NCBI GenBank assembly: GCA_015069335.1 | Contig: SVIU01000006.1 | Coordinates: 1-46,374, forward strand | Direction: 5' to 3' | DNA: 46,374 nucleotides | Source of the DNA: Clostridiales bacterium | GTDB lineage: Bacteria > Bacillota > Clostridia > Christensenellales > UBA1242 | Part shown: piece by piece, positions 1 to 46,374 of the stretch | Position numbering within the stretch: the first letter of the stretch is position 1 | Layout of the letters: each line of letters starts with the position of its first letter | Notes under the pieces: model-generated | The model's input: the letters and a program-made list of their open reading frames with translations, nothing else | Databases searched by the model: none | Told to the model about the DNA's origin: nothing | Position numbers and translations under genes: made by a program

Positions 1-673
1 AAACGCAAGTATTACTTTATTTATCGCCGTAGTCATATTGCATAAGTCGCTCACAATTGACTTAAATTGCAAACGGCGCTCGCGGGGACAAGCGGTATAA
101 ATTATATTTTCGCTTGTTTGCAATTTAAGCATTGTTTGCTTGGGTTGCAAGAGTGAGATTATATTGGGCATGTATGATAGCAACACCTTTTTTGCAAATA
201 AATTTGCAAAGGTTGAGAATTTTTCAAACGAAACAAGTTTCTAAAAATTCTCAAAAGCCCGGTTTATGCTAACACACATGCCCAATTTTTAAACGCAAGT
301 ATTACTTTATTTATCGCCGTAGTCATATTGCATAAGTCGCTCACAATTGACTTAAATTGCAAACGGCGCTCGCGGGGACAAGCGGTATAAATTATATTTT
401 CGCTTGTTTGCAATTTACGCATTGTTTGCTTGTGTTGCAAGAATGAGATTATATTGGTCATGTATGTTAGCAACACCTTTTTTGCAAATAAATTGCAAAG
501 GTTGAGAATTTTCAAACGAAACAAGTTTCTAAAAATTCTCAAAAGCCCGGTTTATGCTAACATACATGCCCAATTTTTAAACGCAAGCATTACTTTATTT
601 ATCGCCGTAGTCATATTGCATAAGTCGCTCACAATTGACTTAAATTGCAAACGGCGCTCGCGGGGACAAGCGG
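1..673. repeat. Tandem repeat array, about 288-290 bp unit, two full copies plus a partial third (1-290, 291-578, 579-673)
   Basis: 'aaacgcaagtattactttatttatcgccgtagtcatattgcataagtcgctcacaattgacttaaattgcaaacggcgctcgcggggacaagcgg' recurs at 1, 291 and 579 with few mismatches; each unit holds nested inverted repeats (cttaaattgcaaac/gtttgcaatttaag; gagaattttt/aaaaattctc; gggcatgt/acatgccc). Confidence 0.9.
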
Positions 674-686
674 ATAATTTTTACAG

Positions 687-711
687 ACTAGGCGTAATGC
701 CTAGTTTTTTT
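687..711 (+). terminator. Rho-independent terminator
   Basis: actaggc-gtaat-gcctagt followed by T7. Confidence 0.7.
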
Positions 712-871
712 ACGCTATAATTGTATAAACGACGAGTAATATTGCAAAGCATTGTTTTAGAGTTGGGGTTTCATTAAATTTAAAAACACTAGCCTTAACC
801 ACCAAAGTTTAGCGAAAAAAATCGTCAAAAAACATTTTTTTGAGATTTTTTGAAAAACTTTAAAATTTTAC

Positions 872-902
872 TTGACTTAATTCCGGGGGGGGTAAACTAT
901 AT
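872..902 (+). promoter_or_regulatory. Putative promoter with a G8 homopolymer in the -35/-10 spacer
   Basis: TTGACT (872-877), taattccGGGGGGGGtaa, then an AT-rich -10-like taaactatat, 30 bp upstream of the ATG at 932. Confidence 0.5.
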
Positions 903-931
903 GTGAATTTCTAAAAAAGGGAGAAAAAACA

Positions 932-2251
932 ATGAAAAAGAAGTTTAGTTTAATATTAAACATTGCAACCATTTGCCTATGTGTATGTGCCATTGCCATA
1001 GGTGTATGGTCGGCAAAAAATGCTCAACTTGCCGTAAGCGGTAGTGTGGGATTTCAAGCAAACCATTGCAATGTAGACGCAACTATTGCATTTACGGGCA
1101 TGGCAACAACCGAGGGTGGCGAGGTAAGCCAAACGCCAGTTAATGTATTGGATGACGCAACAGACTCAGCCAATTTGCAAATACGTGGTCAAGATATGTC
1201 AGCATCGTTTGCAGACATATACTTTACCGATATGCCAAGTTATGATAATGCACAACCAATAACAATGACGTTTTCATTTACAAACCAATCAAATTTTGAA
1301 GTAGATGTATTTATAACCTTACCAACAATAACCAATGTAAGTTACACAAAAGACTCAGTAGCGGTAGAAAACAACCAAGTATATACCAAACTAGGCACAG
1401 CTCAAGGCAAAACACAAAAAACAATAGCAATAGTGTTAAACCTATCAGAATCAGCAACAGGCTTAACAAAAGCCGAATATAGTTTTGGAGTAGAGTTTAA
1501 GCAATCACCACTTAAGGTAATTGATGATCTTTATTGGGGTGCTTGGATTGAGGAGGTTTATGACGATAACGGAGAGGAAGTAATAGATCATAACTATGGT
1601 CTAGTAGAAAGACCAGCGATTGTTTTGGATCTTGGATATGATCAAAACACTAAACCAATACGTTGGTTTGCATATAAATATGATCGAAACGGAGACGGTG
1701 TTCCAGAAACACCAACCGATAATCTTAGCAGAAGTCAGTTGTTAAATTTATTACAAACAGATACGACATATGCGTTTATTTCCTATGAGCATACTTTTGA
1801 AGTAGATTATGGTACATTTGAAAATTTTGACCCTATGGAAGAGAGTACATGGCCAACATATTTAGATAGTGATGCTAAAACATATTTTGATGAGTTTCGA
1901 ACAAATTATAATATCCCAACTCAAGGAAGTTTATATCAAAAACAGATATTGCCTACAATAGTTGGAGAGGAAGACGGCAATAATGTTTATCAAAAAATTA
2001 CTCCACATTATTATGCTCAGGTTCACTTAGAACACAGTAACGATGCGGATGAATGGGTTATCGGGCCAAATGGTGATAGTGGAGAGTCGCATGTTTGGAG
2101 TGTTGATATGGGTGGCGAGGATAACTATCAAATATGTACGTATTATTTTGAATGGCATGCAGAAGAACTTTATTTTAGTGCCCAATATAGTGCTTGGGGT
2201 ACTTTGGATACGAGTGCGCCATGGCGCGGTAGTTTTATGTTTTTGGGCTAA
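932..2251 (+). CDS. Secreted protein, TasA/camelysin-like N-terminal region with unique C-terminal domain (paralog 1)
   Basis: 439-aa ORF, RBS gggag, N-terminus MKKKFSLILNIATICLCVCAIAIGVWSAKNAQLAVSGSVGFQA nearly identical to that of the ORF at 17671. Confidence 0.8.
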   Translation: MKKKFSLILNIATICLCVCAIAIGVWSAKNAQLAVSGSVGFQANHCNVDATIAFTGMATTEGGEVSQTPVNVLDDATDSANLQIRGQDMSASFADIYFTDMPSYDNAQPITMTFSFTNQSNFEVDVFITLPTITNVSYTKDSVAVENNQVYTKLGTAQGKTQKTIAIVLNLSESATGLTKAEYSFGVEFKQSPLKVIDDLYWGAWIEEVYDDNGEEVIDHNYGLVERPAIVLDLGYDQNTKPIRWFAYKYDRNGDGVPETPTDNLSRSQLLNLLQTDTTYAFISYEHTFEVDYGTFENFDPMEESTWPTYLDSDAKTYFDEFRTNYNIPTQGSLYQKQILPTIVGEEDGNNVYQKITPHYYAQVHLEHSNDADEWVIGPNGDSGESHVWSVDMGGEDNYQICTYYFEWHAEELYFSAQYSAWGTLDTSAPWRGSFMFLG

Positions 2252-2387
2252 TCTTTTTTGTGTAGTAAATATGTGTTAATTTTTCTATAACCAAATAATT
2301 CTGTCGCAAAAACAAAATTTTATATTAATATGTGAGTGCTTTTTATGGAAGACTACTTGCATAACAATAATCTGTATTAATTATTTT

Positions 2388-2423
2388 AGACAAACTAAGT
2401 TATATGTTTAGTTTGTCTTTTTT
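2388..2423 (+). terminator. Rho-independent terminator after paralog 1
   Basis: agacaaactaa...tttagtttgtctttttt. Confidence 0.8.
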
Positions 2424-2484
2424 ATGTAGTAGGAAATGTCGACAATCGCGAGCGAAGCGAGCATTTGGCAGGATTTCCGCCCGT
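2423..2484 (-). repeat. Dispersed stem-loop element (TACGGGCGGAAAT...ATTTCCTACTACATA family), reverse orientation
   Basis: tatgtagtaggaaat...atttccgcccgta is the reverse complement of the conserved ends of the elements at 13354, 13500 and 13649. Confidence 0.8.
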
Positions 2485-2564
2485 AAAAAAAAATAATAAA
2501 ATAGAACAAATGTTTGCATTTATTATAAATGTATGATATAATTAAAAATGAAGATAAATAAATT

Positions 2565-2870
2565 ATGAAAGATTACTACATTTTTGGAATATTATTATAT
2601 TTAATTAAAAAAAGGCGAACTACAGCAACAGAAATAGGTCGTGAGTTTAACATGTCCAGTAGAAACGTATACAGATATATCGATACACTTAGTTTGCTTG
2701 GTATACCTATTACAACAAAAGTTGGCAAGGGTGGAGGCATAGAACTTTTAGGTGATGTTATTTTAGAAAATATGGTGCTTCCTAAACATGAGAAAGACAT
2801 TTTAAAAGATTTTGTTCAAACCAATAATCTTCCAACAAATGTAAGAAATATATTATTTAAATTAATTTAA
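2565..2870 (+). CDS. Short HTH (HTH_11/DeoR-type) transcriptional regulator without an effector domain
   Basis: 101 aa; RRTTATEIGREFNMSSRNVYRYIDTLSLLGIPITTKVGKGGGIEL is a winged-HTH pattern; promoter-like TTTGCA-N18-TATAAT upstream. Confidence 0.65.
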   Translation: MKDYYIFGILLYLIKKRRTTATEIGREFNMSSRNVYRYIDTLSLLGIPITTKVGKGGGIELLGDVILENMVLPKHEKDILKDFVQTNNLPTNVRNILFKLI

Positions 2871-2900
2871 AAATGGGGATATAAAATATTATATTGTCTA

Positions 2901-2947
2901 TTGCAATTTTTTTGGGTTTGTGTTAAAATTTAATCAGTTTGATTAAA
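2901..2947 (+). promoter_or_regulatory. nifS promoter with overlapping 19-bp perfect palindrome
   Basis: TTGCAA-N17-TAAAAT (2901-2929) and TTTAATCA-GTT-TGATTAAA (2929-2947) immediately upstream of the RBS. Confidence 0.55.
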
Positions 2948-2958
2948 AGGATTTTAAT

Positions 2959-4131
2959 ATGAGAAGAGTATATCTTGACAACGCAGCAACAACCATGTGT
3001 TCAAGCGAAGTAATAAACGAAATGTTACCAGTTTTTAACGCAGTTTATGGCAATCCAAACAGCTTGCACTCTTTTGGTCGTGAAGCGGAGGCAATTGTTG
3101 ACAGAGCAAGAGACAAAGTTGCAAAAGCAATCGGTTCAAAAACCAATGAAATATATTTCACTTCTGGTGGCAGTGAGGCAAACAACTGGGCAATAAAGGG
3201 TGTTGCCATGGCAAACAAAAGCAAAGGCAAACACATCATCACCACAAAAATAGAGCATGATTCGGTTTTAGAAAGTTGCAAAGCCTTAGAAAAAGAGGGT
3301 TTTGAAGTTACTTACCTAAATGTTGACGAAACAGGTCTTGTGAGTTTAGCAGACCTTATGCACCATATCAGAAAAGACACCATTTTAATTTCTGTTATGA
3401 TGGTTAACAACGAGGTTGGCACCATTCAAAACATCAAAGCAATGGCAAAAACAGCACATGAAAGTGGCATTATTTTCCATACAGACGCAGTTCAAGCAAT
3501 TGGCGCAGTAAAAATCAATGTAGAAGATATGGAAATTGATTTGCTAAGCATGTCTGCACATAAAATTTATGGTCCAAAAGGTTGCGGTGCACTATACATT
3601 CGCAATGGTATCAAATGTGCGGACTTGTTGGACGGTGGCAATCAAGAAAGAAAAAGACGTGCCGGCACAAGCAATGTATCTGCAATTGCAGGGTTTGGCA
3701 AAGCAATTGAAACAGCAACAAGAGATATAATTGTAAACCAACAAAAAATCAAAAAAATAAGAGAATATTTCTTAAAGCAAGTTACAGAAAAAATTGCTTA
3801 CACCAAAGTAAATGGTCATCCATACCAAAAAGTTCAAGGCATAATAAACATTGGTTTTGAAATGATCGATAGTGAATCTTTGCTTATGATGCTTGACATG
3901 GAAGGCATTGCCGTTTCAATAGGTTCAGCATGTACTTCTGGCGTGGCAGAAAAATCACACGTTTTAAAAGCAATGAACGTGCCTGACGAATATTTAAAAG
4001 GCTCTATAAGGCTTTCTTTTGGCAAAGCAATCTCAAAAGAAGATGTAGATTACACCATTGAAAAATTGGTTGAGATAGTTGCAAAACTTAGATCAATCAG
4101 CCCAATCACAAAAACAGGGAGGGCAAAATAA
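2959..4131 (+). CDS. nifS: Cysteine desulfurase (NifS/IscS family)
   Basis: MRRVYLDNAATT, PLP lysine motif SAHKIYGPKGCGALYIR, catalytic loop SIGSACTSG. Confidence 0.93.
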   Translation: MRRVYLDNAATTMCSSEVINEMLPVFNAVYGNPNSLHSFGREAEAIVDRARDKVAKAIGSKTNEIYFTSGGSEANNWAIKGVAMANKSKGKHIITTKIEHDSVLESCKALEKEGFEVTYLNVDETGLVSLADLMHHIRKDTILISVMMVNNEVGTIQNIKAMAKTAHESGIIFHTDAVQAIGAVKINVEDMEIDLLSMSAHKIYGPKGCGALYIRNGIKCADLLDGGNQERKRRAGTSNVSAIAGFGKAIETATRDIIVNQQKIKKIREYFLKQVTEKIAYTKVNGHPYQKVQGIINIGFEMIDSESLLMMLDMEGIAVSIGSACTSGVAEKSHVLKAMNVPDEYLKGSIRLSFGKAISKEDVDYTIEKLVEIVAKLRSISPITKTGRAK

Positions 4132-5006
4132 TGTACAACGAAAAAATATTAAAACTTTTCAAAAATCCGCTCAATTCAGGTGGTTTGCAAGGTGCTGACG
4201 GCATTGGTAAATATACAGACGAAGTTTGCGGCGACTGTGTAAAAATTTACATAAAGGTGGACGAAACTCAAACAATAACCGAAGCAAGATTCAAAACAAT
4301 GGGCAGTGTTGGCACAATTGCTGCAAGTAGTGCAATGTGTGTTTGTCTTGTTGGTTGTTCTTTGGAAGAGGCAATAAAAATTGACTATGAAAGAATTTAT
4401 CAAGTTACTGGCGAATATCCAACCTCAAAACTTTATTGCATAGATTTTGTAATTAAAGCAGTGGCATTAGCAATTGCCGATTATCACGAAAAACTAGAAA
4501 AAGACGTCAAAAAAAATGTCAACAAATTAAAAGCACCATCGGCTAAACAAACAAAAGTGCAGACTTTAGAAAATGTACAACAACAAGTTCCAACATCAAT
4601 AAATGTTTTAGAAACAAAACAAGCTGAATTGAAACAAGAAGAAATTGAAATTCTTGAGGAAAAACAAGATATTACAACCAAAGAAGCAAAGGTTAAACAA
4701 GTAGAAGCCACTCAACAAGAAAAATCTCTTACCCTTCAAGAAAGAATCGAGCAAGAATTTTTCTCAGATGATCTTCCCCAAGCAAAACCACAAGAATCGA
4801 CCTTTTTAAGTGATATTGATAAAGTTGAATTTGTTGAACCAAAAAGCGAATATTCAATTTTAAACAGTCCAATGTTTAAAAAAACAATAACTACAACAGT
4901 TACAACAACCAAAAAAGTTGATGTTGTAAGCAAACAAGAGGTTATCTCCGAAGAAAAACGCTCAAGCAATGCAAAAGCAATGTTTGACTCTATGTTTGAA
5001 GAATAA
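4131..5006 (+). CDS. NifU/IscU-like scaffold protein with long charged C-terminal extension
   Basis: Start overlaps nifS stop; IscU-like N-terminus NPLNSGGLQGADGIGKYTDEVCGDCVKIYIKV...FKTMGSVG...KLYC; about 165-aa K/E/Q-rich tail. Confidence 0.8.
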   Translation: MYNEKILKLFKNPLNSGGLQGADGIGKYTDEVCGDCVKIYIKVDETQTITEARFKTMGSVGTIAASSAMCVCLVGCSLEEAIKIDYERIYQVTGEYPTSKLYCIDFVIKAVALAIADYHEKLEKDVKKNVNKLKAPSAKQTKVQTLENVQQQVPTSINVLETKQAELKQEEIEILEEKQDITTKEAKVKQVEATQQEKSLTLQERIEQEFFSDDLPQAKPQESTFLSDIDKVEFVEPKSEYSILNSPMFKKTITTTVTTTKKVDVVSKQEVISEEKRSSNAKAMFDSMFEE

Positions 5007-5057
5007 TATGAATAAATTTACCCTTTTTACACAACCTATGTGTAGGAGGGTATTTTT

Positions 5058-5210
5058 ATGAAAGAGGGCTTGATTTGCGGTGTGCTACTTGGTATGGTTG
5101 CAGGCGCTTTGCTATACAAACATAATCCCCAAGCAAAGCAGCTTTTCAACAACACCGAAAATGCCGTAAAAAAAGAAATAAAAAATATGGCTTCCAAGCA
5201 AGACAAATAG
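5058..5210 (+). CDS. Small YtxH-like single-TM protein (50 aa), absent from the supplied ORF track
   Basis: RBS gtaggaggg; MKEGLICGVLLGMVAGALLYKHNPQAKQLFNNTENAVKKEIKNMASKQDK. Confidence 0.65.
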   Translation: MKEGLICGVLLGMVAGALLYKHNPQAKQLFNNTENAVKKEIKNMASKQDK

Positions 5211-5268
5211 CAAACTGCATTAAAACATAGCATTATAGCTAAGGGTTTGATGTTTGCCTTAACAAATT

Positions 5269-5299
5269 ATGTCCAGCTTTATGGTTGGGCATTTTTTGT
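5269..5299 (+). terminator. Probable rho-independent terminator
   Basis: tgtccagc-tttatg-gttgggca followed by T6. Confidence 0.55.
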
Positions 5300-5522
5300 T
5301 CTTTTGCAACAAAAATAAACATACAATACGACATGGTCAATGATAAATTTTTTGGCATAAAAATGTCAGTGATAAACGCAACAAACATTTACAATGTTAA
5401 ATATAAATACAAGGTTAAAAAAACAAATTTTATAAAAGCCACATTTTTTGAAACAGCAACACCAATTTTGTGCTTTTTATGTTTTACCCAAATGGTTGCA
5501 CTTTTAACAAAGGTTATATAAT

Positions 5523-6383
5523 ATGAAAAAGCCAAAAAGTTTTAGGCTTAGTGTTTTGTTTGTTGTCTTGGCACTGGCAATTTTGTTGTTTGATGGATTT
5601 TTAAACTTTGCCATATATTTTGGTGTTGTGTGTCTGCACGAGTTGGCTCATTTTTTAATGGCAAAAAAGTTGGGTTACAAACTTGCAAATTATTATGTTA
5701 TGCCTTATGGCGTTTGCCTAAACTACAACACAAATATCTTTGCCCCAAAAGATGAAGTTTTGATTGCACTAGCAGGGCCATTATCAAATATTGCTTTTTG
5801 CATTTTGTGTGTGGCACTTTGGTGGCTGTTTCCATCAACCTATTACGTTTTGGACTACTTTTGTTTTTGTAATTTAATTTTGGCGGGCTTTAACTTGTTG
5901 CCATGTTTTCCACTAGACGGCGGCAGAGTCTTAACTGCAATTCTTTCAAAAAAAATTGATAGAGAAAGAGCAATAAAAGTCACATATGTTTTGAATTATA
6001 TTTTTTCAGCGGTTTTGATAATTTTATTTGTAATTTCAATTTTTACCTGCATAAATTTTAGTTATATTTTTGTTGCAATATTTTTATTTTCAGGGACAAT
6101 AAATTCGAATAAATATTCAAACTATGAACATATTTCTTTAATAATAAATAAAAATAAATTATTAGAAAAAGGTGCAGATATAAAAGCCTTTGCAGTAAAT
6201 AGCAATGTAAAAATATTTAAAATATTATCAAAGTTTTCAAAATATAAATACAACGTTGTATATGTTGTGTTTCCAAGCGGTGCGGTGAAAATATTATCAG
6301 AAAATAATATAAATAATTTGGCAATAAAATATTCGCCAACAAAAAGCCTTGAAGAAATTACAAATAAATTAATAAATAATTAA
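5523..6383 (+). CDS. M50 family site-2 metalloprotease, SpoIVFB-like
   Basis: HELAHFLMAKKLGY and NLLPCFPLDGGRVL motifs, multiple TM segments. Confidence 0.85.
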   Translation: MKKPKSFRLSVLFVVLALAILLFDGFLNFAIYFGVVCLHELAHFLMAKKLGYKLANYYVMPYGVCLNYNTNIFAPKDEVLIALAGPLSNIAFCILCVALWWLFPSTYYVLDYFCFCNLILAGFNLLPCFPLDGGRVLTAILSKKIDRERAIKVTYVLNYIFSAVLIILFVISIFTCINFSYIFVAIFLFSGTINSNKYSNYEHISLIINKNKLLEKGADIKAFAVNSNVKIFKILSKFSKYKYNVVYVVFPSGAVKILSENNINNLAIKYSPTKSLEEITNKLINN

Positions 6384-6422
6384 ATTATGAATTAATTAAT
6401 AATAAATACAAAAAATATATTT

Positions 6423-6926
6423 ATGAAACAAACATTAAAATATATTTATTCGGTAATTTTTGACAATTTAAAATTTGCCGAAGCAAAGCACACTTTGGTG
6501 CTAACGCTAGCCAGTGCTGTCATTGCCTTTGCGACAACTTTTTTTGGTAACAACACCTATCAAAACATCTTTGCAGTAGCCAGCATAATTTTTTCACTCA
6601 TAGCCATTTTTTACAGTTTTGTTGCTCTTGTTGCAAAAAGGGTAAGGCTAAAACAAAAAAAAGTAAAAGGTCAAGAAAACTTGGTTGCTTACAAGCACAT
6701 TATGCGTTTTGATGAAGTGGGTTACATTAGTGCCATAAAAAAGCAATATAATTTTACAAACATATACCAGCCCGACAATATGGACTTTGACCTTGCCAAA
6801 CTAATTATCACAACCTCAAAACTTGCATACATTAAATATTTGTATTTTAACTTTGCTGTTGTGTTTTTAATCACCAGCATAATTTGCATAATTATATCGG
6901 TGCTGATAAGAGGTCAAATATGGTAA
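6423..6926 (+). CDS. Membrane protein with similarity to the Pycsar effector TM (PycTM/DUF5706-type) architecture
   Basis: 167 aa; early TM pair, FDEVGYISAIKKQY, then DFDLAKLIITTSKLAYIKYLYF before a final TM. Confidence 0.45.
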   Translation: MKQTLKYIYSVIFDNLKFAEAKHTLVLTLASAVIAFATTFFGNNTYQNIFAVASIIFSLIAIFYSFVALVAKRVRLKQKKVKGQENLVAYKHIMRFDEVGYISAIKKQYNFTNIYQPDNMDFDLAKLIITTSKLAYIKYLYFNFAVVFLITSIICIIISVLIRGQIW

Positions 6927-7267
6927 AGCAATTTACTTTTTGGTTAGAGGGCATTTTTGAGGACGATCCGCTTCCAGACGAAATTGACACTTTGGTTTTT
7001 AATGTTAGGCACAACGGTGCATATAAATATGTCGAGTTAAAAGGCTATGAAAAAAAGTTTATTGCAAACGCAAATTTTTATTATCCATTAGAAGCACAGT
7101 TTTTTGGAAATAAACAGTTGGCAAAACAAAGTGAGGGCTTGTTTGAATATAATGTCAAATTGTGCATTGAAGAATGCTTTGCTAGCGCAAATTTAAAGCA
7201 GCAATGCCATAATAGAAATGTATATTTTAGCAATGGTGATAAGTTAGAGTTTTTGTTCAAGGTATGA
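6920..7267 (+). CDS. Hypothetical protein (about 115 aa)
   Basis: ATG at 6920 overlaps the preceding stop and has RBS aagagg; MVKQFTFWLEGIFEDDPLPDEIDTLVFNV... Confidence 0.65.
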   Translation: MVKQFTFWLEGIFEDDPLPDEIDTLVFNVRHNGAYKYVELKGYEKKFIANANFYYPLEAQFFGNKQLAKQSEGLFEYNVKLCIEECFASANLKQQCHNRNVYFSNGDKLEFLFKV

Positions 7268-7295
7268 AAAAATTTTTTTATCACACAATAAAGTT

Positions 7296-7847
7296 ATGAA
7301 AAAAATAAAAAGCATAGGTCTTTTTTTGTCCTCTTTTGCACCACTGTTTGTTTTGCTTATTTTAAAAATATTGATTGAGATTATTAATCAAAATTGGAGT
7401 TTTAACTTTTTAAACTGCACACTATTGGTCATTTTAATATCAGCAATGACTTTTGGAATAATCACATTGTTCAAAACGGTAAAATCACTAAAAGCAACAA
7501 AAGGTCAAAGGGTCAAAGTTACAACAAAGCAAAATTTAACCGATCAACACTTTTTGGGATATTTTTCTTTGTTTGTTCTGTTTGCTGTTAGTTTTGAAAT
7601 AGAAATGTATAGTATGGCAATCATATTTTTTGTTGTAATGTTTATGATAGGTGTGGTTTATATAAAAAACGATATGTATTACATAAATCCACTATTAAAC
7701 ATTTTTGGTTATAGTTTTTATAAGGTGGTATATATAAACAGCAACAACCAAGAAAAACAAGCAAATGTTTTTTTTAAGGGTAAACTAATTTTAAATCACA
7801 ATTTTGAACTTGTAGACAAATATTCAAATTTATTTTTTATAAAGTAG
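7296..7847 (+). CDS. Hypothetical membrane protein
   Basis: 183-aa ORF with at least four hydrophobic segments. Confidence 0.65.
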   Translation: MKKIKSIGLFLSSFAPLFVLLILKILIEIINQNWSFNFLNCTLLVILISAMTFGIITLFKTVKSLKATKGQRVKVTTKQNLTDQHFLGYFSLFVLFAVSFEIEMYSMAIIFFVVMFMIGVVYIKNDMYYINPLLNIFGYSFYKVVYINSNNQEKQANVFFKGKLILNHNFELVDKYSNLFFIK

Positions 7848-7893
7848 TTAAAAAATTTGTAATTATTAAAAAAAATATGTAAAATAAAAAAGT

Positions 7894-9108
7894 ATGGAAA
7901 AAATCAAAGAAGAAAAATCTTTCTCGTTTTATAGATTCATAGGCAAGGTTGGCGACATTTTGTTGTGGCCAGTTTTAATAATTTCTTTGTTTTCTAGTTT
8001 TTTTATGCTAGTACAAAAAAAGCAAAACAAGGTTACGTCACTATTCGGTTATTCTCTTGTAAATGTTTTGTCGGGTAGTATGATTGACGAGGGCTTTAAA
8101 ATTAATGACACTGTTCTAACCAAAAAGATAAACGAAAGAGATGTTAAATTGGGTGATATTATCGCATTTTATTATAGATCATCAACAAAAAGCGAATCAA
8201 GTGTTCACATGGTTGAACAATATAATTATTCTGGCGGTCGCGAAGTTGATTTTAGCGAAACAAACATTGTTCTTGGCGTAGATTTAAACGAATATCCAAA
8301 AATTAATGATCAAAGTCAAGAGCATATTAAAGAAGCTCAAGAAAAAAAAGCAAAGGTTTATTTTCATAGGGTTATTGCCATTTATGTTGATGACGAGGGA
8401 AATATGTTTTTTAAAACAAAAGGTTCCAACAACTCATCGGCAGATTCAGCTTTAACACGCGGAGACTTAATCGTTGGCAAATATGTTCACACACCAGTGT
8501 TTTTAAGAAGAATTGTCTCCTTTTGTGGCAGTACCATTGGTATGATTATTCTCGTTTGTGTGCCACTAAGCATATTGGTGTTTATGCAGATGTTAAGCAT
8601 GATAGAGCAAATTTCCACAATAAAACTAGAAAAAAGGCTTATCAGCGGACAACTTACCATTTATGATGATGACATAAAAAAAGACCTAAAAAGTAAAGAT
8701 ATAGAATTATATAACAAAGTATATCTATACTATATGGCTTCCCCAAATGAAAGGCAGGCTTACAAAAAATATTTATGGTCAGACGTATTAAATTCGCACA
8801 GCGTAAACGATAAGAGTCTTGCAGAATATCAAGCGTTAGAAAGAAGCACAAAAAGCTTAGAAGTTTCTGATACATTATATTGGCAAACTTGGATAAATTT
8901 TGCAGACAAACGCGACAAGAAAAAGCTTGTAGAATATTGGATGGCACTAAATCCAAATGCAAAAGTAGAAGATTTGCAAGTTGCACAGCAACCAGCCGTT
9001 GAGCAGGCACAAGAGCAAACCTCAAACACTGCAACACAACAAGCGCAAAAAAAGGTTCCTCAAAAAGTTCCAGCAAAACCTATGCCACCAAAAAAGAACA
9101 ACCCATAG
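7894..9108 (+). CDS. Signal peptidase I, S26B (SipW/archaeal-like), with long C-terminal extension
   Basis: VLSGSM, GDIIAFY, YFHRVIAI, KTKGSNNSSADSALTRGDLIVGKYV; C-terminal TM then about 170-aa charged/Pro-Gln-rich tail. Confidence 0.85.
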   Translation: MEKIKEEKSFSFYRFIGKVGDILLWPVLIISLFSSFFMLVQKKQNKVTSLFGYSLVNVLSGSMIDEGFKINDTVLTKKINERDVKLGDIIAFYYRSSTKSESSVHMVEQYNYSGGREVDFSETNIVLGVDLNEYPKINDQSQEHIKEAQEKKAKVYFHRVIAIYVDDEGNMFFKTKGSNNSSADSALTRGDLIVGKYVHTPVFLRRIVSFCGSTIGMIILVCVPLSILVFMQMLSMIEQISTIKLEKRLISGQLTIYDDDIKKDLKSKDIELYNKVYLYYMASPNERQAYKKYLWSDVLNSHSVNDKSLAEYQALERSTKSLEVSDTLYWQTWINFADKRDKKKLVEYWMALNPNAKVEDLQVAQQPAVEQAQEQTSNTATQQAQKKVPQKVPAKPMPPKKNNP

Positions 9109-9121
9109 CAATTTAATTCAA

Positions 9122-9157
9122 AAAGAAATGCTTAAAAACAAGGCATTTCTTTTTTTA
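9122..9157 (+). terminator. Rho-independent terminator
   Basis: aaagaaatgc...ggcatttctttttttag. Confidence 0.8.
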
Positions 9158-9260
9158 GGTATGCAAGAGTAATACGAATGAAATAAGTATTTTCTTTATG
9201 TTTTTAGTTATAACTTTTTAAGTTTGTTCATACAATATATCAATCTTATTTGGAGGTTGT

Positions 9261-10736
9261 ATGGAAAAATATGATATTTATGAAGAAATAGCCGAAAGAA
9301 CGGGTGGAGATATTTATGTTGGTGTTGTGGGCCCCGTTCGCACCGGCAAGAGTATGTTTATTACAAAATTTATGGAAAGCTTAGTTATTCCAAATATTGT
9401 AAACAAATTTTCAAAAGAAAGGGCGGTTGACGAACTTCCACAAAGTGCAGAAGGCAAAACTGTTATGACAACACAACCAAAGTTTGTTCCAAACGAGGCT
9501 GTTCACATCAATTTGGATAGCGTTGACTTAAACGTAAGGCTAATAGATTGCGTGGGCTATATGATAAACGGTGCGCTAGGTCATGCCGAGGGGGACAAAC
9601 CACGCCTTGTTAAAACACCTTGGGATGCCAAGGAAATCCCTTTCGAAGAAGCAGCTGAAATTGGCACACGAAAAGTGATTGAAGAACATTCAACTATTGC
9701 AATTTTGCTTACAACAGACGGCTCAATTTCTGATATTCCAAGAACAAGTTATATGCAAGCAGAAGAGCGTGTTGCCAGCGAGCTCTTAAACAAAGGCAAG
9801 CCGTTTGTAACAATAGTAAATTCAGTGCATCCAAATGCACCAGAAACAATCAATCTTGCAAAAACATTGGCAGAGAAATATTCTTGTTCAGCACTTGCAA
9901 TAAATGTTAAAGATTTAACTAGCGCCGACATAGAAAAAATTTTTGCAAAAATGCTTTTAGAATTCCCAATAAAGTCAATCAAGGCAAAAATGCCAGAATG
10001 GTTACAAGCATTGCCTTATGAAGATGACATAATAAAAAACATCATATCAGAAGTGAAAAAGTTTGCCGAAAATGTTACCAAAGTTGGTGAGGTGGACAGG
10101 GCAAAAATAGCCTTTACAGAAAACGAAGACTTTGAGCCAATAACAGTCGACACAGTCAAAATGGGTGAAGGAACAGTATATTTTGACATAAAACCAAAGC
10201 AAGAACTCTTTTATAAAGTGCTATCCAACGAGTGTGGCTATGCCATAAAAAATGATTACGAACTGGTTACACATTTGCGCGATTTAGCCTATGCAAAACA
10301 AGAATATGACAAAATTGCTTCAGCCTTAGAGCAAGTAAAACAAACTGGTTATGGCATTGTAGAGCCAAGAGTGGATGAAATAGAACTTGACGCACCACAA
10401 ATTGTAAAACAAGGCAGTCGTTTTGGCGTAAAACTAAAAGCCAACGCACCAAGCCTTCATATAATGGCTGTTGATGTTGAAACTGAAGTTAGTCCACTTG
10501 TTGGCACACAACAACAAAGCCAAGACCTTGTGGATTATCTCTCAGAGCAATGCGAAAAAGATCCAGCAAGCATTTGGCAAACAAATATGTTTGGCAAGAG
10601 CCTAAAAAGTTTGGTGTGCGACGGCATCCATTCAAAAGTATTCCAAATGCCAACCGAAGCCCAAAGAAAAATGCGCAAAACTCTCGGCAGAATTGTCAAC
10701 GAGGGCAAGGGCGGAATTATTTGCATACTTTTGTAA
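9261..10736 (+). CDS. spoIVA: Stage IV sporulation protein A (spore coat morphogenetic ATPase)
   Basis: MEKYDIYEEIAERTGGDIYVGVVGPVRTGKSMFITKFMESLVIPNI and GGIICILL C-terminus are highly characteristic. Confidence 0.96.
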   Translation: MEKYDIYEEIAERTGGDIYVGVVGPVRTGKSMFITKFMESLVIPNIVNKFSKERAVDELPQSAEGKTVMTTQPKFVPNEAVHINLDSVDLNVRLIDCVGYMINGALGHAEGDKPRLVKTPWDAKEIPFEEAAEIGTRKVIEEHSTIAILLTTDGSISDIPRTSYMQAEERVASELLNKGKPFVTIVNSVHPNAPETINLAKTLAEKYSCSALAINVKDLTSADIEKIFAKMLLEFPIKSIKAKMPEWLQALPYEDDIIKNIISEVKKFAENVTKVGEVDRAKIAFTENEDFEPITVDTVKMGEGTVYFDIKPKQELFYKVLSNECGYAIKNDYELVTHLRDLAYAKQEYDKIASALEQVKQTGYGIVEPRVDEIELDAPQIVKQGSRFGVKLKANAPSLHIMAVDVETEVSPLVGTQQQSQDLVDYLSEQCEKDPASIWQTNMFGKSLKSLVCDGIHSKVFQMPTEAQRKMRKTLGRIVNEGKGGIICILL

Positions 10737-10742
10737 TAAAAT

Positions 10743-10771
10743 AAAAATCAGGTTAGCTACCTGATTTTTTT
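10743..10771 (+). terminator. Rho-independent terminator after spoIVA
   Basis: aaaatcaggt-tagct-acctgatttttt. Confidence 0.85.
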
Positions 10772-10859
10772 ACTTATTAATGTTTAAACAGTATTTTTTT
10801 CAATTTGTTATTGTTTTTTTTGATTGTTTGTGATATCATAAAGTTGATAGGGGAAAAAT

Positions 10860-11552
10860 ATGAAAATTTTAGAAGATACTGGGTTTTGTACCAGCTGTAG
10901 AAATATGGTCGAATATTCTTATGGTGATGAAAACTTTAGTTTTATTACAAAAGATTTAAAAAATTACAAAAATTATAAAGATTTATATGTTTACAAATGC
11001 CAATGCTGTGGTTTTATTTCAACCGATATAGCTTGCGAAGAGGGCGTTATTTATGGCGATGTAAAAAATTCGTTAGAATATAGAGAGGCTTTGAATTATG
11101 AATATTTGGGTGGTCTTGATTTAGACCTGTACGATCAGCACTCTCAAAGCGTGCCAGCCAATTTATATGAAGCATATTCTTTTGTTTGCCTAAAAGCCGA
11201 AAATTATGAAAAATTCATTAGGTCTTTAAACAAAGCAATAGAACTTAAAGAAGTTATGGCAAGACAATATCGCCGTTCGCAAGATGAGCTTGGTGGCGAA
11301 GAAGAAAATGATGAAGATTATGAAAAACTAGACGGTTTAATCAAGCAAAGCATTCAAGACAATGCCAAACAAATAGATTTTTATTATTCTCAACTAGACC
11401 ACAAAAATTTGTTTGTTACATTAATATATATTGAGAATCTAACAAGGCTAAACCAATTTGAATTGGCACAAAAGCTCTTTGATGAAATTTGTAACAAAAT
11501 TTTAATAAAAGACGATCTCAAAACTTACATTCAAGAAAAAATCTACCAATAA
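10860..11552 (+). CDS. Cys-rich (CxxC...CxCC) N-terminal protein with helical repeat-like C-terminus, possibly DUF2225-like
   Basis: CTSCRNMVEYSYGDENF...YKCQCCGFISTDIACEEG, then helical region. Confidence 0.55.
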   Translation: MKILEDTGFCTSCRNMVEYSYGDENFSFITKDLKNYKNYKDLYVYKCQCCGFISTDIACEEGVIYGDVKNSLEYREALNYEYLGGLDLDLYDQHSQSVPANLYEAYSFVCLKAENYEKFIRSLNKAIELKEVMARQYRRSQDELGGEEENDEDYEKLDGLIKQSIQDNAKQIDFYYSQLDHKNLFVTLIYIENLTRLNQFELAQKLFDEICNKILIKDDLKTYIQEKIYQ

Positions 11553-11563
11553 GGAAACAATTT

Positions 11564-13273
11564 ATGAAAGAATACGCTTTTGTAGATATGCACATGCACA
11601 CAATTTTTAGTGATGAAGAACTTTGCGATATGTCCATAGAACAACTCTTGCAAAAATGTCAAGAAAAGGCAGAGCAGTTGGGTGGCGATTGTGTTATTTC
11701 CATTGCTGACCACAACACCATTTTGGGCGTAAAAAAAGCAAGAGAGCTTATGGCTCAATACCCAGAAAGATACAAAAATGTTAGGCTAATAAATGGTGTT
11801 GAATTTACAACCGACTTATGTGAAATGGAGTCAGTTTATGGTAAAAAGGTTTTCACACGTTGCCACACACTAGCTTACAACTATGACGAAAACGATCCAG
11901 AACTAACAGCCTATTCACTAATAACACACAAGCATTTTACAGCAAATGATAACATTGGCATGCAAATTTGCGCAGCTAGAAGAATCGTCAATGAAAATTT
12001 TGGTGTAACAATTCCATTTACCAAATTTTTGCCTCTTTTAAAGTTAAAAAGAACAGACGATTTCAAGGCTGCTTTTGTTCAAATAGCATTACAAGAGTTG
12101 CAAGCCAACAATGTTACAGTAAAATCTCAACAAATAAACATATTAATTCAGCCATATATAATGTCAAGGGTGACAGATGTTCGTGAGGCTGCAGCGCTTG
12201 GCAGAATCACCATTAGCGAAATGGCGCAAATGGTTAAAAACGCAGGCGGAGAGTTGGTTATTGCACACCCAAGCTTTATCAACGTTTCAAGAGCCGGCAT
12301 AGAATATTGCGCTCAAAAATATGGTGTTAGATATAGTGATATATATGATCCACAAAATGATAAGTACAAAAAAGGAACATTGATAACATATTTAAAAAAA
12401 CCAAAAATTGTATTAACAGAATTTATTGAAACATTTGAATCAATTTGCGGGTATAAAATTGCTGGATTAGAAGCATTTTATGGTGCAGGTTTTGATAGAA
12501 AAATGTTTGACATAACAGAACAAATTTGCGCAGAAAGAGGCCTTTGTTTATCTTGCGGAAGCGATTATCATGGCGAGCATTTGCACAGAGATAAGAGAAT
12601 TGGCGGAGTGTTCAATGATGAAGTTTATCAAACATATTTAGAGCAGCAGAAAAATCTTCCAAAAGTTAATATTCCTTTTCACATTCAAGGAATTGGCATT
12701 GTAGAACATTTGCTTGACAAAAACGGTCAAGAAAAACAAAAAGCAATAATAAAAGACATATCTGGCTATTCAATTTCAAGACAACAATTTGGTGATTTAG
12801 TTCATCAAACCATATTAAAAAAACTTGCAAAGCGTAATCAGAGCCAAGAGCCTCAACTACAGCAAGAAAAAAAAGAAAGCGAAATTAAATTAGAAGAAAA
12901 ACTTGCATACGCACACAGTATGGTTAAAAAGTTTCAAACAATACTATCTCGTGAAACAAAACAAAAAAAGGTACCATCTCTTTTGCTCAAATTAAATCTT
13001 TTTGCAGAAAATATTATAAAGGGGCTTAAAGAGTTTAAACAAGAGGCTAGTCAAGATCCAAGTATTTTGGCAAACCCACAATATCAAGAGTTTTTGACTC
13101 AAATGTCAAACATCGGGCAAATGTATCAGGTTATTTCACAAAGAAGCCCACATTTAATACAAACACTCAAACATGATATGAAATATTATTATCATAAAAA
13201 TTATTTGGCTTTGGATAATCTTATTGGTATTGAATTTCCCGCTCCAATTAAGCAGGATGACCGATCAAAATAA
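11564..13273 (+). CDS. PHP-domain metal-dependent phosphoesterase
   Basis: FVDMHMHTIFSDEEL, SIADHNTILG, LVIAHPSF, CGSDYHGEH motifs. Confidence 0.85.
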   Translation: MKEYAFVDMHMHTIFSDEELCDMSIEQLLQKCQEKAEQLGGDCVISIADHNTILGVKKARELMAQYPERYKNVRLINGVEFTTDLCEMESVYGKKVFTRCHTLAYNYDENDPELTAYSLITHKHFTANDNIGMQICAARRIVNENFGVTIPFTKFLPLLKLKRTDDFKAAFVQIALQELQANNVTVKSQQINILIQPYIMSRVTDVREAAALGRITISEMAQMVKNAGGELVIAHPSFINVSRAGIEYCAQKYGVRYSDIYDPQNDKYKKGTLITYLKKPKIVLTEFIETFESICGYKIAGLEAFYGAGFDRKMFDITEQICAERGLCLSCGSDYHGEHLHRDKRIGGVFNDEVYQTYLEQQKNLPKVNIPFHIQGIGIVEHLLDKNGQEKQKAIIKDISGYSISRQQFGDLVHQTILKKLAKRNQSQEPQLQQEKKESEIKLEEKLAYAHSMVKKFQTILSRETKQKKVPSLLLKLNLFAENIIKGLKEFKQEASQDPSILANPQYQEFLTQMSNIGQMYQVISQRSPHLIQTLKHDMKYYYHKNYLALDNLIGIEFPAPIKQDDRSK

Positions 13274-13353
13274 AAACCATTGAAATTCCTAACGGAATTA
13301 TGTATTTGTTTCACAAATTCACTTTTGCTATTCGCAAAAGCAATGGTTTTTGG

Positions 13354-13417
13354 TACGGGCGGAAATCCTGCCAAATGCTTCGCTTTGCTCGCGCTTGGCG
13401 ATATTTCCTACTACATA
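13354..13417 (+). repeat. Dispersed stem-loop element (TACGGGCGGAAAT family), copy A
   Basis: tacgggcggaaatcctgccaaatgcttcgctttgctcgcgcttggcgatatttcctactacata. Confidence 0.85.
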
Positions 13418-13499
13418 AAATAGCAATGCAATTCCTAACGGAATTATGTATTTGTTTCACAAATTCACTTTTGCTATTCGCAAAAGCAATGGTTTTTGG

Positions 13500-13563
13500 T
13501 ACGGGTGGAAATCCTGCCAAATGCTTCGCTTTGCTCGCGCTTGGCGATATTTCCTACTACATA
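13500..13563 (+). repeat. Dispersed stem-loop element (TACGGGCGGAAAT family), copy B
   Basis: Same as copy A with one substitution (cgggtgg). Confidence 0.85.
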
Positions 13564-13648
13564 AAATAGCATTTAAATTTAAAGCAAGTTTAAATTTTAC
13601 AATCAACAAGTTGATTGTAGTTTGTTATCACAAACAAATGCCTTTTGG

Positions 13649-13712
13649 TACGGGCGGAAATCGTATCAAATGCCACATAAATGTGGCGCTTGTACGATAT
13701 TTCCTACTACTT
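13649..13712 (+). repeat. Dispersed stem-loop element (TACGGGCGGAAAT family), copy C with different stem
   Basis: tacgggcggaaatcgtatcaaatgccacataaatgtggcgcttgtacgatatttcctactactt. Confidence 0.85.
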
Positions 13713-13717
13713 AAACA

Positions 13718-13745
13718 AAAACAAACCTTTTGCAGGTTTGTTTTT
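13718..13745 (+). terminator. Rho-independent terminator
   Basis: aaaacaaacc-ttttgca-ggtttgttttt. Confidence 0.75.
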
Positions 13746-13906
13746 ATTGTCATTCTAACAAAAGCTTTCCTTGTGCAAAGGTATGTTGTGAGCATAAGCG
13801 AGAGGTATAATATTTTAAATAAAAAAAGTTGACAATAATTGTTGAAATATTTTTTTATATATGCTATATTTGTTCTCGTACGAATTTTTAAAGGAGTTAT
13901 TACATA

Positions 13907-15193
13907 ATGTACGAAATAGTAAGAAAAGAAAATACAGAAGTTGAAGTAAAAATTTCACTAACTCACGCAGAGTGGGAAACATATGCAGACAAAGCATATC
14001 AAGAAAACAAAGGCAAATTTAACATTCAAGGTTTTAGAAAAGGTGCCGCACCAAGAAAAATAATTGAAAAAAATTATGGTGAAGATGTTTTCTTTAACGA
14101 AACATTAGACATTGCATTTGTTGCAGAATACACAAAATTCTTTGAAGAAAATCAAGATTTGGACATCATTGATCAACCTAGCATAACAGTTGACAAATTT
14201 GATGCAGATGGCGTTGAAATCAAAGCGGTTGCACCACTTATGCCAAAAGTAAAACTTGGACAATACACTGGTCTTACAATAGAAAAATACACTGAAGAAG
14301 TAGACGAAGCAAAAGTAGAAAAAGAACTTAATCAAGCACGTGAAAGAGCAGCAAGATTTGTTGACGCAGGCGAAGGCGCAGAAGCAAAACTTGGCGACTT
14401 TGTTTGCATAGACTTTACTGGCAGTGTAAATGGTGTAGAATTTGACGGCGGAAAAGCAGAAAACTATCGTTTAGAACTTGGCTCACACAGCTTTATAGAC
14501 AATTTTGAAGATCAAATAGTTGGCATGAAAGTTGGCGAAGAAAGAGATATCAAAGTTACTTTCCCAGCAGACTATCCAGCCGAAGAATTAATGGGCAAAG
14601 AAGCAGTTTTCAAAATTGTTCTTCACAAAATTGAAAATAAAGAACTTCCAGAATTAAATGACGAATTTGCTGCAAATACATCAGAATTTGAAACTTTACA
14701 GGAGTACAAAGCTGACATCAGAAAGCATATGCAAGAAAGCATTGATAAACGAGTTAAAACTCAAAACGAAAACAAGCTTATTGACGCAATTGTTGATGGC
14801 ACAGAAGTTGAAATTCCAAACTGCCTAATCGAAAGACAATTAGATATGTTTGTTCGTGACTTTGAAATGAGACTTTCATACCAAGGTTTAAAACTTGAAG
14901 ATTACTTCAAATACACAAACTCAGATATGAACGCTTTAAGAGAAAACTATAGAGAACAAGCTCAAAAAGCAGTAAAAACAAGGCTTACTTTAGAAGAATT
15001 GTTAAAAGACCAAAACCTAGAAGTTACCGAAGAAGAATTAAATGCTTACTTCCAAAAACAAGCAGACAAATTTGGCAAATCGGTAGAACTTTACAAAAAG
15101 ACAATAAATGATCAAAACCTTGCATATATTAAAAATGAACTACTTATGGATAAAGTATTTGATTATCTTACAAAAAACAACACTATTGCCTAA
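13907..15193 (+). CDS. tig: Trigger factor
   Basis: EVEVKISLTHAEWETYADKAYQENKGKFNIQGFRKGAAPRKIIEKNYG; FKBP domain GDFVCIDFTGSVNG; upstream RBS aaggag. Confidence 0.96.
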   Translation: MYEIVRKENTEVEVKISLTHAEWETYADKAYQENKGKFNIQGFRKGAAPRKIIEKNYGEDVFFNETLDIAFVAEYTKFFEENQDLDIIDQPSITVDKFDADGVEIKAVAPLMPKVKLGQYTGLTIEKYTEEVDEAKVEKELNQARERAARFVDAGEGAEAKLGDFVCIDFTGSVNGVEFDGGKAENYRLELGSHSFIDNFEDQIVGMKVGEERDIKVTFPADYPAEELMGKEAVFKIVLHKIENKELPELNDEFAANTSEFETLQEYKADIRKHMQESIDKRVKTQNENKLIDAIVDGTEVEIPNCLIERQLDMFVRDFEMRLSYQGLKLEDYFKYTNSDMNALRENYREQAQKAVKTRLTLEELLKDQNLEVTEEELNAYFQKQADKFGKSVELYKKTINDQNLAYIKNELLMDKVFDYLTKNNTIA

Positions 15194-15286
15194 ATAGATT
15201 TTTAAAAAATAGTGTATACTTAAATAACAAAGTGAAAAAGCAAAAGGCAAATCGCTTTTTGCTTTTGTTAAAAAAAGGAGAAAGTT

Positions 15287-15868
15287 ATGTTAATACCAAT
15301 GGTAGTAGACCAAACCACAAGTGGCGAAAGATCTTATGATATTTATTCAAGACTTTTAGAAGATAGAATTATCTTTTTAACTGGAGAAATTACTGACGAA
15401 ACAGCAAACAGCGTTGTTGCCCAACTAATTTTTTTAGAAGGTAAGGACCCAGAAAAAGACATTTCTCTTTACATCAACAGCCCAGGTGGAAGCGTTAGTG
15501 CTGGTCTTGCAATTTACGACACAATGAACTTTATAAAATGTGATGTTACAACAATTTGTGTTGGATTGGCAGCGTCAATGGGGGCATTCTTGCTTTCAAG
15601 TGGTGCAAAAGGCAAGCGTTTTGCTTTGCCAAACAGCGAAATAATGATTCACCAACCATTAGGTGGCGCTCGTGGTCAAGCAAGCGATATTGAAATTCAA
15701 GCAAATCATATCAAAAAAATAAAAGAAAAAATCAACAAAATTTTAAGTGAACAATCTGGTCAATCACTAGAAAAAGTGCAAAAAGACACCGATCGTGATC
15801 ACTATATGTCTGCCGATGAGGCGTTGGAGTATGGCTTGATTGACAAAATCTTTACAAAAAGAGCGTAG
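15287..15868 (+). CDS. clpP: ATP-dependent Clp protease proteolytic subunit
   Basis: [65 protein letters not shown]. Confidence 0.97.
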
Positions 15869-16006
15869 GAGTGTGTTTGCGCGAACACAGAATTTTGACA
15901 ATAAATAAAGCCTCATATTGTGTAAAGGGGTAGCAATGACGCGTAGCAAGGCGAGAGGAATTGACAGAGAAATTTTCAGGAAAGATTGGTAAGATTAGGA
16001 GTAAAA

Positions 16007-17299
16007 ATGGAAAACAACACAAACAAAGAAATGAAATGTTCGTTTTGTGGCAAGCCACAAAGAGTAGCAAAAAAATTAATATCAAGCCCCAATGCAGAGG
16101 CGTTTATTTGTGACGATTGCGTTGAAATTTGCCGTGAAATTATGAAACAAACTGTTCCAGAAAAAAAATTAGGCAAGTTAGAACTTCCAATGCCAGACGA
16201 AATTAAAGCAGAATTAGATAAATATATCATTGGTCAAGATGACGCAAAAAAGGTTTTGTCGGTTGCAGTTTATAACCACTATAAAAGAATCAACTACAAA
16301 ATTGATAACTCTAGCAACAAAGGTGAAGATTTAGACGACTATGTCGAACTAGACAAAAGCAACATTTTAATGGTTGGGCCAACAGGTTGTGGAAAAACAC
16401 TTCTTGCAAAAACTCTTGCAAGAATTTTAAAAGTGCCTTTTGCCTGCGCCGATGCAACTACCTTGACTCAAGCTGGCTATGTTGGTGATGATGTGGAAAA
16501 CATCTTGTTAAAACTCATTCAAAATGCCGACTATGATATAAAAAAAGCAGAGCGTGGCATAATTTATATTGACGAAATTGACAAAATCACTCGCAAGAGC
16601 GAAAACACGTCAATCACTCGTGATGTTTCTGGTGAGGGCGTGCAACAAGCCTTGCTAAAAATTATTGAAAGCACAACGGCAAGTGTTCCACCTCAAGGTG
16701 GCAGAAAACACCCACAACAAGAAAACATTCAAATTGACACAACAAACATTCTATTTATTTGCGGGGGTGCATTTGTTGGTTTGGAAAAAGTTATTAAAAA
16801 TCGTTTAAGTACAACAAGTTTGGGATTTAATGGCAATGTTAAACAAGTCAAAGAAGAAAAACTTGATGAATACTTCAAACAAGTTCAACCGCACGATTTT
16901 ATCAAATATGGTTTAATACCAGAACTTGTTGGCAGAATTCCAGTTGTTGTTGGCTTAAAAGATCTTGACGAAGATGCACTCGTTAAAATTTTAACCGAGC
17001 CAAAAAATGCAATTGTAAAACAATACAAAAAATTGCTTGAAATGGATAATGTAGATTTGGAATTTGACCAAGAAACCATCAAAACTGTTGCTCGCAAAGC
17101 AATAGAACTCAAAACCGGCGCAAGAGGTCTTAGAACAATTTTAGAACAACATATGCTAAACATTATGTATACAACACCAAAAGATAAATCAATTCAAAAA
17201 ATTGTTATAACTCCAAGTGTTATAACAGAAAACTCAGATCCAATAGTTATAAAAAAGCAACAAAAAACAACTCAATCAGATATTGCAGTTGCTGAATAA
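16007..17299 (+). CDS. clpX: ATP-dependent Clp protease ATP-binding subunit ClpX
   Basis: CSFCGK zinc finger, [15 protein letters not shown] Walker [16 protein letters not shown]; start placed at 16007 (RBS taggag) rather than 15986. Confidence 0.97.
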
Positions 17300-17308
17300 T
17301 ATACAATT

Positions 17309-17342
17309 TAAAAAATTGCTAATTTTTTGGCAATTTTTTTTA
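17309..17342. terminator. Bidirectional terminator between clpX and the XRE gene
   Basis: aaaaaattgc-taattttttg-gcaatttttttt. Confidence 0.7.
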
Positions 17343-17555
17343 AATTTTTTTTAAACCCAACACTTCGTCGCTAGAACAACCTATAACTTCGCATAAAATA
17401 GCAAAGGTTGGAACCGAAGGCAAAATTCTTCCTGACAAATACTGAGAAAGTGTGGGCGCAGAAATTTTTACCTCTTCGGCAATTTGTTTTTTAGTTTTGC
17501 CACAATGTTCAATTTCATATTTTAAATTTTTAGTTATTTCTTTTTCATTAATCAT
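17340..17555 (-). CDS. XRE-family HTH transcriptional regulator
   Basis: 71 aa: KTKKQIAEEVKISAPTLSQYLSGRILPSVPTFAILCEVIGCSSDEVLG. Confidence 0.9.
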   Translation of the reverse strand: MINEKEITKNLKYEIEHCGKTKKQIAEEVKISAPTLSQYLSGRILPSVPTFAILCEVIGCSSDEVLGLKKI

Positions 17556-17567
17556 AAAAAAATTATA

Positions 17568-17582
17568 TTAGGTATTGCCTAA
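17568..17582. promoter_or_regulatory. Operator O1 (TTAGGTATTGCCTAA)
   Basis: 15-bp palindrome, same consensus as O2 and O3, next to XRE start. Confidence 0.75.
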
Positions 17583-17588
17583 AATTGT

Positions 17589-17618
17589 TTGACAATTAGG
17601 TAACACCTAATTTATAAT
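17589..17618 (+). promoter_or_regulatory. Consensus sigma-A-type promoter for paralog 2
   Basis: TTGACA (17589-17594)-N18-TATAAT (17613-17618). Confidence 0.85.
17596..17610. promoter_or_regulatory. Operator O2 (TTAGGTAACACCTAA), inside the promoter spacer
   Basis: 15-bp palindrome between the -35 and -10. Confidence 0.8.
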
Positions 17619-17628
17619 GTAACTAAAT

Positions 17629-17643
17629 TTAGGCAATGCCTAA
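17629..17643. promoter_or_regulatory. Operator O3 (TTAGGCAATGCCTAA), just downstream of predicted +1
   Basis: 15-bp palindrome matching O1 and O2. Confidence 0.8.
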
Positions 17644-17670
17644 GTTTGTGTTAGAAATTTAGGAGGAAAT

Positions 17671-19074
17671 ATGAAGAGAAAATTTAGTTTAATATTAAAC
17701 ATTGCTACCATTTGCCTATGTGTATGTGCCCTAGCCATAGGCGTATGGTCGGCAAAGCGGGCACAGTTTTCAGTAACAGGTAACATTGGCTTTACCGCAC
17801 ACAATTGTGATGTTGTTGCAACCACTTATATTCAAAATGCAATAAGAAAAGATGCAAACAACGAGTGGGAGCAAATATCAAACAGCCAAGCACAATGGTC
17901 AAGCGAAACAGACAATACAAATACGTCAATATATGTATCAAACAATGACTCATATACTTTTGGTTCAATATATTTTGATGACTGGTTTAATGAGGTTGCA
18001 TCAACTATAAGAATAAAAGTGGTGGTAGAAAACTATTCATTATTCCCAGTTTCAGCAAGGCTAACAACCTTACGTGTTGGTGGTACACAAATACAAAACT
18101 TTGACAATATATATGAAACAGAAAATTATGCTTTAGTGGCGTTGCACAATGACTACATTAGAGCCGCTTCAAAAGAAGGCAACACAATAATACCATTCGA
18201 AGATCAAATGGTTATAGAAATAACCCTACTAGACCAATACGAATCTTTTGACCTACAAGCCTTTTCATTTGGCATAGAGTTTGCCCAAACCGAAACACCA
18301 AGCGTTGAAGATGGATACGTTATCGAAGAGGCGTTTTATTATGATGAAAATTTTGATGAGGTGACGGTTTTAGCGTTGACTGGAGTCCCAGAATGGTCGG
18401 AGAATAAAAGCAAGCATATTACACTGCCAAATCAAGTTGTAGATGATCAAGGAAAATTAATAGATATTTCTTATTTAAAAGACATTGCTGGTGATGATGC
18501 TTATACTTCATTAACAATGTCTAGCGGGTTGGATTTTTGCTATTGTAACTCATCTTATGAATTCGAAGAGTCACCATTAAAAGGGATTTTACTATCTGAT
18601 TCTATAACTCAATTTTATGGGACTTTTGAGTGTTGTGAAGATTTATATTCTCTTACAATTCCAAGTGATTTTAAAAATTTTGGCATGCGGGGCGAGTATC
18701 ACGCATTATATTGTGATTCGTATTCTCTTTATGTTGAAACTGATAATCAGAATTTTTATTCGCAAGATAATTGTATAATGGAAAAGGCAAATCCAACAAA
18801 GCTGATAGTAGGAAGTTCTCAAAGTGTAATTCCTAATTATATTACACACATTTTTGACCATGCATTTTTCTATTGTGAAATGGAAAGTATAACAATTCCA
18901 GTTGGCGTGTCAACTATAGGCGAGACGGCGTTTGGTTGGTGTTATAATTTATCAACAATAATTTTTAGAGGTACAATGTCGCAATGGAATTCCGTTGACA
19001 AAGCGGATAATTGGATAGACGGTTGCCCAGCGACAAAAGTTGTTTGTAGTGATGGTATAGTGCCAATAACCTAA
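17671..19074 (+). CDS. Secreted protein, TasA/camelysin-like N-terminal region with BspA-type leucine-rich repeats (paralog 2)
   Basis: MKRKFSLILNIATICLCVCALAIGVWSAKRAQFSVTGNIGFTA; C-terminal LRR_5 pattern ITHIFDHAFFYCEMESITIPVGVSTIGETAFGWCYNLSTIIFRGT. Confidence 0.82.
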   Translation: MKRKFSLILNIATICLCVCALAIGVWSAKRAQFSVTGNIGFTAHNCDVVATTYIQNAIRKDANNEWEQISNSQAQWSSETDNTNTSIYVSNNDSYTFGSIYFDDWFNEVASTIRIKVVVENYSLFPVSARLTTLRVGGTQIQNFDNIYETENYALVALHNDYIRAASKEGNTIIPFEDQMVIEITLLDQYESFDLQAFSFGIEFAQTETPSVEDGYVIEEAFYYDENFDEVTVLALTGVPEWSENKSKHITLPNQVVDDQGKLIDISYLKDIAGDDAYTSLTMSSGLDFCYCNSSYEFEESPLKGILLSDSITQFYGTFECCEDLYSLTIPSDFKNFGMRGEYHALYCDSYSLYVETDNQNFYSQDNCIMEKANPTKLIVGSSQSVIPNYITHIFDHAFFYCEMESITIPVGVSTIGETAFGWCYNLSTIIFRGTMSQWNSVDKADNWIDGCPATKVVCSDGIVPIT

Positions 19075-19221
19075 TATTAGGTATAAATAAGTAGGTTTTA
19101 GTTGTTATGTGTTAAATTAACTATCTTAATTCAAAAAGAGATTGTTATTATAATTGTCATATCAAATTTTGATATTTTGTTAAAAAAAAACAAAAATACA
19201 TCCAAATATTTGATTTATTTG

Positions 19222-19250
19222 TTGACAAGCGTCCGAGTGTGTGCTATTAT
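19222..19250 (+). promoter_or_regulatory. Promoter of rpmG-secE-nusG
   Basis: TTGACA-N17-TATTAT. Confidence 0.8.
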
Positions 19251-19298
19251 ATACCCATAAGCACCACTTGGGCGCTATTTTTTAAGGAGAAATGAAAC

Positions 19299-19460
19299 AT
19301 GGCAAATCCAACTAGAACACACATAACTCTTGCTTGCACAGAGTGTAAGGAAAGAAATTATTCAACATCAAAAAACAAAAGAAACAACCCAGATAGAGTA
19401 GAAATCACAAAATTCTGTCCTCGTTGCAACAAACGTACTGCCCACAAAGAAACAAAATAA
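19299..19460 (+). CDS. rpmG: 50S ribosomal protein L33 (absent from the supplied ORF track)
   Basis: [56 protein letters not shown] aaggag. Confidence 0.96.
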
Positions 19461-19475
19461 TTTAAGGAGCAAATC

Positions 19476-19805
19476 ATGGCATATTTAAATGAGAACGAAG
19501 AGAGAGATGTTGTCATAGAAGAACCTACAGAATCAACTGAAAATGCAGTTGTTGAAGAAGAGGTTGTTGTTGATGACGCAAAAAAATCAAAAACCGTTCA
19601 ATCCACAAAAACCAAAAAAGGCAAAGGTACCAACAAAATAAAAGGTACAGTAAGCGAACTCAAAAAAGTTACTTGGCTTCCATTTGGCAAGGTTATGAAA
19701 AACACCGCCATTGTTTTGTCGGTTACAGCCGTATTTTTGCTTGTAATTATGGGCATTGACCAACTATTGTATTTGCTTTATAACTTACTAACAAAAAATA
19801 TGTAA
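19476..19805 (+). CDS. secE: Preprotein translocase subunit SecE
   Basis: ELKKVTWLPFGKVMKNTAIVLSVTAVFLLVIMGIDQLL; located between rpmG and nusG. Confidence 0.92.
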   Translation: MAYLNENEERDVVIEEPTESTENAVVEEEVVVDDAKKSKTVQSTKTKKGKGTNKIKGTVSELKKVTWLPFGKVMKNTAIVLSVTAVFLLVIMGIDQLLYLLYNLLTKNM

Positions 19806-19816
19806 AGGAGACAGTA

Positions 19817-20353
19817 ATGGAAAATCAAAATATGGAAAACGCAAAGTGGTATGTTTTGCACACCTACTCTGGTTATGAAAACGTTGCAAAAGAAAATTTG
19901 GAACAAATGGCTTTAAACTATAATCTAACTGATAGAATTTTTGATATCGTTATCCCTATGGAAGACGTTATTGAAGAAAAAAACGGCAAGAAAAAACTTG
20001 TTCAACGCAAAGTTATGCCAGGCTACCTTTTGGTTAAAATGATCTATGGTGATGACATTTGGCACAACGTAACAAGAACGCGTGGTATCACTGGTTTCAC
20101 TGGTCCTAAGGGTCGTCCACTCGACCTAACACCAGAAGAGGTTGCAAGGCTTAGACTAGAACGTGTTAGAGTAGAAGTAGACCTTGCTGAGGGCGACAGA
20201 GTTGAAGTGGTAGAAGGTCCTCTTAACACAATGATTGGCGAAGTTGTTTCTGTTGACACAGAACAATCAAGAGCAAAAGTAAAAGTTGAAATGTTTGGTA
20301 GAGAAACAATTGTCGACTTAGAATATGCTCAACTTCGCAAGATTGCAGAATAA
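19817..20353 (+). CDS. nusG: Transcription termination/antitermination protein NusG
   Basis: AKWYVLHTYSGYENVAKENLEQ, VMPGYLLVKM, KOW domain EGDRVEVVEGPLNTMIGEV. Confidence 0.97.
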   Translation: MENQNMENAKWYVLHTYSGYENVAKENLEQMALNYNLTDRIFDIVIPMEDVIEEKNGKKKLVQRKVMPGYLLVKMIYGDDIWHNVTRTRGITGFTGPKGRPLDLTPEEVARLRLERVRVEVDLAEGDRVEVVEGPLNTMIGEVVSVDTEQSRAKVKVEMFGRETIVDLEYAQLRKIAE

Positions 20354-20356
20354 AAG

Positions 20357-20461
20357 GCGTTTCTATCGAAACGCACGAAAGGTTGCCTGTCGGCAACACG
20401 AAAAGTGTGCTATCGCACACGTGAAAAACGAAAAGTGAAAGGTGTTTTCTTGCGAAAACAC
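20357..20461 (+). repeat. Array of four short hairpins with conserved linkers and tetraloops but different stems
   Basis: GCGTTTC-tatc-GAAACGC; GTTGCC-tgtc-GGCAAC; GTGTGC-tatc-GCACAC; GTGTTTTC-ttgc-GAAAACAC, linked by acgaaa(a)g-like spacers. Confidence 0.8.
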
Positions 20462-20486
20462 GAGAAAAATGTAGGGTAATTTTAAA

Positions 20487-20558
20487 TAAGGCTCCCCCTA
20501 CTTTAAGGGGGAGCTGTCAGACGAATGTCTGACTGAAGGGGTGTTTGTCCTATTTAAA
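20487..20558. repeat. Dispersed structured element, CCCCCT family, copy 1
   Basis: aggctccccctactttaagggggagctgtcagacgaatgtctgactgaaggggtgtttgtcctat; related copy at 46146. Confidence 0.85.
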
Positions 20559-20566
20559 ATTGTCAA

Positions 20567-20598
20567 TCACTATTCACTATTCACTATTCACTATTCAT
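20567..20598. repeat. Short tandem repeat (TCACTAT, 7-bp unit)
   Basis: tcactattcactattcactattcactattcattc. Confidence 0.85.
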
Positions 20599-20600
20599 TC

Positions 20601-20629
20601 TCAAATTTTGCCTTACGGCAAAATTTGAG
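20601..20629. terminator. Strong hairpin, possible terminator or structured element
   Basis: tcaaattttgcc-ttac-ggcaaaatttgag. Confidence 0.4.
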
Positions 20630-20716
20630 TGCGGCATCACTTTAAACTGTTAATAACACTGGTTTAACCAAGCAAAATGCTTGTTTAAATATATGCACAA
20701 ATGTGCTTTTAATTTA

Positions 20717-20758
20717 GTGGGAGAAATGTAAATCTTACACGCATTTCGATACAACCAC
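20717..20758 (+). promoter_or_regulatory. Putative ribosomal protein L1 autoregulatory mRNA site upstream of rplK
   Basis: GTGGGAGAA...ACCAC resembles the 23S rRNA L1-binding site and directly precedes aaggagg of rplK. Confidence 0.6.
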
Positions 20759-20775
20759 ATAAGGAGGAATTTACA

Positions 20776-21204
20776 ATGGCTGTAAGAAAAATTAATGCAA
20801 TTGTTAAACTACAATTGCCAGCTGGTAAAGCTACACCGGGACCTCCAGTAGGCTCATCACTTGGACCTCATGGAATCAACATCGCAGCATTTACCAAAGA
20901 ATTTAATGATAGAACTGCTAAACAAGCTGGTCTTATCATCCCTGTTGTGATAACTATTTATCAAGACAGATCATTTGATTTTGTGCTTAAAACTCCACCT
21001 GCTGCTGTTTTAGTTAAAAAAGCATTAGGTATCGAGTCTGGTTCAGGCGCACCAAACAAAACAAAAGTCGGAAAAATCACTATGGAACAAGTTAGACAAA
21101 TTGCAGAAACCAAAATGCCTGACTTAAACGCATCTTCAGTTGAACAAGCAATGACAATGATTATTGGCACTTGCAAATCAATGGGTGTAACCGTAGAAGA
21201 ATAA
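20776..21204 (+). CDS. rplK: 50S ribosomal protein L11
   Basis: [37 protein letters not shown]. Confidence 0.98.
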
Positions 21205-21240
21205 GTGGGAGAATTGTTTTTAACAATTTGTTAGAACCAC
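21205..21240 (+). promoter_or_regulatory. Second putative L1 site between rplK and rplA
   Basis: GTGGGAGAAttgtttttaacaatttgttagaACCAC followed by aggagg. Confidence 0.6.
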
Positions 21241-21252
21241 AGGAGGTTTTTA

Positions 21253-21939
21253 ATGAATAAAGGTAAAAGATATACCGAAATCGCTAAAATTGTTGACAAA
21301 TCAAAACTTTATGAAGTAGAAGAAGGTTTACAACTTGCCATCGATACTGCAAAAGCAAAATTTGATGAATCAGTTGAACTTCACATTCGTTTAGGAGTTG
21401 ATGGTCGTAATGCAGATCAACAAGTTCGTGGCGTAGTAGTGCTTCCAAACGGAACTGGTAAAACTGTTAAAGTTTTGGTTATTGCTCGTGGCGACAAGGC
21501 GGACGAAGCTGCAAAGGCTGGTGCTGACTACGTTGGTGCAGAAGAAATCGTTAGCAAAATTCAATCAGAAAACTGGTTAGATTTTGACGTATGTATCACA
21601 ACTCCAGACATGATGGGCGTTGTTGGACGTATTGCTAGAGTTCTTGGACCAAAAGGCTTAATGCCAAATCCAAAAAGCGGAACTGTTACAATGGACGTAA
21701 CAAAAGCAATTGCTGACGTTAAAGCAGGTAAAGTTGAATATCGTTTGGACAAAACAAACAACATTCACGTTATCATCGGTAAAGCAAGCTTTGGAAAAGA
21801 AAAACTTTTAGAAAACTATGAAGCATTAATGGGCGCTGTTATCAAAGCAAAACCAGCCGCTGCAAAAGGTCAATATGTTAAAAATGTTACCGTAAGCACA
21901 AGCATGGGCGTTGGTATCAAACTTAATGCACGTTCATAA
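21253..21939 (+). CDS. rplA: 50S ribosomal protein L1
   Basis: [48 protein letters not shown]. Confidence 0.98.
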
Positions 21940-21955
21940 TTTGAACACAAAAAGT

Positions 21956-21999
21956 GACAAGTAGGTTGTTTAAATTTCTAACTTCCTGCTTGTTTTTTT
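21956..21999 (+). terminator. Rho-independent terminator after rplA
   Basis: acaagtagg...cctgcttgt followed by T7. Confidence 0.6.
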
Positions 22000-22050
22000 G
22001 TTTTAAAATACTCTTGACGAAAAGTGGTATTTATTGTAATATGTTATTGT

Positions 22051-23154
22051 ATGACCAATAAAGATTTTTTGCAAAATATGGGGGTTAGGCTAAGTGGCGA
22101 TGTCAAAAGAGACAACGCAATGCTTAACGCCTTTTTTAATATTGAATCACAAGAAGATATTGTGGTTACAGTACAAGCCCCAAACGGTAAATCTAGGCAA
22201 ATTTGTCTTTCAACCAACAATTTTAGGCATGCCTTTGCAAATGTCGTTTGGTCAAAGTTGGATTTGTCACAAAAACTTAGGGTTTTAAAATGGCTTGAGG
22301 TTGACTATATGTTGCAAAATGGATACAGCAATGACAAAATCATTCCAACTTTTGAGTTTTTTGCTCATAACATGACTGATGACATTGCGTATTCCGCTAT
22401 TACAAGAGATAGTGGTATAGAACTAAATTTGGAGCAAATTAGTTCTGCAAGTGGCTATAACTTAGCGGTTATAATAGCACATGAATGTGTTCATGCTATT
22501 GACCATGTTTTCTCTCACCAGTTAAGAAAAAAATATGATGCTGAATATTTTTTGCCAGCAGATATGTGGGACAGTAATGTATCAATAATCACATTGCCAA
22601 TAAGAGGTAAGGTTTGGAACAGAAAATTTAAGCGTTTTGACGAAATAACCCCACAAATGAGAGAAGATTTTTTGTTTTTGAAAAATATAATATCATCTAT
22701 TACTCCACAAAAAGAAACCCCATCAAAACGAAGGTTGGTGGGATCTGAAAAGTCTTTTAAAAAATACGTTCAAAATTGTTTTTATCGAACCTTACCGCTA
22801 GAACAAAGAGCTTTTGTAACTTCTTGCGAGTTCGGTTTGTATTTGGCAGATTTTAACACCCAAGATTTCCCACCTGATGAGGTTGATCAAAAGGCTATTA
22901 TTGGTTTCAACGACACAATGCACCTAGTTCAAGGCAAAAAGCGTGAAATTGAAAAATATTTTGACATGCCATATCAAGATGCATTAAATATGGAACTCAT
23001 TGCCAAATTTAACAAAACATATTTCAAATCGCAAGAATATAGATATATATGCAAAGATTTAATGCAAGAACGCAAAAAGTGCTACGCACGCCTTTGGGAC
23101 ACAAAGTTTGCACACATAGAAGGCTTTAAAAATTTGGATGAAAGGGGATTGTAA
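22051..23154 (+). CDS. Putative zinc metallopeptidase-like protein (HExxH)
   Basis: VIIAHECVHAIDHVFSHQ; start chosen at 22051 (MTNKDF) over 22024. Confidence 0.6.
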   Translation: MTNKDFLQNMGVRLSGDVKRDNAMLNAFFNIESQEDIVVTVQAPNGKSRQICLSTNNFRHAFANVVWSKLDLSQKLRVLKWLEVDYMLQNGYSNDKIIPTFEFFAHNMTDDIAYSAITRDSGIELNLEQISSASGYNLAVIIAHECVHAIDHVFSHQLRKKYDAEYFLPADMWDSNVSIITLPIRGKVWNRKFKRFDEITPQMREDFLFLKNIISSITPQKETPSKRRLVGSEKSFKKYVQNCFYRTLPLEQRAFVTSCEFGLYLADFNTQDFPPDEVDQKAIIGFNDTMHLVQGKKREIEKYFDMPYQDALNMELIAKFNKTYFKSQEYRYICKDLMQERKKCYARLWDTKFAHIEGFKNLDERGL

Positions 23155-23155
23155 T

Positions 23156-23995
23156 ATGAGATTACCAACAGTCGCAATTTGTTATGATTTTGACCTGACT
23201 TTGTCGCCAGGCAATATGCAAGAGTTTGGTTTTTTTGATGATATTGGGCTCACTCCAGAAGAATTTTGGAGCAGTCAGGATCAATTTGCAAATATCAACA
23301 AAGCTGACAAAATGCTTGCAAATATGCTTGCAATGGTTCAAGAATGTCAAAAAAATGGAAATCCATTAACAAAGCAAATGTTGCAAAACTATGGCAAAAA
23401 AGTAGAACTATTTGAAGGCGTTGACACATGGTTTGAACGCATCAACGAGTTTGGCCTTTCGCAAGGTGTAAACGTGGAGCATTACATTTTGTCTTCCAAC
23501 CTAAAAGAAATGATTGAGGGCACATCAATAGCAAAATATTTTAAAAAAATATATGCATGTTCATATATTTATGACGAAAATGGTGTTGCTGTTTGGCCGG
23601 GACTTGCAGTTAATTACACCAACAAAACGCAATTTTTGTTTAGAATAAACAAAGGTTGTCTAGACGAAACCGACGACAAAGTCAACGAAATTATGAGTCA
23701 CGAAGACAGAGTTGTGCCTTTTGAAAACATAATTTACATAGGCGATAGTGAAACTGATATTCCTTGTTTAAGACTTGTTATGAAAAACGGCGGCAAGGCA
23801 ATTGGTGTTTACAGCAACAACGAAAAAAAGAAAAATTATTTAAAACAGTTACTCACAAACAACAAAATAAACTTTATGGCTGAAGCCAATTATTCAAAAG
23901 GCAAAGGCCTCGAAACACTTGTTAAAGAAATAATAAAAAGCAACAAATTAAATCACAATTTAAAAGAACTTTCACGCGCATTAAAAAAGGTTTAG
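23156..23995 (+). CDS. HAD-superfamily phosphatase
   Basis: AICYDFDLTLSPGN (DxDxT motif I), IYIGDSETDIPCL (motif IV). Confidence 0.8.
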   Translation: MRLPTVAICYDFDLTLSPGNMQEFGFFDDIGLTPEEFWSSQDQFANINKADKMLANMLAMVQECQKNGNPLTKQMLQNYGKKVELFEGVDTWFERINEFGLSQGVNVEHYILSSNLKEMIEGTSIAKYFKKIYACSYIYDENGVAVWPGLAVNYTNKTQFLFRINKGCLDETDDKVNEIMSHEDRVVPFENIIYIGDSETDIPCLRLVMKNGGKAIGVYSNNEKKKNYLKQLLTNNKINFMAEANYSKGKGLETLVKEIIKSNKLNHNLKELSRALKKV

Positions 23996-24053
23996 GCAAC
24001 TAAACATTGACACTTATATTAATGTGTGTTAACATATCAACAAAGGGGAAAGC

Positions 24054-25157
24054 ATGGAACAAAAAAAATATAAAAAACCAAATGATATCGAAACTATTGC
24101 AGATTTAGACCTAAGGCTTAAAAGTTTTAGAGAGCAAATCAAATCTGACGATTTTAGCCCAATTAGAACAATACATAAAGATTTGTCAGAGCATAGCCAA
24201 GTTATGATTTTGGTTTTAAACGACTTGCATATTGGCTCGCCAGGTTGCAACATTGATAAATTAATAAGATATTTGCAAGCAGTAAAACATATTCCAAATC
24301 TTTACATAATTTTAAATGGTGACTTAATGAACAATGCAAACAACCTTGGCAAATCTAGTCCGCTTGAAAATGATTTATCGCCAATGAACGAACAAAAGGT
24401 TTTGCATACATTGTTTAGTGATCCAATAATAAAAAGCAAAATAATTTGCTCAACCAGTGGTAATCACGAAAGTGGCGCAAGGGCAAAAGACAGCGGTTTA
24501 GATTCATTAGTTACACCAATGGCAACACTTGGCATTTTGGACAGATACGCAAGATATATGGCGCAGGTGGTTATAAGATTAAAATGTCCATACACTTCAA
24601 GCGGTTATACAGATTTTAAAGTTTTAGTAAGACACGGCAGCGGCACAAGTGGCAAAGCCGGCAAAGTTATTGATGCGATGTTTGAAATTTGCAAAAAATT
24701 TGGCAGTTATGACATGATTGTTCAAGGTCACACTCACAAAAACCTTTATGCAACCGAAAGCGTTGTTGCTCAAACAAAAGGCCAAACAATAAAACGCAAT
24801 GTTACTCCAATAAACATTCCAGCAATAGAAGAGGCAAGCCAATACGCTATGGAAGCGGGCTATCCACCACCAAACACCGACAATGGCATTATTTGCATTA
24901 GAGCGGTTAGAAATTATGATGCTCTTGACATGTCGCTAAATGACGGTTTTAAAGTTATGCCATACAAGTTTAACATTGATACAATAAGTTTAGATAGGCC
25001 AGAGCTTGTTGCGTTTGCAACTCGTCATGCAGATTATCAAGCAACCAAGGTTACGCCAGAAAAAATGGAAGAAATAGCCGAGCGTATAGCAAGGCAAGTT
25101 TCTGCAAAGGCAAAACAACCAAAACAACCAAAAACACCAGAAGAAAGGGAGAAATAA
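24054..25157 (+). CDS. Metallophosphoesterase
   Basis: LNDLHIGS, NGDLMNN, SGNHES, VLVRHGSG, IVQGHTHKNLY. Confidence 0.82.
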   Translation: MEQKKYKKPNDIETIADLDLRLKSFREQIKSDDFSPIRTIHKDLSEHSQVMILVLNDLHIGSPGCNIDKLIRYLQAVKHIPNLYIILNGDLMNNANNLGKSSPLENDLSPMNEQKVLHTLFSDPIIKSKIICSTSGNHESGARAKDSGLDSLVTPMATLGILDRYARYMAQVVIRLKCPYTSSGYTDFKVLVRHGSGTSGKAGKVIDAMFEICKKFGSYDMIVQGHTHKNLYATESVVAQTKGQTIKRNVTPINIPAIEEASQYAMEAGYPPPNTDNGIICIRAVRNYDALDMSLNDGFKVMPYKFNIDTISLDRPELVAFATRHADYQATKVTPEKMEEIAERIARQVSAKAKQPKQPKTPEEREK

Positions 25158-25158
25158 T

Positions 25159-26337
25159 ATGTACACTGTTGAACAACTAGAACAGCAAATTGGCAGTTAT
25201 GGCGAGTCATCAAAACGCTTACCAAGATCAAAAAAAGCAACAGTAGTTTTGAATGGTGCATTAAACCACTTAGACCTTTGCGTTTTGTCAAATGTTATGG
25301 TTGGCTTGGTTGGCCCACACGTTTACACAACAAAAGAGGACAAGCCTTTTAGAATAAAAAAATTTAAAGCCCATATAGAAGAACTTGCAAAAGATCCAAA
25401 TGCGCGCATTATGCTTGGTGGTGATTTGTTTTACTTTCCAGGCGGTAGTAAAAATTATAGGGCAATATATTCACCAAATTACGAAGAACAAGTCGAATTG
25501 CTTGCTGAGCTATTAATGCCAATAAAAGACAAAATCATTGGCGCTTATGACGGCACAGAAGAAGGCAGAATTTTTGAAAAAGACGGCATTAACGCAACAA
25601 AACTCCTAATGGAACGCTTGGGACTAGCTGATAGATATTTTGGCCAAATGGCAGAAGTAGAGTTTGTTTTTAGAAACGAATATACGGGCAACAATCCAAA
25701 GAGCGTTAAAGTGCTTTTTGATCATGGCTTTTTGGCAGCAGGCACAACGGGAACAATTGCAGCCAAAACAGAGGGTTTGCAAAAAAAATTAAGTGGAAAA
25801 GACTTTTACTTTACCAGCCACTATAACAAAATGTTTATAGAAAGGGCAGCAGTTTTAGAACAAGACGGCGCAAGAATGATAAAAAAACCATGCTACTTTG
25901 TTTCAGTTGCGGGCTATAGAGATTTCCCAGCAAGGCTTTCTTCAAATCGTAACACAGCTCCAGCCAACACCGACAACGGGGTTATAAGAATTTTTGTTGC
26001 ACCAAATCCAGACAGGCACAATATTCGTGGCAATGACTATTTGGGCGAGCCTACTTACAAAATTTGTCAAGAGTTTATAAATTTTGGCACACTTATGTCA
26101 GAACATTTAGATTATGACCTTTGCGAAGAAATTTCAAGGCTTAACGAACAAAATTTGCTAAATAAAGAATTGTTAATATATCTCATCTCACAAAAAATTG
26201 ATACAATCAGTAAAGATAATATCGAAACTTTGCTTACAAAATATTATGGTGAGTCAGATGCTCTCGAAAGAAAAAAAGCAAAAAAAGTCAAAAAAGCCGC
26301 AAAAGTGGCAGAAGAAAAAGTTATCATAAGGGAGTAG
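25159..26337 (+). CDS. Metallophosphoesterase-like paralog with degenerate catalytic motifs
   Basis: LGGDLFYF retained; GNHE-equivalent GAYDGTEEG, GHTH-equivalent TSHYNK; shares the NTDNG...I segment with the preceding gene. Confidence 0.65.
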   Translation: MYTVEQLEQQIGSYGESSKRLPRSKKATVVLNGALNHLDLCVLSNVMVGLVGPHVYTTKEDKPFRIKKFKAHIEELAKDPNARIMLGGDLFYFPGGSKNYRAIYSPNYEEQVELLAELLMPIKDKIIGAYDGTEEGRIFEKDGINATKLLMERLGLADRYFGQMAEVEFVFRNEYTGNNPKSVKVLFDHGFLAAGTTGTIAAKTEGLQKKLSGKDFYFTSHYNKMFIERAAVLEQDGARMIKKPCYFVSVAGYRDFPARLSSNRNTAPANTDNGVIRIFVAPNPDRHNIRGNDYLGEPTYKICQEFINFGTLMSEHLDYDLCEEISRLNEQNLLNKELLIYLISQKIDTISKDNIETLLTKYYGESDALERKKAKKVKKAAKVAEEKVIIRE

Positions 26338-26341
26338 TCAT

Positions 26342-26578
26342 ATGTCAAACGGAATAAAAACATTAATAGACGGCGATCATTGCGGTCACTGTGATACTTT
26401 AATAAAAGGTAAATATAACTTTTGCCCTAATTGTGGCAATGCTTTAACGGCCGATGCTATAAGACTATTAGAACAAAAAGAAAAGCGAACAAAAATTGAA
26501 CTTTTGGACGAATTGGCATACGAAATAAAAAATGCCGATGCACTAAAAGTGATTTTAGAAAAAATAAAACAAGTTTAA
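26342..26578 (+). CDS. Zinc-ribbon protein
   Basis: CGHCDTLIKGKYNFCPNCGNAL. Confidence 0.75.
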   Translation: MSNGIKTLIDGDHCGHCDTLIKGKYNFCPNCGNALTADAIRLLEQKEKRTKIELLDELAYEIKNADALKVILEKIKQV

Positions 26579-26584
26579 TATAAA

Positions 26585-26614
26585 ATTCCAACTGTTGCAG
26601 GTTGGATTTTTTTT
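26585..26614 (+). terminator. Rho-independent terminator
   Basis: ttccaact-gttgc-aggttggattttttttg. Confidence 0.75.
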
Positions 26615-26722
26615 GTCAACTAAAAAAATCAAAAAAAAGTTAAAATTTGTTAAAAAATGTTTTGATTTTTTTTTATGCTTTGTTATTATGTTTATAAATG
26701 TTGTGGTCAAAAAAATCACAAA

Positions 26723-26777
26723 CCACAACATATTGTGTGTTTTCTGCAAAAATGCAAAAAATAACAATATATTGTTA
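26723..26777 (+). promoter_or_regulatory. Two putative NrdR-box-like palindromes upstream of nrdD
   Basis: ccacaacatattgtgt (26723-26738) and taacaatatattgtta (26762-26777). Confidence 0.5.
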
Positions 26778-26800
26778 AAACATTAAAAAAGGGAGAAGTT

Positions 26801-28975
26801 ATGTTAAAAGTAATAAAAAAAGACGGAACAAAAGAACATTTTAATGTCGAAAAGGTTGTTGTTGCAATTCAAAAAAGTGCCGCTCGCGCTTTGGTTATTT
26901 TATCTGAATATGAAATAGAAAAAGTTAGAAAGTTTGTAACCGAAAAAGCAGAGCATATGGCAGTGCCAATTGAGGGTAAAGATTTAAAACTTATAGACAT
27001 TCCAACAATGCACTTTATTGTTGAACAAGCCCTTAATTCAATCAATAGAGATGTTGCTGAAAGTTATAGAAACTACCGCAACTATAAACAAGACTTTTCT
27101 AGAATGATCGACAACGTTTACAAAAAAGTTCAATCTATTGACTTTATTGGTGACCGTAGCAATGCAAACACCGATAGTACTTTGGTTTCAACAAAAAGAT
27201 GTCTTGGTTGGAACGAGCTTAATGGTGAGTTCTATAAAAAGTTCTTCCTTAACGGCGAAGAGCGTCAAGCCATGAAAGATGGCTACATTTACATTCACGA
27301 CAGAAGTGCAAGACTAGACACCTACAACTGTTGTCTATTTGACGTTGCAACTGTTTTTGCGGGAGGTTTTGAACTTGGCAACATAAAATATTCCGAGCCA
27401 ACAACACTTGCTATTGCTTTTAACGTTTTGGGTGATGTTATTATGGCAAGTGCCAGCCAACAATATGGCGGTTGGACAGCACCAGAAATGGACAAAATTT
27501 TGGAGCCATACGCAATCAAAAGTTATAACAAATTTATAGAAGAATATAGGGGAATTGTAGAGGGTTTAGAAAACTTCCAAATGAGCAAAGAAGAATTTGA
27601 CAAAAAAGCTGACGAATACGCTACCAACAAAGTTCGCAGAGATTTTGAGCAAGGCTTCCAAGCCCTAGAATACAAACTTAACACAGTTGGCTCATCTCGT
27701 GGTGATTATCCTTTTGTTACATTTACTTTTGGCTTGGGACAAACCAAATTTCAAAAAATGGCAACAATTGCAATGTTAAAAGTTAGAAAAGGTGGTCAAG
27801 GCGCGCCAGGCTTTAAAAAAGCAGTGTTATTCCCAAAACTTGTGTTCTTATATGACGAAAATATTCACGGCGCAGGCAAGTGTTGTGAAGATTTGTTTGA
27901 CGCAGCAATTGATTGCTCATCAAAAGCACAATATCCAGATTATTTAAGTATGAGTGGCGAAGGCTATATTGCATCAATGTACAAACAATATGGCACACCA
28001 ATCTCTCCAATGGGATGTAGAGCATTCCTTAGTCCATATTGGGAAAAGGGTGGTCAACACAAAGCCGGCGAAGACGACAAACCAGTTTTTGTTGGAAGAT
28101 TTAACGGCGGAGCAATCAGTTTGCACTTGCCAATGATATATATGAAAGCAAAAACCGAAGGCAAGGATTTTTATGAGGTGTATAAACATTATTTAGAAAT
28201 GATAAGACACTTACACATAAAAACAAAAGATTATTTATCAAAAATAAAAGCATCAAAATCACCACTTGCCTTTATGGAGGGTGGATTATACAAAGGCTTT
28301 TTAAAACCAGATGAACCAATTAGACCATTATTAGATTATGCAACATTTAGTTTTGGCTATACCGCTTTAAATGAACTTCAAATGTTGCATAACGGAAAAT
28401 CAATAATCGAAGACGGCAGTTTTGCCCTAGAAGTTATGCAATATTTAAACGATTATGTTGCAAAAATCAAAGAAGAAGACGGCATTTTGTATGCAATTTA
28501 CGGCACTCCAGCCGAAAGCTTAATTTCACTCCAAGTACAACAATTCAGAGATAAATACGGCGTTATTGCAGGCGTTAGCGACAAAGATTATTTCACAAAC
28601 AGCTTCCACTGTGGCGTTTGGGAAGATATTTCACCAATTGAAAAACAAGACTACGAAAAACGCTTTTGGGAACTTTCAAACGGTGGAAAAATCACTTACA
28701 CTCGTTATCCAATTGACTATAATATTGAAGCGTTTAAAACTGTTGTTCGCCGTGGCATGAAAATGGGCTTTTATCAAGGCATCAATATGGAAAAATGTTA
28801 TTGCGAAGATTGTGGCTATGAACAATTAGAAATGAATACTTGTCCAAAATGTGGCAGTGAAAACATAACCGAAGTAGACAGAGTTTGCGGTTATCTTGGC
28901 TATTCAAGAGTAAACGGCAGAAGTTTCATAAACGACGGCAAACTTGCCGAAATTAAAGATAGAAAATCAATGTAG
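26801..28975 (+). CDS. nrdD: Anaerobic ribonucleoside-triphosphate reductase
   Basis: N-terminal ATP-cone, CxxC...CPKCG zinc site, glycyl radical region RVCGYLGYSRVN. Confidence 0.96.
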   Translation: MLKVIKKDGTKEHFNVEKVVVAIQKSAARALVILSEYEIEKVRKFVTEKAEHMAVPIEGKDLKLIDIPTMHFIVEQALNSINRDVAESYRNYRNYKQDFSRMIDNVYKKVQSIDFIGDRSNANTDSTLVSTKRCLGWNELNGEFYKKFFLNGEERQAMKDGYIYIHDRSARLDTYNCCLFDVATVFAGGFELGNIKYSEPTTLAIAFNVLGDVIMASASQQYGGWTAPEMDKILEPYAIKSYNKFIEEYRGIVEGLENFQMSKEEFDKKADEYATNKVRRDFEQGFQALEYKLNTVGSSRGDYPFVTFTFGLGQTKFQKMATIAMLKVRKGGQGAPGFKKAVLFPKLVFLYDENIHGAGKCCEDLFDAAIDCSSKAQYPDYLSMSGEGYIASMYKQYGTPISPMGCRAFLSPYWEKGGQHKAGEDDKPVFVGRFNGGAISLHLPMIYMKAKTEGKDFYEVYKHYLEMIRHLHIKTKDYLSKIKASKSPLAFMEGGLYKGFLKPDEPIRPLLDYATFSFGYTALNELQMLHNGKSIIEDGSFALEVMQYLNDYVAKIKEEDGILYAIYGTPAESLISLQVQQFRDKYGVIAGVSDKDYFTNSFHCGVWEDISPIEKQDYEKRFWELSNGGKITYTRYPIDYNIEAFKTVVRRGMKMGFYQGINMEKCYCEDCGYEQLEMNTCPKCGSENITEVDRVCGYLGYSRVNGRSFINDGKLAEIKDRKSM

Positions 28976-28984
28976 GAGCAAAAG

Positions 28985-29527
28985 ATGAATTATCATAATA
29001 TAACAAAAACAGACTTAAAAAACGGCGATGGCTTGAGAGTTGTTTTGTGGGTGTCAGGTTGTAACCACCAATGCAAAGATTGCCAAAATCCAGAAACATG
29101 GGATGAGTGCGGTGGCTTACCATTTGACGACTACGCAAAACAAGAAATTTTTGACGAACTAGAAAAAGACTATATTGCAGGCATAACCTTTAGTGGTGGA
29201 GATCCAATTTTTCCAACCAATCGTAAAGTGGTTGGTGAACTTATGGAAGAAATTCATAAACTTTATCCCACCAAAACAATTTGGTGCTACACTGGTTACA
29301 CCTTTGAACAAATTAAAGACTTGCCATTTTTAAAATATATCGACGTTTTGGTTGACGGACCATATATTCCAGCATTAAAAGAACTAAAACTAAAATGGAA
29401 AGGCTCATCAAATCAAAGAGTAATTTTGTGTAAACAATCACTCAAGGAAAATAAACTTATCATCCGAGATGATGACGATACACAAAAGTGCATAACCGAT
29501 TGGAAAACTTGTGGTTGTGGAAAATAA
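28985..29527 (+). CDS. nrdG: Anaerobic ribonucleotide reductase activating protein (radical SAM)
   Basis: WVSGCNHQCKDCQNPETWD (CxxxCxxC), GITFSGGDP. Confidence 0.95.
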   Translation: MNYHNITKTDLKNGDGLRVVLWVSGCNHQCKDCQNPETWDECGGLPFDDYAKQEIFDELEKDYIAGITFSGGDPIFPTNRKVVGELMEEIHKLYPTKTIWCYTGYTFEQIKDLPFLKYIDVLVDGPYIPALKELKLKWKGSSNQRVILCKQSLKENKLIIRDDDDTQKCITDWKTCGCGK

Positions 29528-29537
29528 AGGCTCGTTC

Positions 29538-29640
29538 GTTGTGATTTGAATAATGTTTACTAAAATTGCGATAGTCAAAATGTGACATTCGTCTCATCGA
29601 CATATCGCAAAAGTTGTTCACATTTAATTCAAATCATAAC
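29538..29640. repeat. Long nested imperfect inverted repeat downstream of nrdG
   Basis: gttgtgatttgaataatgt / acatttaattcaaatcataac enclosing ttgcgata / tatcgcaa. Confidence 0.75.
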
Positions 29641-29771
29641 TTCACTCGCCGGACTTAAGAGGCCGGATAAAAATCCAATTTTAAATATGTTAATTTTTTT
29701 GAGATAAAATTATCTTAAAAAAGACTAGCATATTTTTTTATTTTTTTGTACAATAAGGTTAGGAGATATTT

Positions 29772-30098
29772 ATGACAAAAGAAGAAAGGTTAAAAGTTTA
29801 CAAAGAGGCAGAAGAATTGTGGGGTTTAATAGCACAATATGACCAAGCCATAGAAGAAATGGGTGAGCTTATTGTTGCTATTAACAAATATAAAAGAAAA
29901 TGCCTATATGGTGAATATAAAGAAAACAAAAAAGTAGAAGACAATTTGGTTGAGGAAATTGCAGACGTAAAAATGTGTCTTGAACAACTTGAAGATTTTG
30001 TTGGAAGCGAAAAAGTAAATGCAATTTTTGATGTAAAAATGCAAAAATTACAAGAACAAATTAAATATATGAGAGAATTAAAAAATAATAAAAATTAA
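29772..30098 (+). CDS. MazG-like nucleotide pyrophosphohydrolase
   Basis: QAIEEMGELIVAINKYKR...VEEIADVKMCLEQLE. Confidence 0.7.
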   Translation: MTKEERLKVYKEAEELWGLIAQYDQAIEEMGELIVAINKYKRKCLYGEYKENKKVEDNLVEEIADVKMCLEQLEDFVGSEKVNAIFDVKMQKLQEQIKYMRELKNNKN

Positions 30099-30229
30099 TT
30101 ATAAAATTCAAATATTAATAAATTAAATTATATATTTTATTTACAATTAATTACATAATAAATTAAAAATAATTATTATATTTTTTTAAATATTATTTTA
30201 ATTAAATATCTTTAAAATAAAGGAAAAAT

Positions 30230-31390
30230 ATGAAAAAAGTTTGTATTTTAGGTGGTGGTGCAAGCAGTTTATTTTGTGCCTTAAATATTAATGAAAATAT
30301 TGATGTAACAATATTTGAAAAAAATGATAAAATAGGCAAAAAAATATTAGCCACCGGCAACGGCAGATGCAATTTAACAAATTTAAATATAGACAAAAAT
30401 AGTTACAATCAAGACATTACAAATTTCTTAAAAAAATTTAATGTTGAACAAACTATTGCTTTTTTCAAGTCTTTGGGTCTTGCAACTTATGCTGATGAAA
30501 TGGGTAGGGTTTATCCAATTTCAAATTCGGCAACCAGCGTGCTTGACGTGTTAAAAAATGCAATTGCCTCAAAACCAAACATTCATATTGTTAGCGGTAA
30601 GACAGTAAAAGACATTTCCAAAAACAGTGACCAATATGTTATCACCTTTGAAGACAATTCAACCTGCAATTTTCAAAATGTGATTGTTGCGCTTGGCAAC
30701 GAAATCAATTTGCAAATGTTTGACAAATTGGGCGTTCAAACCAAAAAGTTTACCCCAAGCCTTTGCGCAATCAAAACACAAAAGCAAAACAAACTTGCTG
30801 GCATAAGACTTAGCGATGTAAAGGTGAGTTGCATGCTAAATAATTACGCCTTTGAAGAAGTTGGTGAGGTGCTGTTTAGAGAAGACGGCTTAAGTGGAAT
30901 TGTAATTTTCAATCTATCATCATTTATGGCAAGAAGTGGCAGTTTTGAAAATTATCAAATATGCATTGACCTTTTGCCAAAAATTAGTTTGGAAGAATTA
31001 AACAAAATGTTGCTTGAAAGAAAATCAGCTTTTGCAAAAAGTAGCATTTCTGAATTTTTAACCGGAATATTTGTAAAAGCAATAAACTTAAACTTGTTCG
31101 AAAGGTTAAATATTGGCGCAGACAAAAAAGTTGGCTCGCTTGCAGACGGGCAAATTTTCGAACTTGCAAAAACAATAAAAAATTTAACATTTGTTTCAAC
31201 TGGCAATTTAAACAACAATCAAGTGTGTTGTGGTGGCGTTTGCTTAAATCAATTAGACCAAACTTTGCAATGCAAAAATCACAAGGGCTTGTATTTCATT
31301 GGCGAAGCAGTCGACATTGACGGCGTTTGCGGTGGCTACAACTTGCAATGGGCTTGGACAAGCGGTGCAATAGTGGGGCAAAGCCTATGA
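30230..31390 (+). CDS. NAD(P)/FAD-dependent oxidoreductase (HI0933/BaiN-like family)
   Basis: VCILGGGASSLFCALNI; GKKILATGNGRCNLTN; C-terminal GEAVDIDGVCGGYNLQWAWTSGAIVG. Confidence 0.9.
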   Translation: MKKVCILGGGASSLFCALNINENIDVTIFEKNDKIGKKILATGNGRCNLTNLNIDKNSYNQDITNFLKKFNVEQTIAFFKSLGLATYADEMGRVYPISNSATSVLDVLKNAIASKPNIHIVSGKTVKDISKNSDQYVITFEDNSTCNFQNVIVALGNEINLQMFDKLGVQTKKFTPSLCAIKTQKQNKLAGIRLSDVKVSCMLNNYAFEEVGEVLFREDGLSGIVIFNLSSFMARSGSFENYQICIDLLPKISLEELNKMLLERKSAFAKSSISEFLTGIFVKAINLNLFERLNIGADKKVGSLADGQIFELAKTIKNLTFVSTGNLNNNQVCCGGVCLNQLDQTLQCKNHKGLYFIGEAVDIDGVCGGYNLQWAWTSGAIVGQSL

Positions 31391-32997
31391 AATTAATAAC
31401 CGAACTAAAGTTAAATTTAAACTATAATCAAGACGATATTTATAGTGCCATTTGCAAAAAAACAAAACTTAACAAAAAAGATATTCACAGCTTTGAAATA
31501 ATCAAACTCGGCATTGATGCAAGAAAAAAACCAGATGTGAAATATGTGCTTAATGTTGCCATATCAGTTGATAAAAAATGTGAGGCAAAACTAAAAAATT
31601 TTGAAGACATAATCCCTGACCATGCTGGCTTGCAATATGATAAGTCCAGCACAAATATACCATCGCCCGTTGTGGTTGGCTTTGGCCCAAGTGGGATGTT
31701 TTGCGCTCTTGCGCTTGCAATGGCGGGCCTTAAACCAATTGTGTTAGAACAAGGCAAAGCAGTTGACGAAAGAATAAAAGACATAGAAAGCTTTTGGAAA
31801 AATGGCATATTAAACGAGCGGTCAAATGTGCAATTTGGCGAAGGTGGGGCAGGTACATTTAGCGATGGCAAACTAAACACAACACTTAACAACCCTTATT
31901 GCAAAAAGGTTGTAAATGAGTTTATTTTAAACGGCGCACCAAAAGAAATCTATTATAAAAACAAAGCCCATATTGGCACAGACAACTTGCGTAATATTGT
32001 CAAAAATATTCGCAATAAAATCATATCTCTTGGCGGTCAAGTTTTGTTTAATGCAAAGTTTGAAGGCTTTGAAACAAAAGACAATCAAATTCAAAGTGTC
32101 AAATATTTTGACATAGCAACCAACCAATTAAAAACTCTTAAAACCAACAATTTGATTTTGGCAATAGGGCATAGTGCAATAAAAACTTTTGAATATCTAA
32201 AGTATCAAAACGTGCAAATGCGGCATAAACCTTTTGCCATGGGCGTTCGCATTCAACACCCGCAACCCCTTATCAATAAAGCACAATATGGCATTGAAAA
32301 CAGCCCATATTTGCCAAGCGCGGACTATAAAATTGTCGAACATTTGCCAAGTGGTAGAAATGTTTTCTCGTTTTGTATGTGTCCGGGTGGCGAAATTGTT
32401 GCTTCAAGCAGTGAAAACGGCACAATTGTAACAAACGGAATGAGCAACTTTGCTCGTGATGGCAAGTTTGCCAATTCAGCTTTACTTGTTAACGTAGAAC
32501 CAAGCGATTTTGACGGCGAAGACGTTTTGGCTGGCTTATATTATCAGCGTAAATTTGAAAAACTCGCCTACGAAATAGCCGGTAAAAACTACAATGCTCC
32601 AGCAACCACAGTTGGCGACTTTTTAAACAAGGAAAATTCTCAAACAGCAAACGACTTTGAACATAAAAATGCTTTTGTAAACAAACAATCCACCTACAAA
32701 CCAGCAGTAACCTTTTGCGACATTTCAAAATGCTTGCCAAATTTTGCAACAGACAGCCTAAAACAAGCCTTGCCACTTTTTGATAAAAAAATCAAAGGCT
32801 TTGCAAATGCTAATAACATTTTAATTGCTCCAGAAACTAGGTCAAGTTGCCCAATTCAGTTCATAAGGAGCGAAAATTATGAATGTACATATAACGGACT
32901 TTTTGCTTGTGGCGAGGGAGCTGGCTATGCTGGTGGCATAATCAGTAGTGCAGTAGATGGCGTAAAATGTGCCGAAAAAATTATCAAAAGAGCGTAA
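31387..32997 (+). CDS. FAD-dependent dehydrogenase, COG2509-like
   Basis: VVGFGPSGMFCALALAMAGLKPIVLEQG; start set at 31387 (ATGA overlap with previous stop). Confidence 0.85.
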   Translation: MKLITELKLNLNYNQDDIYSAICKKTKLNKKDIHSFEIIKLGIDARKKPDVKYVLNVAISVDKKCEAKLKNFEDIIPDHAGLQYDKSSTNIPSPVVVGFGPSGMFCALALAMAGLKPIVLEQGKAVDERIKDIESFWKNGILNERSNVQFGEGGAGTFSDGKLNTTLNNPYCKKVVNEFILNGAPKEIYYKNKAHIGTDNLRNIVKNIRNKIISLGGQVLFNAKFEGFETKDNQIQSVKYFDIATNQLKTLKTNNLILAIGHSAIKTFEYLKYQNVQMRHKPFAMGVRIQHPQPLINKAQYGIENSPYLPSADYKIVEHLPSGRNVFSFCMCPGGEIVASSSENGTIVTNGMSNFARDGKFANSALLVNVEPSDFDGEDVLAGLYYQRKFEKLAYEIAGKNYNAPATTVGDFLNKENSQTANDFEHKNAFVNKQSTYKPAVTFCDISKCLPNFATDSLKQALPLFDKKIKGFANANNILIAPETRSSCPIQFIRSENYECTYNGLFACGEGAGYAGGIISSAVDGVKCAEKIIKRA

Positions 32998-33010
32998 GGC
33001 TCTTTTTTTT
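32987..33010 (+). terminator. Short rho-independent terminator overlapping the stop
   Basis: aagagc-gtaag-gctctttttttt. Confidence 0.65.
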
Positions 33011-33171
33011 AATTAATAAATTAATTAATTTATAGGGCTAATTTTGTTGTTATTATTAAAAATATGTTATATAATAAAAACAAATAGTGTGATGTATTCT
33101 TAATATTTGCTTGTCGTTTTGTAAACACTAAAGTCATAAAATTAATTTATTTAAATTAATGGAGATATCAA

Positions 33172-36100
33172 ATGAAGAAAAACAATTTATTCAAAATTAT
33201 ATGCTTTTTACTTTTGCTTTGTGTAGGGGCATCTTTTTGCATTTTTACTCAAAACACAGCAGTAGCCCAGCAAACTTTAAACCATAACCCAAGGAATTTT
33301 GGCTATGTTTTTGATGAGCAACAAATTCAACCATCTCAAAATTATGCTACAACAAACCAAACTTACACTGCACAAGAAACAACAATTCCCCAAGTTTATT
33401 CTTTAAGAGATGACTATGTGTTATACACTCAAAATCAAAATGCTTACGGTTTGTGTTGGGCATATACGGGCAATATGGTTGTTACTTCAACAGTTATGAA
33501 GGCAACAAATGAGTACATTGATTTCTCCGAAGCGTGGATTTCTACATTAAGTAGCAAGGAGTACAGCAATTTATATGGCGACGGTGGCCATTTTGGTATG
33601 TATGAAGCTCTCTTAAAAGAGTATGGTCTTGTTGCCGAATGTGATATGCCAAATGATGATATGTATTTTCAAACAAAAGATAGTGTTAATACATATTATG
33701 AAAAATTTAACAAATATTCAAGGATGGATATCTCAAACAATTTAACCGAAGTTGCTTTTAGTACTTCTTCCAGCAGAGATTCAATCAAGCAACACATTAT
33801 GAACCATGGTGCAGTTGGTTTATCGGCAAGATGGGAGGGTAATCAAAATGTTGCCGATACAAAAGTAGTTTCTTTAACCAATTATGACAAGGTTGAATAC
33901 AAAATTCCAAACATCAAACAAAAATATCTTTCAACATCGAATACTGATGATGATAAGTATATAGCCGGTCATGCAATAACCATCATTGGTTGGGATGACA
34001 ACATCACTGCTGACGGTTATACTGGTGCTTGGATAATCTTAAACTCTTGGGGCGATGCTAATTTTGGCAACAATGGCGTTGGTTATGTGTGGTATGATGA
34101 TACTGACATCGACATGTTTGCCGGTTATACTTATAATAATTCACCCAACAACAAATACTTAGACACAATTGTAGACGGCGGACACACTTATACAACCGAT
34201 TTAACTGGCGATTATTATCACAAAAGCGGTGAATTATCACAAAGTGAAACCCGTCAAAAAAACATATATTTTGTAGATGATATCGACATCACTTATGGCT
34301 ATAATTTGCAAGCAGGTGCAACTTATGTAGAAACAAATTTCTACTATGGAAATGCTAATGTAACAAATCTTGCAACTATTACATGTGGTGAAAAAGCAGG
34401 CTATTCCGGAATAATAAATGTTAAGGCAAACAACTTGCAAGCGGGGCCATACAAAGTTGTTGTAACATATAAGGATTCTTCAGGTAATGTGCAACAACAT
34501 ACAAATCACATTTATGTTATGAATGGTTGTGAAATTGGATACATCCAAGCACATTTAAAAGACTCAAGCAATGTTTCTAAAGCAGCAACAAATTCATACA
34601 ACCAAAACAATGGTTTATATTTCAACTTCAACTCTTACAACAAACAAAACAAAGACATCACATTATTTGTTGATAAAGCGGCGACATACATACCTGGTTT
34701 TGTTTTAATTCCAACAGCATACTCAAATTTAACTGATATGGATGTTGAAATAACGGTTATGGGAACGTCTAAAACAGCCACAGTTTATACAAATGATAAA
34801 ATAAAAATAGTGTGTGCTGACAATCTTGAAGGAATGTTATCATTAGCATTGTCTATGGTTCCTGCAAATACAACCGTACCAGTAATTGTCACCCTTAAAA
34901 GCTCAGTAGGAACACAAACTTTTAATGTAAATATGGTTGTAGTTGATTCAAGCAAAACTGTTACAAAAGTTTTCTATGACCTAAACGGTGGCACTCAAGC
35001 CTCTAGCAATTTAGACAAAATTGCAATTGCTAGTGGTGAAACTCATCAATTGCAAAATCCAACCAAAGTTGGACATGAGTTTGCTGGGTGGTATTATGAT
35101 GCTGCGTTTGAAAACAAACTTACAGACAACAAAATTGCATTTAATAAAACAATAGATGTTGGTGCGGATTACACCAAACAACAAATAGGTACTAGCATAT
35201 TCTATACTGGAATAAATATATATTCTGCAGCAGCATCAGTAATAGATAACTATTATTATTCAAATAGATATGTGAATGTTTATGCAAAATGGACACCTAT
35301 TGATTTTAAAATTGAAAGCAGTGTTACAAGCTGTGACACAGGAGTGGACTTTACATTAACTGTTAAGAATGATAATAACGAAAACATCACAGTTGAGTGG
35401 TTTAGAAGTTTAAATGGGGCTGCAGCAACAAAACTTGCAGATACGGGCGAAACAATAACTCAAAATCTTTCAACAAGTGGAACATATGAATATTATGCAA
35501 TTGTTACAATAGACGGTGAAACAATAACAACCAGCAGAATTACAGTGGTTGTTGTTGACGGCATAAAAAATTTGCAATATCAAAATCACATGCTAACATG
35601 GGATAGCATAACCGACGGAAGATATGAAGTAAAAATTTATCAAGGTAATCTTGGTTTAGGAATTTACAAAACAACAAAATTGCTTACTCAAAACCAAATA
35701 AATCTTTTTGACGCTGTAAAAGATTATGGTTTGGGTTCATATTATGCCGAAGTTAAAAACTATGTTGGTGATGGGGCAGATAGAGTTTATTCTAGCTTGG
35801 TTCAATCGTCTCTAGTATCTCTATATCAAATAACTTTTGATGGAAATGAGCAAACAAGTCAAACATTTAACAGTATGATTGTTGACAATTATACAACCAT
35901 TTTAACAACCAACATGCCAATTCCAGATGATATTGATGGTTACAAATTTATGGGCTGGGCTTATGATGCTGAAGGTAATGATTTATTTGAATCTGAAATA
36001 TTAACTCAAAGCATAACACTTTATGCAAAATGGTCGCAGTTGGCAGTTGTAATTGATGAAAACAACAACAAAACTTCTGGCGAAGTTGGCTCAACTTTTG

Positions 36101-38367
36101 ACTATACAATTACAAAAATTTCTGATTATGAAATAAAATCTATTAAATGGTACAAAAATGATGTAGAAATCACAGGCGAGTCTTCAATTGAGTTACATCA
36201 AACTTTGACCGAGCAAGGTATTTATGAGTTTTACGCAGTTGTAGAACTTGGCAACGAGGGTGATGATACTGTTATAGAAACAGTAACCACCAACAAAAAC
36301 ACAGTTACAGTAGTGGCACCAATTAGCAATGCTGATTACCAAAACGGTATAATGTCATGGGATACAATTGATGAGGCAAAATATAATGTTGAACTGTATA
36401 AGGATGGCAGTTTGATTAGTACTTCTATAAGTACATCAGAAAATGCTACTAATGACAAAACCGAAATTAATCTTATGGGATTAATAAATGAAGAAGAATA
36501 TGGTTATGGTGAATATACACTTAGTGTATGCAACAAATTTAATGGTGTGTCATCTACAGTTGTTTCCCAAACAATCAATGTTTATCAAATAACCTTTGTT
36601 ACAAACTGTGAACAATCTAAAGCTGCAATATATGTAGATCAGGCTACAGAAATTACCGAAAGTTTAATATTTACTTTTAACGAGAGGGCTGGTTACATAT
36701 TTAATGGCTGGAAAAATGGAAATAATAACTTTAGTTATAATACCACCATATCACAAAATATTACATTAACTGCTCAGTGGGGTTTGGTTGCTATTAATAT
36801 TACCGAACTTAGCACAGATATAAGCAAACAATACAACGATGTTAATTCAGAAATTGCCATAAAAGAACTGTCTCATGATTCTGGTCTTGAAGATTTCTCA
36901 TATCAATGGTACAAAATTGTAGGGAACTCAGAACCAGTTATGCTAAAAGACGCAACAACAGAAAAGTTTTTTGTAAAAAATGCTGATGAGTCTGGTCAAT
37001 ATTATTGCAAGGTAACATTAACCGACGATTATGGTGTTTCGGTAACAACCGATTCAGAATATATAAACGTAACAATAAGTAAGGCGGATTCGAAAATAGA
37101 ATTAAATGATAAGAATTTTATTGATGGAAAACGTACATACACTTATAATGGAACTTCAGTAACTGTTGAGCCAGAGGTGCGGGTTATTGGTATTGGAAAT
37201 TCAACGATTCCAAGTGCAAATGTAGAGTATAAATTTGACGGCTTAGAAAGCAATTCATTTATTAATGTGCCAGACAATAATCAAACAGTTGATTCAAGCT
37301 ATCAACAGGGTGGTGCTTATAGGTTAATCATATCATATACTGGAAATAATAATTATAACTCATCTAGCATACCGGTTTTAATTTATGTTAACAGAATTGA
37401 TCCCCAAATTAATATTGGCGATCTTGGTTATCAAATTAAAACATACACAGGCAAATCTGTTACTCCTGATTTTGAAATAGATAATGATGAACAAAAAAAT
37501 CTTGCGCACTTCGAGGGTGAGTGTGTTAATGTTGGTGAATATAATACAAAAATAATAGTAGAACAATCACAAAATTACAACAGTAAAGAATTTGATATTA
37601 AATTAATAATTGCTCCTAAAAAGGTTATGGTTAAGGCGGATGACAAAACAAGCGTTTGGTTTATGGGGCAAAAAGAATTAACATACTCAATATTAGAAGG
37701 CGAAGTGGTTGACGGTGATGATCTTGGCATACAATTGCATACCGAAGTGAATACCAACAAAATTGGATCCTATGTAATCACCTTTGAGGCAACCAACAAA
37801 AACTATCAAGTAACAATTTTTGAGGGGAAATATACAGTAACGCCGGTGCCATACATTATTGCAATTGCTATATTCATATTATTGATTGCGTTAATAATTA
37901 AAGCAATAAATAGACGTAGATATATTTATGAATTTGAAACAAATGATGGTGATCCTGTCAACCCAATTGACAGCAGATATAGAAACTCATTCAAATTAGA
38001 GATTCCGGAAAGAGAAGGTTATGATTTTGCAGGATGGTTTATGGATGCTGAACTGACAATTCCGTTTAGAAAGTTCACAAAAGGTAAACCAAAAACTCTA
38101 TATGCCAAATGGGAAAAACGAGTTGATAAAACTCAGACAGAAGAGATGTTGTCGGTTCAAGAAATTGTGAAGCAAATCGAAAATCTTCTAAATCCAAAAA
38201 TTGAGCAAAACACCAAGCAAGAAGAATTGCCACAAACTCCAAAAGAAAAAACCGAACAAGAAAAAATGGAAGAGTTTATTGCAAGCCTTCAGCTAGACAC
38301 AAATTCGGAAAGTGATAATCAAACATTGCTGGATTTAATAAACGACATCACAAAAAATGATAAATAA
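33172..38367 (+). CDS. Large surface protein: signal peptide, papain-like C1 peptidase, multiple InlB (Listeria-Bacteroides) repeats, TM helix and C-terminal InlB-like repeat
   Basis: NQNAYGLCWAYTGNMV, AGHAITIIGWDD, WIILNSWGDANFG; repeats such as FYDLNGGTQ...GHEFAGWYYD and ITFDGNEQTSQ...GYKFMGWAYD...ITLYAKW; TM VPYIIAIAIFILLIALIIKAINRRR. Confidence 0.88.
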   Translation: MKKNNLFKIICFLLLLCVGASFCIFTQNTAVAQQTLNHNPRNFGYVFDEQQIQPSQNYATTNQTYTAQETTIPQVYSLRDDYVLYTQNQNAYGLCWAYTGNMVVTSTVMKATNEYIDFSEAWISTLSSKEYSNLYGDGGHFGMYEALLKEYGLVAECDMPNDDMYFQTKDSVNTYYEKFNKYSRMDISNNLTEVAFSTSSSRDSIKQHIMNHGAVGLSARWEGNQNVADTKVVSLTNYDKVEYKIPNIKQKYLSTSNTDDDKYIAGHAITIIGWDDNITADGYTGAWIILNSWGDANFGNNGVGYVWYDDTDIDMFAGYTYNNSPNNKYLDTIVDGGHTYTTDLTGDYYHKSGELSQSETRQKNIYFVDDIDITYGYNLQAGATYVETNFYYGNANVTNLATITCGEKAGYSGIINVKANNLQAGPYKVVVTYKDSSGNVQQHTNHIYVMNGCEIGYIQAHLKDSSNVSKAATNSYNQNNGLYFNFNSYNKQNKDITLFVDKAATYIPGFVLIPTAYSNLTDMDVEITVMGTSKTATVYTNDKIKIVCADNLEGMLSLALSMVPANTTVPVIVTLKSSVGTQTFNVNMVVVDSSKTVTKVFYDLNGGTQASSNLDKIAIASGETHQLQNPTKVGHEFAGWYYDAAFENKLTDNKIAFNKTIDVGADYTKQQIGTSIFYTGINIYSAAASVIDNYYYSNRYVNVYAKWTPIDFKIESSVTSCDTGVDFTLTVKNDNNENITVEWFRSLNGAAATKLADTGETITQNLSTSGTYEYYAIVTIDGETITTSRITVVVVDGIKNLQYQNHMLTWDSITDGRYEVKIYQGNLGLGIYKTTKLLTQNQINLFDAVKDYGLGSYYAEVKNYVGDGADRVYSSLVQSSLVSLYQITFDGNEQTSQTFNSMIVDNYTTILTTNMPIPDDIDGYKFMGWAYDAEGNDLFESEILTQSITLYAKWSQLAVVIDENNNKTSGEVGSTFDYTITKISDYEIKSIKWYKNDVEITGESSIELHQTLTEQGIYEFYAVVELGNEGDDTVIETVTTNKNTVTVVAPISNADYQNGIMSWDTIDEAKYNVELYKDGSLISTSISTSENATNDKTEINLMGLINEEEYGYGEYTLSVCNKFNGVSSTVVSQTINVYQITFVTNCEQSKAAIYVDQATEITESLIFTFNERAGYIFNGWKNGNNNFSYNTTISQNITLTAQWGLVAINITELSTDISKQYNDVNSEIAIKELSHDSGLEDFSYQWYKIVGNSEPVMLKDATTEKFFVKNADESGQYYCKVTLTDDYGVSVTTDSEYINVTISKADSKIELNDKNFIDGKRTYTYNGTSVTVEPEVRVIGIGNSTIPSANVEYKFDGLESNSFINVPDNNQTVDSSYQQGGAYRLIISYTGNNNYNSSSIPVLIYVNRIDPQINIGDLGYQIKTYTGKSVTPDFEIDNDEQKNLAHFEGECVNVGEYNTKIIVEQSQNYNSKEFDIKLIIAPKKVMVKADDKTSVWFMGQKELTYSILEGEVVDGDDLGIQLHTEVNTNKIGSYVITFEATNKNYQVTIFEGKYTVTPVPYIIAIAIFILLIALIIKAINRRRYIYEFETNDGDPVNPIDSRYRNSFKLEIPEREGYDFAGWFMDAELTIPFRKFTKGKPKTLYAKWEKRVDKTQTEEMLSVQEIVKQIENLLNPKIEQNTKQEELPQTPKEKTEQEKMEEFIASLQLDTNSESDNQTLLDLINDITKNDK

Positions 38368-38385
38368 AATATACATTTATTGTTG

Positions 38386-38417
38386 TAAAAAGCAAGGCAA
38401 AATTGCCTTGCTTTTTG
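38386..38417 (+). terminator. Rho-independent terminator
   Basis: aaaaagcaaggcaa-aa-ttgccttgctttttg. Confidence 0.88.
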
Positions 38418-38475
38418 CTTAAATAATTATTAAATTTTTATTAAATATTTTTAATTATTTGCAAATAATATAATT

Positions 38476-40125
38476 ATGAAAAAATATTTAATTTTTCCCA
38501 GCAGCAAAGGGATTTTCGCAATTATGCAAAATAAACAAATATCAGCAAATATAAGCAATTCAGGCAGAATTTTATTATCTGAATTTAAAATAAAATCAAA
38601 TTTAAATAATAATTTTTTATTATTTTTTATTCGTGGATTTTTTTATTTTATTTTTGGCTTTTATTACACAATTTTTGGCATATTAAAAACCTCACAAATT
38701 GAGCATTCAAAAGTGGTAAATAAAACAAGCAAAAACCTAAATATTGACCATGGTGACATTTTATTTTTTGTTACCTTTGTGTTGTCAATTTTATTGTCGC
38801 TTTTTGTGCTTGGCTATTTGCCAATTGTGATCAGTTTTTATATCATCCCAAACTTCAACATATTTGCAAAACGGCTCATAATTGCACTTATCAAAATGGC
38901 AATCATATTTGGAGTTTTGTTAATTGTAAAACAGTTTCCGTCGTTTGCTCAATTTTATAGACTAAACTCGGCATGCGCAAAAGTTCAAAAATTAAACTAT
39001 TTAGAGTATTTTGTTTTTGCATTTTTTGTTAACACTTTGGTTATATCGTTAGTTGGCATAACAACAAGCACATGGTATTTTTTATTTGCCAACTTGTTTA
39101 TATCTCTTGTCGTGTTTAGCCTTTGCTTTGAGCTTTATGTGCTAATGAAAAAATTTAAGTTCACCAACAAAATTTTATCAATTTTTGGATTTTTAATCTT
39201 TCAAAATGCTTCGCGTTTGGAGATCAAATGTGCTAATATAGTTATAAATGAGATAGAATTAGACAACAACAAAAGAGGTAATATGATCAATTTAACAAGC
39301 GACCATGTTTTGTTTAGCGAAATGTATGTAGAATGCAAACAAATTTTAGAAAACGCCAACAAGTTTGAAAAAAGCGATTTAGATTTTATCTGCTGTGAAA
39401 TTTTAAACAAAAACAGGGCAGAAATAAGGCTGTTAAAAACCATAACAAGGCAAGAATATAAAGACATTTTAAAGGCAGTACAAAAACGTGCAAAAGGTGA
39501 GCCTGTTACAAAAATTTTTGGCAAAGCAAACTTTTATGGCTTGGACTTTGTGGTAACAAAAGATGTTCTCTCGCCACGAATGGACACCGAAAGGCTTGTT
39601 GAAACTGTAATTAATAATTGTGACAAAAAGAGCAATATTTTAGAAATTGGCACTGGCTCTGGTGCAATCGCAGTAACTCTTGCAAAAATAGGCGGCTTTA
39701 AAGTTACAGCAGTTGACATATCAAACAAAGCGCTAGAAGTTGCCAAAAAGAATGCCCAAAACAATAATGTAAAAGTAAAATTTTTGCAATCTGACTTATT
39801 TTCTGCAGTTGGTAAGAAAAAGTTTGATGTTATTGTTTCCAACCCGCCATACATTCCAACAAAAGATGTATTAGAACTTGACGACGAGGTAAAAAACTAT
39901 GATCCAATCCTAGCCCTAGACGGTGGCGAGTCTGGTCTTGACTTTTATCAGCGTATAATTGACCAAGCACCAGCATATTTAACAAAAAACGGCAAAATAT
40001 TTTTTGAAATTGGCATTGGACAAGCAAAAGATGTAAAAAAACTATTGCAAAATAATTTTAAAAACATTAATATAGTAAAAGACTATAATAAGATAAATAG
40101 AGTTGTGTATGCGCAACTTAAATAA
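38476..40125 (+). CDS. prmC: Fusion of DUF1385-like membrane domain and PrmC (release-factor glutamine methyltransferase)
   Basis: C-terminal half: GEPVTKIFGKANFYGLDFVV, LEIGTGSGAIAVTLA, VSNPPYIP; N-terminal half multi-TM, DUF1385-like. Confidence 0.85.
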   Translation: MKKYLIFPSSKGIFAIMQNKQISANISNSGRILLSEFKIKSNLNNNFLLFFIRGFFYFIFGFYYTIFGILKTSQIEHSKVVNKTSKNLNIDHGDILFFVTFVLSILLSLFVLGYLPIVISFYIIPNFNIFAKRLIIALIKMAIIFGVLLIVKQFPSFAQFYRLNSACAKVQKLNYLEYFVFAFFVNTLVISLVGITTSTWYFLFANLFISLVVFSLCFELYVLMKKFKFTNKILSIFGFLIFQNASRLEIKCANIVINEIELDNNKRGNMINLTSDHVLFSEMYVECKQILENANKFEKSDLDFICCEILNKNRAEIRLLKTITRQEYKDILKAVQKRAKGEPVTKIFGKANFYGLDFVVTKDVLSPRMDTERLVETVINNCDKKSNILEIGTGSGAIAVTLAKIGGFKVTAVDISNKALEVAKKNAQNNNVKVKFLQSDLFSAVGKKKFDVIVSNPPYIPTKDVLELDDEVKNYDPILALDGGESGLDFYQRIIDQAPAYLTKNGKIFFEIGIGQAKDVKKLLQNNFKNINIVKDYNKINRVVYAQLK

Positions 40126-40139
40126 TTTAGGAGAAAATA

Positions 40140-41216
40140 ATGTTAGAAAAATCACTAAAGGCAAAACAAAGATACGACGAATTAACAAAACTTGTAATGG
40201 ACCCAGAAGTTATTGCCGACAATAAAACATGGAAAAAACTTATTAAAGAGCGTAGTGGCTTAGAAGAACTTGTTGAATGCAGAAATCAACTAGAAAAAGT
40301 TGTAGAAAACTTAAAACTCAACGAAGAAAGTATAAAAACCGAAACCGACCACGAGATGATAGCCCTTTATAAAGAAGAATTTCACGAACTTAAAAAGTCA
40401 AAAGAAGAACTTGAAGAAAGGTTGCAAATACTTCTTCTTCCAAAAGATGAAGATGACGACAAAGACTGTATCGTAGAACTTCGTGGCGCCGCCGGCGGCG
40501 AAGAATCAGCACTTTTTGCAAGAGTTTTAATGAATATGTACATTCGCTATGCAGAGAGAAATCGCTGGAAATATGAAATTAACGACCTTAGCGAAACCGA
40601 AATTGGCGGAATAAAGGAAGCGTCTTTAACAATCCGCGGAAAAGACGTTTTCAGCAAAATGAAATACGAAAGCGGTGTGCATAGAGTTCAACGTGTGCCA
40701 GAAACCGAAAGCCAAGGCAGAGTTCACACTTCAACAGCAACCGTTGCGGTTCTTCCAGAAGTTGAGGATGTTGAAATTGAAGTGCTAGACAAAGACATCA
40801 AAGTTGACACCTATCGCTCATCTGGTGCAGGCGGACAACACGTAAACAAAACCGAATCAGCAATTCGTATAACTCACTTCCCAACAGGCATTGTTGTTAC
40901 TTGTCAAGACGAGCGTTCACAAATCAAAAACCGTGAAAGAGCAATGAGCATTTTAAAATCAAAGCTTTACACTTTCTATAAGGAACAAGCCGACAGCGAA
41001 TATGCACAAAACCGTAAAAGCCAAGTTGGAACTGGTGATCGTAGCGAGCGTATAAGAACTTACAACTACCCACAAGGCAGAATCACCGACCATAGAATAA
41101 ACTATTCAATTTTCAATATTGACCCATTCTTAGATGGCGACATGGACGAACTTATTACAGCGCTTCAAACAGCTGATCAACAAGCAAGACTAGAAGCATT
41201 GTCAGAAAATGTATAA
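40140..41216 (+). CDS. prfA: Peptide chain release factor 1
   Basis: GVHRVQRVPETESQGRVHTSTATVAVLPE and GAGGQHVNKTESAIRITHFPTG. Confidence 0.97.
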   Translation: MLEKSLKAKQRYDELTKLVMDPEVIADNKTWKKLIKERSGLEELVECRNQLEKVVENLKLNEESIKTETDHEMIALYKEEFHELKKSKEELEERLQILLLPKDEDDDKDCIVELRGAAGGEESALFARVLMNMYIRYAERNRWKYEINDLSETEIGGIKEASLTIRGKDVFSKMKYESGVHRVQRVPETESQGRVHTSTATVAVLPEVEDVEIEVLDKDIKVDTYRSSGAGGQHVNKTESAIRITHFPTGIVVTCQDERSQIKNRERAMSILKSKLYTFYKEQADSEYAQNRKSQVGTGDRSERIRTYNYPQGRITDHRINYSIFNIDPFLDGDMDELITALQTADQQARLEALSENV

Positions 41217-41227
41217 ATTCAAACAAA

Positions 41228-41257
41228 AAACAAGCAATTCCGATTGCTTGTTTTTTT
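41228..41257 (+). terminator. Rho-independent terminator after prfA
   Basis: caagcaat-tccg-attgcttgttttttt. Confidence 0.85.
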
Positions 41258-41260
41258 AAT

Positions 41261-41473
41261 CTATTTCACCAACTCATCATTTTTTATATTTTCTTGTCCT
41301 TTAATTTTAAAACTTTTTTTCAAAGATTCGCTACGCATTTTGTTGTTCCAAAGGCAATTTCCTTTTGAATCTTCCATATGGCAACATGCAGTAATATCGT
41401 CATGCATATATAAACCAAAACTAGCATCAAAATGTAAATTCATTCCACAGTCTGGGCAAATTCTAACTCTCAT
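41261..41473 (-). CDS. Small Cys-rich (zinc-ribbon-like) protein
   Basis: 70 aa, MRVRICPDCGMNLHFDASFG; RBS gaaggag 7 nt upstream on the minus strand. Confidence 0.6.
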   Translation of the reverse strand: MRVRICPDCGMNLHFDASFGLYMHDDITACCHMEDSKGNCLWNNKMRSESLKKSFKIKGQENIKNDELVK

Positions 41474-41635
41474 ATATTTCTCCTTCTATATATATTTTAT
41501 CAAATTTTTTGTTTTTGTCAATTTATTATTTTGAATATTTTTACACGCATATTTTTGACAAACCTTGGCATAAGTGGTAAAATCTTTTCGTTAATTTAAT
41601 TAATTTTTTGTAAATAATTATACAAGGAGCAAAAT

Positions 41636-43006
41636 ATGGATACAAAAAAAATTATACCAATCACACTTTTAACCGGCTATTTGGGTGCAGGAAAAACAAC
41701 ACTACTTAATTATGTCTTAAGCAATCAACAAGGCTACAAGGTTGCGGTAATTGTAAACGACATTGGCGAAGTTAATATTGATGCCAGCCTAATTGCAAAA
41801 GGTGGCGTTGTTGCAGAAAAAGACGATAGTCTAGTACCACTTTCAAACGGTTGCATTTGCTGTACACTAAAAGAAGATTTAATGAAACAAATTGCCGAAC
41901 TTGCCGCCTCCAACAAATTTGACTACATTTTGATTGAAGCAAGTGGAATTTGCGAGCCAGTGCCAATTGTTCAAACAATTCAAGTTTTGTCAGAAGCAAC
42001 AGAGCGTTACAACTTGCCAACAGTGGTAAGACTAGACAATGTAGTTTCAGTGGTTGATGCTTGCAGACTTGTTGACGAGTTTGGTAAGGGTAGAGGACTT
42101 TTAAATAAAAATCTTGATGAAGAAGATATCGAAAATTTAATTATTCAACAAATCGAGTTTTGTACTAAAATTATTATTAACAAAGCAGACTCGGTTTCTA
42201 AAGAAGATTTGCAAGAAGTTAAGGCTGTTGTCAAAGCACTTCAACCTGAAGCGGAAATTTTGGAAGCAAACTATGGCAAGGTTGATTTAAACAAAATTTT
42301 AAATACTCAATGTTTTGATTACGAAAAAGCTGCAATGTCTGCCGCATGGGTTAAGGGCTTAAATTCTCACGAAGAAGCTGAAGAAGAACACGACAACGAA
42401 GAAGAACACCATTGTCACTGCCATGAAGACGGCGAACATTGTGATTGCCACGAACATGGTGAAGAATGTCATTGCCACGAGCATGGTGAAGAATGTCATT
42501 GCCATAAAGACGAACACGATTGCCATTGCCATGAGCATGGCGATGAGTGTCATTGCCACGACCGTGACCACAAAGAAGAAAATCACGAGCATAAACACGG
42601 ACATTGTCATTGCCATCATCACCATGGCGAAGGCGAGGCTCTTGAATATGGCATTGACACATTTGTTTACACAAGAAGAAAGCCTTTCAATAAAGAAAAA
42701 TTTATTTGGTTTGTAAACAATTTTCCAAAACAAGTAATTCGCTGTAAAGGTGTTTTCTGGCTTTCTAACGACGAAGAAAATATGCATATGTTTGAACAAG
42801 CGGGTAGTCAAAAAAATGCTTTTAATGCTGGCCCATGGGTTGCTAGCTTGCCAGAACGCGAGCAACAAGTAATTCTTATTGAAAATCCAGACATTGAAGC
42901 CGATTGGGATAGCCAAGTTGGTGATAGAATTATTAAACTTGTTTTCATAGGCAAAAATATGAATAAGCAACAAATCATCAAAATGCTTGACGATTGTTTG
43001 GAATAA
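41636..43006 (+). CDS. CobW/P47K (COG0523) GTPase metallochaperone with Cys/His-rich insert
   Basis: LLTGYLGAGKTTLLNYVL, NGCICCTLKEDL; about 90-aa HCHCHEHGEECHCHEHGEECHCH insert; CobW C-terminal domain. Confidence 0.93.
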   Translation: MDTKKIIPITLLTGYLGAGKTTLLNYVLSNQQGYKVAVIVNDIGEVNIDASLIAKGGVVAEKDDSLVPLSNGCICCTLKEDLMKQIAELAASNKFDYILIEASGICEPVPIVQTIQVLSEATERYNLPTVVRLDNVVSVVDACRLVDEFGKGRGLLNKNLDEEDIENLIIQQIEFCTKIIINKADSVSKEDLQEVKAVVKALQPEAEILEANYGKVDLNKILNTQCFDYEKAAMSAAWVKGLNSHEEAEEEHDNEEEHHCHCHEDGEHCDCHEHGEECHCHEHGEECHCHKDEHDCHCHEHGDECHCHDRDHKEENHEHKHGHCHCHHHHGEGEALEYGIDTFVYTRRKPFNKEKFIWFVNNFPKQVIRCKGVFWLSNDEENMHMFEQAGSQKNAFNAGPWVASLPEREQQVILIENPDIEADWDSQVGDRIIKLVFIGKNMNKQQIIKMLDDCLE

Positions 43007-43012
43007 ATTAAA

Positions 43013-43043
43013 GAAACACATTATTGTATGTAATGTGTTTTTT
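43013..43043 (+). terminator. Rho-independent terminator
   Basis: aaacacatta-ttgta-tgtaatgtgtttttt. Confidence 0.75.
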
Positions 43044-43094
43044 CTTGCTTTAAAACCTGTTTTTTGTTACAATAAATGCAAATTAGGAGAAGTT

Positions 43095-43601
43095 ATGGAC
43101 AAAATACACATTGCAACCATTTTAAAGCCACAAGGCCTAAAAGGTGAACTAAAGTGCAAGTTAGAAAACCAAAATTTTGATGTTATTAAAAATGTTACCG
43201 AAGTGTATTTAAACGAAAAAACAATTCCAACTAGAGTTGTAAACAAAAGCTTTAGAGTTGGCTATTTATATTTAACACTAAGCATGTGCGACAGCAGAGA
43301 AAAGGCAGATTTAATGCGCAACTTCAAAATTTATGCCGACAGAAAGTTTTTGCAAATTCCAGAAGATGAATATATGATTTCTGACATGATTGGCTCGCTA
43401 GTTTATGACCAAAACGGCAACGAGATTGGTAAACTTTTGGATGTTCAAAATTACGGCGCAACCGACATTTTGGTTATTGAGCAATACAAAAGAGAATATC
43501 TTGTGCCGTTTATAAAAGACATTGTAAAAAAAGTTAATGCTTCAGCAAAAATCATTGTTGTTGACAAAAATAAATATGACGAGGCAAAAATATGCGAATA
43601 G
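43095..43601 (+). CDS. rimM: Ribosome maturation factor RimM
   Basis: MDKIHIATILKPQGLKGELKCK; start set at 43095 (RBS taggag) rather than 42987; overlaps trmD. Confidence 0.92.
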   Translation: MDKIHIATILKPQGLKGELKCKLENQNFDVIKNVTEVYLNEKTIPTRVVNKSFRVGYLYLTLSMCDSREKADLMRNFKIYADRKFLQIPEDEYMISDMIGSLVYDQNGNEIGKLLDVQNYGATDILVIEQYKREYLVPFIKDIVKKVNASAKIIVVDKNKYDEAKICE

Positions 43602-44251
43602 ACATTTTAACATTATTTCCAGAAATGTTTGGCTCCCTTAAAGAAAGCATCATAAAAAGGGCAACCGACAAAAATCTAGTGGAAATAAACATTATTCAAA
43701 TAAGAGATTTTTCTTTAGATCCACACAAAAAAACCGATGATATTCCATACGGTGGTGGCGCAGGTATGGTTATGACCCCACAACCACTATATGATGCCAT
43801 AAACAGCGTAAAAACCGATAAATCGCATGTTGTTTATTTAAGTCCAAGGGGCAGAGTTTTTAAACAAGGAATAGCAAAGGAATTTTGCTCGCATGAACAC
43901 CTCATTTTAATTTGTGGTCATTATGAGGGCATTGACCAACGCATAATAGACCTTTGCGTAAACGAAGAACTTTCCATTGGTGACTATGTGTTAACCGGTG
44001 GCGAAATTCCAGCAATGGTTGTGGTTGATTCGGTTGTAAGGCTGTTAGATGGCGTTATCACAAGCGAATCTTTAAGCGAAGAAAGTTTTTCAAGTAATTT
44101 GTTAGAATATCCACAGTATACTAGACCGCAAACTTTTATGGGCTTAGATGTGCCTGAGGTTTTGCTTTCTGGTCATCATGCAAATATTGAAAAGTGGCGC
44201 AAAGAAAAGTCGTTGGAAATAACACAAAAAAATAGGCCGGATTTATTATGA
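43592..44251 (+). CDS. trmD: tRNA (guanine-N1)-methyltransferase
   Basis: MRIDILTLFPEMF, DDIPYGGGAGMVM, LICGHYEGIDQRI, DYVLTGGEIPAMVVVD. Confidence 0.97.
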   Translation: MRIDILTLFPEMFGSLKESIIKRATDKNLVEINIIQIRDFSLDPHKKTDDIPYGGGAGMVMTPQPLYDAINSVKTDKSHVVYLSPRGRVFKQGIAKEFCSHEHLILICGHYEGIDQRIIDLCVNEELSIGDYVLTGGEIPAMVVVDSVVRLLDGVITSESLSEESFSSNLLEYPQYTRPQTFMGLDVPEVLLSGHHANIEKWRKEKSLEITQKNRPDLL

Positions 44252-44616
44252 ATAAGCAACAAATTTTAGATAAATTAAAGTCGTTAAATTTAGACAAAAA
44301 TAAAATAACTATCATCTCTGGTGCGTCTCTAGTGGTGCATGGGGTTATAGATCAAACGGGCGATATTGATATGGCTTGCGAAAAAGAGTATTACAAACAA
44401 ATCCCTTGGCAAGAAAAAATCGGCTTTTTAAAAAAGAATATTAAATGTTATGATTTGTTTGAAGTTGGCACTAGCTTTTATAATCCGCAAAACACCGACA
44501 TAATTGACGGTTTTAGGTTTATGAATTTGCAAGATTGCCTAAAGCTTAAAAAAATAACCAACCGCCAAAAAGATCAAGAGGTTATTAAAAAGTTGGAAAA
44601 AATTTTAAATAGTTAA
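44248..44616 (+). CDS. Nucleotidyltransferase-fold-like protein
   Basis: ITIISGASLVVHGVIDQTGDIDMACEKEYY (GASLxxxG...DID); ATGA overlap with trmD. Confidence 0.55.
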   Translation: MNKQQILDKLKSLNLDKNKITIISGASLVVHGVIDQTGDIDMACEKEYYKQIPWQEKIGFLKKNIKCYDLFEVGTSFYNPQNTDIIDGFRFMNLQDCLKLKKITNRQKDQEVIKKLEKILNS

Positions 44617-44633
44617 AAATAAAGGAAGTATAA

Positions 44634-45110
44634 ATGATTATTGAATATGACAAAAAGTATGATGACCAAGTTAAATGTTTGTTAATTGAACTCCAACAAC
44701 ACATTGTAGAGTTAGATGAAGAGCATTACAATTGTATATCTGAAAATTATGTCGAGTTATATTTAGATAAAACACTAAAAGAAATAAACGATAATCATGG
44801 TAAAATGTTTTTGTATTGTGATGATAATAAAATTGTCGGACTTGTTGTTGCATTAGTAAATAATGAAGAAATTGACACTTATGATTTTAAAGCGCCAAAA
44901 AGGGGCAGAGTTTCAGAACTTATTATAAGCAAGAACGCACGAAGTTGTGGAATAGGTAAGCAACTTTTATCGCATGCAGAAGACTATTTAAAGCAAGTTG
45001 ATTGCAAAGATGTGTTGGTTGAAGTTTTTGCATATAACGAAAAAGCAATAAAATTTTATGAAAAAAATGGTTTTCATACAAGAATGGTTGAAATGACAAA
45101 AAAATTCTAA
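44634..45110 (+). CDS. GNAT-family N-acetyltransferase
   Basis: RGRVSELIISKNARSCGIGKQLLSHAEDYLKQ...VEVFAYNEKAIKFYEKNGF. Confidence 0.88.
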   Translation: MIIEYDKKYDDQVKCLLIELQQHIVELDEEHYNCISENYVELYLDKTLKEINDNHGKMFLYCDDNKIVGLVVALVNNEEIDTYDFKAPKRGRVSELIISKNARSCGIGKQLLSHAEDYLKQVDCKDVLVEVFAYNEKAIKFYEKNGFHTRMVEMTKKF

Positions 45111-45124
45111 TATAAAGGTGAAAT

Positions 45125-45964
45125 ATGGCAAAAATAAATTGGTTTCCGGGGCATATGACCAAAGCCCTAAGAGAAATGGCAGAAGAAGTAAAAAATGTTG
45201 ATATGGTAATTTATGTGCTTGACGCAAGAGCGCCAAAGTCATCACTAAACCCAGAGTTTGTTACCATTATTGGCGCAAAACCAATTTTGTATGTTTTAAA
45301 TAAAGCAGACTTGGTAGAAAAAGAAAGTTTAAAGCCAATATACATTCAGCTTAAAAGAGACAACACCGAAGTTATTGAATTAAACAGTACCGAAAGTGGT
45401 GCAATTAAAAAAATTGAGCCAATAATGACAAGGCTATGCAAAGAAAAGTTAGATAAATACAAACAAAAAGGCTTTAAGATGAATTTAAGGGCATTGGTGC
45501 TTGGGATTCCAAATTCTGGTAAAAGTACACTAATAAACAACTTATGTGGCGTTAAAAAGGCTATAACGGGCGATAAAGCGGGTGTTACACGTGGCAAGCA
45601 GTGGCTTTCACTCAAAAATGGCTTTGAAGTGCTGGACACTCCTGGCACATTATGGCCAAACATAACAAATCAAACAACGGCAATCAACCTTGCCTTTATT
45701 GGTTCAATAAAAAACGAAATTGTAGATATGGGCGAACTTGCAGTGGACTTTTTAAGCTTTTGCAAAAAGCACTATTTTGCAAACTTGCAAGAAAAATACA
45801 AAATCACCGATAACAATTTGACGGCGATTGAAATGCTTGACCAAATTGCGAAATTTAAACATTATCTCTTAAAAGGCGCCGAGCCAGACTACGACCGCAC
45901 ATGCTTTGCCATAATTGACGACTTTAGAAAAGGTCGACTAGGCAAAATAATGCTGGATGTATAG
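45125..45964 (+). CDS. rbgA: Ribosome biogenesis GTPase RbgA (YlqF)
   Basis: INWFPGHMTKALREM; circularly permuted G motifs: NKADL before GIPNSGKSTLINNL. Confidence 0.95.
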   Translation: MAKINWFPGHMTKALREMAEEVKNVDMVIYVLDARAPKSSLNPEFVTIIGAKPILYVLNKADLVEKESLKPIYIQLKRDNTEVIELNSTESGAIKKIEPIMTRLCKEKLDKYKQKGFKMNLRALVLGIPNSGKSTLINNLCGVKKAITGDKAGVTRGKQWLSLKNGFEVLDTPGTLWPNITNQTTAINLAFIGSIKNEIVDMGELAVDFLSFCKKHYFANLQEKYKITDNNLTAIEMLDQIAKFKHYLLKGAEPDYDRTCFAIIDDFRKGRLGKIMLDV

Positions 45965-46069
45965 AAGTAATAAAACTGAAGTAATAATGCTGAAGTAATA
46001 CGCTGAAGTAATAATGCTTAAGTAATAACGCTGAAGTAATAACGCTAAAGTAATAATGATAGAAGTAAA
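45964..46069. repeat. Degenerate about 14-bp tandem repeat (gctGAAGTAATAA)
   Basis: Eight copies of (g/a)aagtaa(ta) with spacers atgct/cgct/acgct. Confidence 0.85.
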
Positions 46070-46101
46070 AAAAATACAGCCTAGCAGCTGTATTTTATAT
46101 T
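46068..46101. terminator. Terminator after rbgA
   Basis: aaaatacagc-ctagca-gctgtatttta. Confidence 0.75.
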
Positions 46102-46145
46102 TAAGACAAATGTAAATAGAGAGATTCTAAAGCATTGCTTAGTTT

Positions 46146-46224
46146 AGGCTCCCCCTACTTTAAGGGGGAGCTGTCTTTTTTGTTGAAGACAAAAAAGACT
46201 GAAGGGGTGTTTGTCCTATTGAAA
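46146..46224. repeat. Dispersed structured element, CCCCCT family, copy 2
   Basis: aggctccccctactttaagggggagctgtcttttttgttgaagacaaaaaagactgaaggggtgtttgtcctat. Confidence 0.85.
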
Positions 46225-46374
46225 TTCTAAAAATTCCTTTATTTTCTAGCAGTCAAACACCCCTACCTCGTCAATGCACAGCCTTTTGGCTTCAATTTTG
46301 CTAGTTGCAAAATTTTTGCTTTATGGCTGGCATTTCCTCTCCCCAAAAAGTCCACTAATGTTGGGGCTTTTCGG

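What the first reader, a model, noticed from the sequence alone, without database searches (positions are those of the whole stretch)
872..902. G8 tract inside the promoter spacer of a surface-protein gene: candidate phase-variable switch
In an AT-rich intergenic region an isolated run of eight G lies between TTGACT and an AT-rich -10-like sequence, 40-47 bp upstream of the ATG of secreted paralog 1. Available -10 candidates give non-optimal spacers (about 15 for TAAACT, 19-20 for the downstream ones), so gain or loss of one or two G would change promoter strength. Homopolymer slippage in promoter spacers is an established phase-variation mechanism for surface proteins; its operation here is inference.
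Basis: partly seen in the sequence, partly recalled or inferred. Interest (0 to 1): 0.72.

Follow-up and report, generated by a model that had tools for sequence, protein, structure and literature searches.

The report
Poly-G switch in surface-protein promoters
The eight-G run is real and belongs to a repeated promoter design, found up to 40 times per genome in related uncultured, mostly gut or faecal Clostridia, that sits in front of surface-protein genes and is built like the slippage switches bacteria use to turn surface proteins up or down, although switching itself has not been seen here.

Summary
In detail: TTGACT (872-877), G8 (885-892), TAAACT (893-898), ATG at 932. A lone G8 is only marginal (7 of 100 shuffles have one), but the whole layout is not (0 of 100).

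It is one of 14 copies in this 1.0 Mb genome of one promoter design: TTGACA, 7 bases, G8-10, TAAACT. The same design occurs in 123 of 298 genomes of the family (28 of 42 genera), up to 40 per genome; reversed-pattern controls are almost empty.

In 237 copies the spacer is mostly 15-17 bp (mode 16). G number compensates for the rest of the spacer (7+G9 or 8+G8). Copies with identical flanks in one genome carry G7 to G10. One relative uses a C9 tract instead. No tract in three genomes is internally interrupted. Downstream genes mostly encode proteins with an N-terminal export/membrane segment (54/64 against 9/54 for ordinary promoters; 65/70 in family genomes).

Best explanation: slipped-strand phase variation of a sigma-70-type promoter spacer, porA/vlp style, repeated across a paralogous surface-protein family. 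The window copy (15 bp) is predicted to be weak. Tract change at one locus and its effect on expression were not observable. The mechanism is known in kind; host group and scale appear unreported.

The parts
832..871 (+). A/T-tract-rich upstream (UP-element-like) stretch before the -35
   Evidence: Seen directly; sibling promoters carry similar A/T tracts of different sequence at the same place. Function inferred.
872..877 (+). -35 element TTGACT (siblings TTGACA)
878..892 (+). 15-bp promoter spacer: TAATTCC plus G8
885..892 (+). G8 homopolymer, proposed slippage tract
893..898 (+). -10 element TAAACT, identical in all 14 copies of this genome
917..923 (+). Shine-Dalgarno-like AAGGGAG
932..2251 (+). 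Gene of the secreted surface protein: signal segment, beta-sandwich N-domain, unassigned C-terminal part; one of about 17 paralogs in the genome
17671..19074 (+). Second paralog in the window; no G tract, promoter with palindromic operators instead (contrast case)

Best explanation
The G8 tract is the adjustable part of a sigma-70-type promoter spacer. Slipped-strand mispairing during replication adds or removes one G at a time, which changes the distance and helical phase between the -35 (TTGACT) and the -10 (TAAACT) and so the strength of transcription of the surface-protein gene at 932. The genome repeats this design in front of at least six, and probably nine or more, members of one exported-protein family, so that independent slips at many loci could give a population with mixed surface coats. 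The common setting is a 16-bp spacer (G9 after 7 bases). One G more gives the usual optimum of 17, one G less gives 15. By analogy with porA, where stepwise loss of one G lowers expression twofold and then thirteenfold, the window copy at 15 bp is predicted to be weak or nearly off in the sequenced population. Shown: the layout, its repetition, spacer conservation, length differences between copies with identical flanks, tract purity, and association with exported proteins. Inferred: slippage at a single locus, its rate, and its effect on transcription.
For: 14 copies in the own genome with conserved -35/G-tract/-10. 123 of 298 family genomes, 28 of 42 genera, reversed-pattern control hits in only 3 genomes; 40 and 19 copies in two congeners, control 0. 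Of 237 copies, spacer 16 in 164, 15 in 41, 17 in 18; a prefix of 7 goes with G9, a prefix of 8 with G8; G number anticorrelates with the rest of the spacer (Spearman -0.49; -0.31 and shuffle p 0.0016 on 107 unique sequences). Identical flanks with G7/8/9/10 within one genome, e.g. G111 1/2/10/1. One lineage, G239, has five poly-C spacers instead, so a homopolymer matters more than a G-specific site. 64 copies in three genomes allowing 3 mismatches: no internally interrupted tract. Exported or membrane-anchored products: 54/64 against 9/54 for promoters without the tract in the same loci (Fisher p 5e-14) and 143/496 of all ORFs; 65/70 in family genomes; one vote per genome 40/50 against 4/29, and 33/42 after dropping recognised family members. 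Precedent: porA poly-G spacer, 11G to 10G to 9G lowers expression (PMC3639595); porA optimum of 17 bp (PMC7864442).
Against: In the window's genus the tract is nearly always G9, including 13 of 13 copies of one flank type in G001, so switching may be rare, or selection or consensus assembly hides it. mutS is present in the own genome, which lowers slippage at mononucleotide runs. No same-locus length difference between strains was found; orthologous promoters were too diverged. No expression data. Some copies share promoter and gene by recent duplication, so copies are not all independent.
Confidence: 0.77

Rival explanations
1. Fixed promoter class: the G tract is a constant, slippage-indifferent part of a promoter recognised as such (by a dedicated regulator, sigma factor or DNA-shape effect) that coordinates surface-protein genes; lengths differ only by occasional neutral drift.
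For: G9 is almost constant in the window's genus; tract sequence is never internally interrupted in three genomes; the design is shared by a functionally coherent gene set.
Against: Spacer length, not G number, is conserved between lineages; one lineage has C tracts instead; copies with identical flanks differ by single Gs; -35 and -10 are ordinary sigma-70-type hexamers.
Confidence: 0.15
2. Inherited leader repeat: the promoter is copied as part of a mobile or recombining 5' repeat shared by the paralogs, and the G tract is a passenger; variation in surface coat comes from recombination between repeated 5' regions.
For: In the own genome several copies share a near-identical leader after the -10, and many contigs end in it.
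Against: In G001 and G002 the sequence upstream of the -35 differs between loci while the -35/tract/-10 core stays; unrelated protein families and unrelated phyla carry the same core; the window copy lacks the shared leader.
Confidence: 0.06
3. Chance or assembly artefact: a random G run or a sequencing artefact near a gene.
For: A lone G8 is found in 7 of 100 shuffled windows.
Against: 0 of 100 shuffles hold the full layout; 17 runs of G9 or more against 0.38 expected; the same layout in genomes from many independent projects.
Confidence: 0.02

Closest known systems
Neisseria meningitidis porA poly-G promoter
   Same: Poly-G tract between -35 and -10 of a surface-protein gene; single-G steps give graded expression (PMC3639595); 17 bp optimal (PMC7864442).
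   Different: One gene and one tract; here up to 40 promoters of one design per genome, in uncultured Clostridia; usual setting 16 bp; switching not shown here.
Mycoplasma hyorhinis vlp family
   Same: Several paralogous surface-protein genes, each with its own homopolymer in its promoter, switched at transcription (PMC10502178).
   Different: Poly-A instead of poly-G; lipoproteins; seven vlp genes in strain HUB-1 (PMC4198240). No sequence relation tested or expected.
Bordetella fim2/fim3/fimX C-stretch promoters
   Same: Homopolymer in the promoters of related surface genes; length alters transcription (PMC1891110).
Treponema pallidum tpr poly-G promoters
   Same: Poly-G of 8-10 affects transcription of surface-protein genes (PMC7864442).
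   Different: The cited discussion contrasts tprL with porA, whose tract is clearly between -10 and -35; different phylum.

Membership tests
Homopolymer-mediated transcriptional phase variation (porA/vlp type) | Homopolymer of about 8 or more between -35 and -10 | tested here: met
   G8 at 885-892; G8-10 in 14 copies
Homopolymer-mediated transcriptional phase variation (porA/vlp type) | Tract length differs while flanks stay the same | tested here: inconclusive
   Met between copies in one genome (G7-G10); not testable at one locus across strains or reads; one search found no close orthologues
Homopolymer-mediated transcriptional phase variation (porA/vlp type) | Length steps move the promoter around its working spacer (15-17 bp) | tested here: met
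   223 of 237 spacers are 15-17 bp, with compensation by G number
Homopolymer-mediated transcriptional phase variation (porA/vlp type) | Controls a surface or secreted product | tested here: met
   54/64 against 9/54 controls; 65/70 in the family; crude hydrophobicity rule, not SignalP
Homopolymer-mediated transcriptional phase variation (porA/vlp type) | Expression changes with tract length | not testable with these tools
   Needs reporters or RNA from sorted variants
Homopolymer-mediated transcriptional phase variation (porA/vlp type) | Frequent and reversible change in populations | not testable with these tools
   No reads held; one genome per species

The most novel reading that the evidence does not exclude
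A family of small-genome, host-associated Clostridia not known as pathogens runs one of the largest multi-locus transcriptional phase-variation repertoires (up to 40 equal promoters in about 1.2 Mb), with each promoter held at a 16-bp mid-setting from which one G more raises, and one G less nearly shuts off, one surface protein, giving a combinatorial surface code outside the known pathogens.
Probability: 0.4. Interest if true: 0.78.

Novelty: new member of a known kind. Interest (0 to 1): 0.63.

Why it matters
[quoted passage not shown] Here a promoter pattern alone points to 10-40 candidate switches per genome in several members of a family of uncultured, mostly gut or faecal Clostridia (source names titles: chicken, rabbit, deer and others), and makes the question testable in existing metagenome reads. 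It also gives a simple search pattern that picks out exported surface proteins in several phyla.

Tried and rejected
Close relatives of the window protein in named genomes: none. Same-locus tract comparison between species with an 800-base query in 112 genomes: only paralogues or diverged matches, so not usable. Loss of mismatch repair as a cause of instability: rejected, mutS is present in 11 of 12 genomes including the window's. Whole-protein structure model: too poor to use (mean pLDDT 39). N-domain model (pLDDT 75) is a beta-sandwich, but the PDB search gave only weak FimA/Ig-like matches (TM 0.35), so no family is claimed. TasA/camelysin-like identity was considered from memory and dropped for lack of a match. 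Generic promoter scan missed the site because its spacer is 15. Literature searches found no report of this system in these Clostridia in the held library, which omits most subscription papers.

Full report
Observation. The window carries TTGACT (872-877), TAATTCC, G8 (885-892), TAAACT (893-898), a Shine-Dalgarno-like AAGGGAG and ATG at 932. It is the only G run above five in 46 kb. A lone G8 is only mildly surprising (7 of 100 shuffles); the layout with both hexamers is not found in 100 shuffles. A generic sigma-70 scan does not list it because the spacer is 15, outside 16-18.

Own genome. The window is contig 20 of a 1.01 Mb, 54-contig assembly. It has 25 G runs of seven or more; 17 are G9 or longer against 0.38 expected, and 14 of the 20 runs of G8 or longer share one context: A/T tracts, TTGACA, seven bases, G8-10, TAAACT. 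Lengths are G9 in 11, G8 in two (the window and contig 54), and at least G10 in one at a contig end. The window protein has about 16 other paralogs, most sharing the N-terminal segment. Six paralogs, the window gene included, have the poly-G promoter upstream (C20, C25, C27, C39, C51, C33), and three more start within 100 bases of contig ends, so their promoters are not visible. Other paralogs have other promoters; two of these carry palindromic operators (C15, and window 17671).

Relatives. The pattern TTGAC-N5-9-G6-N0-7-TANANT gives 40 and 19 copies in two congeners (identified by matching coordinates as SIG415 and RGIG4566) and none in two others; the reversed pattern gives none. Across 298 family genomes 123 have it, in 28 of 42 genera, and the reversed control hits three genomes once each.

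What is conserved. Of 237 listed copies (some listings were cut by the tool), the spacer is 16 in 164, 15 in 41 and 17 in 18, although the pattern allowed about 10 to 21. Where seven bases precede the tract the mode is G9; where eight precede it, G8. G number and the rest of the spacer are anticorrelated (Spearman -0.49 over all rows, -0.31 over 107 unique sequences; shuffle p 0.0016). Copies with identical flanks in one genome differ by single Gs, for example G7/8/9/10 in 1/2/10/1 copies of G111 and G8/G9 in 5/4 of G124. With up to three mismatches allowed, 64 copies in three genomes include no internally interrupted tract. A poly-C version of the pattern is nearly absent in 19 genomes, except for G239, which has five copies. 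Together these fit a spacer whose homopolymer is maintained and whose total length is selected, better than a G-specific binding site.

What it drives. I called the first downstream ORF with a Shine-Dalgarno-like site and scored a hydrophobic, uncharged 12-residue stretch near the N terminus. One vote per genome gives 40/50 against 4/29; leaving out recognised family members, 33/42. Hits include Treponema, Selenomonadales, Lachnospiraceae and Bacilli, where the same layout may have arisen independently. In seven family genomes 65 of 70 qualify, mostly members of genome-specific paralogous families with varied C-terminal parts; among relatives some carry BspA-type leucine-rich repeats or DUF6273.

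Mechanism. In porA, 11G to 10G lowers surface expression twofold and 9G thirteenfold (PMC3639595), and 17 bp is stated as the optimum (PMC7864442). If the same rule holds, 16 bp is an intermediate setting, 17 the strong one and 15 (the window copy) a weak one. This mapping is inference. Each locus would switch on its own, giving mixed surface coats. mutS is present, so rates may be modest.

Limits. No reads and one genome per species: same-locus variation and expression were not observable; an attempt with orthologous loci failed. Copies are partly related by duplication, and the exported-protein call is crude. In the window's genus the near constancy of G9 leaves a fixed-promoter rival alive at about 15%.

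Place among known systems. It works like porA and, in using one switch per paralogue, like the vlp family of Mycoplasma hyorhinis (PMC10502178). I file it as a new member of a known kind on layout, spacer and cargo, with switching untested. The held library gave no report of it in these Clostridia.

Noticed in passing
window 1-782: Three roughly 290-bp direct repeats (1-204, 291-494 at 98%, and a partial copy from 579) with inverted repeats, without an evident gene, at the contig start upstream of the gene.
   Followed up: no
window 17345-17670: The second paralog (17671) has no G tract; a divergent 71-aa Cro/C1-type HTH protein (Pfam HTH_3, 1.4e-10) and three palindromes of the TTAGG...CCTAA kind flank its promoter: a possible repressor switch for the same protein family.
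   Followed up: partly
L033 (own genome C15), upstream of the paralog start: Another paralog without G tract has a different palindromic operator, ACGAAAAATATTCGT, overlapping its promoter.
   Followed up: no
own genome C48:13958, C52:841, C31:9091, C39:2078 (L056, L058, L051, L054): Further G7-G9 runs sit 2-7 bases before an ATG, in the Shine-Dalgarno position, so tract length might affect translation there.
   Followed up: no
own genome C4, C5, C12, C16, C19, C30, C33, C54 contig ends: Many contigs end within about 300 bp of the poly-G promoter, in a shared leader that holds a possible hairpin with differing sequence in some copies; repeated leaders break the assembly and may recombine.
   Followed up: partly
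G239 (five places): A relative with poly-C instead of G tracts in the same promoter position.
   Followed up: partly
L143, L147, L151 (Treponema), L181, L194, L207, L212 (Selenomonadales), L167 (Bacilli): The same G9/16-bp promoter in front of exported-protein genes in unrelated lineages.
   Followed up: partly
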